A stretch of 64,000 bases of DNA from Lichtheimia corymbifera B2541. Its lineage: Eukaryota > Mucoromycota > Mucoromycetes > Mucorales > Lichtheimiaceae. Shown piece by piece: positions 1 to 64,000 of this stretch (positions are counted from its first letter, which is position 1; every line of letters begins with the position of its first letter). The notes beneath the pieces were generated by a model. That model was not told the DNA's origin, did not search any database, and was given only the letters and a program-made list of their open reading frames with translations. A program made the position numbers and the translations under genes. The DNA is taken from the NCBI GenBank assembly GCA_000697475.1, contig JNEU01000835.1, forward strand, positions 1-64,000, given 5' to 3'.

Positions 1-71
1 CTTGACCCTAATAGAGCGGAAGGTGCGCAGGGGCGTGCATGGGTAACACAGCTCATTTGCATCATACTTCA

Positions 72-514
72 CAATGAACAAACACCACCTTTCATATAGC
101 ATTATGGTTACAGCATAGTAAAAACATAAAGATGCACATAACTAAAAATTCTACAATGAAACGCGGGGCCTTCAATCGAACAAAGTTGCTCGTCGGGGTG
201 AAGCGCACCTTGTGTGAAACTTTCACGATCGTCGTGGCCATTCTCAGATTCACCCAATGTCACCACCAGCCAAAGTAGAATGAGGTCGACCTCTCGAATT
301 TTTTTTTCGACTTTGGCTGGTGGTGACATTGCGAAATCTAGGATCGCCGAGGTTGATCGTGAAACTTGCACCCAAGGTGCGCTTCACCCCGACGAGCAAC
401 TTTGTTCTATGAAAGAGCCCACGTTTCATTGTAAAATTTAGAGATACAGCTATCTTTATGTTTTTACTATGCTGTACGCGTAATGCTATATGACAAGTGG
501 TGTTTGCTCATTGT
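72..514. repeat. Fold-back element H1, axis near 293
   Basis: Segment 256-276 is the exact reverse complement of 310-330, so coordinates sum to 586. The pairing extends outward with mismatches to about 72 and 514. The loop near 277-309 contains a run of T and a short 'ggtcgacc' palindrome. The mirror copy is at 1250-1692. Confidence 0.85.
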
Positions 515-599
515 CAAGTAGCTTGGCACAAATAGAGCGGAAGATGCAGAGAGGCGTGTTTGTGTACCTGAGCTCATTTGCATGATACTTCACAATGAA

Positions 600-835
600 C
601 AAACACCACTTGTAATATAGCATCACGCTTTCAGCATATGTAAAAGCATAAAAGTGCTTGTATCTAGGATTGGCAAGCTTGATGGTGAAACATGATTGAC
701 AAGGTGCGCTCGACCACGACGAGCAATATTGTTCTATGAAAGAGCTCATGTTTCATTGTAAAGTTTAGAGACACAGGCACTTTCTCGTTTTTACATATGC
801 TGAAAAGCATGATGCTATATAACAAGTGATGTTTC
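600..835. repeat. Fold-back element H2, axis near 717
   Basis: The outer stems pair: 632-640 with 794-802, and the 'cacttgt' near 607 with 'acaagtg' near 822. The inner ~100 bp is only weakly self-complementary (687-695 with 746-754), so this is a fold-back with a larger loop than H1. Confidence 0.7.
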
Positions 836-928
836 TTGATTGTGAAGTATCATCCAAATGAGCTGTGCTGCACAAGCACGCCCCTGCGCATCTTCTGTTC
901 TATCAGAGTCAAGCTACTTGACAATGAA

Positions 929-1164
929 CAAAGACCACTTGTCATATAGCATCATGCTTTTCAGCATATGTAAAAACGAGAAAGTGCCTGTGTCTCTAAA
1001 CTTTACAATGAAACATGAGCTCTTTCATAGAACAATATTGCTCGTCGTGGTCGAGCGCACCTTGTCAATCATGTTTCACCATCAAGCTTGCCAATCCTAG
1101 ATACAGGCACTTCTACGTTTTTACATATGCTGAAACCATATTGCTATATGACAAGTGGTGTTTG
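929..1164. repeat. Mirror copy of fold-back H2
   Basis: This is the reverse complement of 600-835 about the axis at 882, with scattered substitutions. It retains its own outer stem, with an axis near 1047. Confidence 0.75.
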
Positions 1165-1249
1165 TTCATTGTGAAGTATCATGCAAATGAGCTGTGTTAC
1201 CCATGCACGCCCCTGCGCACCTTCCGCTCTATTAGGGTCAAGCTACTTG

Positions 1250-1692
1250 ACAATGAACAAATGCCACTCCCCATATAGCATTACGCGTACAGCATAGTAA
1301 AAACATAAAGATAGCTGTATCTCTAAATTTTACAATGAAACGTGGGCTCTTTCATAGAACAAAGTTGCTCGTCGGGGTGAAGCGCACCTTGGGTGCAAGT
1401 TTCACGATCAACCTCGGCGATCCTAGATTTCGCAATGTCACCACCAGCCAAAGTCGAAAAAAAAATTCGAGAGGTCGACCTCATTCTACTTTGGCTGGTG
1501 GTGACATTGGGTGAATCTGAGAATGGCCACGACGATCGTGAAAGTTTCACACAAGGTGCGCTTCACCCCGACGAGCAACTTTGTTCGATTGAAGGCCCCG
1601 CGTTTCATTGTAGAATTTTTAGTTATGTGCATCTTTATGTTTTTACTATGCTGTAACCATAATGCTATATGAAAGGTGGTGTTTGTTCATTG
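1250..1692. repeat. Mirror copy of fold-back H1, axis near 1471
   Basis: This is the reverse complement of 72-514 about position 882. It has the same internal inverted repeat of 'ccaccagccaaagt' type around a poly-A loop near 1458-1466. Predicted translations from the two copies are identical over 75-87 residues, which points to recent duplication or gene conversion rather than coding constraint. Confidence 0.85.
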
Positions 1693-1769
1693 TCAAGTAG
1701 GTAGACCCCGATAGAGCCGAAGATGCAGACGGACTTCTTTGTGCAACACAGCTCATTTGCATGATTCTT

Positions 1770-2208
1770 TACACTGAATAAACACCACCTACCATATAGC
1801 ATCGCGCTTATAGTATATGTAAAAACATAAAGGTGCCTGTATCTCAAAACTTTACAATGAAACGTGGGGTCTTCAATCGAACAAAGTTACTCGTCGGAGT
1901 GAAGCGCACCTTGAGTGCAAGTTTCACGATGAACCTCGGCGATCCTAGATTTCGCAATGTCGCCACCAGCCAATCTAGATCCGGCCGACCTCTTGGAAAT
2001 ATTTTTGGCTGGTGGCGACATCGCGAAATCTGGGCTTGGCCACCACGATCGTAAAACTTGCACCCAAGGTGCACTTCACCCCGACGAGTAACTTTGTTCG
2101 ATTGAAGACCCCACGTTTCACTGTAAAGTTCAGAGATACAGGCACCTTTATGTTTTACATATGCCGTAAGCGTGATACCATATGAAAAGTGTTCTTTGTT
2201 CATTGTCA
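1770..2208. repeat. Diverged fold-back element H3, axis near 1989
   Basis: Coordinates sum to 3978: 1958-1973 pairs with 2005-2020, and 1862 onward pairs with 2116 backward. The element is homologous to H1 but has diverged, for example with gtcgccacc where H1 has gtcaccacc. It is followed by a truncated linker copy at 2215-2265. Confidence 0.8.
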
Positions 2209-2280
2209 ATGAGCTAGACTATGATAGAGCAAAAGATGCAGAGGAGCATGTTTGTGTAACACAGCTGCTTCTGCAGGAAA

Positions 2281-3066
2281 GTAAGGATTGATGGATGATG
2301 CTTTATACACTGTTTAGTAAAAGCTCATAAAGTGGCAGCTGATAACTACTTCCTCCCATTCTCAGCAGTTACCTATTCCACCACAATGGACTGGTTCATC
2401 TGCTCCAGGGATTTATTTCCATGATTCAAGTTGCTTGATTCAAGCTGATTTGATTGAGCTACGGGGGTCAAGCAAAGGGTATATCAATCCGTATACAACA
2501 TGCACTAACCAGGTTCCGACAAATACATAATTTCTTTTTACATTAGAGTCATCCACTCACTACCTTCATAATTAAGCGTGGTTTATAGAGCAGAACAGAT
2601 GTTAATCATCGTGTCCGAGAAGACATCATCCGACCAAGTATAGGATTCGAGATGGGTAACCAAGGCTCATGGATATATTTGAAGTGTGATTCATATATGA
2701 CTGGAAGCACTAATATTGTTTCTATTATACATAGTATTCTCAACCCCATATCCTTATGAAGACTCGATATGATTGCGCATGCAATTACTCTAGTACTGAT
2801 GTGACACCGCATTACATGTCGCTGGTGGTGCTAACTCGATCTATACGCTGCTGTCCATTTCATCCTGCAGCATTCCATTTGTGCTCGCCATTCACATGGT
2901 ATCTTTAGCGTCGATAATTTGCATGAGGATAATATTGAGTGGTAGCCAAGGACAGAGATGCAGGCATTACATGCTCCGCCGTCACTATGAAATTTTGGTA
3001 CAAGGTGTGGTAGAAGAGCTGGACATCTTTCTCCTATATTACACTCACCTTCTTCACGCGCTCTGA
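2281..3066. other. Intergenic region between repeat cluster and NIC96
   Basis: The repeat homology stops near 2280. I see no ORF with domain content or coding character, no tRNA and no recognisable repeat. The 3' part presumably holds the NIC96 promoter and leader. Confidence 0.5.
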
Positions 3067-6000
3067 ATGTCCAACGAGATCTTCCAAAAGCTGTACGAAA
3101 GCTCCAAGCTCCTCGTTTCTTCCAACAATCAGGATCAGGTGCCGGTCCTTCAACGTGGACTTGACCAAATCGATACGGAGACGCGACGATTATTTGGAAA
3201 GCACAAGACCGATCAGGAACAAAAAGCCAATGCGTAAGCCGATCTGCCACATCGGTGGTCAAAACACAAGTACAAGGACGTCTATATTAATATCAATATA
3301 CAAAGGCATTACTTTTTGGCACAGAACGGCATCAACAGCCACGACTTGACGCAACAACTCGAGTCCATTGACACCAGCCGAATCTTTGAACCAGCAGATA
3401 CGATCACAGACACTGATGTCGAGGTATTCTTTATCCTCTCGCTAGGGTCAATATGGCTTCTAACGCATGGATGTATCGTGTAGAAATACTTGCAGCAGGC
3501 TCATGAACATATTATCATTGAAACGATTGAGGAATGCAGAGAGAGCGTATGTGATGTCATTTTCATTGGATATATCTCTAGTATTCAATGCATTCTAATC
3601 CATCTCATTGATAGACATGCGACGATTTCGAAGAATTGAATGATAACGTGATGCAAGGCAATTGGAAAAACGCACAACGCCGCATTTTGGAAGAATGGGA
3701 TCATCATCAGGACACGGGGATGTTTACACGCGACGACAAGTTTATGGGAATTACTATGGTAAGTTGAAAGCCAACCCCTTTCTTGAACCCATGGCAAAGA
3801 CTTATCGCATTGGAATAGACGCCTGCGTTTCGTAAACGTGTTGATGAATATGCCGACATCATTGGCAAGTTGAACGATGCCCGGATCAAGAATCAACCAT
3901 TCCCGCTCATTGACAATCTCAGTCAGCTATCCAAACCATCAGATCCAACACGGGTGAGTGTATGAAAGCGTGACAGACAAACAATCAAGGTATTAACATG
4001 GTAATGGTATAGGTGCAGGATCGTGCTATGGATGCTTGGCAATTGGTGAACGATTTGGCATCCGAAGCTAGTCGAGCAGGTCTTGATCAACATGGACCAT
4101 TGCAAGTACCTCCTACAAATGCCTTTTCTATCAACTTGTGCAAGGCGCTTATTGATACATCAAAACGCTGGCTTGAAAGACAGTAAATATCGAAGATGGG
4201 AAATGTGTTAGCATAAGTCTTATATGTTCCATTTAGGTTTGTGCAATATGTGGATGAAGTGCTCTATAAGAATGCACGTGAAACCCAAGTGGGAGGCGTA
4301 CCATCTCCTATTTTACGTATCAAGGCATTCATGAACTATGTCTTCCGCAAGAATTCAGGATGGACAGATCCACGCTTCGAGGTATAATGGCAACATACAT
4401 CTTTGGTAGCGGGATTGTGATTAACATAAAGCACGTGATTAGGTTGTCAACGACACACCCATCTGGACATATGTATATCTCCTTGTTCGCAGCGGTCATG
4501 AAAAGCTTGCCCTGAAATACGTTGAAGAGAATGAGCAGCTCTTTGATACCGAACCACGTTTCCGTCATTACTTTAGAGAATATGTGGACTCGCCTGAAAA
4601 GCGGTAAGCTTGGTCGTTCATTGTCATAACGCAAAATACTTATTCAAGCATTTCTTTTTAGCTTAAGAAAACCCACTCGAGATGCTGTATTGGCCGATTA
4701 CCAACGACTAGAATATGGTCAACAAAGCGTGGATCCTTACAAGCTCATTCTTTACAAGATTATTGGCCGATGCGAATTGAACAAAAAGAGCTTACCAGAT
4801 GTGGTCGCCACCACCGAGGATTATGTTTGGTTGCAGGTGAGAGTTTTTAAGGAACATGATAGGAAATGTTGGGCTTACATTCAATCATTTGAAAGCTTTC
4901 GTTGGTGCGTGAGAGTGCAGGAGGTGAAGAATCGGCTTATGAGCAGTATCGTTTGAGTGATCTTCAATCCATGATGGTCAAGTTTGGTTCCAAACGTTTC
5001 GATCCCAATGGCAGCAGTCCCTGGAACTATTTCAAGGTGTTATTGTTGACTTTACAATTCGAACGGGTATGTCATATTACGATCCCATTGTTAATACATG
5101 CTAATTGCGTTTTGGTATCATCCGTAGGCTGTCAATTATCTCTACAAGAACGAAAAGTGCCGCTTGGATGCAGTTCATTGTGCTATTGCCCTTGCATATA
5201 CCGGACTTTTACGCATTCCAGATGAGCCATTGACGGCAAGCATTGATCTTTGTAAGTGGAAATTGCATGTGAATGATAGCACACCTAATACGAGATATAG
5301 TAATTATTGGCGATGATGGCCGAGCAAGCTTCAATTTTGCACGTCTTATATACCAGTATATCCGGGTCTTTTCGACCAGCAACCCCCAGAGCTCATTGCA
5401 TTACATCTATCTCCTGACACTCTATGCCAAACGCCAATGGTACGATTCGGATGACATGTTCACTCTATGCTATCAATATATCCGTGGCCTGGTACTCAGT
5501 AGTAAAGAACCAAATATCATCCTCGGAAAGACATCAACGTCACTTGGCCGACAGGTAAAATGACGAAATGGAACATGGTGCCCTGTTTTTTGTATCACTA
5601 ACGGTAACTGAATTAGGATGGTTTGATCGACCGACACAAAACACTAATCGGTATCACGAATGAGCACAAATATGTGGAGGCGATTTTGATGCCCATTGCC
5701 GAGAAGTACAGCCAAGAAGGCCGATACATGGAAGCCGTTTCCGTATACGAGTTGACCTCAGTGAGTGTTTCATCATGTTTTATTAAACAAAATAACTCTA
5801 ACATGACGTTCAATAGGATTACAACAAGGTGGCTGATATTCTAAACAAGCAACTCGGCGACGCATTACAACAACCACGTACGGCTGATCGGGATCAAACG
5901 ATTGAACATCAAACAAGTTCGGATGAGGAGCTTATCAACTTTTCTATCAACACGCTGAGGAGTTATGAGCAGCAGCAGCATATTGGCATGTTCATCAAGG

Positions 6001-6587
6001 AATCCAAAAAGAATACAGCCATTATTCTCATCAGTCTTTTGAGATGTCGCAGCTTATACGATAGTGGAGCATATGAGCAGGCGTTACAGATCATTCGTGA
6101 AACCGAGGTTATTCCCTTGCAAGATAACTTTGCAGTCATCCAGCGAGCAGCCGACCGATTTAATCATATTGACGACGCCATCAGCAAAAACATGCCGGAC
6201 ATGCTGCTCATGGTTACCGACATGCTCTATAAGCTATGGACCACTTTTACTGGGCCCCAGATGGCCATGCAACCAGCGGCGAAACAGGTAAATGAACTCC
6301 GGGGGAGGTGAAGCTTGTCACAACTCCTTTGTTTGCTTATTGCCTGTGCACATTGTTTTAGACGATTTCCATTATTGAAGAGAATATTCGTGCCATTCTT
6401 GCATTTGTGGGTATCATTCAATTCAAGATGCCTGCTGATACCATTACAAAACTGAACCGGTAAGTTGTTTTTTTTTGCTCGAAGGAACTAGAACCTAAGA
6501 GCTTCTTGGATTGGTGCAACATGGCTTTGGCTAATTCGGTATGTTCCCAGAGCTGAAATGATCATCACTGGCCAGCGGCATCATTGA
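3067..6587 (+). CDS. NIC96: Nucleoporin Nic96 / Nup93 family, linker nucleoporin of the nuclear pore inner ring
   Basis: This is a structural nuclear pore protein that anchors the Nsp1 trimer to the inner ring. Sixteen exons can be traced: 3067-3233, 3306-3423, 3484-3546, 3615-3758, 3819-3953, 4013-4182, 4237-4381, 4443-4603, 4662-4836, 4896-5066, 5128-5251, 5301-5554, 5617-5760, 5817-6287, 6362-6459 and 6551-6587. They sum to 2577 nt, or 858 residues, close to yeast Nic96 (839). The N-terminal ~130 residues are helical and charged. The rest is the long alpha-solenoid, with family-like segments such as NTPIWTYVYLLVRSG and RLIYQYIRVF. The start is the first ATG in frame with the helical N-terminus. 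The last exon is short and its acceptor (6550) is the least certain boundary; an alternative acceptor near 6500 keeps the same frame. Introns are 54-90 nt. Confidence 0.93.
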
Positions 6588-6690
6588 TCGGATTCGGGCC
6601 CTTTACTCCGAACAACTATAGCAATAAAATGACGTTTCTGTGTTTCCAAAAAGAGCGTGTCTTGTTCGACGTGAGTCACCTTTGCCAAGT

Positions 6691-6700
6691 CTATTTAAAT
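6691..6700 (+). promoter_or_regulatory. Candidate TATA box for the small gene at 6811
   Basis: An AT-rich 'ctatttaaat' lies about 110 nt upstream of the ATG at 6811, in an otherwise mixed-composition stretch just past the NIC96 stop. It is a sequence match only. Confidence 0.35.
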
Positions 6701-6810
6701 ACAATGGCCCCCTTCTGTTTCGTCCACCATCTGTTTCCTTCTACCATATAACGGTTTTCTACTTTGAAGAACCAAAGCTTCTACACTTTTACTATTACTC
6801 TATATATACA

Positions 6811-7122
6811 ATGGCATTTCTCCAAACCGATATCGATCCTCTATACCTCCGTGAAAAGCATCTCAGAATGAGCGAAAGCAGCAACAATAGCATATCAGCA
6901 CAAGCATCTGCATCCACGACATCCATAGACGATACCGACCACTTTACAGAAATGGATTTTGATGACCATCATCACCATCATCAAGAAGGTGCCGTATCAG
7001 CAGTAAAACGCTTTTTCGAATTCGGCTCAAGTACCATGTCATCATCATCCAAAACCGGTGGCCGAAGATCAACGTTCTCAAGGAAAGAGAACTTGGATCG
7101 TCTCGTTTCCTTTTACTTGTAA
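6811..7122 (+). CDS. Small protein of unknown function, 103 residues
   Basis: I do not recognise this protein. It is a single-exon frame starting at the ATG just after a 'tatatataca' leader, with a longer in-frame upstream extension that lacks coding character. The protein is hydrophilic. It has a Ser/Thr-rich first half, an acidic segment followed by a five-histidine run (DFDDHHHHHQEG), a short hydrophobic patch (AVKRFFEF) and a basic Ser-rich stretch near the C-terminus. No signal peptide or membrane helix is visible. The TATA-like element upstream, the ATG context and the AT-rich 3' flank suggest a real transcription unit. It could alternatively be a chance ORF in the NIC96 downstream region. 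Confidence 0.5.
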   Translation: MAFLQTDIDPLYLREKHLRMSESSNNSISAQASASTTSIDDTDHFTEMDFDDHHHHHQEGAVSAVKRFFEFGSSTMSSSSKTGGRRSTFSRKENLDRLVSFYL

Positions 7123-7591
7123 ATCAATTCTCATTCATTCATACATTCATAATCACATCCACACCATTGTAATTTTTGCATTTCTTGTGTTCTTTGTTAC
7201 CCCTTTTTCATATGATGTTAGCTATCCCATTTCATTTGTATTTGTAAGCCCCATGAAATACAATTATTGATTTCAAAAATACATTCTCACTCATGTCTTG
7301 AACGATAAACAAAAATGGATGTAACTGCTTTCATTCCAATGCGATTTTGCATATGGTGGTCTGTGCTCTAATGTTTATGTGTGGCGAAGGTAGATAATAT
7401 ATGTGTGATGCGTGTGAGAGGGAGAAAGTGTAGAGCGTGGCATAGCAACCTGGTAGCGCAGCTGCATTCCATAAAAGGAATTCACCGATCTCAGACCAAA
7501 CTTGATTTTGAGTGGGTATGTCTATGTTTCCCCTCTCGATTTAGTGTGATCCTTTGTTTCTTTTCATTCTCTTTCACGTTTTGCAACACCT
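7123..7591. other. Intergenic region upstream of the CaMK-like kinase
   Basis: AT-rich 3' flank of the preceding small gene, then the promoter region of the kinase. I see no further gene. Confidence 0.5.
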
Positions 7592-9281
7592 ATGGGCCTC
7601 TTCAGTGCTCTGAATACCCTCGCTCATGGAGCACAGCCTGATAGCTATATTAGAAAAAAGAGCTATCAATTCGAAAAAGAGCTCGGTAAATATAAGGTTT
7701 TCCCCGTATGTGTGCTATTATATGCATGTGTCCGCTTACATCACAAATTGCATCCAGGTCGCGGATCATTTGGATATGTCAAGCAAGCAACTCGCCTTGA
7801 CGACGGCTTACAACTAGCTATCAAGGTCATTCCCAAACGACTCGTAAAAGGTCACTTTGACTTGGTGCTATCCGAGGTGAACGTGCTCAAGGATCTCAGT
7901 CATCCCAACATTATCCGATTGTACGAGACATTCGAATCACGGTAAGCAAGCGATCTCCTTGCGATTGCCTCTATTCAGGTCCTCATTCTCATTTTCATGT
8001 AGCGATAAATTTTATATGGTATTTCAGTTGTAAGTGATGTGGTCGATCAACAGATGATGTGTGTGATCTATCATGTGTAACCGATATGCCTCCCTTTTTT
8101 CGCATATAGAGCCACAGGTGGCGAGCTATTTGAACGATTACTCGAGTTTGGCAAGATTGCAGAGAAGGATGCGGTAAGATTTGAACGAGAAGATATTATT
8201 CATGTGTGGTGGTATATATGCATTCGACGCGAGCACACACGCGCACAATAATATGCAGGGTTGTTGTTGTGTGCGTGTGCGTTGTGCTTTGAAGCATGTG
8301 TAATTCAAGCTAGAACAAAAAAAGACTGACGGCCGGTGCGTTTTCTTATTGTATATGTTCCAGATTGGTATAGTCCGATCCGTGTTGCACGGCTTGCAAT
8401 ACTTACATTCCAAAAATATCGCTCACCGAGGTAAGATTGGATCACCCAAGGGTGCGTGCGGACGCAGTGCCCGGTACATGCAGCATGACACCTAATGTGA
8501 CACACATACACCTTATAGACATCAAGCCAGAGAACTTGCTTTTCAAAGATAAATCGCCAAATGCTGAGCTGGTCATTTGTGACTTTGGGTAACGAGCTTA
8601 TTTTTGTTATGCTGAAATAGCAACATGTGAATCTGACAACATCCAACACTAGCATTGCTAAAAAGCTCACCGACCCACCATCATCGGTGCTGGACACCCT
8701 TTGTGGTTCTCCTCTTTATGTTGGTAAGTCGAGCAACATGTTTTTCTATTCAACATTCATTAACATGCTTACGATCATACAGCACCCGAGGTCCTCGAAC
8801 GAAAAGCAAATGGCTGTCCAGTTGACATTTGGGCTATGGGGTAAGTGGTAGCGAGTCATAATGGGGGTTGACAAATCATTAACCCAAAATCCTTTTCCAT
8901 TGTAGCGTAATTACCTACATGATGTAAGTGAGAGCAAGGTATCATCATCATCATCATCATCTTAACACACCCACTACGTAGATTGTGTGGATATCAACCA
9001 TTTCAAGGAGGTAAAGATCAAAAAGACCAAAAAGAGCTGAACGCGCAAATCACGAACGCAAAATATGAATTTCATGAGCGGTATTGGAAGAACATTTCAC
9101 AGGATGGTAAGAGTGAGTGCAGCACATAGAGGCATTTGGCTGATTGAGATTTTTGGCACTATCAATAGCGAAAGACTTTATTCAGCAGTTATTGTCTTTG
9201 GATCCTAGTAAGCGACCCACTGCCACTGAAGCATTGAAACATCCATGGTTGGCAGGTGATGTCGATGCCGTACCATCCTAA
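7592..9281 (+). CDS. Ca2+/calmodulin-dependent protein kinase-like Ser/Thr kinase, short form
   Basis: Protein kinase of the CAMK group. Eleven exons: 7592-7685, 7758-7941, 8003-8029, 8110-8173, 8364-8430, 8519-8588, 8653-8723, 8783-8840, 8906-8923, 8982-9106 and 9169-9281. They give 296 residues. The Gly-loop ELGRGSFG is split by intron 1. VAIK-type lysine is in LAIKVIPKR, the catalytic loop [10 protein letters not shown] spans intron 5, the metal loop is CDFG, and the activation segment ends CGSPLYVAPE. All kinase subdomains are present, so it should be active. The protein stops almost directly after subdomain XI, whereas CaMKI-type enzymes continue with an autoinhibitory and calmodulin-binding helix. 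That region is missing here. Gly2 (MGLFSA) makes N-myristoylation possible but unproven. Calcium control is therefore uncertain. Confidence 0.88.
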
Positions 9282-9365
9282 AAGCCTGCTGAATCAGCAA
9301 AATCCTCACCAGCTGCTGATACCACAACACAAGCAGCTGCATTCTATGTATCATCATCGTCATAG
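9282..9365 (+). other. In-frame, stop-free 27-residue tail immediately after the kinase stop codon
   Basis: Directly after TAA at 9279-9281 the same frame stays open for 27 sense codons up to a TAG at 9363-9365. The tail is Ala/Ser/Thr/Pro-rich (starts KPAESAKSSPAAD, ends in a serine run). Its codon use resembles the gene. It may be a former C-terminus cut off by a point mutation, or a readthrough extension. It has no basic amphipathic helix, so it is not an obvious calmodulin site. Confidence 0.4.
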
Positions 9366-9953
9366 TTTCTCTGTGCTATATTCTTTATCTTCCTACGTGC
9401 ATTATATTGTAGAAGTACATTTGTAACAATTAATATTATTATCTTATGCTTGAATCTTCTCATCATCTCCTTCCAAAGACTTTCGAGAATGGAAAATAAT
9501 GGGAGCGTGGAAAGAATTGGCTACGTTTTTAGGTTTTGAACCTAAACGGTATGTTTGTTGGCATGTTGGGGCATCGTTTTGGAAGACGTATCTTCGGAGG
9601 GTTTTCTTGCAACAGCCACTTTGGATAAGCTAACATTAAAAAGGGTAAGACCCATTCGCTGAAGAGAGATGCTTTTCTTATACGATGAAGGAATCCCCCT
9701 TGTGCCTGATGCTTGTCGTGATGTGCCTGGTATATTTGGAAGGCGTTGTATCTGTTGACATCCGAAACCTATCAGCATGTTATCTGGAATCATTTTTTGT
9801 GTTGCCACCAACCAGCTTTGTAAACGGAACGGTTGACAAGGAGCATGTGACAAGATGGCGCGATGACCCATCCGGGAAATTCTACTTTTCAAACTTTGAT
9901 CCCTTGTGGCTTTATATATAAGGGGTTTTTAAGCTTAAGAACAAAGAACACAA
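9366..9953. other. Intergenic region
   Basis: A 116-residue minus-strand frame at 9542-9892 has no recognisable domain and overlaps the promoter of the next gene. I treat it as chance. Confidence 0.45.
9913..9923 (+). promoter_or_regulatory. Candidate TATA box for the gene at 9954
   Basis: 'tatatataagg' lies about 40 nt upstream of the ATG at 9954. This is a strong TATA match at a close spacing that would imply a very short leader. Confidence 0.45.
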
Positions 9954-10250
9954 ATGGCTTCCTCTTCTCCTGAATATCTCAACCACGTCCTCATGCGATT
10001 TGGACACCATCTCTCTTCCATGGAACAACAAAGCTATGCTAAACAATTTAGCAGTATGATTCAGAGCTCGACACAAGGCTCAACCTTGTGTATGAAACCA
10101 TCATCCACGTATGTTGAAAGTATACACAGAGCCCCAAGCGGCACACACCTTCGATTTGTTGGACCAGCCCCTGTAGTCCATCAGTCCTTTGTCAGCAAGA
10201 AATCCACCCGTATCATTGTCAATCCGCTATCAACATCATCAACCTTTTAA
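9954..10250 (+). CDS. Small protein of unknown function, 98 residues
   Basis: A single-exon frame of 98 residues that I do not recognise. It is hydrophilic and Ser/Thr-rich. An N-terminal helix-like part (YLNHVLMRFGHHLSSMEQQ) is followed by a polar half with basic and Pro residues. It has no signal peptide, membrane segment or cysteine pattern. The support is a good TATA element 31-41 nt upstream and ATG context 'cacaaATGG'. Without a homolog it remains a prediction. Confidence 0.5.
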   Translation: MASSSPEYLNHVLMRFGHHLSSMEQQSYAKQFSSMIQSSTQGSTLCMKPSSTYVESIHRAPSGTHLRFVGPAPVVHQSFVSKKSTRIIVNPLSTSSTF

Positions 10251-10339
10251 AGCAGCAATCGATCGATAGACCTCTTTTTGTTTCTTGTGCCACCACTTGT
10301 CACCATTATCCACTTGAAAAAAGCCGATATAAATAACCG

Positions 10340-10546
10340 ATGTTATTACATCATCATGTGCTTTTGAAGCTACTATTCGTATCAAACAAATTCTCCGGAT
10401 TTGCATATCCGCTCGACCCTGAGCATATTATCCAATATCAAGATGCCTTTATTGTATACGAGATTATATGGAAAGATGGCGGTGGGGAACTTTATGCACA
10501 ATGGGTGAATCGATGTCATTGGTTGGATGATTGGTGGGACCGGTAA
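10340..10546 (+). other. Unassigned open frame upstream of the WBP2-like gene
   Basis: From about 10390 the frame has coding-like composition, rich in Trp, Tyr and Asp (ends RCHWLDDWWDR), and runs into a good donor 'G/gtaagc' at 10541. A TATA-like 'gatataaata' lies at about 10326. It could be the first exon of an unidentified short gene, or a 5' exon spliced into the WBP2-like transcript. I could not join it convincingly to anything downstream. Confidence 0.25.
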
Positions 10547-10624
10547 GCTGCTGCATAGAGAGAGACGCACACACACACCATGATCCCGCATTGTTCTTTC
10601 TTCTTCCTTCCCTTGTCGGTCGTC

Positions 10625-11339
10625 ATGAGTCTGAATTGGGCAATGCTTGCTCTAGACGAGCCTGTCTTGCTTCCCGGTGAACATCAACACTTGTTCCGGC
10701 AACACGGCATTAAAGCGGTACTCGATTGCGAAACACCAGAGTAAGAGACCTTGCTTGTTTCATTCCACCTTCATACCCATTCACATGGCATGCCATTCTC
10801 TCTCCAGTACCCGCTTCGAAGCAAAAGGAAAGCTCTATGTATCCAATCAAAGAGTATGTATCTCGTATGGTAAATAACAAGGTATACTGATAGGGCAATG
10901 ATTAGATTGTCTTTGTAGCTCAACCATCCACGGCATCCCTTCAAACATTGAATATACCTCTCAGGAACCTACGTAACTGGAAACTCGAACAACCATGGTT
11001 CTCGGCCAACTATATCACATCCACATTGATCCCGGTAAGTTGTATTTGATACGCTATCTTTTTTCCTTACCTTATTGTATAAATGAATAGGTGCCAGGAG
11101 GAGGATTACCACGCGCTGGCAAGCTTACATTGACATTTACTGAAGGAGGTATGTGCTGGGGTTTGGGAACGCTTGGTGATGGTGGTGGTCGTGTGAGAGC
11201 CCATGAATAACTTTATATGCTAATAGGAGCCATTGAATTCACGAGTGTGTACCGCACCTTGTTGGAACGCCTTGCAGTGGATGGAACAACTGAAGAGCCT
11301 TTACCAGCCTATGAACCCCCTCCTTATTATAACCCTTGA
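10625..11339 (+). CDS. WBP2-like GRAM-domain protein with C-terminal PPxY motif
   Basis: Five exons: 10625-10740, 10808-10853, 10906-11034, 11091-11148 and 11227-11339, giving 153 residues. The start MSLNWAML matches fungal WBP2-type proteins. The GRAM/PH-like fold covers most of the length. Hallmarks visible are GKLYVSNQRIVFVA, then NWKLEQPWFSANYI and a GGAIEF segment. The C-terminus ends with PPPYYNP, a PPxY ligand for WW domains, as in animal WBP2, which binds YAP and Nedd4-type ubiquitin ligases. In fungi the likely partner is a Rsp5-type E3 (inference). At 153 residues it is shorter than human WBP2 (261), lacking the long Pro/Tyr-rich tail. Confidence 0.82.
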
Positions 11340-11418
11340 TATTTTATTTTGTTTTGTATAAAGAAAGTAGTTTATGGACATATGCATCTACAAGTAGTGT
11401 GTGTGTGATGGTATATAA

Positions 11419-14400
11419 CTATATGACATGGCCTTCGCTTCTTTGTATATCTTCAACAAAGGGACCAGGGGATGAGGATGTAGTGTGATCAAATCCACCA
11501 CCACTAGGAATCGACCATTGTTGTCCTGCTGCGGCGCCCATTTGTAACATAAGATCGTTCATGATAGCGTCATTGTTGGATGAATCCATGACCATCATAC
11601 CTGCGGGTGTACTGACAGGCGTTGTTGTGGTATCCATAGGTGTAGAAACGGCAGGAGAATAAGCATAATCGGATGGGGTAGTGGCACTCATGGTATCAAG
11701 GTTCATCATGGTATCCGACATGAAAGGGTCAATAGGCGGTCGTTGTTGCTGATCAAAAGAGGATGATTGTGGTGGTGTGGAATTATTCATATACGCAGGT
11801 ACAATGGTAGAAGCAGAAGGTTCACTTGGGATCGAAATGGTGTGTCGTCGAGGATGATTCAATGAGGTTGTTGCTACTGTTGGCATGCGAGGAGGAGGAG
11901 AAGGATGATGATGATGATGTAACGGCTGTTGATGAGATGAAAATGGTTGATGAGGAAGAGCTGTTGATGGATGATGGGATGGTTGACGACGAAGCGGTAA
12001 TTGTTGTTGACGTTGTGCATAATAAGATGGCATCATGGCCGTCATGGATGATTGTCGTCTTAATGAACGTGCAAGTCGTGGTTGTTGTTGTTGTTGATGT
12101 GGATTTCCACTTTCCATGACCGAGGATGATGAATCATATACAAAATCAGGTGGAATAGGGGATCCTCTTGCATGAGCTGGTGGCCAATTACTTCCACCAC
12201 CCAATGGTTTGTTCATGTGTGCACGTCGAAGCGATCGTAAATCTTCTTGTGAGTATGACATTGGATGTCTCAACCGGGATTTACGTTGTAAATAGGCTTG
12301 TGGATTGCCAAGATGCTGCTGCGCTTGCTGCTGTACTGGTAATGGTTGCTGGTGATGGTTGTAGATTGCCATATTAGTGGCTCCACCTCGCATCATGAGT
12401 GATGCAAATCTTGATGGATCTGAAAAAGCGGCACTTGAATTGAATAATGAGGTTGCCCCTCCACCATCAAGCATGTATGGCATTGTTTGCTGTTGCTGTT
12501 GTTGTTGTTGCTGTTGCTGTGGTGGTGTATTATTCATGGCCATTTGCATTAAATGTGATCCAGGACCTGTCAATGTGTGTCGTCGAATACCACGTGCAGG
12601 TGATGACATAACCGGTGATGATGATGCGGATGATGTATCTGACGATAATGCAAGCGGGTCTTGTTGTGGCATAGGTGTCGCGGGAGGAGGAGGTTGGGGC
12701 AGTTGTGGTGCAGTTGCCATGGAAACCGGAGTAGGATGATTGTTGCTGTCACCTGCTGATGACACGGCACGTGCTGGATCAACTACCATACGACCATAAA
12801 GTTGTGCAAGTTCAGCATCTTGTTCCTTGATATGTGATTGTAATTCAATGGCTGGAGATTCTGCTGCCAAGCGATTGAGAATTGAAAGCGTACGTGAATA
12901 CTGTTGCTGAGCTACTTCGGCTATCATCTTGTCAGGGTTTGACATCTCGTAATGGTGTACTGTGGCAGCTGATGTTAAGCAATGAATAGTATGTTGCACA
13001 CCACGAGTAGGATAACTGAATACATCAATAGGTTGTGTCTCGAGTAATGTCTCCGTAATGGCAGTAATATTGGATGCTGCCCATGCACACAATTGTTGAT
13101 GCTGATATGGTTCCATCATGTCATTGTTATTGATAGCACCGGCTGGCAAAGGATGTAGCAAATAATGTCTGTGCAAGAGAATCATGCTGAAATGGTATGT
13201 CATGTGGAGAAATGCAGCAAACACACTGCCGATCGGTTGTTTTTCAGCGGGGTAGGGTGGTAAAACACCTGCAATGATCTGCATGGTGGGTGCATAACTC
13301 AAAGCAGCCGGAAGTTCATGGATAAAGTTCTCCAAATGCGTGTGTAATAGAAACAATTTGCCTTGTTCTTCGAGCACTTGTACAGGGGAGCGCTTTTCTC
13401 CTTGTGCATTCTGTCGTGCTGTCACCCTTCTAATGGTTGCATAGATCTCGGACAACGTTCTCGATAATTGGATCAGGGCAATATTGCTTGTCACCACTTC
13501 TTCTAGCCATGGTCCTTCTTCGCTTGTTACCGAAGGATACTCGGTAGTACAATCGGCATTGCTAAAATAGGGTTCTCTTGCTTGCTCAATACTATACAGC
13601 CCCACCACGTGCACCATGTCATTAGCACATGTCGCTATATGCTTTTGTATCAAATGCCACATACCTCATCATAAGATCATAGATAAAGACGGTCCAAAAC
13701 GTGCGTTTCTTTGCCTCATGTTCCTGAGGATCCTGACCAGGACGTGGCGTTGACTCCATTTGAGGTAACCCCAGATCGTTACACATCTTGGCAGCTATGC
13801 CGAGGTACAATCCCGGTCGCCGAAAGAATCCGAGCCGCTTGTAATACTCTTGATACTTTGTCAACAACACAAGACCTTGAATTGTCGATAACCGTGGCGC
13901 ATCTGAATATTCTTCGACTTTGGCAAATGCACGTTGATAATAACCGAATCCAGGAACACTCGAAGAAGGGGGTGGAGGCGAAGATAATGATGATGACGAT
14001 ACATTGCTGCTGTTGTTGTTGCATTCATTTGTCCAACGTGATGCAACTGCACACATTGCAAACAGCAAAAGAGGTGATGGTGGGTCAATATCGGTAGCCG
14101 TTCCGATCTGCTTGTAAAACATGGGATTGTGGATCATGGGGACAAACTTGTGTACGTGGGCAAAGTATGTCTCAATAAGTGATTGTGATACTTCTGGCGG
14201 TAATAAGGATGCTGGTGATGACTCTTCCTTGATATCCGTTTCCATCGCATTGTCCCTTCTTTGACCCATGATAGTGGTATTCCTGTGATGGCTGATAAAT
14301 TGGGTTGTCTCTCCGTACAAATTGGCGATACGGTCAATGCGTTCGGGTACATCATTCACGTACATGGCTTGTCCAATCTCATTGATACCAAACTGGTCGA

Positions 14401-15233
14401 TGGTGGTGGTAGCATTGCTGTTGCTGCTGTAAGATGCCATTGCTGTGGATGGTGAAGATGTGGTTGGTGTGGTTGCTTTCTCGTTTTCTATACCATACCA
14501 AGATTAATACATATATACGGCAATGGACGACAAAACTCAATCTCACCTTGTCTGGAAGTGTTTTCATTGGTTCCGCCCACTGATCCCAACAATGCATTAT
14601 CAAGAATCCGACGTGCAGGGCCATCAATGGATTGTAAAGCCTTTTCAACCAGCTGAAGACGTGCCTCTAGAAGCTCAATGTACTGCTTTGGTGGACCACG
14701 CTTTGGAGGTAACTTTGCAAAGACACACTCGATCTCTGATTTCCTGCATTTGGAACAAGGTTGTACGCCATCACATTTGACCTAGTAAGAAGATGATGAT
14801 GAATGAGTAACCATATCTTGTGCAATCATAAAAAGGGGGAGGAGGTGGAACCCCAATCGAACGGATGCTGCCGATGCGTGTGTGTGTGCCTCCTTAGCCT
14901 TGTGCCACCATATTCCCATGCCATCATCATCATCACCATCATCACCACCACCACCCGCATGTAAAACGCAAAGGATAACCATGAACCCCTTCCTGAATAA
15001 TGAAGACATCCAAATAAAGGTTAAAATGTCATTACCTTGCGTTTACGGCATTCATCACAAGCTCGCATGCTCTTGTTGCGTTTAGTCGGTGTTGCTGCTG
15101 TTGCTGCTGTTGTGGCGGTGTTGTTGTTGGCCGGTGCGGGCGCTTTGGCCTTTGTGTTTCGCTTGGATGACTCGCTTGTTGTCGTTTGTACATTGATATC
15201 AGATCCACTTTGAGACTGGCGTTGATTCTCCAT
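11419..15233 (-). CDS. Zn(II)2Cys6 transcription factor with fungal-specific regulatory domain
   Basis: Four exons on the minus strand: 15233-15036, 14781-14547, 14487-13665 and 13561-11419, summing to 3399 nt, or 1132 residues. The binuclear zinc cluster is Cys59-X2-Cys62-X6-Cys69-X5-Cys75-X2-Cys78-X6-Cys85, split by intron 1. It is followed by a basic linker (PPKRGPPKQYIELLEARL) and a short coiled coil for dimerisation. A fungal_trans middle homology region covers about residues 215-570 (ETYFAHVHKFVPMIHNPMF, KRTFWTVFIYD). The last ~500 residues are low-complexity, with a polyGln run near 12490-12520, His-Gln stretches and Ser/Pro-rich blocks, typical of activation segments. An intron at 13562-13664 is not marked by a stop codon. 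I chose it because it removes a poorly fitting stretch and restores the conserved (N)ADCTTEYPS segment. The target pathway cannot be told from sequence. Confidence 0.9.
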
Positions 15234-17786
15234 GGTACGTGTGTGCGTGTCGATATTGAAAACAATACGTGTGTAGTAACTTGAACGGAATGAATGAAGA
15301 GCTGTGTCTATGTCAATCGCTCAACAAGATAAACCCTGTCATCGCGTCACCATGGCTACCATGAGTACAATGAAGCATGAGCCCAATCCCAACATACCTT
15401 GCCACAGTAATAATTGAGTGAGTGTTGGGGTGTCAAAGAGGGAGAGAAGAGGAAGGCAAAAAGTGTGAAGGTACGAGAGAGAGAGAGATAGAAAGCGCTG
15501 AGTTATTTAAGTGTTACAGTCGTGTGAGTTCATGCTACGCGGATGTGGTGCCCTGTGTGTCTTGGATAACTATAACCGGAAATGCCTTAGCGTTCTTTTC
15601 ACTGGAGAGAGAGAGAGCCTTCTGATATGTCGATCGTCCCTTTGTTGAAGCGCTTGGACTCTGGTCGATTGCACGTTTCGTCTCATGCTCTTTATTATGC
15701 GCCACCACGGATTAATCAAGGCCCGATTCATGCTACTGCTATGATAACCCCAACAGCGATTACTATTGTACCTACGACTTTATTCCTCATTAAAACAAGA
15801 TACATAAAAAGATTGTGTTTTGCATTAGATGAAATGTCGGATTGAGAAGGGTCCACCATGGGTGTTCAATAATCCTGTCAAACCAACATCTTCATCATCA
15901 TCATCATGTTGGTCAATGCGGCGCTTTGGGCAACTAAAAGTGGGGGAAGCATTTTTATTTTGATCGTGTGAGTGTTATCGCAATACAGCATGCTGGGTCG
16001 ATGTTCTCAAGCATTCACTACAATGGCGGGGGTCGCTGTGCAAGGATTTGCTATGGAATCCATGGCAACTGTAGTTCTAGGTATATGCTGTGCCTTCTGC
16101 TGCCAAAATGCACGTGTACATACAACCTTTTCTGATGTTTAATCCTTGATTACCAAAAATCATCGCCTACTCCATCTCGCATATTATCTGCACATTTTGG
16201 GTAACGTTTAATGCATGCAATGGTCCACACGTTCTTTCACGTTATCATTGAATTGAATGGCGGCATGGTAGTTGGCATGATGGTGTGTGAGAAAATATAG
16301 GTCTTGTTATCATCCACGAAGACGATGGTAGATTGGGAAGTCTTGCTATCAAAGCTTTGATACAGGGGATGTTTGCTTTGTCTTTTTGAGGAAAGAAAGA
16401 TACTATGATCATTTTCATTGTCGGTGCTACTATTATTTCAATGAAAAAAGAGGCGGTGGTCAGATCCTCTTTGTATACATGGGGCATGTCCACGACACTA
16501 AATTCCTTGTTGTGATTGTTTAAATGAAGCCGGAAACAAAGAAGAACGGGTTCATTGAGGTATGATAAGTCCAAGGTGCGAAAAAAAGAAAACAAAGAGT
16601 GGAAGAAAGAGATGAGGGTCATATCAACTGCGATGCAATGCAAAGTTGTAAAGACAAACAATGACATGCGCAAAAAGAAAAGAGAACCAGGAACACCTGC
16701 ATCATGGGGGAAAGTCTATAACAAGGAGCTTGGTGCTGTTGTTGTTGCTGTTGCCCTGGTGTTGAAGATCATAACCGGGAATGCAACCAATGTCATCATC
16801 CATATCGCACGCCTATGGATTCGATTCAATTATCTGACACGCCTTGTTACACATATTGACCCCAAGAAACAAATGAGATGATGGTGCAAAGTGACAATAG
16901 CAATATAATCAAAAGAATAATAAAGAACATGATATAGTTTCTAAAAAGCATGGAGTAACACCCCTTATACGCGTGTGGCTGTCAGATGGCGTCGATCCTC
17001 AAGCGTCTCGTTATTTGCGCAACAGATGACGGGGATGGGGTTGGTTCATCATTACACACGGATGTTGTGCCCCATCATCCGCGGATACGGTAAGAATGGG
17101 AAAAAGTTATTGATGAGGCTCGTGACCAAGCTTTATGACAATAGAGCTGCATATTCTAGTCATGAGTTATAGCATCCAGCATGGGATCTTGGGGGTTGTG
17201 AATTAACCCCCATTCGTGTCAATCCAGGTAATCGATGATTGTGGCTTGGCCTCCCAAATGATAATAATGAATGCTTTCATTGTGGATATACGGATATCCA
17301 AAAAGGAGGTTGGGATGATAAAACGGCCCCTCGGGACAAGGAACGGGGATGATCATGTAATAGAGATATGTGTGTGTACTACCGGATCGTACGGCAAGAG
17401 CAGGGCCCATTTGTGTGTGTAAAAGGCATGTGGCGTAACCTAAGTTCATTCTCAGTGAGTGCGGCATTAGAAGAGATCAGGTGGGGGAGAGAAAAGAAGA
17501 GAGAGAGAGAACAAGTGCTTGTATGTTTATGCAGGTAGTGGATCAGGGCCTTCCTTAGCAAAGGTCCCGTAATAAATAGTTGACAAATACATGTTTATGG
17601 AGGTGGATTAAATGCAAAGTAAACCGTTTCGTGTTATAAACAACAGAGCAACGACCCATCAAGGGTCTCGCTTTAATCTGCAATGATGGCTCTACGTTAC
17701 ACTCACATCCATTTTCCCATCCTCTTCAATCATTTATTCGCTTTATCCCTTTCCCTTTTCTTTCTCTTTCTCTCGTTATTCATATC
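15234..17786. other. 2.5-kb divergent intergenic region
   Basis: It lies between two divergently transcribed regulators (Zn2Cys6 and C2H2). It contains a (GA)n tract near 15475-15490 and a strong pyrimidine stretch at 17741-17776 just before the C2H2 ATG, a common leader or promoter feature here. Short ORFs, including a 142-residue minus-strand frame at 16245-16673, show no domain or splice support. Confidence 0.45.
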
Positions 17787-18874
17787 ATGATCACCAACGA
17801 AGCTCTCTCTGTGATCGATGCATCAGGTCGCCAATTCAGCTTACTCAATAACGATACAAGTGTACCAGTATACAAACGAAGTCGCACATCTCCCCCTCCC
17901 TCTCTACCTGAAATGAGCTATACCCGTCCTCAATGTCCACCGCCATTTCAACATCGGCATGCTATCAGCAGCAATGGGTGGCAATATAGACAGCAAAATG
18001 GCATACCTACTGTTTGTGTATCTCCCAGATCACCAGCGTCTCGTGGCAACAGTTGCCAACCTGCACCACCACCTGTCAATACCAAACGCAAGTATCATTG
18101 CACAGAGCCTGGATGTAACAAGAGCTTCACTACAAGGTAAGGGAGTGTGTGTTTGTATAACAGGAATGTTGTGCTTATTTCCATCAAAAAAGTGGGCATT
18201 TAGCTCGCCACAACAGGATCCACACAGGCGAAAAGAACTTTCCTTGCGTTTTCCCGGGTTGTCGATCCCGCTTTTCCCGTCAAGATAATATGATGCAGCA
18301 TTATCGTACACACATGTCTCCCAAGTCAAGGAAATCAAACAAGCGTACCACCAGTACCACTACTATAACCACGTCCACGGCTTCTTCATCATCATCTTCG
18401 CTGGTGGATGATTCTAGACCAAGACCTAGGCTACATGCTCACCATCGTATTCAATTCGGTGTTGAACGACCTTTAACCATTGATCAGCATTTGAACAATT
18501 ACCATCAATCACTTTCATCCCCTGAACGCTTTTCTTCTGTGCGATATGACAACAACAATAATGGCAGCAATCCCATAAAGACATCTGTCACATCATCCAC
18601 TGATTCTTTTACCAATATCACTGCAAGGAATGGAAAGGATTCTTTTTATCATCATCAATTATCATTGCCCAACAACAACACCAACGCAGCACATATAGCA
18701 TTACGATCGCATGTAAATCCCTCACCACCGCCTCCAACGCAATTATCATCATCATCACCATCACCATCAGCTACCCAAATTGATCACGATAATAATGAAA
18801 GCGATCGACGAGAGACAGACGAAAAAACAGATGGACTCCTTCAATTGGCACACGTTGTAAGCACCTTTGGTTGA
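17787..18874 (+). CDS. Nrg1/Mig1-like C2H2 zinc-finger transcription factor
   Basis: Two exons, 17787-18136 and 18193-18874, giving 343 residues. The intron lies inside the first finger and splicing restores TTSGHLARHNRIHTGEKN. Two fingers are present at about residues 106-165: C-X4-C-X12-H-X3-H followed by C-X4-C-X12-H-X3-H (PGCRSRFSRQDNMMQHYRTH). The SGHLARHNRIHTGEKN and FSRQDNMMQHYRTH strings are the signature of yeast Nrg1/Nrg2 repressors of glucose-repressed, filamentation and alkaline-response genes. Flanks are Ser/Thr/Asn/Pro-rich and disordered, with an acidic stretch near the C-terminus. The role as a repressor is inferred from the fingers only. A CT-rich leader precedes the ATG. Confidence 0.88.
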
Positions 18875-19234
18875 AAACTCTGTGTATATTAATGGTCGTT
18901 TGGGATGGCTCCAGACACCTTGTTTGTTTATCAAAGTACTTGTGATCTCGTTAGATGTACTCAAGCCCCCCCACCTTTGTCTTGCCTTTTATTATCATGC
19001 ATTCCGATACTTTAGTAACTCACGCTATGTTTCTCTTTCTCCCATATTTATATACGCCTGTATCAATAAACAACCCCATTATCGCATGAATTATAATAAT
19101 GATCCTTTTATTCTTGGTCTATTACTAGTAACAACACTCTTCACAACAACAACATATGCACATGGCTGTTAACCTGCAGAAAGCTTGTTGTTAAACGCAC
19201 TTGTTACTTCCATATGTGGATGGATATGTAAAAC
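18875..19234. other. Intergenic region between convergent genes
   Basis: 3' flanks of the C2H2 gene (plus) and the Pro-rich small gene (minus). Nothing else is seen. Confidence 0.5.
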
Positions 19235-19563
19235 TTACAGCCCACAACAACAACCTTGTGGATGATCACAGCAGTTCCAACGCGATCGGTAGCCATACAT
19301 ATATCCTGGTGGTGGTGGCATCATGCCTTGCTGAAAAGGAGGTGGTGGCGGTGCACTCATCATGCCTGGCACTAAAAAGTGTGAGAAAATAGCTCATCAA
19401 CAACCCAACCCCCCTGACACATTTCGGATAACTTGCTTGTGGATGGATAGCCCATGGGTGGAGCAGGCTGATAGGGATTCGCAGCCATACTACCGGGTGT
19501 CATCATGGGAGGTGGTGGTGCTTGAGGATAAGGTGCTGCTGCTGGGTTCATTGGTGTCATCAT
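19235..19563 (-). CDS. Small Pro/Met/Gly-rich protein with Cys-rich C-terminus
   Basis: Two-exon minus-strand gene. The first exon begins MMTPMNPAAAPYPQAPPPP and continues with Pro-rich sequence (MGYPSTSK). The second exon encodes another PPPPP..MMPPPPGYMYGY segment and ends RSRWNCCDHPQGCCCGL, six cysteines in the last fourteen residues. The acceptor 'tttttag' lies near 19374; the donor is uncertain, with 'GGGG/gttggg' near 19410 being one frame-compatible option. The layout, a disordered Pro/Gln/Tyr tract followed by a Cys cluster at the extreme C-terminus, recalls CYSTM-type stress proteins. However, the tail lacks their hydrophobic helix, so I leave it unnamed. The Cys cluster could bind metal or be palmitoylated (inference). 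Confidence 0.55.
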
Positions 19564-22441
19564 GTCTTATTCTACGTATCCTGCGAGTAAATGGAGCTCT
19601 GTAACGATTTAGTGGGAAAAGTTGTTGATGAGATGAATATATACAAACTTTGATGTATGGACAAAGAAAAAAAAGGGGAGGCCGCTGCTGAATGGAAATG
19701 TCAATAAAGGTGCCAGCACAACGCACAGAGTAAAAAAGAAACGAACATCAGCCAACTACCCGTATTAGGCTGACTTTTACTTCCATGTGCCCATATCACA
19801 ATGGTGATGTAGTATTACATCTATATACATACAAACGTATGATCCGTCATTCGTTCGCTGGTGATTACCATTTCTAATTTAGTGCTGCACAACAATAACA
19901 ACAACAACAACAAAACCTCGCCGTTGTTCCGATACAAATCCACACACACAGACGAATAGATACGGACGTATCCCTTTTTTGAAATAACAGGTGTCGTCGT
20001 GTGTTTATGTATATCGCACATGGACCCCTGTTTCGAGGGAGAAAAAGAGAGCACAGACGTTCTGCTGTCTGTGGACTTGGCTATTTGACATGTTGTTGCA
20101 AATGGTGATCGTCGGATCTCTTTTTCCTTTGCCCGAGACACGAAATAGGAGTCATGCGTCGCACCATGGACCTCATCCATAATGGATGGTTGTGTTGTTG
20201 GACAAGCCAGGCGTTACGCCCCAGGGTCTGTAGTACTCTCCACATAAAGCAACCCGGTGTAATAATGACAGCTGACATCTTTATTGCAATATCTCCCCCT
20301 TGATTTACTGGAGCGAATTCTTTTGCATTTTCCCTGGCAACCATCACATTTGTCTCCTCTTTTGCACCCAACGACTCGCAACTCATGCCCCATTTCAACC
20401 CCATGTCGCACTCGCCTACAATTGCGGCTGCTTCAACCCATCATGTCAATATTTCCATTGTCTTGATCCCATAAACTTTGACTGAATGGCAAGCTCATGG
20501 TGTGTACACCTTGACACTACACACACTCTCTTGCACACTTCTCTGCCACACATGATCTGCAGTTGCCATCAGCAATGCCTTTGCTCCTTGTCTTCAAGTG
20601 TTGTTTACTTGCACCAATTTACCTTACAGCCTTCAGTGAAATAGCATCATGTATATAGAATCTGTTTTCTTTATTGCGTTAATACATACGGTTTCCTATA
20701 CACAATATCCAAATGGGTCTGGGACATGGGAGGAAGGAACTGGATGTATACATATGTTGCTATCGTACCCATTATCGACTTGGTCATTGTGCTTGATGCC
20801 ATGATCATCAATGATTGATGAACATCCATTGTGCAACATGCCAACCATGTACAATCATCATTACATATCTAGATGCATTTGACACAGCATTGTGTATCTA
20901 ATTCGCCACACCACATTTCCATCATCATACCTTCTTTTTATTCATTGGTGCAAGGATCAGCAGGTCTCCCACTTTGAGTTTCCTTTAGATAACTTGGACA
21001 TATGTGCACCTCTCAATTTTGTACGTATTTCATTATCTACTTGAGACGACCTTCTTCTACATGTCACAGAGGGGATCAACTTATGGTGGTGGTGAGCCAT
21101 CTTACGATTCAATCCAATAATGACCAACGCGACATTTATCCACATCCACAATCTTCCAAGCTTAGACTATCAACATCCCCATCGCTCTCGTTGTGATACT
21201 TGGCACACCCAACCACGTCTTTCATTCAAGGTCCTTTTTGTAGGCTGCTATGTCGGCTTGTAAAATAACGCACATGATTCCTAATTAACATCACTTGCAT
21301 GTTGTTGTATTTATTGGAATGAATATATGGACCACGTTGTTGACCAACGTTTCCCAGTTTCTATGGTGTAGCATTTTTCATTTTATGTATCAGTGTTCAA
21401 AATAATGATACGTAATAAAGCTACGAGCGGTGGATGATATTGGGGTAATAATGCTATACGGTACGGTGTTGTTGCAGCTGACATTCTTGATGATCCCATA
21501 GAAATGACACACAGCACACAGGCTCTTTTGAGATTCAGATTGCGTGCTGCGTCATCCAGCCTATCCCCACCTCACGCGCAAGTCGGCCAACACGATCCTT
21601 CTTTTCTCATTGACAGACATTGTCATCAGTCTCTGCTACGACACCACGCTTCTTTGCTCATTACATATCAGCATTTCAGCACTTGAATCGACAATGCCTT
21701 TTCCAACGATGCAACTATAGCAACTATTACAAAGACAACACTCCTTTATTCCCAATCTTCAGGTCAATGAAAGCTAAGTACAGTTCTCGATATGGCAAGA
21801 AAACCATGGTCAAGTCTACATATGAACCCTGCCCTACGCCGGAGAAATTTCCTAGCCTTGATAAGCATTCTTTGCTGTCCCAGCTGGGAGTGGGAGCCGT
21901 AGTCTTGTCTCGTGGGGGAAGGAGGCCCAGTTGAACCCTGCCCTACGCCGGAGAAATTTCCTAGCCTTGATAAGCATCTTTTGCTGTCCCAGCTGGGAGT
22001 GGGAAGTGGCCTTCTTCCTCTTGTCAGGGTTATCATTGAATAGACACTCATACTCATAGAGACGGGATATCCTTGCAAGCTTTCATGTCGACATCACACA
22101 GTAACACCACCCACCCATGACCCCATCATCCTATAGCAACATCTCCCTCACTAGATTAATGATTATTGCCTACTACTCAATAAGATTTATCGATTTATCA
22201 ATCGTCTTTTTTATTCTTGGACATTGGATTGCATCATCGGCTTTGTGTGGCAGCATCTCTTCTATAATAGCTATCATCGTTGAGTACTTGCTGAACTATT
22301 AACATCCTTCGTCAGTGTTGGGGAATATTGGTTTATGATCTTCTTTGATCCTTTTGGTCTTTAGATAACCTCGTCACTGTATCATCATCATTATCCTTTT
22401 CATTGGACATTTTGTTACACAGCTGGCCACCTCCGCAGTTC
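19564..22441. other. 2.9-kb intergenic region with a local duplication
   Basis: No convincing gene. A Cys-containing 61-residue plus-strand frame at 20300-20485 (ends NPSCQYFHCLDPINFD) and its antisense Cys-rich frame overlap; neither has a domain I recognise. A ~73-bp segment is duplicated at 21823-22004. A 61-residue hydrophobic frame at 22120-22302 is probably chance. Confidence 0.4.
21823..22004. repeat. Direct repeat, two ~73-bp copies 109 bp apart
   Basis: Copies at about 21823-21895 and 21932-22004 share 'tgaaccctgccctacgccgg' onward through 'cagctgggagtggga', with one or two differences. They are separated by a ~36-bp unrelated spacer. The repeat creates matching open frames on both strands but has no coding signature. 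Confidence 0.85.
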
Positions 22442-24822
22442 ATGCGCAGCCCTTATGTACCATGGATCAACACCATTTCAGCAGTAGAGTCAATCAATGA
22501 AGCATTGGTATTTAGCAATCATTCATCATCGCTATTGACTATGAGTGATACATATATCATGGCAAGGTGTGTTGTTATGCGTTTCACCAACAATTCCATT
22601 TTTATTGGCGGACATGGTCCCACCTTGATTAAGACCCGCGTTCCTTGTGCACATTTCAAGATTATGGCAGAAAACCATTTCCAAAGTTCCTTTGATCATA
22701 AAGTACGGAACAAGCTTTATGTGAAAGGTAAATTGACTTGCACGCCTTGAGGACTTTTTGATTGCAGTATGTTCATTTCACGTTCTCTAGAATTCTGGTC
22801 CACTGAACCTTGCGACTGGACTATCACCAATTATCTGTGCAAGTTGATTGCTCAAGACCCTGCAGTCACCCGACGTGGTGCATCCAACAGACTCATCAAT
22901 GACGCGACGATTATCAAGAAGCATGTGGTGGCAGGCACGGTGGCAGAGACAATGGCAAATGCTATGGCATCTTATACTCAGGTCAGCGTGTTGATGATCG
23001 TGATGATGATGATGATGCCTATCATTAACACAACATCTTAATAGCATTCAAGGGGAAAGGAAACTTTTAATGCATTCTTTAACAATCATGCTGGCCAAAT
23101 GTCTCAAGAGACGCTGAAGTATGGTGTTCAAAAGGTACCCGCATTTCTACTATTGAGCGCGTACAGTAGGCTGATTGTTACATCAAACAACGTATTTATT
23201 ATAGACTCGATTAAGAAGCGCTATGGCTGAGCAAGTCGTCAATGAAGAAGAAAAAGAGAATGCTAGGAAACGACCTATGGATGGCAGTGATGGCGAAGAA
23301 GGTGGTTCAAGCCGCCGTGTCAAGACAAGTAAACGAAAGGAGATGGTCGTGGTGGATGACAATCAAATCAGCGAACAAGGCAATGACAACGACGGCGATG
23401 ATGATGATACAAAGAGTAGCATTTGGGAAGAATGGAAACAATTCCTTATTGATCCAGAGAACAACCGATGTTTCATGCAATTGAGGTACGCAAAGAGAAC
23501 AATGTGATGTATTTTCACTCATTCTTTATTATTATTTTTAGTCCTGAAAGCCATAATGTGATTTGGTGTGGCAAGCTAGTGCGACGTAGGAGTTGTCTAC
23601 CTCATGAGCTCTATGAGAGGCTGAATCAGGAAGTACCGCTGATCACGATGCACGACATAAGCCCAAATCTTGTTGAGATGTCCATGGCCATATTTGATGC
23701 GGTATGTCGTTAAGAGCCATTGATTCTAAGAATAAGGCAATCTAACTTTTTCATACATAGGAATCCAACACGACAATGCAAAGTCTTATCGACAAACTCA
23801 ATTGCGTTGTGTTTAATGATCCAATCCTGGTTGCAGAAAAAAAAGCTGATTGTCGATATTTGCCGTACTTTGGTGGAACATCATTCGAGTACTCAATGGC
23901 AATCATATAGGAGTGATGATGTGTATGACAACTGTGGACCCCGAGTGCTTGAAATATCCGAGTCATGCTATCGATCGTACTTGTTTGATAATTGCCTGAA
24001 AGCCGCCGCCCGGTATCTACGCAACATCAACCACAACGTTACATTTTTCCCGGGAGAAATCGAACTCAATGCTATGACACTGCAACTTAAGCAGGAAGGA
24101 ATGAATGATCGCCGATACAAGTACAATGCTGATGGCACTCTCAGAGTCAACGACCTCTCTGCCACCGAAATCCTTTTGACTGAAGTATCGTCTGGCTATG
24201 GATCAAGTGATGCCGGCAAAATAAGCTTTGATCATTACAAAGCAATGTTTGGGATGTTGGCTATGATACGCACCGTGGCGCAATTATACAACGAAGCTAC
24301 GTTCAACACATTCACAAAAACAAAGATCCATTTCATTCATGCACATGGTAAATTATTCAAAGTGCATCATCGCATGTGTGTGTGTGTGACTCGCAATTCT
24401 ATTCTTAGGTGATTCCATCAGGCATTGGTCCATGTCAACACCAACACCGGGCATCTATATCATGACCAAAGAGCAGCGAGTCAAGGTGCCTGTCAGCTTT
24501 TCGGAAAAAGACATCACGATCCACCCATTTGTCTGCTTCTTCAAAACACTTGCTGTAAGTTGTTGGATGGAACAATCGCATGATTTTATTAGCTCACATA
24601 ATAGGATGGATATTATAGATGGCTTGTGAGGAAACTTTATCAGTGCTCAAGGATCTCAAACAAGAACACAAAGTCAGTTTACGGTCATCCAAGGACAAGA
24701 CGCAGCAAAAACTTTGCAACATCATCAACCCCATCATTATTCGCTTGAATGAAGGAAAACATGCGAGCATTGTTGCAGACCATGGTCCCATGAGCTTGCC
24801 CAACAGTCCAACCCATGATTGA
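22442..24822 (+). CDS. Conserved protein of unknown function, mucoralean-type family
   Basis: Nine exons can be joined: 22442-22727, 22791-22981, 23045-23134, 23205-23485, 23542-23701, 23761-23864, 23911-24347, 24409-24554 and 24619-24822, giving 632 residues. I do not know its function. The C-terminal third resembles, from memory, a multicopy family of hypothetical proteins in Mucoromycotina. Its hallmarks are an 'LLTEVSxxYGxxDxxKxxFDHxKAMFGMLAM' core, a FIHAHG turn, 'HWSM..P..GIYIM' and a terminal 'EETL..LKDLKQEHK' helix. A disordered Lys/Glu/Asp-rich nuclear-localisation-like stretch (RRVKTSKRK) sits near residue 205. The joint at 23865-23910 needs a 46-nt intron, shorter than the others here (56-70 nt). 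Without it the frame ends at a TAG at 23908-23910, just after an A8 run, so the gene could instead be frameshifted. The start is the first in-frame ATG; upstream exons are possible. Confidence 0.65.
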
Positions 24823-25431
24823 TCCATATCCCTTATCTCCTCCACCCACATCTTAAATAGCTGTACATATACGTTTGCGTGATACATGATCATTATCTGC
24901 ACATTAAAGTCTTCATGTAGCCATTGATTATATTAGAAGGGTTCTATTATTGTAAGCCAGCCGCTGTGTGTGATACTATTTTCAATGCAATCAACGTGCA
25001 TCCAGTAGCCACACAAAGCTAGTGAGCACGTGCTTCCCAATGCCCAACAAAACCACCACCACTAGCCAGCAATACGACTTGGAATCCCAGAAAAGTTATT
25101 TTTTTTACACATGATGACAAACTCTACATTTGTAAAATGGGACAAACACAAAAAGAGAGAGAGAGAGAGAGAGGTGTAGAGAAGGAAGAAAAATAGAATA
25201 TGCAAATGGAGTACAGGCTGATCTATCGTGGTGCGTTGTGGATGATAAAATGGGGTTGAGGCGACGTGATGTTAAAATGCACTCGAGAAATGTTCAATGG
25301 TGGGGGTAGAGGTTGAGATTGAAGGATGGATCAGACTTGTTTAGTTGTAGGTATCGTTCTTAAGGGAACTATCAAAAAGAATATGGTTAATACCAATGTT
25401 TGCATTTGCTATTTTTTTGATTCTCCGTTTC
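24823..25431. other. Intergenic region between convergent genes
   Basis: Contains a poly-T run near 25098 and a (GA)n microsatellite at about 25156-25172. No gene is seen. Confidence 0.5.
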
Positions 25432-26707
25432 TTACCCTTCAATGTCGGCGACAACCATTTCAGTAACAAGCTCATCAAAGCTGACCTTGCGCTTCCAGCC
25501 AAGCTTCTCGTTGGCCTTTGCGGGATCACCAAGCAAAAGTTCGACTTCGGCAGGACGGAAGTACTTTGGATCAATACGAACACGCACCTTTCCGGTTTCA
25601 GCATCCTTGCCAACTTCATTGACGCCTTCACCTTCCCACACAATCTTGCGGCCGGTGACAGCGAATGCCTTTTCGACAAAGCTGCGGACAGTGTAAGTTT
25701 CACCGGTGGCCAAAACGAAATCTTCGGGCTTGTCTTGTTGAAGCATGAGCCACATGCCTTCGACATAGTCACGAGCATGACCCCAATCACGCTTGGCGTC
25801 AATGTTACCAAGATACAAGCATTCTTGACGGCCCAAATGGATATCAGCAACAGCACGAGAGATCTTGCGTGTCACAAAGGTACGGCCACGGCGTGGGGAT
25901 TCGTGGTTGAAGAGAATACCATTGCAAGCATACATGTCATATGATTCACGGTAGTTGACGGTGATCCAGTAACCATACAACTTGGCGACACCATAGGGCG
26001 AACGAGGATAGAAGGGAGTGGTTTCCTTTTGTGGGGTTTCGACCACCTTACCATACAACTCGGAAGTGGAGGCTTGGTAGAAACGAACACGATCTTGCAA
26101 ACCACAAGTGCGGATAGCATCCAAAAGACGCAAAGTACCGAGGGCATCGACATCACCAGTGTATTCAGACATGTCAAAAGAGACCTTGACGTGGGATTGA
26201 GCAGCCAAGTTGTAGACTTCAGTGGGCTGGATCTGAGCAATAATGTGCACAAGACAAGTCGAATCGGTCAAATCACCATAGTGCAAAAAGAACTTGACGT
26301 CTATATCATATCACATAGATGATAAGTATCCAATATGACATCCCATATATATTTCTCCTGTACTTACTCTCATCATGACGGTCCTTGTAAATGTGTTCGA
26401 TACGACCGGTGTTGAATGAGGAGGATCGACGAATGATACCGTGTACCTCATAACCCTTCTTGAGCAAAAACTCGGTAAGATAAGAGCCGTCTTGACCAGT
26501 GACACCTATCAATGTTGCGTCAGAATCGCATCATCTAATCCCATGGTCGAGATGGGCTCATCTGGAGACGCAGATGACGAGCCAAACACGCGCGTGTGTG
26601 GCACGTGTCAACTTACCAGTGATAAGAGCAACCTTGCGGCTGCGATATTCTTCAACAGAGATGGTAGACTTGGCAATCTTGACGGGAGCAAAAACGGCTT
26701 CGGACAT
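25432..26707 (-). CDS. GMD: GDP-mannose 4,6-dehydratase
   Basis: Converts GDP-D-mannose to GDP-4-keto-6-deoxy-D-mannose, the committed step to GDP-L-fucose, in the cytosol. Three exons: 26707-26617, 26505-26368 and 26300-25432, summing to 1098 nt, or 365 residues, normal for the family. An extended SDR fold is evident. The dinucleotide-binding loop [10 protein letters not shown] is split by intron 1. [16 protein letters not shown], the catalytic region STSELYG and the YxxxK motif [12 protein letters not shown] follow, and NHESPRRG supplies substrate contacts. [14 protein letters not shown] is also diagnostic. The partner epimerase-reductase (GMER) is not in the window. L-fucose is a known cell-wall sugar of Mucorales, and the enzyme is rare in Dikarya. 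The leader (26720-26780) is GA-rich. Confidence 0.95.
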
Positions 26708-27251
26708 GGTAATAACAAAGGAGAGAGAGAGAAAGAGAGAAAGAAAGAAAGAAAGGAAAAGAGAGAGAGAAGAGGTTTCAAAATATATTGCAGACTCAAA
26801 GAAGATATCTATTTTTATATAGAAAGAGAGCGTTCATTTTCGATGGGCGAGAGGTGACACAGGCATCCATTTAAGCCCGCTCCCTTCTTTCTATCCCACA
26901 TTGGATGGATGATCTGCCAAGCAGTGAATAGTGAGACATGACACTATATGCTATAATTTAGATGACACAGACTATTGACTATAAAACGTTTAATCTTTTT
27001 CTTTACTCAAGATGTGAGATGGATATAGCTGAGATGATAAAGAAGGAGGGATGGTGATGAGGAGGATGAGGAGGAGAAAGATGACTATGATGTACGTTCA
27101 TTACTGCTATCGGAAAAACTACACACAAAAGCAAACGTAAACGTACGTACACCACACTTGAGTGGGTAAAAGGGATCGACGCTCCCCCCAAGAATCGGCA
27201 TCAGAAAATAAAAAAAAGTGGGATCTAGCTTCTATACAATCTTGTTTGGCA
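26708..27251. other. Intergenic region, GMD leader and promoter
   Basis: Purine-rich GAGA/GAAA tract at 26720-26780 immediately upstream of the GMD ATG, then AT-rich sequence. A second GA-rich stretch lies near 27030-27080. No gene is seen. Confidence 0.5.
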
Positions 27252-29640
27252 CTAGCACAAAAGTGATCTGATGCTCATTTCGGCCTTTCGTTTCGAATCG
27301 GTCTTGCCGACAGCCTTGTCATTATCTGCAGCCATGGTATTACCACCTGCTGCTGCTGCTGTATTGGGATGAGATGGCGTCGTTGTTGCCGTGGAGATAT
27401 TGTTGCTACTGCTTTGAGCTGCTGATGCTGCAGCATTTAAAGTGCTACTTGAAGTCTGCAAAAAGTATTGTGTCGTTGGATGAGTGTAAGAAGGTGGACC
27501 TCCTCGTGGTGAACCTGCGGGAGGGGCAGCTGGAGCAAAGCGATAGGCTAATGTCGAATAAGGATTGTTTGATTCGCGTCCAATGGGAGGTGGTGCTGAC
27601 CCATTTGGACTAGCAGCAGCGATCCTTCGAAAGTAGGGTCCGCCAGTAAATGAAGGGAAGAGTCTCTCGGTCACGGCTGGTGCTATTGGTTGCTTGTTGC
27701 TGCCATGGCTACCACTACCACTACCATTACCATCACCACCACCATGACGACGCTCACGATTGGATATCGGTGCAATGTTGACTTTGGGGACAGCATGATC
27801 CTTTTTACCACCAGCTGGCAATGATATGGTGTTGAGCTGTGAATTGGCTGCAAAATGTCCTGGCAGTGATCCTTGTCTCGCTTGCAATGGCCCTGAAGAG
27901 GATGATCGTGCTAACTGGGGTGCAATAGGTCTCAGTGTAGGGTGTCCCATGGATAATGATGATGATGCTGATGCTGATGATGATGATAATGATGACGCTG
28001 CTGTGCTGCCAGTATGAAATGTATGCTGTGAAGTGGATGCATGTACTCTTGGTAATGTTTGCTGAAATCGCAAAGAGGATGCATTGAATGCTCGGGTATG
28101 ATCGTGATGGGTCAACAAACGCTGTTCAATACGATATTGGTGTTTCTTCATTTCAGCAACGACATAGAGGTGTTTAAGCGTGGAGGGCCTTGTCAAATCC
28201 GCACCTAATCCACCACCAAGATAGACAATGACTTCATACAATTCATGCTCGCCACCCTGTTTCTTGAAATGAAGCGTATCCGAAAATGTGCCTGATCCTG
28301 ATGCAATCATCATGAGCCGATCTGGGTCTGTGTCATAAAATATAGGTGATGTCGTTCTTTCGGATGGTGGTGGGCGAGCTTCAGGACCCAATGTATTGCT
28401 GTTGGAGTCATGTTGTTGTTGTGCAATGTCCATAATGTTGTCCAGCAGTAAGCGATGTAGACGGCCCAATCGATCAGTGTCGTGAGAAGATATCAATTCA
28501 TACAAAGATCGATGAACGAGATCCCGCGGATGGTAGCCCCACAATTCGGTCACCTCGTCAGATGTACGTGCACAACACATTTCCATTGATAAAAACATGG
28601 TAATGGTACTGTTTGATGATGGTGGTGGTTCTGGTTCTCGCAATGCTTGTTGACTTTGTGATGATCCACTGCTATCTTTTTTCCGATGTGATATTGCAAC
28701 ATGTGGTGATGATGGTGGTGGTGGTGGTTGAGTAGTGGTCTTGTCTTGAAATGACTCGATAGGTTCATGCACAAAAGAAATGGCTGTTGTAGAAGGTGTT
28801 GTGGTTCGATGCATGGCTGTTGTCATGGTAAATGTTGCTGTTTGGATCATGCCACATGTCTTTTCTCTGGCTGTTGCTGCTGTCACAGAAGAAGTGTCGA
28901 GAATCACTGATCCACCATACATTCCACTGAATCTTTTGGTTTCATGCAACCTGGGACGTCCTCGTTTCTTGTGCTTTGCATCATGGCATGTGTCTGATTT
29001 GCCGGCAGCAACACAACGCTTGCATGGTCGGGATACTATTTCGGATGTAATCCACCAAAAGAGAAAAAAATCGCCGGTGCGTGTGAGTATGGGTGCAGAT
29101 ACATAACAGTGATCAGCCTTCTTTCAAGGTTCCCCATGATGGATCACACAGATAGATACAACACATACCATCGCACGCCAAGTGAGCCTTGCGACAGTTG
29201 ACGCCTAAAAAGTACAAACACATTGAATATCAAATGATCAAAAAAGTTACCACTGGTAAAACGTTGAGCTTACATGCACTAGGTACATGAGATTTGTAAC
29301 CGCGTTTTGCTGGTACAATCATGGGAGTGAGTTGATTGTCTGCCATGGTGGAAATGGTTGTCGTAGTGTCATCGTCCTCATTGGAAGGTGTTCTTGGTGT
29401 AGGAAGTTGTTGGGCGGAAGGAGCAGTAGTAGAAGCGGTGGCAGTGGTGGTTGTGGTTGTGGTTGAAGTAGTAGTGGTGGGAGTGAATATACATGATGGC
29501 GAAGAAGGCAACGTAACCATATCCGACTTGGAATGGTGCGATTCAGTAACAAGAGGAGGATCTTGATCAGAATCGGGTGAAGGTAGGTGAAACTGGGACA
29601 GCGAAGAAGAAGAAAAGGGAGGGTCGTCGGGTGCCTGCAT
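27252..29640 (-). CDS. ERT1/AcuK-like Zn2Cys6 transcription factor with PAS domain
   Basis: Three exons: 29640-29274, 29204-29169 (36 nt) and 29035-27252, giving 728 residues. The zinc cluster is Cys123-X2-Cys126-X6-Cys133-X5-Cys139-X2-Cys142-X8-Cys151, in the context HVPSACVNCRKAHLACDVSR and followed by HKKRGRPRL. That arrangement is the signature of Ert1/Rds2/AcuK/AcuM-type activators of gluconeogenesis. A PAS domain follows at about residues 245-300 (FLSMEMCCARTSDEVTELWG, then YELISSHDTDRLGRLHRLLL). The rest is disordered and Ser/Pro/Gly/Asn-rich. The intron boundaries fall inside the zinc cluster. The start is the first ATG (29638-29640). The expected role is control of gluconeogenic and respiratory carbon use, inferred from the family. 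It is transcribed divergently from ADA2. Confidence 0.88.
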
Positions 29641-30545
29641 AACAAACAAAAGGCTTCACTTTTGCTAGTAAGCAGCAACACAAGCAAAGATGCTGGTTTA
29701 TGTCAACGTAAAAGTTACTGAAACAACGACCTTTGTGGAAGATAAAAGTGAGAGAGAAACAAAAAGTAAAAAGCAGGTGCTGGGGTTGGGTTGTATGTGC
29801 CAGCTCACATGTAATTTCAGCAGATGAGCAGTTGGGTCTGCGTCACATAGATGAGGAACTTTGTTTGGTTGCTCATCGTCATCATCACCATCATCCAAAT
29901 ACACACATATACATGATGTACTTGTTTTTCTCCACATTGATCATATCAGCAACATGAACATAAATCCCCTTCTAGAAACATTCGCAATAGCTGTGTAACA
30001 TTCAATACTACGATTACTCCGTTTTCCAAATGGCCAATGTTTCCACGCTGCTACGTACCAAGTGATCGTTATCATCCGGTAGATTGACAAACCTTGTTTG
30101 AAGGCTGCAGCAATATTATCGTTCTCTTTTTCGAATGAAATCTTATCTCTATTAAGGAAGAGCAATTATAGGGATTTTCGCTTAAAGCATTTTGGCACAA
30201 CATATTCCCGAATAGCGTGGCCATATGAATGAGAAACACTAGTAAAAGGGATATGATAAATGTGTATAATTGGGTGGTGGGGGATGATGGGCAAGTTCTT
30301 CTTGTTGCCAAGGCAAAGAAGGCTGTTGGTAGGTTGGGATCCAAGACGACACGTGATTGGACAACATGATACACACCCACACCCACACATTCATACTGCT
30401 TCCGCTCAGTATGATTACTCTATCTCCCTCTCTTTCTTGAACAGACACAGCTGTATATATTATATATTTATCTGCACCTTGTCCTCGATTTATTCTTTCG
30501 TTTCGGCTATACATATACACAAAAAGCACTAGCAACAATCGCCTA
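29641..30545. promoter_or_regulatory. Shared divergent upstream region, ERT1-like / ADA2
   Basis: A 905-bp gap separates the start codons of two divergently transcribed genes. It must contain both promoters. I can see a 'tatatattatatattta' stretch near 30453-30470, about 85 nt upstream of the ADA2 ATG. No other element can be assigned with confidence. Confidence 0.5.
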
Positions 30546-32351
30546 ATGACTATAACGCATCGGTCACGGCCCGTCAATGCCACTGTGACGAATACAACTG
30601 CAGAAGGATCGCAAATCGACGACAAGGAGCCACCCAAATACCATTGCGATGCGTGTAGCAACGATGTTACCAACACTGTACGAATCCGTTGTGCTGACGA
30701 CGATTGTCCTGATTTCGATCTGTGCGTGACATGTTTCAGTGGAGGTGCCGAGCCCATGAAGCACAAGACGTGGCATCGATATCGCATTGTCAAACCACAC
30801 ACGTTCCCCATTTTTACCGAGGATTGGGATGCTGATGAAGAGTTGCTCCTTATTGAAGCAGCACGCAAGTATGGTCTGGGCAACTGGCAAGCTATAGCCG
30901 ACTATGTGGGTACGAAGGATCGATCAGAATGCGAGCAACACTATCTTGATGTCTATGTATCAAGCCCTGACTGGCCGATGCCACGCATGGATGTCAAGTT
31001 TGATGAGCTTAGCGAGAGTGAATGTCGTGAACGAAAGCGTCATCGATTACAGCAATCACGTGGAATGCTTCCTCGCGCCAAAGCAGTAGTGGCCAATGCC
31101 AACAAACCAGTGACAAGTGGACCTGCATATCACGAGATCCAAGGCTACATGCCGCGTCGATTTGAGTTTGAGACCGAATATGAAAACGATGCTGAGCAAT
31201 ATGTCAAGGACATGGTGTTCAATGACGATGATACCCAAGAGGAAATTGATCTCAAACTGATGGTCCTGGATATTTACAACTCACGCCTGGATCGACGTGC
31301 AGAAAGGAAACGGCTTATTTTTGAACGTGGATGGCTCGATTTCAAAAAGATGCAGGCAGCTGAAAGAAGGAGGTCAAAAGAAGAACGAGAAGTCTACAAC
31401 CGGACACGCGTTTTTTGCCGTTTGCAGACAGCCTCTGATTATGAAATGTTGGTTCAAGGATTGGTACGGGAACAGCAATTACGGGACAGAATTTCTATTT
31501 TGCAAGAGTGGCGAAAGGCTGGTTTGACATCGCTACGACAAGGCGAACAATATGAAAAGGATAAGCAATCACGCCTTGCTCAACTCAAAACGCTTATTCA
31601 GCTGTCGAATGATCGTATGGGAGCTGCTGCTGTCACTCAACGCAACACATATCGTGCACAAATGGCAGCTCTTTCAGCAACACCCAGTGGTGCCAGCATT
31701 TTCAGAGATAGCGGACGATCAAGTACACCAACACAAAGCAATGGATCACATGTCAATGCATCTTCTTCAGCTACAGCAGCAGCAACAGCAACTTCAGCAG
31801 CCAACACAGCAGCAGCGGCAGGAGCACGACGACCAGCAAATCCTTTGGATATCAGTGAAGCGGATGGTGTGCATTTATTGACAGAAGAGGAACAAACATT
31901 GTGCTCAACCTTACGTATCCTTCCTCGACCTTATATGGTGATCAAAGACACGATTTTGAAAGAATACGCGCGCCAAGGATACTTGAAACGACGACAGGCT
32001 CGAGGTCTTATCAAGATTGATGTCAACAAGACAAGTCGCATTTACGATTTCTTTATTGAGAGTGGGTGGATCAAATCATTCAAAGGACCCTCGTCATCAA
32101 TACCAGCCACTACACAACCACAACCACAACCACCAACATCCCAATCAAATTTACACCAACAAAATCCATCGATATCATCACAACAACAACCACCAGCCAC
32201 TGTACCTGCATCATCCACATTGCCATCATCCACCACCACCACCACCACTACTACTACACCTGCAACTGTGCCTGAGGCACCTCCATCTACTACAGCAGCA
32301 CCACCACAACCACAACCATCAGCTGCAACACCTACACAAGCGTCTCCATAG
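30546..32351 (+). CDS. ADA2: Transcriptional adaptor Ada2, SAGA histone acetyltransferase module subunit
   Basis: Ada2 couples Gcn5 and Ada3 in the SAGA/ADA acetyltransferase complexes in the nucleus. It is a single uninterrupted 601-residue frame. Domains in order are a ZZ zinc finger at about residues 32-80 (HCDACSNDV...CPDFDLCVTCF, ending with an HxxxHxY-type part), and a SANT/Myb repeat at about 88-140 (WDADEELLLIEAARKYGLGNW). Next comes the Ada2 central helical region (YMPRRFEFETEYENDAE..KDMVF). A SWIRM domain at about 435-515 (LCSTLRILPRPYMVIKD..YLKRRQARGLIKIDVNKTSRIYDFF) closes the conserved part. An Ala/Ser-rich insert precedes SWIRM, and a ~85-residue Pro/Gln/Thr-rich tail follows it. 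It is longer than yeast Ada2 (434) because of these low-complexity parts. It is the only long gene here without introns. Confidence 0.96.
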   Translation: MTITHRSRPVNATVTNTTAEGSQIDDKEPPKYHCDACSNDVTNTVRIRCADDDCPDFDLCVTCFSGGAEPMKHKTWHRYRIVKPHTFPIFTEDWDADEELLLIEAARKYGLGNWQAIADYVGTKDRSECEQHYLDVYVSSPDWPMPRMDVKFDELSESECRERKRHRLQQSRGMLPRAKAVVANANKPVTSGPAYHEIQGYMPRRFEFETEYENDAEQYVKDMVFNDDDTQEEIDLKLMVLDIYNSRLDRRAERKRLIFERGWLDFKKMQAAERRRSKEEREVYNRTRVFCRLQTASDYEMLVQGLVREQQLRDRISILQEWRKAGLTSLRQGEQYEKDKQSRLAQLKTLIQLSNDRMGAAAVTQRNTYRAQMAALSATPSGASIFRDSGRSSTPTQSNGSHVNASSSATAAATATSAANTAAAAGARRPANPLDISEADGVHLLTEEEQTLCSTLRILPRPYMVIKDTILKEYARQGYLKRRQARGLIKIDVNKTSRIYDFFIESGWIKSFKGPSSSIPATTQPQPQPPTSQSNLHQQNPSISSQQQPPATVPASSTLPSSTTTTTTTTTPATVPEAPPSTTAAPPQPQPSAATPTQASP

Positions 32352-32798
32352 TTACAGTTGTAGTTTTTTCTTTTTTGGAACCCGTAAATATAAAACTATT
32401 GTACAAGATATGAGGAGTAGTAGCATGATGATTCTAAAGTGGTATCCAAGGCAACGATCCAAGATGAGATGCGTGACAGCGGACTTGAATATGATTGGCT
32501 AATGAAGCGTGGGTGAGTAGAATTCTTACCCCGCCACACAAAGACGGCGGGAGAGCGTCAAGCCGCTTTTGAGCAGCATCTTTTTTCCTCTTGTCCTTTA
32601 TTTTCATTGGAAGGCCATCAGCCTATCAAAGCGAACAAGTCTTTTGAGCCAATAACCATTCTACCTTCTACCCCCGCGCACACAAAAAGTACTGCAGGAA
32701 CAACGTGAGCCTCTTGTTTCTCTTTGTCTTCACTCGCTCGTCTCGAGATATATCAAATTGACCATGTTGCGTTTTTCCAGTGTTTTCTCAACTCTATT
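32352..32798. other. Intergenic region ADA2-HAP2
   Basis: 3' flank of ADA2 and promoter of the tandem HAP2 gene. No other feature is recognised. Confidence 0.5.
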
Positions 32799-33653
32799 AT
32801 GGAATCTTACAACACAACAAACAACAATGGCCGTGTAGGTTCTCAGGAACCTCCAGCTTCTTCTGTCCCTCCTGGCTCCATGGTATGGCTTCGATCACGT
32901 TGAATGGGATGACTCAATGGGACACTCTGTGTGTGTATGTACTTATAGTGCCCATGTTATTTTGCTATAGAATGAAAGCCAGCGTTCTCCCATGGCATAC
33001 GATCCCAGCCGACATCTCAGCTATGGACAACCCCACGTCTCTTTGGCAAGTATATATATATATATATTGACAACATCGACTATGATAATAATAATGGTCT
33101 CTATATCATAGCCAGCAGCACTGATCACAGCACAAGCTCAAGCAATGAATCCTTCTGTGTATCGTGGACCCAACGGAGAAGTCATTGTAGCTCCTGCAGC
33201 AACACCTCAGCCTCCAGAAGAAGAACCTTTGTATGTAAACGCAAAACAATATCACCGGATCCTTAAGCGAAGAGCAGCACGGTTCAAACTTGAAGAGATG
33301 AACCGAATTGGCCGAGCTCGTAAGCCTTATCTTCATGAAAGTCGTCATCGACACGCGATGCGTCGTCCTCGAGGTCCTGGTGGTCGTTTTCTAAGTATGG
33401 CATTTCGGAGAGAGAGTGAGAGTGTATGATATGAATTGCTCATCGGCATATCGTGTTAATCATTGTAGCCACTGCCGAGATTGCAGAACTTGAAAAGGCG
33501 GGAAAAATGCGGAATGGTCAATGGATCACGGATGATCAAAAGCAAACTACGCCAGAACAACAACAACAGCAGCAGAACAATGATATCAATGGTGTGGAAA
33601 CGAAAAAAGAAGAGTCGGATACTCAGGGCTTGAATCACGCACAACAAGCTTAA
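32799..33653 (+). CDS. HAP2: CCAAT-binding factor subunit HAP2 / NF-YA
   Basis: Sequence-specific subunit of the trimeric CCAAT-binding complex, which activates respiratory genes in fungi. Four exons: 32799-32882, 32971-33045, 33112-33394 and 33469-33653, giving 208 residues. The Hap3/Hap5 interaction helix ([20 protein letters not shown]) is followed by the DNA-binding segment [19 protein letters not shown] and GGRFL, all intact. The N-terminus is Asn/Pro/Ser-rich and the C-terminal tail is Gln/Asn-rich. Intron 2 (33046-33111) begins GCAAGT, a GC-AG intron. No nearby GT donor preserves the frame into PAALITAQ. That intron opens with a (TA)n run. Confidence 0.95.
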
Positions 33654-34085
33654 TCTTAGCTGTTCATCCCATCCCTCCATTATTTCATAGTTTCCCTTGT
33701 TTTACCTGTAGCATACCACCATGTTCTTCTTTTTTCCTCTCTCTCTCCTAAATCAAATCGTATATTCAATCTATCTCAATGCGTTATGACTTGCTCGTCG
33801 AACCATAAAGAACAACATTGCATCACCACTATCATTGTAAAGACCACGCATTCATGCAACCCTTCATCCTGCAAAGACGACTACCCACTCCATGCATGTT
33901 TTATGACTTCATCATGTCACACGATCAAAGGGGATTGATGTCTTTCGTGTTTTTATTGTCTTTATTTTCGCGATGTGAATGCAACCATCCATCATATTGC
34001 TATCAAGTGGAAGGTGGTGGTGGTGCATATAAATACCAGCTCATCATCTTGGCAAGATGGGATCAAGTTACACTGTAATATAATA
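33654..34085. other. Intergenic region
   Basis: 3' flank of HAP2 with a CT-rich stretch (33727-33750), then the promoter of the membrane protein gene. No gene is seen. Confidence 0.5.
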
Positions 34086-34749
34086 ATGAACAACGATACA
34101 ATTCATGCAAGCCTAATGACTCGGGCTGTTGCTGCTGCTGATACAACAAGCTTGGCGTCATTCATGGCTGATCGGGATGTCAAGTTATCATGGATCGCTT
34201 TTTTCGCACTATGGATCTTTTGGTGTTTGTTGTGGTTCCTACGCCATGTATTCGGTGATGGTCATCAAGGCGCAGACTATGCAGGTAGAGAAGAAGGTGA
34301 TGCTGTCGCCAATCGGCCATGGATTCGACATCCTCTTGCTATTGCCACCCACGTACGTATACAACATACTTGCCACGTTTTGCCCATTAAACTTAACAAC
34401 GTAATCGATATATCTATAGAGTCGTCTTAGCCGAGCAACGGATGTTTTGCGTGATTTGGTGCTCATGCTATTTTCAATGCTCGCTCTTAACACGTTGGCT
34501 CGCGGTGTTCAACGTCAAGTGATGATCTTATGTTGGGTGTAAGTAGTACATGGTTATATAACATCCTCCTATGTAAAGCAACTCAACACTGATACCTCCT
34601 CCTGTTTTAGCTTTTTCGCCTTTGCTGTTTTTTGGACCATCTTTGAAGCGTCCTATGAGCATCATATGGCTAGGCTATTGTACGGCATCATATTCTTTAG
34701 CTTGTCACTTACCATTGGCGCACTCGCTTTTCGGGATGGCTTCAAGTAG
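34086..34749 (+). CDS. Four-helix membrane protein of unknown function
   Basis: Three exons: 34086-34352, 34420-34538 and 34611-34749, giving 174 residues. Four hydrophobic segments are visible: WIAFFALWIFWCLLWFL (~36-52), LVLMLFSMLALNTLA (~103-117), a Trp-rich VMILCWVFFAFAVFWTIF (~123-140) and LLYGIIFFSLSLTIGALAF (~150-168). A charged loop of ~45 residues separates helices 1 and 2. The order of helices and the Arg/Ala/Glu spacing weakly recall MAPEG-type proteins, but the diagnostic catalytic residues are not clear, so I do not assign it. There is no cleavable signal peptide. An alternative start is the Met 10 residues downstream. Confidence 0.72.
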
Positions 34750-35767
34750 GATGGAGTTATTCTTGTGCTTCCAAAAATGGTAGGGCACTATTCGCCCTGC
34801 ATTACGACTACTACCACTACTACTGCTACTACTACTACCCAATACATTAACCACATCTACAATGAATTAAAGCTGTGTCGGATTTAATGATTGACTACTA
34901 CATGTAACTAATATGTGTCCGTCTAAATCTCGTGCGGTATATACGTCTAAGGTCATGAAACGGTAGTGCCACCAGGTATGCAGTAGATAATTCCAAAATT
35001 GATGCATTAGCCTTGCTGGTGTGAGTGAAGTCATAATGAAACAAATGCAAGAATGAGTCAATGTAAGGGAAAAATGATTTAGGTTCAAACCATTAAAGTG
35101 GGTCACGTGTATCGGATACCCATGGGGGGTTGTCATGGCTCGGCATTTTGGATCTTCATGATGATGGACCATGCACCAAGCAATATCATACACCTCGGGT
35201 GCCATCATGATGAAGGTATATGTATATGGCTCAAGGATGCGATTACAGTAGACGAATGCATTAATGTATTACTTGTTTGACAGGATTGATAAATAACAGA
35301 TTTGCATTATGCGGGACCATGCATATCATGCACGTCGATGTCACAATAATGTAGAAGAAGGCAAAATGTGTGATTACAAGTGGTCACTTTATAATTTTAG
35401 GATCTTGTCGACAGTAATAAACCAAATACCAAGTAAGATAGAAACGAAAGGAAAGGGAAATTGGGGGATGGAGGGGAAGGCATAATACAAAAGAAAAGAA
35501 CAGGGAAAGGAAACGCATTAAGGAGTTAAGGTATGTACTTCAAGTCAGTCTGCAAGGAAAAGAAAAGAAAAAAAGAGAAAGCTATGGATGTAGTATGTAT
35601 AAAAAGAAGGCGTATATGTGAGTGAGTGAGTGAGTGTGCTCTTGTGTGTCTTGTAACGTGTGCGTGATATGTATAAAGGTGCTCTTGTATGTGTCTTTGT
35701 GTGTGTGAGTGTGTGAGTGTGTAGTGAGGCATATAAAAAAAGAAAAAAGAGACGAAAAAGGCAATAT
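34750..35767. other. 1-kb intergenic region with simple repeats
   Basis: Contains a (CTA/TAC)n microsatellite near 34806-34840, a 'gtcacgtg' E-box-like site near 35102, and a long GT/GA-rich stretch at 35560-35760 that gives spurious His/Thr ORFs on the minus strand. No gene is recognised. Confidence 0.5.
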
Positions 35768-37354
35768 TTAAAGGAGATGGCAGAATTCTTCAACGCGATC
35801 CTCGAGCCATTCCCAACGTTTGAGGCCAATGACCCATTCGCTAGGAAGTCCACTGTATCCAACGCGTACTCCAAGCAAAGCACCGGAAACAGCAGCATTG
35901 GTTCCTGCATCGCCACCCTGCATAACAATGTCCATCAACATCTTTTTGAAACACTCGGTCTCAGTGCCAGGTTGGATTTGTCGAGTGAATGCATATACGC
36001 TCACACCAAGTGACTTGAATGTGCGATGCTGATCATTGTCAAGGTCAAGAGAATCGATATCGGATGGTGGATGATAACAATAATCGAGCAATTGCTTGTA
36101 ATATGCTTGTGCCAGGTCTTGATCGGTTTCGAATGTGCGAAAGAGACGATCGGTTGTGCGTTCAATGAGCAAATGTTTGTTGAGATCGATTACTGAGTGA
36201 ACGAGCGATAAGATATGTTCATCAGCTGCCAATGTATCAATGTAATGATGAGATAAAGTTGATTTGGCAAGACCAGCTGCACGATCATGCTGTTGTTGGG
36301 GTGGTGGATGCAACGAAGGTGAAGGCAACGGTGTTTCTACCATAGCACGCTGCTTGATTTCCAGGTCCTGAGCACGCAAGATCCTATGTCATAAAAAAAA
36401 AGAGTTGGATCAGAACGCCAGTCCAGTTGTATGTACACGATAGAAAAAAACGAGGCTGTTCTACTACTTGCAATCAGTCAATTACCGTGCTACCAGCGTA
36501 GAAAGAATGACACACGAGATCATGCATCGCGGATCGGGCCGAGCGACACAAGCACGGCAACTCTCTGCAGCGTTTTCAATGACAGTGGTGCCATCCCAGA
36601 ACTTTGGAATTCCCAAGACTACCGATCGGACAAGAGCTCCATTGTAGCCACCACGTTCCTTGCACAAAAAAGGTTAAGTACACCAAGCAACCCAACGCAA
36701 CATCCGTCAAAGACTTAATTCATCCCAGCCAATCATTTATGTACTCACTTGATCTGCTGTACGTTGCCTGGCATCCTTGGAAAGGTGTTGTTCAAGTCTT
36801 GCACAAAATGTCTTAAAGTTGAATTGGCCTTCGTTTTCAACAAGTGTCTTGATCACCAGCAATTGTTGCTCAATGTCCCCGCTAAAGTCACTGTAACATT
36901 GCCCTTTTTGTCAATATACTACGCGGAGAAAGAATGGGTCGTGTGGTGATACTTGCTTGTCATCAAACAACATGCGGTATGCGTCACGTACAAAGGGTAC
37001 TCCCTCATCCATACAGTCCTCTTCTTCCATACCAAGTCCAAATCGAACAGGCCCATTACCATAAGCTTGCTTCACTTGCGCTCGGGTCATTCCTTGGGTT
37101 GCAATGCCGAGACTGTCGCCTAGCACAGCACCTGCAAGATATGTAACATAGCATATAGTAATTGCATAATACATACATACATATACACAATCAGTCATCA
37201 CTATCATCATCATCGCCACCCTCTCCTTGCTCTATGCACACAATCCTTTCCATCATGCAAAAGCAAAATAATACAACATACCAAATATCAATCCTTTGAC
37301 TCGGTCAATAATCTCGGATCGATCAAGCTTTGAACAACCGGATGGGATTCTCAT
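35768..37354 (-). CDS. ADP-ribosylglycohydrolase-fold protein, predicted catalytically degenerate
   Basis: Member of the DraG/ARH fold that normally removes ADP-ribose using two Mg2+ ions. Five exons: 37354-37282, 37131-36957, 36890-36749, 36658-36486 and 36383-35768, summing to 1179 nt, or 392 residues. Family landmarks are GLIFGAVLGDSLGIATQG near the N-terminus, the DPRC segment (RPDPRCMISC) and the C-terminal GGDAGTNAAVSGALLG with LPSEWV. Two metal motifs depart from the family. The usual [ST]DDT is SGDI (in DFSGDIEQQLL), and the usual GGDxDT is GGDAGT, so several Mg ligands are replaced. A non-hydrolysing ADP-ribose binder or scaffold is the likely state (inference). Intron 2 (36891-36956) has a GC donor (GCAAGT), required to keep the frame. 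Confidence 0.85.
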
Positions 37355-38290
37355 ACTCTATAATATATAGCATGTTGGTTGAAATGTTGCACGAGGTACA
37401 CCCGTATAAATAACTTACTTTGGCCGCGTTGACTGGTTCGCTTTATCGGGTGTTGTTGTTGCTGTGTGTGTGTGTTTGTGTTGTGTAGGTGGGGGGTTTG
37501 GTTGCTTTTCCTTTGCTGACTTGAATAAGTGATATAATAGAGGTAGAATATTAAGGCAGATGAATAAAATATGTATGTGCCCTGAAGAATGTGAGAGTGA
37601 AAGAGTATAAAGTGTGAGCGTATAAAAGAAGAAAAGAAAGAAAAATGAGAAGAGGAAGGGAGCAAGCCGGAATGCATAGGTTGATCTTTTTTGAAGGAAA
37701 GCGCGTGTGACGTTAGGCCCATCCTTGAACCCCAAAATAGAAAACTACCACTGCAAAATGGCAGAAAGTTTTCTGTATTGTTCCTCCTTGTTCGTAGAAT
37801 AGCAGTATCCATTGTCAAATTCAGGGGTGATCACTTGCTGACTTGCGTGTAGATGCGTGCTTTGATCATGCTTGTCAGCGTATGAGCAATACCAATGGAT
37901 CGTAGTCCCAAGTAAATGAAAAAAAGCTTCTTGGGTGGTTACATGCCGCCCTGGGTTCGGCCAACGAATTGCCTTGTTGTACAGCCTTTCTGGAAAAATA
38001 AGCGTGAGTGTGTGGTGGTGGTGGTTCTCATTTTACCCACAATCCTCTCTCATGACATAGATAATAGATAGTCATCATCTTTTACGTTCTTTGTTCATAT
38101 ACAATCATCCCCTGCTCTCTTGTATTAATGCTGTTTGTAATTATAGATGCTATTATTTCTATTGTCTGCTGTTGAAAAAGCAGCAGCTATTGTAAGGATT
38201 CCGCTCGCATGGCACACGCACACACAAACTAACTTCGACTCGGATACCGGATCGTGGTGTTATCGTTATCAGCGCCGCTGCCATGACAGG
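37355..38290. other. Intergenic region
   Basis: Promoter side of the ADP-ribosylglycohydrolase-like gene and 3' flank of the UPF0658 gene. It includes a GT-rich tract near 37446-37485 and GA-rich sequence near 37600-37660. ORFs here are low-complexity by-products. Confidence 0.45.
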
Positions 38291-40146
38291 CTAATAACGC
38301 TGTACAACAATGCCCGATTCGCTGTCTACATCATCTTCTTCGATTTCATCAATGACCCAAGATGAACGGTTCTCGGCTTGTTTTTGTTTGGAAGATGTAG
38401 GATTGGCTCCAGGGTCAAACCGGTAACGGTAATCCTTGTCAAATAAGCGTTGTACTGTATAGTCCCAAAAAAAAAGCCTGGTTAAACGCTACACAACAGT
38501 TGCTGCTGCAGGTCAATGCTTTACCATATGGTTTGAGCCCCTTGCCAAAATTTCGTGTAACCACTATCGCCAAGACTATGGTGATCTATTGTTTAAAGCA
38601 GGTGTCGTTGATAAGTTTTACCTCATTTTATCCCACCCATGTTCTTCAACTTACGATCGATAAAAGGATAGCCAAGCATACTTTGGGGGCACATGGTAAA
38701 TTGAGTTAGTCATGGTTGCGTGATGAATTTCTCACGTGGGTGCAAAAAAGGTAATTATGATCACCACACACAAATACAACGCAATGCTTACCTGCAAGCA
38801 CCCAAAACACCCATGATCCGACGCTTTGCTGAAGAACAACGACGAAATCCGTGACCACAAGAACATGCGCAACAAGGAAAGCGTTCATCCATTTGGGTTG
38901 CTCAGAGCGAATAGCATGTCGTGCAACAAATGGTATGACAAATTGTAGTGCTGTAAGAAGAAAATGCAAAGTATACCATGCGATTGCCGCTGGTGTACCA
39001 TGTTGGTAGCCTTCTTGACTCATGACGACGATCCAGAAGACCGAAAACACAATATGAAAGAATCCATCCAGCTTCAATACCAAAAGAAAGATCTGACAAT
39101 GCCGGAACCGTGCTATATTATATATCAAGATGGGCGATACAATAAGCATCGTGCTCTTTTGCTGGCCACTCATCCTTATTACCTTGAAGCTTAGGATCTG
39201 CACCAAGACGTTTGTAAGTGTTCCAGCCAAACTACGTACATCAACCCATATTAGGTCATTGGTAACCTCGTTTTTCTTACAGCGTACCTGCCGAGAAAGC
39301 TTGTAGCAGAGAAGTGCAAACACCAATGTGAAAACCAACATCACGGATGCCAGTGCGATCTCATATCGAAGGGCAACATGAAAGTCATCCAGCCTTGTAT
39401 CCTTCCCTGTATGCTTATCCACTTGTGTTACACCATGGTTCCTATTGCCGCGTGCCCATTTTTAATACAATCCCGGAGTACCAAAGAAGGTAAAGTCTTT
39501 TCCTAATGCTCGTACCACTTTAGAGTGTCACTGAGTTGCACTAATGCTAATATGACACAGAGAAACTCATTGACGATGTGTGCTGAAAGCTGAATCACAC
39601 GTTGTCGCACTATCTAGATTACCCAACAAGGAGGTAGTCATCAGCATAACAAGGACTGATTTGGATATAGGATAATACACCACGATGCCACTTACAGAGT
39701 CCATGCCAAGGTAAAATTGGAATACATGGAAAAGGATAAAAAAGACGTTTTCATCCTTGCGACGTTGCAAGTTGATCAGGACGTAAACATAGCCATTATC
39801 CGGATCAGGATGACTGAATGGTGAATTAGGACGTTCAACCCATCCTGCGGATTGCTGTACGTCGTCGATAGCATGACTATGGGCGACAGCTATAAGCGCT
39901 TCAAGGATAATGCCGAGTAAAGTTGACAAGATGATGGTTGTGGTATAGGCGATCGTCTCCCGTGATTCATATACTCGTACCAGCTATCGTATACGGGTTA
40001 TTTGTGTGAGTTTGTTTGTTGCTTTGATCAACCGAGAAGAAGTCATCGGGAGTTTGAAATGATTTTACAGTGAGATGCAGTATCCGGATAGCCAATCCAG
40101 GCGTATATTCATTTGTTGATATTGATGGCTTTTCACGTTGCTCCAT
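38291..40146 (-). CDS. UPF0658 Golgi-type multispan membrane protein
   Basis: Function unknown; a fission yeast relative is annotated as a Golgi membrane protein. Nine exons: 40146-40069, 39983-39696, 39613-39516, 39441-39288, 39231-39183, 39112-38792, 38680-38655, 38585-38525 and 38454-38291. They sum to 1239 nt, or 412 residues. About seven hydrophobic segments are visible, interrupted by polar loops. Family landmarks are an FQFYLGMDS segment, FGWNTYKRLGADPKLQ after the fourth helix, a long helix pair around LVLKLDGFFHIVFSVFW, and the terminal NFGKGLKPYVQ followed by an acidic cytosolic tail (EIEEDDVDSESG). Exon 7 is only 26 nt. Several introns lack stop codons, so naive ORFs run through them; I placed them from frame and family sequence. 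Confidence 0.82.
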
Positions 40147-42346
40147 GTTATGTGCCGGTATAATATATTTGTGGTTCTAATAAAAAGAAGAAAAGAGAAT
40201 GAGAGAGACCGGTACCAAACATAAACATGCTGTCATTGTAAAACGACGGACTTTACCATTTCTGGCACCATTGGACTGCAAGCTTTTTTTAGTCGAAGGA
40301 CTATCGAGCCTTTATTTATTGGATCGAGTGCTCTAGTATGATTCATTCATACATAGGGATGGTGGTATCTCGCCCCCACCCTCTCCTTATCCACGAGGCA
40401 CATTCACATCCGAACCATGAAAATTTCTTTGTATAGAATGCTTATTACCCCCATCATCCATCAAAAAGTTGACGCATGCCGCTGATTGCATTTTTCCCAA
40501 AGATTGGTGTCACCCCAAAGCTGAAACGGAACGCCAACACATATTCTAAATGTGTATTGTGTGCTTAATGTGGCTGGTATAATGGGTCTTCAAGTGATGG
40601 GAGGATGGCATTTGGTGATTGTGTAGATAACGAGGTATTGGTGTCATGCTCCTATTTGTGGTATCCTTGGATACGATGTTGCTATGGAAGCATGGATCAC
40701 CATTACCGCTTTTAATCGAGCGTAGTAGATTCTTCACCGACACTAGTAAGCATGGTCCATTAAATCAATGATCTGAAAAAGAGCACACAGTTGTACCAAC
40801 AAGTGGCTGATCTATGCGATGCATGCACACTGATGTTTCTAGTAGTCATTGTTACTGAAGTTGCATAAGTATGTGATGAGGTTTTTTTTTTCTTTACAAT
40901 GATCATTACCGCGACTTTGACAAGCCGACGACCAACGGCTGTATAAATGCCCGATCCATTGCCGGTGGTGGTATGTAATGCATCGCATCTTTTTACAATA
41001 CTACGCATGTGCCACGATCAAAACACACGGGCCACATCATCCATCAGAATAAGGAAGCAACACCCAAAACTATAAAGAAGCTATCGTGCATCATAGTGAG
41101 CAAAGGTATTAGCGCCACGCACGATATGCACTTCAATTCAAGAGGACATTCGTATGGTACATCACATTGCATACAAATAGCAAATAGCACATGTACGACG
41201 TGATTGGTTTCCGATTTTAAGCAAAGATAGTGATGGCATGCATCGATATGAATTTTTATGGGCTACCCTGATCAGTGCTTTTATTATGTTAAAGAAGAAA
41301 AGCAAAAGAGCTCTTGAATGATAAGACACAACACAGGGTGTATAGCGATAAATGAAAGCAATGCTAATATGTCAAGAGGCAAATGACGTGTGCGATCTTA
41401 TTGTGTTTGGCTAAATGCGTTCCCGCGGCAAAACTGCGTGTTTGATCGGTTTGCTGAGAAGCAATTGGGGACTTTTTACTTTCCCACATACAGGTATTTT
41501 GCTATAATGGATGCGTGCAAATACTGCCACAGCAGGGTATCGTGCCTTTTATTTTTCATTTTTCGAGGAACCAGTAACCATTTCTAAAAAGGAATAACGA
41601 TGAAGGGGAAAATAAATGTTACACGAGTGGTGCAGGAACAGTTCATCCGATTCTAGTTTTTTTGTTGTTGTTGGCGTCTTTATCCATCACCATCCCAACA
41701 TGCAGGATCTAACTATAACAAGGATATACGTGTTGCTACACTATTCAGAAGATTAAAAAGTGGCTACTTTTATAGTGGATGACTTTGTCATGCGACAGAG
41801 TGTCCCCCTGCAACTTTGCCCACGCATCACACAACAATATCTTGGATGAGACAACAAATAGCTCCGCCATGAAACGTTAAACTTTAGCACTCAGCGTGTG
41901 TGTGTGTGCGTGCGTGTGCGTGTGTGTGAGCGTCAAGAAATAGTATCGTGGTTGTGAACACACATTTCAGCTCGTGCACCCATTTTTGTCGCATCTCTTT
42001 CGTGTCGACTACCAACGATTCGTGTGTTTTTACAACTCTTTTACCCCAATTGCTAATACACCCGTATCTACTGCATGAAGGTAAAGCTGCATTACTTTAT
42101 TCATTCTACTACTATCGTGATGATTTTACTACTCCTCTGCTGACCGCACCTTGATCCCAGTCAGTTGTTTTCTGCTAAAAGGGCCAAACGAATTCAATTT
42201 ACTGCATCTCTTTCTCGCTCTCTCTCTCTCTTCCTTTCGTAAAGAGATCAGGCTGCAGAACCCCCTTTTATTCCCTTGCAGGCAACTCTGTAATTGTCCC
42301 ACGACACCCTTTCTTTGTCTGTCAGTTTACATAGCCTTGAGTGGTT
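40147..42346. other. 2.2-kb divergent intergenic region upstream of the HAMP kinase
   Basis: No gene is recognised. It contains a poly-T run (40882-40891), a (GT/GC)n microsatellite at about 41897-41930, and a CT-rich leader (42209-42240) before the kinase ATG. Confidence 0.45.
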
Positions 42347-45300
42347 ATGAAACGGTCCTTTACAGACGACACCCGTGCCAACGACTGCAAAAAGCATTGC
42401 TCTCATTTGAACGAGAACGAATCCGACGTTCAATCCCTCCAACCACCAGACCAGCCATCGACCACCACCGATATCGACATGAGCACCTTCGTCTTGAACT
42501 ATGTGCGTGACATTGTGCGAGATCTCGATCAAGGACATCTTGACCATTGCCTCAGTAAACAGTTGGATCGAGACACTCTTGATAAACTACAGCCTGAGGA
42601 AGTAGAAGTTGCCACCACCTTAGACACTGCCCTGAAGAATATCGCACAAAAGCAACTTATGCTGGAAACCGACAATCTCAGATATCGGATCGCTATTCAG
42701 CAACAATATCAGCTGCTGACAGCAACTCAATGTGAATCATCAGAGGATCTTACAGCCAACAAAACGCCAACTGCACCAGCTGCAGCTACTACTATCATCC
42801 CACCATCAGCATCATCATTAGCATCATCATCAGCATCAGCGTCCAACAACGATCAAGAACATGATATAACAACAACAACTGAAATGCCACCACCGACTCC
42901 TACCACAACAACCTCGACTGAAACAAACACAAAGATTGAAAATCCCACCACCACCACTGAAACCATGGCAACACCTGAACATGGCATATCGACTATCCGT
43001 GATTCTTCCATGCTGGAAAAGATGCAACCTCATAATCGTAGCCCCATGCTTTCAATGCCTACCTCCTCGTCTACTGCTTCACCTACTGGTTACTTTGGTA
43101 AGTTTTGGGATGGGAAAGTCCTCACTACTCCCCTTGAATTTCTTTTCTTCATATGACTTGTTCTCATGATGATGTCTTTTACAAACACCTACTCCTCCCT
43201 TCCATTCTTGTATAGCTGTTTCTACCGCCACTACTACTTCTGGTACGCCTCCAATCGCCACAAATGCTGCTTCCATGGTTGCTGGTTCGATTACGCCATC
43301 ACCATCCATGACGCCACCTTTTGGTATCCCACCGAGTAGCAATGTATATCCTGTCTTTTTTGGCAACACAATGTCACCACCACTCATGTCTTTCCCTGCC
43401 GCTACTTCCAATACAAGTGCAGACAACATTGTATGTCCTGATTGTGTCGTCCAAGCTGTTAAAGTTGCATCCTCAGTCTTTGCTGGTCAACTCAATCATC
43501 GTATCACATGTAATCACGAGCGCTGCACATCCTCCTCCGGTCCTATACATTCATCTTCACCTATCAACATGCTCAAAAATGCCGTCAATAGCATGATCGA
43601 TCGCTTACAACATGTTGCTGACGAGGCCATGTACGTTGCTCATGAAACAGCTGTCAAAGGCAAACTCGGTGTACAAGCTCGATGCGATCGTGAAATGAAG
43701 GGCGTTTGGAGAGACTTTGTTCTGAACCTCAACAGCATGACTCGAAGCCACCTTGAACAAGTGCGTGACATTGCAGATGTATCAACAGCCATTGCACGTG
43801 GTGATTTGAGCAAAGCCATGACCGTTCCTGTGAAAGGTGAAACACTCTTGTTAAAAAACACATTCAACACCATGGGTAAATATTAATATTACTGGGAGCC
43901 TTATTTCGGTTTAGCTCATGTGACACCTAACATATATATGCTATACCATAGTCAATCAGCTCAATCTCTTTGCATCGGAAGTATCACGCGTAGCACACGA
44001 TGTCGGCACAGAAGGACGTCTTGGTGCACAAGCTAAAGTTGCTGGTGCTGATGGTATCTGGAAGGAACTCACCGATAATGTCAATACAATGGCTGCCAAC
44101 CTCACAAACCAAGTCCGTGATATCGCTCAAGTATCCAAATCAGTGGCGCGTGGCAACCTCACAAAAAAAGTGACCGTGGAAGTGAAGGGCGAAATGCTTG
44201 ACTTGAAAAACACAATCAATACTATGGTCGATCAGGTAATTATTTATTGCCAAGATATGGTTACTATAGCAACCACGTGCCGGTGCTAAATCTCTTTTAT
44301 GCAAACAGCTTTCTATTTTTGCAACCGAGGTTACGCGTGTGTCACTTGAAGTTGGCACTGAAGGCAAACTGGGCGGACAAGCGGTGGTCAAGGATGTTGC
44401 TGGCATATGGAAAGATCTCACTGATAACGTCAACATGATGTCCTTTAAGCTCACTGGACAAGTACGTGACATTGCGGCAGTCGCCAAAGCTGTAGCCAAG
44501 GGTGATTTGTCCAAAAAGGTGGTAGCGAATGCTCAAGGCGAGGTGCTCGAATTGAAAAACACCATGAACAAAATGGTAATGCTTATTAGATGTCTATGGA
44601 ATTTCATGTTGCTAATGATATATATATGCTAGGTGGATCAATTGACATTATTCTCAGCTGAAGTACGGCGTGTGTCATTGGAAGTGGGTGTCGAAGGCAA
44701 ACTTGGTGGACAAGCTGTGGTGAAGGATGTGGGCGGTGCATGGAAAGACCTTACCGACAATGTCAATACAATGGCAGCCAATTTGACAACCCAAGTACGA
44801 TCCATTGCCCAAGTGACAAAAGCCGTTGCCAAAGGTGATCTCAGCAAAAAGATCCATGTTGAAACACGAGGAGAAATTCTTGATTTGAAAAACACCGTCA
44901 ATGACATGGTGGATCAGCTACGAGTCTTTTCAACAGAAGTGACACGTGTTGCCAAAGAAGTTGGCACAGATGGCAAACTTGGTGGTCAAGCAGTAGTACC
45001 CAATGTTGGTGGCACGTGGAAGGATCTCACAGACAATGTCAACACCATGGCAGCTAATTTGACGACACAAGTGCGGTCCATAGCAAGAGTCACTAAGGCG
45101 GTTGCTAATGGTGATTTATCCCAAAAGGCCACTGTCAATGTTAGTGGGGAGATTTCTGATTTGAAGGATACGGTCAACAACATGGTGGATCAGCTACGCG
45201 TGTTTTCATTCGAGGTGACCAGAGTTTCACGTGAAGTTGGCACCGAAGGCAAGCTTGGAGGTGAAGCAGTCGTACCCAATGTCAGCGGCACTTGGAAAGA

Positions 45301-48300
45301 TCTTACCGATAATGTCAATACCATGGCAGCCAATCTGACTACGCAGGTGCGATCGATTGCTCAGGTCACCAAAGCCGTCGCCAAAGGTGATCTGAGCAAA
45401 AAGATTGAGGTGGAAACCCGTGGCGAAATATTGGACCTTAAAAACACGGTCAACAACATGGTGGATCAACTCACAGTATTTGCTGCCGAGGTCACACGTG
45501 TTGCAAAGGAAGTGGGTACCGAAGGCAAGCTGGGTGGTCAAGCTGTGGTGCCCAATGTTGATGGTACTTGGATGGATTTGACCGACAATGTGAATACCAT
45601 GGCTGCCAATCTGACGGCGCAAGTACGATCCATTGCCCAAGTGACTAAAGCTGTCGCTTTGGGAGATTTGTCAAAGAAGATCGAGGTTGAAAGCGGTGGT
45701 GAAATTCGAGAGCTCAAGGATATCGTCAACAACATGGTGGATCAATTACGTATCTTTGCATCTGAAGTCACTCGTGTATCCAAAGAAGTCGGCACTGAAG
45801 GCAAACTGGGAGGTCAAGCTGTGGTACGCGGTGTAGCTGGCACTTGGTGGGAGCTTACCAACAACGTGAATATCATGGCGGCCAACCTTACAAGCCAAGT
45901 GAGATCCATCGCGGAGGTGACGAAAGCTGTTGCATTGGGAGACTTGTCTAAGAAAATTGAAGTTGAAAGTGGTGGTGAAATCTTGGAGCTCAAAGATATT
46001 GTCAATGGCATGGTGGATCAATTACGTATATTTGCTTCCGAAGTGACCCGTGTATCCAAGGAAGTTGGCACTGAAGGCAAATTAGGAGGCCAGGCTGTTG
46101 TCAAAGGTGTTGCTGGCACGTGGTATGAGCTCACCAACAATGTCAACATCATGGCAGCCAACCTTACGAACCAAGTGAGATCCATTGCTGAAGTAACCAA
46201 GGCTGTTGCATTGGGAGACTTGTCTAAGAAGATTGAAGTTGAAAGTGGCGGCGAGATTCTCGAGCTCAAAAACATCGTCAATAACATGGTGGATCAACTA
46301 CGTATCTTCGCATCTGAAGTCACTCGTGTATCCAAAGAAGTCGGCACTGAAGGCAAACTGGGAGGCCAGGCTGTCGTCAAAGGTGTAGCTGGTACTTGGT
46401 GGGAGCTTACCAACAATGTCAATATCATGGCTGCCAACCTTACAAGTCAAGTGAGATCCATTGCTGAAGTAACCAAGGCTGTTGCATTGGGAGACTTATC
46501 CAAAAAGATCGAAGTTGAAAGTGGTGGCGAGATCTTGGAGCTCAAGAACATTGTCAATGACATGGTGGATCAACTGCGTATCTTTGCATCGGAAGTAACT
46601 CGTGTATCCAAGGAAGTGGGAACCGAAGGCAAACTGGGAGGTCAAGCTGTAGTACGCGGTGTGGCTGGTACATGGCAGGAACTCACTAGCAATGTCAATA
46701 TCATGGCAGCAAATCTCACCAATCAAGTACGCTCTATTGCTGAGGTGACCAAAGCTGTTGCTCTTGGTGATTTGTCAAAGAAGATCGAGGTGGAAAGTGG
46801 GGGTGAAATCCGAGAGCTCAAGGATATTGTCAACAACATGGTGGATCAATTACGTATCTTTGCATCTGAAGTCACCCGTGTATCCAAGGAAGTCGGTACT
46901 GAAGGCAAATTGGGTGGCCAGGCGGTCGTCAAAGGTGTGGCTGGTACCTGGTGGGAACTCACGAATAATGTCAACATCATGGCAGCCAACCTTACAAGCC
47001 AAGTGAGATCTATTGCTGAAGTTACCAAAGCTGTCGCCTTGGGTGATTTATCCAAAAAGATTGAAGTTGAGAGCGGTGGTGAAATTCTTGAGCTTAAGGA
47101 TATTGTCAATGGCATGGTGGATCAGCTACGTATCTTTGCATCTGAAGTCACTCGTGTATCCAAGGAAGTCGGCACTGAAGGCAAATTGGGTGGCCAAGCT
47201 GTTGTGAAAGGAGTTGCTGGTACCTGGTGGGAGCTCACGAATAATGTCAATATCATGGCAGCCAACCTTACCAATCAAGTACGATCCATTGCCGAAGTTA
47301 CAAAAGCTGTTGCTTTGGGAGATTTGTCAAAGAAGATCGAGGTTGAAAGTGGTGGCGAGATCTTAGAACTCAAGAATATTGTGAATGACATGGTGGATCA
47401 ATTGCGTATCTTTGCATCTGAAGTGACACGTGTATCCAAAGAAGTCGGCACCGAAGGAAAGCTTGGCGGACAGGCTATTGTACGAGGTGTGGCGGGCACA
47501 TGGAAGGATTTGACAGACAATGTGAATACCATGGCAGCCAATTTGACGGCTCAAGTACGATCCATTGCCCAGGTGACTAAAGCAGTTGCCCTTGGTGATT
47601 TATCAAAGAAGATCGAGGTTGAAAGTGGCGGTGAAATTCTTGAGCTCAAAGATATCGTCAATAACATGGTGGATCAGCTACGTATATTTGCATCTGAAGT
47701 CACACGTGTGTCGAAAGAAGTTGGCACTGAGGGCAAATTGGGTGGCCAAGCTGTCGTCAAAGGAGTCGCTGGCACCTGGTGGGAGCTTACCAACAATGTC
47801 AATATCATGGCAGCCAACCTGACAAACCAAGTACGATCCATTGCCGAAGTTACAAAAGCCGTTGCTTTGGGAGATTTGTCAAAGAAGATCGAGGTTGAAA
47901 GCGGTGGTGAAATTCGAGAGCTCAAGGATATTGTCAACAACATGGTGGATCAATTGCGTATCTTTGCGTCTGAAGTCACTCGTGTATCCAAGGAAGTCGG
48001 CACTGAAGGCAAACTGGGAGGTCAAGCCGTGGTGCGTGGTGTAGCTGGCACTTGGTGGGAGCTTACCAACAACGTGAATATCATGGCGGCCAACCTTACA
48101 AATCAAGTGCGATCCATTGCTGAAGTAACCAAGGCTGTTGCATTGGGAGACTTATCCAAGAAGATTGAAGTTGAAAGTGGTGGTGAAATACTTGAGCTCA
48201 AGAACATTGTCAACAACATGGTGGATCAGTTACGAGTGTTTGCATCCGAGGTGACACGTGTATCCAAAGAAGTCGGCACAGAAGGAAAACTAGGTGGACA

Positions 48301-51144
48301 AGCTATTGTACAAGGTGTTGCCGGTACATGGAAGGATTTGACAGACAATGTGAATACCATGGCAGCCAATTTGACGGCTCAAGTACGATCCATTGCTCAA
48401 GTGACTAAAGCTGTTGCTCTTGGTGACCTATCCAAAAAGATTGAAGTTGAAAGTGGTGGTGAAATCCTTGAACTCAAGAATACGGTCAATGACATGGTGG
48501 ATCAATTGCGAGTATTTTCTACCGAAGTGACACGCGTGGCACGTGAAGTCGGCACCGAAGGCAAATTAGGTGGCCAAGCTCATGTTCAAGGTGTAGCTGG
48601 CACATGGAAAGACTTGACGGATAATGTCAACATGATGGCAGGCAATCTCACAACACAAGTACGATCCATTGCTACTGTCACCACTGCAGTCGCCAAAGGT
48701 GATCTTTCGAGAAAGATTGTTGTTGAAGTACAAGGTGAAATCTTGCAGCTCAAGTAAGTTACCCTTTATGCTTAGTGATCGATCCTTTTATTAAATATTA
48801 CTACTTTAGGAACACGGTGAATTCCATGGTGGATCAACTACGTGTGTTTGCTGCTGAAGTAACACGTGTGGCACGAGAAGTTGGCACAGAGGGTAAACTT
48901 GGTGGTCAAGCTACGATAATGGGCGTGGATGGCACCTGGAAAGATCTTACCGACAACGTCAACCTAATGGCAAGCAACCTAACGGACCAGCTACGATCTA
49001 TCGCAGCAGTATGTAAAGCAGTGGCTCAGGGTGATCTATCCAAAAAGATTGAAGTTGAAGTACATGGCGAGATTGCTGAGCTCAAGGATACCATCAACAC
49101 CATGGTTGATCAGCTCAATTCATTCGCTTTCGAGGTTACACGTGTTGCTCGTGAAGTTGGTACCGAAGGCAATCTTGGCGTGGAAGCACGCGTCAAAGGT
49201 GTGGGCGGTGTATGGCTTGAAATCACCAGCAATGTCAACACCATGGCATCGAATCTTACAACACAAGTGCGTGCGTTTGCTCAAATTTCCGCTGCTGCTG
49301 CTGAGAATGACTTTTCTCGCTTGATCACTGTTGAGGCACAAGGCGAGATGGATGCTCTCAAGACCAAGATCAATCAAATGGTTAGCTCTTTACGTGATGC
49401 CATGCAAAAGCATCGTCAAGCAAAGGAGACAGCTGAAATGGCAAATCGATCCAAGAGCGAGTTCTTAGCAAATATGAGTCATGAAATCAGAACACCCATG
49501 AATGGTATCATTGGAATGACAGCCTTGACATTGGAGACTGAGCTTAACAGACAACAACGGGAAAATCTCATGATTGTATCAAGTTTGGCCAATACCCTGT
49601 TGACTATCATCGATGATATTTTGGATATTTCAAAGATCGAAGCTGGACGTATGACCATGGAGACGATTCCCTTTTCAATGCGTTCATCAGTATTCAGCGT
49701 GCTCAAAACATTGGCTGTCAAGGCGAATCAGAAAAAACTTGATTTGATATACAACGTCGATAAGGGTATCCCTGATCATCTTATTGGTGATCCACTACGT
49801 CTGAGACAAGTCATCACCAACCTTATTGGCAATGCCGTCAAGTTTACAAACCAAGGCGAAGTGGCATTGGAAGCGCGTGTCATTGATATGCAAAACAACT
49901 TTGCTACATTACAATTTTGTATCGCTGATACCGGTATTGGCATCCATTCTGACAAGCTGCAGATCATCTTTGATACATTTTGCCAGGCTGATGGAAGCAC
50001 AACGTAAGTACTGATATAGGAAAGGTATCATATGCGATGCTTATCATCATATACTGTAGGCGTGAATATGGTGGTACTGGTCTTGGATTATCTATTTGCA
50101 AGCACCTTGTTGAATTGATGGGTGGTCAAGTCTGGGTGGAATCCAACTATGGCCGTGGTTCTCAGTTTTACTTTACCATGAAGCTGCAACTACATTATGT
50201 GGAAGAAAAGGACGTTATGGATAAGATGGTGCGATTCCGTGGACGACGTATTCTATTTGTCGACAGCCTACAAGATTCAAGTGGATTGGTGAGCAAGATG
50301 GAGAAGCTTGGATTGGAGGTTTACCGTGTTTGTGATGTGGTCGAAGCAACCGAATTGGCCAACAAGTACTCAGCCAGAGCCAAACACACGCCCTACTTTG
50401 ATACCGTGGTTATCGACAAGATGGTTCAAGCAGGCAAAATACGAGATATCATGCCGTTACGTTACACTCCATTGGTGATTGTTTCACCCGAAGCCCATAT
50501 GCTCAACATGAAACTCTGCATCGATTTGGGTATCACGGGATACATTAACTCGCCTCAGACACTTGCGGAATTGATGGAGGTGTTATTGCCAGCATTGGAA
50601 AGTCACGTTGCGTTGCCAAGCGACTCATCAAAGACAGTGCCGCTTCGAATTCTGCTTGCGGAAGACAACATGGTGAATCAAAAGCTTGCTCTTCGGATTC
50701 TACAAAAATTTGGACACAATGTTACCACGGTCAGCAATGGCAAATTTGCGGTGGAAAAGTTCCAAAACGAGCCATTTGACATGGTTCTGATGGACGTGCA
50801 GATGCCAGTGATGGGAGGCTTTGAAGCTACACAAAGGATTCGACAATTGGAAAAAGAGTCAGGTACCGATTCTCATATTCCAATTATCGCGTTGACGGCC
50901 CATGCTATGATTGGTGACCGAGAAAAGTGTTTGGCGTCAGGGATGGTAAGTTATTGGATACTATTTTTACAATCGTGCATATGGATCGACTCATGCAAAC
51001 ATCATCTTGCAGGATGAATATGTTACAAAGCCCCTGCGTCTACCAGAGTTGATTGCTGCAATCAAGAAATTCGCTCCCCAATCTGCTCATGTTCCCTTGG
51101 ATCAGCCTTCATCTTCCAGCAGCAAGAGCAGTTATCATCGCTAA
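42347..51144 (+). CDS. NIK1: Giant group III (Nik1-type) hybrid histidine kinase with ~20 HAMP-repeat units
   Basis: Cytosolic osmosensor-type hybrid kinase, which in other fungi acts upstream of the Ypd1-Ssk1/HOG pathway and is the target of fludioxonil-type fungicides. Eight exons: 42347-43097, 43216-43875, 43952-44235, 44309-44575, 44633-48753, 48810-50003, 50060-50945 and 51013-51144. They sum to 8295 nt, or 2764 residues; yeast-type Nik1 proteins are ~1100-1300. Order of parts: a disordered N-terminus with a CPDC/CNHERC cysteine motif (Cys324, 327, 349, 354); about twenty 92-residue HAMP-type units (~367-2214); HisKA with His2252 in [12 protein letters not shown]; an HATPase with N-box (NLIGNAVKF), G1 (DTGIGI) and G2 (GGTGLGLS); a degenerate receiver-like segment; and a C-terminal receiver with AEDN and phospho-acceptor Asp2671 ([11 protein letters not shown]) plus TKPLR lysine. 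All catalytic residues are present. There are no membrane segments. Confidence 0.95.
43568..49390 (+). repeat. Tandem array of about 20 HAMP-type coding units (276 nt each)
   Basis: Units are recognised by the recurring NxMVDQL heptad followed by [20 protein letters not shown], a GTWxELT linker, NVNxMAANLTxQVRSIA and KGDLSKK. The heptads fall near 43590, 43950, 44226 and 44633, then every 276 nt from about 44907 to 48495, then near 48825 and 49100; a final NQMVSSL closes the array near 49370. In Nik1-type kinases each such unit carries a HAMP domain plus a HAMP-like linker and forms a helical signalling rod. The first three and last three units are the most divergent. Introns interrupt only the outer units. 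Confidence 0.93.
45735..48495 (+). repeat. Homogenised core of the HAMP array, ten nearly identical units
   Basis: Ten consecutive 276-bp units differ at only a few amino-acid positions (K/R before GVAGTW, W/Y/Q/K after TW, D/N in ELKD/ELKN, NN/ND/NG before MVDQL). Some distant units match better than neighbours. The block around 45661 is almost identical to that at 47869, exactly 2208 bp (8 x 276) away. This indicates block duplication or gene conversion rather than simple one-unit expansion. Confidence 0.85.
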
Positions 51145-52044
51145 TACCACAACCACTACTACTACGCCTTCCTGTTCCTCTTCTCATTCCATGGTCCGGA
51201 TACCAGCCAATGAGTCATGTGACACGTTTCTTGTATACCTTTCGCATTATTGTCTCTTTTTTCCTTCTTTTCCTGCCATCTACACTTTGTAAAGCTATAT
51301 CTATTTATCAACGCCCCCTAGGTGTATGGTGATGGGGTTCTTGTTGAAACAGAATGTGATATGCAGGGTGCCGGTATAGGGTGGATTATGTGCACGATGG
51401 TCAAGATTGTGAGAAAGTTATCAGGATGCATACGCAGATGACCTATGAGTAGCAAATTAGCGCTTTGTTTGTGTTGTGGGTGTTGTTTGCGCAGCAGCAG
51501 CTAGCATATGCAAGTTGTATGAGAGATGGTCAGTGCGTCCTATCATGTTGCTGATATTGCGAGTAATTACTAACGGGCCTGATGATGTGTGAATGATGGA
51601 ATTGGGGGGAGAGTGCTTGTATTCTTCTTGGCATCATACACTCTATGCTAGGGTGCTGTGCCACAGTGGCTATATCATCTAGTATTCTTGATTCAAGATT
51701 CACAATGATAGGAATTAAGATGGGATCAAATGCGAATGCTTTCGGCGATCCTTAGGTTGCATCAAGCACGTTGTGTATTTTTGGAAAGCTGGTGTCACAA
51801 ATGCTGCAGTAGCGCCAAAAAAAAGTTTCGGTTTGCATTCCGTCGGTTGGTACGCCAAACAAGGAAACAGCCTTTTGTACTCGTTTTGCAGGTATGTATA
51901 TATTGAAATAAAGCAATTGCCAATTGAACGATATTAGTAAAGAGTCATGCAATTGCACGAGGTCATGATATGTGTGCATAAATGTATGGAGTTAATGTTA
52001 TCATCATAATAAAGATTTGATGGTTGACCGAAGTCGGGCATGTG

Positions 52045-52125
52045 AAAGGTGTTTTGGTAAACCGGCCAAGTGGAAGGTGTTTTGGTAAACCGGCCAAATG
52101 GAAGGTGTTTAGGTAAACTGGCTTT
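52045..52125. repeat. 28-bp tandem repeat, three copies
   Basis: The unit begins aaggtgttttggtaaac and contains a cggccaa core, starting near 52046, 52074 and 52102. The third copy has a few substitutions (tttagg, aactggc). It is non-coding. Confidence 0.85.
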
Positions 52126-52531
52126 CATCTCACACACGCACGCGGCTGTTATAGTCCGCTTTGGTGGGTGGTAAAAGGTTTTTCACCTCACTACGCACGC
52201 GGCATTGTCGCCCGATCAGGCAAGCTTGAGAAACCTACAAAGTTTAATTTTGCTGTCCCTTTTCCCAATATCCTGGGAACTGACGTGATCATCCTTACTT
52301 GCCCTTGTTGTACCCCTTTTAGTGAGCTACATGCATAATTCACGTTCCCATTTTCTCTTGGCCTTCTTAATTTTGCCAAGCGTTACATATTAGCCACGGT
52401 TTCACCAGCTAGTACCTTACATGAACACCACACCTCACTGTGGCGTTCTCTAGTTAAGGCAGGTGAGTGGGGGGAGGGATAAGAATAATGACGGGTAGGA
52501 CAATGGAGACACACTACAACTGTGGCAAATG

Positions 52532-52539
52532 TATAAAAG
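52532..52539 (+). promoter_or_regulatory. Candidate TATA box for the gene at 52659
   Basis: A canonical 'tataaaag' is located 120-127 nt upstream of the ATG at 52659. It lies inside the in-frame 5' extension of the ORF, supporting the downstream start. Confidence 0.45.
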
Positions 52540-52658
52540 CAATAACGATGCCTGCATACCCCAATCTCATTACCAGAGTTTGGCTTCTCTCACTCTCACT
52601 CTTTTCTTACCATCACCACTACCTTATCATTTTTTCTTGCAATTGTATCCATCTTTGC

Positions 52659-53003
52659 ATGACCAATCCCATGCGTCGCTCTGAACCCTGCACACCACGA
52701 CCAACGTCTAGAAAAATCCTTACCAACAAACGATTGGACACACTGGAGGACGAACTTGGTTTTCTTCATGACGAATGGACCACCATCTGTGTTATCTTTG
52801 ATTCGATCTACCATGCTTATTTGGATCAGATGGCACTGGCAAGGATGCAAGGGCCAAATCAACAAATGCTCAAAGACTATGATGACTTGTTTACAAAAGT
52901 CTACCAATTGGAACGCAAGGTCAAATCGCTTGAAGAACAATTTGAATCAGCTCAAAAGATTTACGATCGACAGCGGAGCAACAAACGACAAAGGCTCTGC
53001 TGA
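52659..53003 (+). CDS. Small coiled-coil protein of unknown function, 114 residues
   Basis: I do not recognise this protein. It is a single-exon gene starting MTNPMRRSEPC. The frame is open further upstream, but a TATA-like box at 52532 and a hydrophobic, non-conserved-looking extension argue for the ATG at 52659. After a short basic N-terminus the protein is almost wholly helical. Amphipathic segments KRLDTLEDELGFLHDEWTTI and YQLERKVKSLEEQFESAQKI form likely coiled coils, and it ends in a basic RQRSNKRQRLC tail, possibly a nuclear signal. The size and design fit a small subunit or adaptor of a larger complex, but no assignment is possible. Confidence 0.65.
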   Translation: MTNPMRRSEPCTPRPTSRKILTNKRLDTLEDELGFLHDEWTTICVIFDSIYHAYLDQMALARMQGPNQQMLKDYDDLFTKVYQLERKVKSLEEQFESAQKIYDRQRSNKRQRLC

Positions 53004-53503
53004 ATGTTAAGTAGGAGGAAAAGACACTCCTTGTTCTTTCCTTGATCGGTTATATCTTTGTGACCCCAATCTATGGCCATCCTACGGTACCTCTTGTGTA
53101 TATAAGGGGCGATATGCTCTTTTTTCTTTTTCCCTTGCTTACTTCATCATCAAGCGATATATAGTATATGTGTATATAGTTATCCCACCCCATCTACCCA
53201 TTCTATCATCATCTTAAAAACATCATGTATATGATTATTGTGTCATCATTTTAGAGCTCTGTGAGCTCCATGCATATGAATAAAGGATCCCCAAGAAGAG
53301 AGAGAGAGAACAACCATAAACGTACTTTTTACGCATACAACATGTGAAATATTTACCGCTTGGCCCCTGGCTTAATTGCAGGTGTTGGAGGTAACAGAAA
53401 AACACAATTTCGAGTTCAGCACATACACACACTTACTCTTCTCTCTCCCACCCTTCTCCACCTTACAACAACCCCCCACTCTACGCTTGCATTTTACGTC
53501 ACA
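53004..53503. other. Intergenic region upstream of SDH1
   Basis: AT-rich 3' flank with a 'tatatagtatatgtgtatatag' stretch near 53158-53179. A (GA)n run lies at 53297-53307, and a CT-rich leader (53430-53460) sits before the SDH1 ATG. Confidence 0.5.
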
Positions 53504-55826
53504 ATGTTGAAGCTTCTTCAATCCGCATCGTCTGTGGCTGTAAAGTATCATTTTCAATGGCAACGTTCAAAGCAGGGTACACATTGGCTAACCATTCTAT
53601 TATAGACGCGCACTTCTCGTACGTTTTGACAGCTTGCCAGGGTCACATGTCAACACGCGATACTCACTTTTTCCAACATTACAGAATCCTCTACCGGTCG
53701 TATGGCTGTGCGTGGTCTTCACCACTCCAAGGCTGCAATGCAGGTTATGGCCACCAACCCTCTTCGTGCAAAGGAAGCCAGTGTAAGTAAGACTAGTAAT
53801 CCATAGTGCATATGCGTGTCCTCTTATTGATGTTGCTATAGGGATCTATTGCCAGCAAATACCCTGTCATTGATCACGAATACGATGCTGTCGTTGTTGG
53901 TGCTGGTGGTGCTGGTCTTCGTGCTGCTTTTGGTCTTGCTGAAGCTGGTTTGAATACTGCATGTATCACCAAGTTGTTCCCTACTCGTTCCCACACTGTG
54001 GCTGCTCAGGTAAGATATAAAGGAGTGGTTGGATGATCTCCCATATTCAACTTTTGGATTTACTTTGTAGGGTGGTATCAATGCTGCCTTGGGTAACATG
54101 ACTGAGGATGATTGGAGATGGCATATGTATGATACTGTCAAGGGTTCCGATTGGCTTGGTGATCAAGATGCCATCCATTACATGTGTCGTGAAGCTCCCC
54201 ACACTGTCGTCGAATTGGAAAACTACGGTGTGCCTTTCTCTCGTACCGAAGAAGGAAAGATCTATCAACGTGCCTTTGGTGGTCAAAGCTTAAAGTTCGG
54301 CAAGGGTGGTCAAGCTTATCGTTGTGCTGCTGTCGCTGATCGTACTGGTCACGCCATTCTTCACACTCTCTACGGTCAATCTTTGCGTCACAACACCAAC
54401 TACTTCATCGAATACTTTGCTTTGGATTTGATCATGGAAGATGGTGAATGTAAGGGTGTGATTGCTCTCAACATGGAGGATGGTACTATCCATCGTTTCC
54501 GCTCCCACAAGACCGTTCTTGCCACCGGTGGTTATGGTCGTGCCTACTTCTCATGCACTTCTGCTCACACTTGTACCGGTGATGGTAACGCCATGGTTGC
54601 TCGTGCTGGTCTTCCTTTGCAAGATCTTGAATTCGTCCAATTCCATCCTACTGGTATCTATGGTGCTGGTTGTTTGATCACTGAAGGTTCTCGTGGTGAA
54701 GGTGGTATCTTGATCAACTCTGCTGGTGAACGTTTCATGGAGCGTTATGCACCTACTGCTAAGGATCTTGCATCACGTGATGTCGTCTCTCGTGCCATGA
54801 CTCTTGAAATCAAGGAAGGCCGTGGTGTCGGTGAAGAAAAGGATCACATTTACTTGCAATTGCATCACTTGCCTGCCGAAGTCCTTCATGAACGTCTTCC
54901 CGGTATCTCTGAAACTGCTGCCATTTTCGCTGGTGTTGATGTTACCAAGGAACCTATCCCTGTGTTGCCCACTGTCCATTACAACATGGGTGGTATCCCT
55001 ACTCGTTACACCGGTGAGGTCATCCGTCAAAATGAAAAGGGTGAAGATGTTGTTGTTCCTGGATTGTACGCTGCTGGTGAAGCTGCTTGTGTATCCGTCC
55101 ACGGTGCTAACCGCCTTGGTGCCAACTCACTTTTGGACATTGTCGTCTTTGGTCGTGCCGTTGCTCACCACATTGCCGAGACTCTTGAACCCGGTACTCC
55201 TCTCAAGCCGTTCGCTGCTGATGCAGGTGCTGACACCATCGCCAACCTTGACAAGTTAAGAAACGCTGATGGTAGCAAGCGTACCTCTGAGATCCGTCTT
55301 GCCATGCAAAAGGTGATGCAAGCTGATGCTGCTGTCTTCCGTACCCAGGAGACTTTGGATCAAGGTATGTGTGATATAAATGGGAGATGATATGGTTTTA
55401 TTGACATATGAAATAGGTGTCAAGAAGATTGATGAAGTATTCAAGTCCTTCTCTGATGTCAAGGTCTCTGACCGTGGTATGATCTGGAACACTGATTTGA
55501 CCGAGACCCTCGAACTTCAAAACTTGTTGACTTGTGCCGCTCAAACCATGCACGCTGCTTCCGTTCGTACTGAGTCCCGTGGTGCTCACGCTCGTGATGG
55601 TAATTACCAATATTATACACGGCCTTTATTGGAATGAGTCATTGACAATATGCGTGTGTGTATTATAGACTTCAAGGAACGTGATGATGAGAACTGGATG
55701 AAGCACACCCTTTCATACCAAGATCAAGAAACTGGTGAAGTTAAGCTTGCTTACCGATCCGTTGAAGCCAACACCCTTGATGAGAATGAGTGCAAGCCTG
55801 TTCCTCCTTTCGCTCGTGTTTACTAA
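53504..55826 (+). CDS. SDH1: Succinate dehydrogenase flavoprotein subunit, mitochondrial
   Basis: Catalytic FAD subunit of respiratory complex II; oxidises succinate to fumarate at the matrix face of the inner membrane. Seven exons: 53504-53539, 53606-53618 (13 nt), 53685-53782, 53842-54009, 54071-55364, 55417-55599 and 55669-55826, giving 649 residues. The N-terminus ([19 protein letters not shown]) is a basic, Ser-rich mitochondrial presequence split over three exons. The FAD-binding [15 protein letters not shown] follows. The flavinylated histidine is His100 in [10 protein letters not shown]. The substrate-site arginine lies in [11 protein letters not shown], and [11 protein letters not shown] and the [11 protein letters not shown]-type capping region are intact. 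Codon use is strongly biased to GGT, GCT, CGT and CTT, typical of a highly expressed gene. Confidence 0.97.
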
Positions 55827-56313
55827 TGGCTGAGCAACTCCTTTTTTCATTGTTTTCGTCTTTTTCATTGTTACATGATCCTTTCCTTCTTCCCCATATC
55901 GAGTCTGTTATTCCGCTTTTTCGTTGGAGAATACAAATACTGCATTGAATATTTAGCATATGCATGCTTCCAATCTTTTTCGTGTTGGCAACTCTATGCT
56001 TTTATTATAATCCTCAACCAGAAATGTACATGATAGACAACTGGCCATTCACACAATATGCGCCTATGCTTTGAGCTCGTATGTCTAACTTGATACTAGA
56101 TATTAAATGATACTTGTTTTGTGTATGTCATTATACAAAGAGGCGGGGATTGAAAGCAATAAAAGAACAAGGAAATAGTTAGACTAACAAGGAGACAAAG
56201 GGAGCAGTTATTAGGGTAATGTAGTAAAAGAAAATAGTAAAGAGGAGGAGGAGAAGAAGAAGTTATGGATCGACGAGGTGGAGGAGAAGGAGAAGGAGTG
56301 GGGTTTCATATCC
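55827..56313. other. Convergent 3' region SDH1/ERG3
   Basis: AT-rich 3' flanks of both genes. A GGA-rich tract at 56243-56300 lies just outside the ERG3 stop. No gene is seen. Confidence 0.5.
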
Positions 56314-57549
56314 TTAGTTGGTCTTTTGCTTTTTCGCATTCAAGACTTCAGCTTCGATTGTCTCGGCCTCCTTAGCTTGGGCTGCCCACACTTTTTTGTT
56401 CGAGCGAAGCTCAGCATTGTATTGCTCTTCAGTAGGCTCACGGTGCGAACTTCCCAAGCGATCCCAAAAAGTGAAATATTGACCGTAGTTATAGTTGAAG
56501 TACAAGTGGTGGACTGCATGATGAGCTGTGGTGTTGATGATGGTCGATCGTGAAACGAAGTTGCCTATATAACACACGTTAATGCCTTTGTTCCTTTTGA
56601 ATGTTATGCGTGGATATTCATTCACCGCCTCCTGACCACACTTACCATCGTGGATCATGATTGTCCAGCAGTTGACAAAGAAAAACATGAAAATATAGAT
56701 CCATTTTTGGGTTGGAATCACGTAGACAAAGAGATGGTAAGGGATCGACTGAGCATAGCCGTCAAGGAAATGGAAAGCATACGATGCATAAGGTGTAGGA
56801 ACTATATCAATCATGATTAGTAACCCTTCCATCACAACCACGTTCAAGAGATAAATTCATTCACTTACCAACCCATTTGTGATGTGGCTAGAAGATGAGA
56901 TAGCAATAAAAGTTAGCTTATCCGATAACATGTAGTATTCGATCACCACCATCTGATAAGGACACATTACCTTATGAAGATACTTGTAAACGCGAGGATG
57001 GTGTTCCCAGCGATGAATCCAGTAGATGCCAAAGTCGGTGAACAAAAGGAAAAGGAGAGGTGTTGAAACAAGCCATGCCCAACCAGCGGGCGTTGTCGGT
57101 AATCCTTCATACAGCAGGGAGTAGCCCTTGATCTCACCCCAGAACCAGGGCACGGTGCACACTAAACAAGAGAATAATACTCTTAATATATGCAAGAAAA
57201 CACACACACACATATGGAATATAGATATCCTACATGCAAATCCTGGGATAGCTCTAGATGCACATTCGATCTCCTGTCGTACTTGGTTCTTTAAGAACTT
57301 TGGATGGTTCATTGTCTCGTGATCAAATATGAGATAATAAGAGAGTGTAGAGAAGCTCATGTAAAAGAGCCAACCGCCAATGGTGACGAGTACTGCCAAT
57401 GAGAGGCAAATGCGCAGATCGCTGTCGCGGGCCCATGGAGATGTTGGCGGGAATTGCAGAGTCGAGTTTGAAGCCAACTGCTCTGGGAAAGCCTTAGCAT
57501 AAATGCTATCGAGAAAATAGTCGTCTGCAAGCTCCAGCAAAGTGTCCAT
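56314..57549 (-). CDS. ERG3: C-5 sterol desaturase (ERG3)
   Basis: Introduces the C5-C6 double bond in ergosterol synthesis in the ER; loss or change affects azole response in fungi. Five exons: 57549-57234, 57161-56971, 56887-56869 (19 nt), 56801-56646 and 56564-56314, giving 310 residues. Three histidine boxes of the fatty-acid hydroxylase/sterol desaturase superfamily are present. HRWEHH is in exon 2. PHHKW is encoded by the 19-nt microexon. HHAVHHLYFNYNYGQ, with FWDRLG, is in the last exon. An HDG motif spans intron 4. Hydrophobic segments precede box 1 (LAVLVTIGGWLFYMSFSTL and WAWLVSTPLLFLLFTDFG). The charged Lys/Glu tail lacks a clear KKxx retrieval signal. The start is the first Met before a typical acidic N-terminus. 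Confidence 0.95.
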
Positions 57550-59686
57550 GGGCGACAATAAGAAAAGAGACAAAGAAGAAAAAGAGAAAAATGTGGAATG
57601 GAAAGCGATGGTACCTGTTTCAGCTATTAAAATGGAAAACGGTTGCTGCATCTTGGTCCGGCCACCCAAACGTATATCAGTTGTCTCCGCACACTGTTTC
57701 CATGGCAATAGAGTGCCACCACTTAAGTTTAGTCATATCCCTCATCTACCAAACCACGACGTCCACTCTCAACCCTCTTATCACAACATGTGTACCTTCT
57801 TATCTTCATATTCATCACCAAGGTGATTGTGTGGGGCACACTATCTATCTATCGTCATGGCATCTTTCCATGCTGAGTTTATCATTGCAGAAATATCACC
57901 AGAGAAATAGCGCCACTCTTTTCAATGGTTACACCGTGCTTCATGCTTCATTTGACATCTATGGTAAAATGGAAGATCGCTCTCGGACCTCTCGTCCGCT
58001 CTCTTTTTTTCTTGCCAACCCTCTTCTCATACATGTATACATCCCTCGATCTTACTAATAAAAGCATCGTAATTTTAAGAGTGGAAGCTGATACTTTGAA
58101 TGTCGGCTCGATCACATGATCGCTGCTATTCCTTTTCCCATATTTGATACAGTGACGAATTATTATCATGCCACGATGATGCCATCCAACCATTGGATCC
58201 AAAATTTAAAAATAGAGCCACCAGAGGCTTAGGAATTGTTTGCTTGTAACCAGTACTACCAGATCACTATTGCTGATGATGCTAATGCTTATATGCATTA
58301 TTGATCCATATCATCCATCATCACTACACATTCCATATCAACGAATCCAACCTCCAGAAATGGATTCCAACATAAGACGAAATAACAAGCTCTTCATATA
58401 CGTTGCCAGTCCACAAGTTACAACCACTGCAAAATCAAGCGTGTTCATCATCATGCATGCGCATGATACGGCTCCGATGCATGTGCAACAGAGAAACATC
58501 GGAATGACGTGCTGCAACAACCCACTTGACGCCTTGCCGACGAATGCCGTTACAGTAGCACTTGACGTTTGCCCATGCATCGCATGGCATTGATGATGCA
58601 TGTATGTTGTGAGAATAACACATACATTGCGATGATTATTGGTTGTATGAAGGCGACGCCAAACGAGCGGCTTAAATAACACGCACGCCACATGATCGTG
58701 TGTTTGTTTACATTGGCAAGATGTTAGTGTGCGCGCGCATTTTGCAAAGATCCAAGTGACAAGTAGTTTTATGTTTATGCATTCTATTTGTGTAACGTGC
58801 ATCACAATCATGGTGGGTGTCATTAATATCGTCAATGATGAGGATGGAATCGTTGCTGACACCACAATGTATGTATATGTGGATGTACCAGACTGCGGAT
58901 ACATATGGCCCTGCACTGCAGGGCAAGGGTGATCTTACAGTGTATATGTAGATGCCACCATAATCGGGGGGCAAGAGATGGGATAAATTACACAACAATG
59001 CAAAGGTGGGATTGGCAGTAAGTAGACGTTGCAGAAAGATGCACAGCTGACCCTGGGCAAAAAAAGGATCATCCTTGATGAAAGAAAATGATGCTGCAAT
59101 GCCTTTTACAGCCAAGCACCAGGACCGAACTTGATTTGGCAGGCAACATCGAGAGAGCGGACACAAAATCAGGGAGATGTGTCTGGGCCATATTGTGCTG
59201 TACAATATTTTGCAGCTCCTATTGCTTGTTGCTATAGCACGTTCAATTCAATGTATTGTTTCTCACTGGCTCCCCTATCACCCCTTCCACTTTTTTGCTC
59301 CCACAAACTGTGAGCCCCTGGCATGGGATAGGCTTTATTGGATCCGATTTTTTTTCCAGTCAGCCAACTAAATCAACTAGCCAATGTGTATGGTTGCTTG
59401 CCCCTGTTGGGCTGTCATCATGATGAAGCTCGTTGTTCATCATACAAGAAAATATGTGCTGTTTGTGTTAATGTTTGTGTATAGCTTTCTTCCCCCTTTT
59501 TTTTCTACTCTTTATCTTTTTTGAAGGGGAGCATTCAACTTGTTCTTCATCCTTTACCTTCATTTCTTAATTCTCTTCCTCTTTGCTGTTACCTCTCCTC
59601 TCTCTTTTTTTATCGTTTAGTTCTCTTGTAGCGTAACCATCCTTTAATCTTATACCCCATTCACACAAACACACACCTTAATTCTT
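57550..59686. other. 2.1-kb divergent intergenic region ERG3 / Nim1-family kinase
   Basis: ERG3 leader is GA-rich on the plus strand (57550-57600). A long CT-rich leader (59490-59640) precedes the kinase ATG. ORFs of 155 and 192 residues here (57591-58058 plus, 58338-58916 minus) have no domain and no coding bias. Confidence 0.45.
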
Positions 59687-63377
<3,691 letters not shown>

Positions 63378-64000
63378 ATGACACCCCACCAACAACACCA
63401 ACACCCCCAAAAAGAAGAGTATATACAATCAACCCATCCCATCCCATCCTACCCTTTCACTTGATTTGTGTTGCAAGAGAACAATGAGAACATCAAAGAC
63501 GATCAACGTCGTTATACACTGCCTTCTTTATCATCACAACAAACAATGCGCTTTCCCCCTTTTCATCTTATATATCATCAACCACCACCCCGTCCTTTCG
63601 TTTCCTTTTTTCATACCACTCCCTTCTCAATGAGTATACCACACATCCAATGTCACGTTGTAGATATGAAACTACACCCTTGCTAGTATTATGATTTGCG
63701 TTCTCCCACCATAAACTTTAAACAATCCAATAGTCCTAATAATACACACAAGGGGAATCCACAAATAGCGCTGCTAATGTTTTACTCCTGAACAAAAAAA
63801 CTATTTACAAATACAAGCACTCAAGGAGAAATGAAGGGTAACAAAAACAAAGCCAAATGACACATATAGTAAAGGTGCATGTGGGTGGGTGGGTGTCGTC
63901 ATTATGTGGGTGATGGTATGTTGAACTTTTTGGTCATGGAGACGTATAATGATCGTAAAAGTGGCTTTTGAGTTGATGCGTCCTCAGGCATTGGTTCGTA
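63378..64000. other. 3' flank of the Nim1-family kinase, window end
   Basis: CA- and CT-rich 3' flanking sequence. A 72-residue frame at 63468-63686 has no domain. No gene is recognised up to the window edge. Confidence 0.45.

Follow-up and report, generated by a model that had tools for sequence, protein, structure and literature searches.

The gene at positions 42347-51144 of the window (the whole 64,000-nt stretch of contig JNEU01000835.1 of Lichtheimia corymbifera B2541 that was analysed) probably encodes a hybrid histidine kinase of group III (Nik1 type), whose HAMP units would make up a long relay rod in which specialised ends enclose a spacer-like middle. The gene model, based on splice consensus and an open frame with exon borders predicted from DNA alone, comprises eight exons (42347-43097, 43216-43875, 43952-44235, 44309-44575, 44633-48753, 48810-50003, 50060-50945 and 51013-51144) and seven introns of 56-118 nt, all of them GT-AG (7/7). 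Joined, the exons give 8,295 nt and 2,764 amino acids with a single, terminal stop, in agreement with the open 2764-residue protein proposed in an earlier note on this DNA. The features of the gene are:

42347-51144, plus strand: whole gene in eight exons, coding for a predicted 2,764-aa hybrid histidine kinase of group III type (GT-AG introns, single open frame)
42347-43592, plus strand: N-terminal region ahead of the array, residues 1-376, containing intron 43098-43215 (gene model, unit HMM, Pfam)
43593-45733, plus strand: units 1-7, which form the N-terminal array end and show positional identity, three introns inside (cross-species unit matching)
45734-48493, plus strand: units 8-17, homogenised middle block (cross-species and within-protein unit matching)
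48494-49377, plus strand: units 18-20, C-terminal end of the array with positional identity, intron 48754-48809 inside (cross-species unit matching, gene model)
49450-49647, plus strand: HisKA, with a ten-residue phospho-acceptor motif at residue 2251 (PF00512, E=1.9e-19)
49786-50189, plus strand: HATPase_c, divided by intron 50004-50059 (PF02518 in both exons)
50649-51144, plus strand: receiver with LLAEDN, LMDVQMP and TKPL, extending into the last exon (PF00072, E=1.4e-22 for the exon 7 part)

The domain content is that of a group III kinase: HAMP-bearing repeats of about 92 residues, arranged in tandem in the N-terminal part (unit HMM, PF00672), HisKA with its phospho-acceptor histidine and H-box (PF00512 and the ten-residue motif), and HATPase_c (PF02518) with a C-terminal receiver carrying D, D and K (PF00072; LLAEDN, LMDVQMP and TKPL at residues 2624, 2669 and 2726). 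The HisKA, HATPase and receiver motifs previously read as intact are therefore borne out by Pfam and by motif position. Five to six units, a usual but non-defining trait of the group, are replaced here by 20. The highest hydropathy window of the protein, located in HisKA, reaches 1.65, marginally above the usual cut-off of 1.6 for a membrane segment, and the kinase is probably soluble. No Pfam family was found in exon 1 at E 0.1, and a protein search with exon 1 as sole query returned unnamed fragments as matches. Elsewhere in the window lie an ADA2-like transcriptional adaptor in one open frame (30546-32351; ZZ, Myb, TADA2A-like and SWIRM domains), a GDP-mannose 4,6-dehydratase-like ORF on the minus strand (25432-26286; PF16363, E=8.1e-136) and, downstream of the kinase gene, a tandem repeat of 28 nt in 3.1 copies (52035-52122).

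A unit HMM, trained on 19 of the kinase's own 20 units, delimits 20 contiguous 92-residue units at residues 377-2217, with a constant spacing of 92 residues from unit 2 onward, and Tandem Repeats Finder reports a period of 276 with 14.2 copies at 44753-48673 (score 3424). The recurrence of about twenty such units, noticed earlier from the letters, is thus confirmed; the NxMVDQL heptad said to accompany them does recur with the 92-residue period, but MVDQL in its exact form occurs 18 times, and the boundary motif, taken with three variants, is spaced by 92 residues and once by 93. Pfam detects one HAMP per unit over the cut-off, and the PF00672 scan proposed earlier gives 19 six-frame matches inside the gene, the one unit left without a match being that whose HAMP is divided by intron 48754-48809. 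In CaNik1p the 92-residue unit is a pair of HAMPs, with nine HAMPs in five repeats (PMC3848655, partial text), and 20 units would on this basis correspond to about 40 HAMP modules; "twenty HAMP-type units", as first worded, would then hold for the units and understate the modules. Each unit of the present kinase may hold such a pair, the HAMP that Pfam detects being HAMP A: besides the CaNik1p precedent and homology to PDB entry 9trk, helices suggestive of the second, divergent HAMP (HAMP B) are seen in an AlphaFold model of three units whose confidence is low (mean pLDDT 42, pTM 0.35; alignment made of 12 stretches of the window). The unit does have a solved relative, since chain 9trk_A, in which part of a histidine kinase is joined to Gcn4p, matches about three units with E=1e-81; 9trj is another. 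The literature search turned up no paper that mentions 9trk.

Cross-species matching separates the ends of the array from its middle. Compared with the relatives from Dichotomocladium, Zychaea and Circinella, units 1-6 find their best match in the same-numbered unit, as do units 18-20 in all three (3/3), while unit 7 has a same-number match in Dichotomocladium, a tie in Zychaea and a best match to unit 9 in Circinella. In contrast, the nearest unit to each of units 8-17 lies within the same protein in 25/30 comparisons, with a unique same-number match in 2/30; in the three relatives, middle units behave likewise (nearest within their own protein in 24/30). Among 47 proteins of clean spacing, unique same-number matches are found for unit 1 in 35/47, unit 2 in 35/47, unit 3 in 40/47 and unit 4 in 32/47, and window unit 20 is the match of the last unit in 47/47; conservation of position is poorer for units 5, 6 and 7 and for the third-last unit (21, 27, 25 and 21 of 47). 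Middle units match by number in 8/498 cases, a figure lowered by unscored ties between near-identical units and by the shifted index of arrays of other length, which exaggerates the difference from the ends in this set. These comparisons indicate that the ends of the array keep positional identity and that units 8-17 are homogenised within species.

With respect to the five to six units of characterised Dikarya kinases (PMC3848655 and PMC3418262, partial texts; the range first given was five to seven), the kinase does have several times the usual number, as the earlier note had claimed, but the array is less of an oddity than it then appeared, counts of about 20 being common in the Mucoromycota proteins listed and 32 being reached in Coemansia, with three more long arrays in the same genome. 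Among the matches listed, none of the 93 tabulated proteins from named fungi falls below 10 units, and 55 reach at least 20 (55/103 when ten more named Rhizopus proteins with 11-16 units are included), short arrays being under-represented because the protein searches admitted about 755-2,404 or 1,520-4,837 residues and the best 120 each. Unit spacing is odd in 31/93, and 43 of the 62 with clean spacing have at least 20 units, again among the matches listed; in 8/93 the protein begins partway through the first unit. Tabulated counts run from 10 to over 30, the Coemansia entries having 32 with clean spacing, and two Kickxellomycotina arrays above 32 being irregularly spaced. The longest arrays among those tabulated are in Kickxellomycotina proteins P0141, P0150, P0154 and P0158, of about 4,300-4,800 residues and at least 32 units. 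The 118 other proteins longer than 1,900 residues, which are bacterial or unnamed apart from some of the ten extra Rhizopus rows, have 12, 14 or 15 units in 105 cases among the matches listed, and bacterial long-array hybrid kinases (rows among P0017-P0131) cluster at these same counts; in five bacterial proteins compared, units are up to 82% identical to window units. Judged by sequence, the kinase belongs to the longer representatives of a known family whose early-diverging fungal members commonly carry long arrays. Among the titles and opening lines of abstracts searched, none dealt with the length of the array in Mucoromycota, and a published survey may exist.

Five HAMP-array kinases are present in the genome, namely the window gene (20 units) and paralogues C340 (20), C199 (18), C390 (14) and C152 (about 10), together with 22 HisKA matches, of which 20 are above cut-off, and two HPt matches. 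The C152 row has a branch of 6.05, probably because its exons were joined crudely, and does not figure in the second tree. In C199 (L011, 5580-6131), two adjoining 276-nt HAMP units, units 13 and 14, differ by one base in 276 nt, and each has unit 13 of L. ornata as its match. As L. ornata has one unit there, this looks like either a very recent single-unit duplication or an assembly duplication.

That the 20-unit array itself is an assembly artefact, the true number being five to seven, is very improbable, although repeats are a known assembly hazard and the 432 contigs suggest a draft genome. Units 8-17 share 76-90% of their DNA and 86-99% of their protein sequence, and the middle units differ at a median proportion of 0.63 of synonymous sites (lowest 0.34), with a median dN of 0.033 against a dS of 1.38 (dN/dS about 0.02). 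They are old copies under strong purifying selection, and with a median dS of about 1.4 among them the array is therefore no recent or assembly duplication; the latter was rejected as its origin, synonymous divergence being too high. Moreover, the paralogues in the same genome carry unit sets of their own, the count of 20 recurs in other genera, and ORFs on ena/jgi-source contigs have 22, 16, 15 and 14 units with a spacing of exactly 92, the first unit being cut in those with 22 and 16. A different question is how the number of units changes. The earlier note saw array length as a fast-changing dial, in which unequal crossing-over would shift unit number between strains and tune the osmotic or fungicide response, a reading that is now mostly contradicted and that we consider distinctly unlikely, since unit counts follow phylogeny. 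In the tree of 51 clean rows (34/85 rows dropped for odd spacing or incompleteness; median count 21, range 12-30), the counts of tree neighbours differ by 2.18 on average, against 4.16 when shuffled, a value reached in 0/2000 shuffles; without seven near-identical rows the figures are 2.68 and 4.33, again with 0/2000. The tree was drawn from its midpoint, three bacterial rows meant as outgroup and 12 fungal rows being left out because they failed the motif filter. The count of orthologs once suggested as a check thus shows long arrays to be common among the proteins listed and their length to vary by clade, with 20 units each in the Dichotomocladium, Zychaea and Circinella relatives. What does stand is slow change in repeat number, to which point the C199 unit gain and the clade in which the window gene falls, a supported group of eight rows with counts of 20, 20, 20, 20, 18, 14, 13 and 12 and inner forks partly unresolved; its non-20 members are Dichotomocladium_b (18, odd gaps), C390 from the same genome (14), the L. 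hyalospora protein (13, odd gap) and that of FSU:9682 (12). A dial would also be favoured by Rhizopus entries that share identical kinase cores but have 13 and 10, or 22 and 19, units, as it would by the expansion or contraction of poly-HAMP in the myxobacterial MXAN_6735/LILAB_12790 pair (PMC4603909, partial text). However, out-of-register gaps, suggestive of false introns, occur in 31/93 tabulated proteins; they affect three of the four Rhizopus entries just named, as well as the clade members with 18 and 13 units.

A candidate for a difference between strains is P0170, a protein of L. corymbifera JMRC:FSU:9682 annotated as a gaf sensor hybrid histidine kinase, whose kinase core is scored as 100% identical over 558 columns and which differs from the window protein by one substitution and two gaps, one of exactly eight units in register and one of 23 residues in unit 20. 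When the protein entry was set against the window DNA, 256 break offsets reproduced the eight-unit loss, two of them with GT-AG ends, and the gap in unit 20 corresponds to a 69-nt stretch with possible GT-AG ends, which makes false introns plausible; deletion, assembly collapse and a false annotated intron would all fit the shortfall. More generally, in-register GT-AG pairs are present in 159/171 unit pairs (coding sequence of units 2-20; window 43952-49377), so that gene predictors could skip whole units silently, and public fungal annotations may undercount units. A neutral ratchet, by which array length would drift without functional effect beyond a minimum of a few units, is possible, if less than probable. 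It is consistent with the function of characterised relatives on five to six units (PMC3848655 and PMC3418262, partial texts), with the spread of tabulated counts and with a middle block that is homogenised and appears devoid of positional identity; against it stand the strong purifying selection over the middle units, the constant 92-residue spacing of the array from unit 2 and the phylogenetic distribution of counts, although slow drift would also yield phylogenetic signal. Conversely, the recurrence of 20 units in four genera could reflect selection for length, the array acting as a molecular ruler that sets its ends a fixed distance apart while conversion, or duplication and loss, homogenises the middle units, a reading that appears rather unlikely. 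The longer rod might also tune the threshold or add ligand sites, as the earlier note proposed. With about 40 HAMPs of roughly 2.5 nm each, a length that follows from helix geometry, the rod would measure an estimated 100 nm.

The favoured reading, a Nik1-type relay rod with specialised ends, draws on the control of kinase state by HAMP arrays upstream of Hog1 in group III kinases (PMC3848655, PMC5159414 and PMC3418262, partial texts) and on CaNik1p, of the same domain order, in which deletion of all HAMPs activates Hog1 in yeast (PMC3848655, partial text). As a class, group III kinases act upstream of HOG and are required for fludioxonil to work; in this respect the genome shows the two HPt matches noted above. 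By analogy with these kinases, we infer a dimeric rod, the direction of signalling, coupling to the HOG pathway and distinct roles for ends and middle. The array of 20 presumed HAMP pairs would form an uninterrupted sensory half, a dimeric rod of four helices, and keep the kinase in one of its output states; stress, whether osmotic or chemical, would alter the packing of successive HAMPs, and this change, on reaching HisKA, would shift the flow of phosphate that passes by way of HPt and response regulators towards a MAP kinase of Hog1 type. Units 1-7 may serve as a specialised input or regulatory end, units 18-20 as the coupling end adjoining the kinase, and units 8-17 as interchangeable spacer. 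Duplication of a whole 92-residue pair would keep both the alternation of HAMP A and B and the helix phase, and length could therefore change without inverting the output.

Fungal group III kinases (Nik1/Os-1, CaNik1p, DhNik1p, Bos1 and TcsC) resemble the present kinase in tandem 92-residue units (putative HAMP pairs here), HisKA, HATPase_c and receiver, and differ in having, where characterised, five to six units instead of 20 (PMC3848655 and PMC3418262, partial texts), TcsC having six according to the title of a paper cited in PMC11253588 (partial text). Kinases with long arrays that public databases list for Mucorales, Mortierellomycotina and Kickxellomycotina, such as P0144 of Dichotomocladium, P0147 of Zychaea and P0150 of Coemansia, belong to the same gene family, with unit counts varying by clade; P0144 and P0147 have 20 units and align with the kinase over its full length at 84-85% identity. 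No functional description of them was found in the literature searched, as far as its partial texts go. Bacterial poly-HAMP hybrid kinases share the same unit in extended arrays, those listed having mostly 12-15 units and many of them, unlike the kinase here, carrying PF13185 or PF01590, which we take to be GAF domains. They include the myxobacterial AskA, AskB and Amb07 of an ambruticin-sensing complex, with a poly-HAMP region longer than in NIK1 (PMC7643160, partial text). A further likeness is the poly-HAMP of Pseudomonas aeruginosa Aer2 (3LNR; 3VOL), with concatenated HAMPs in alternating conformers (PMC3570549, partial text), although the solved part holds three HAMPs and Aer2 has a chemoreceptor output, unlike the kinase here.

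If the ruler reading were true, a signalling domain would hold input and kinase ends a fixed distance apart. For the question of how far and with what fidelity a signal travels through concatenated HAMPs, early-diverging fungi provide a natural length series, from 10 to over 30 units and with several arrays per genome; because this series comes with conserved ends and a uniform middle, the dependence of signalling on length would be directly testable in yeast.
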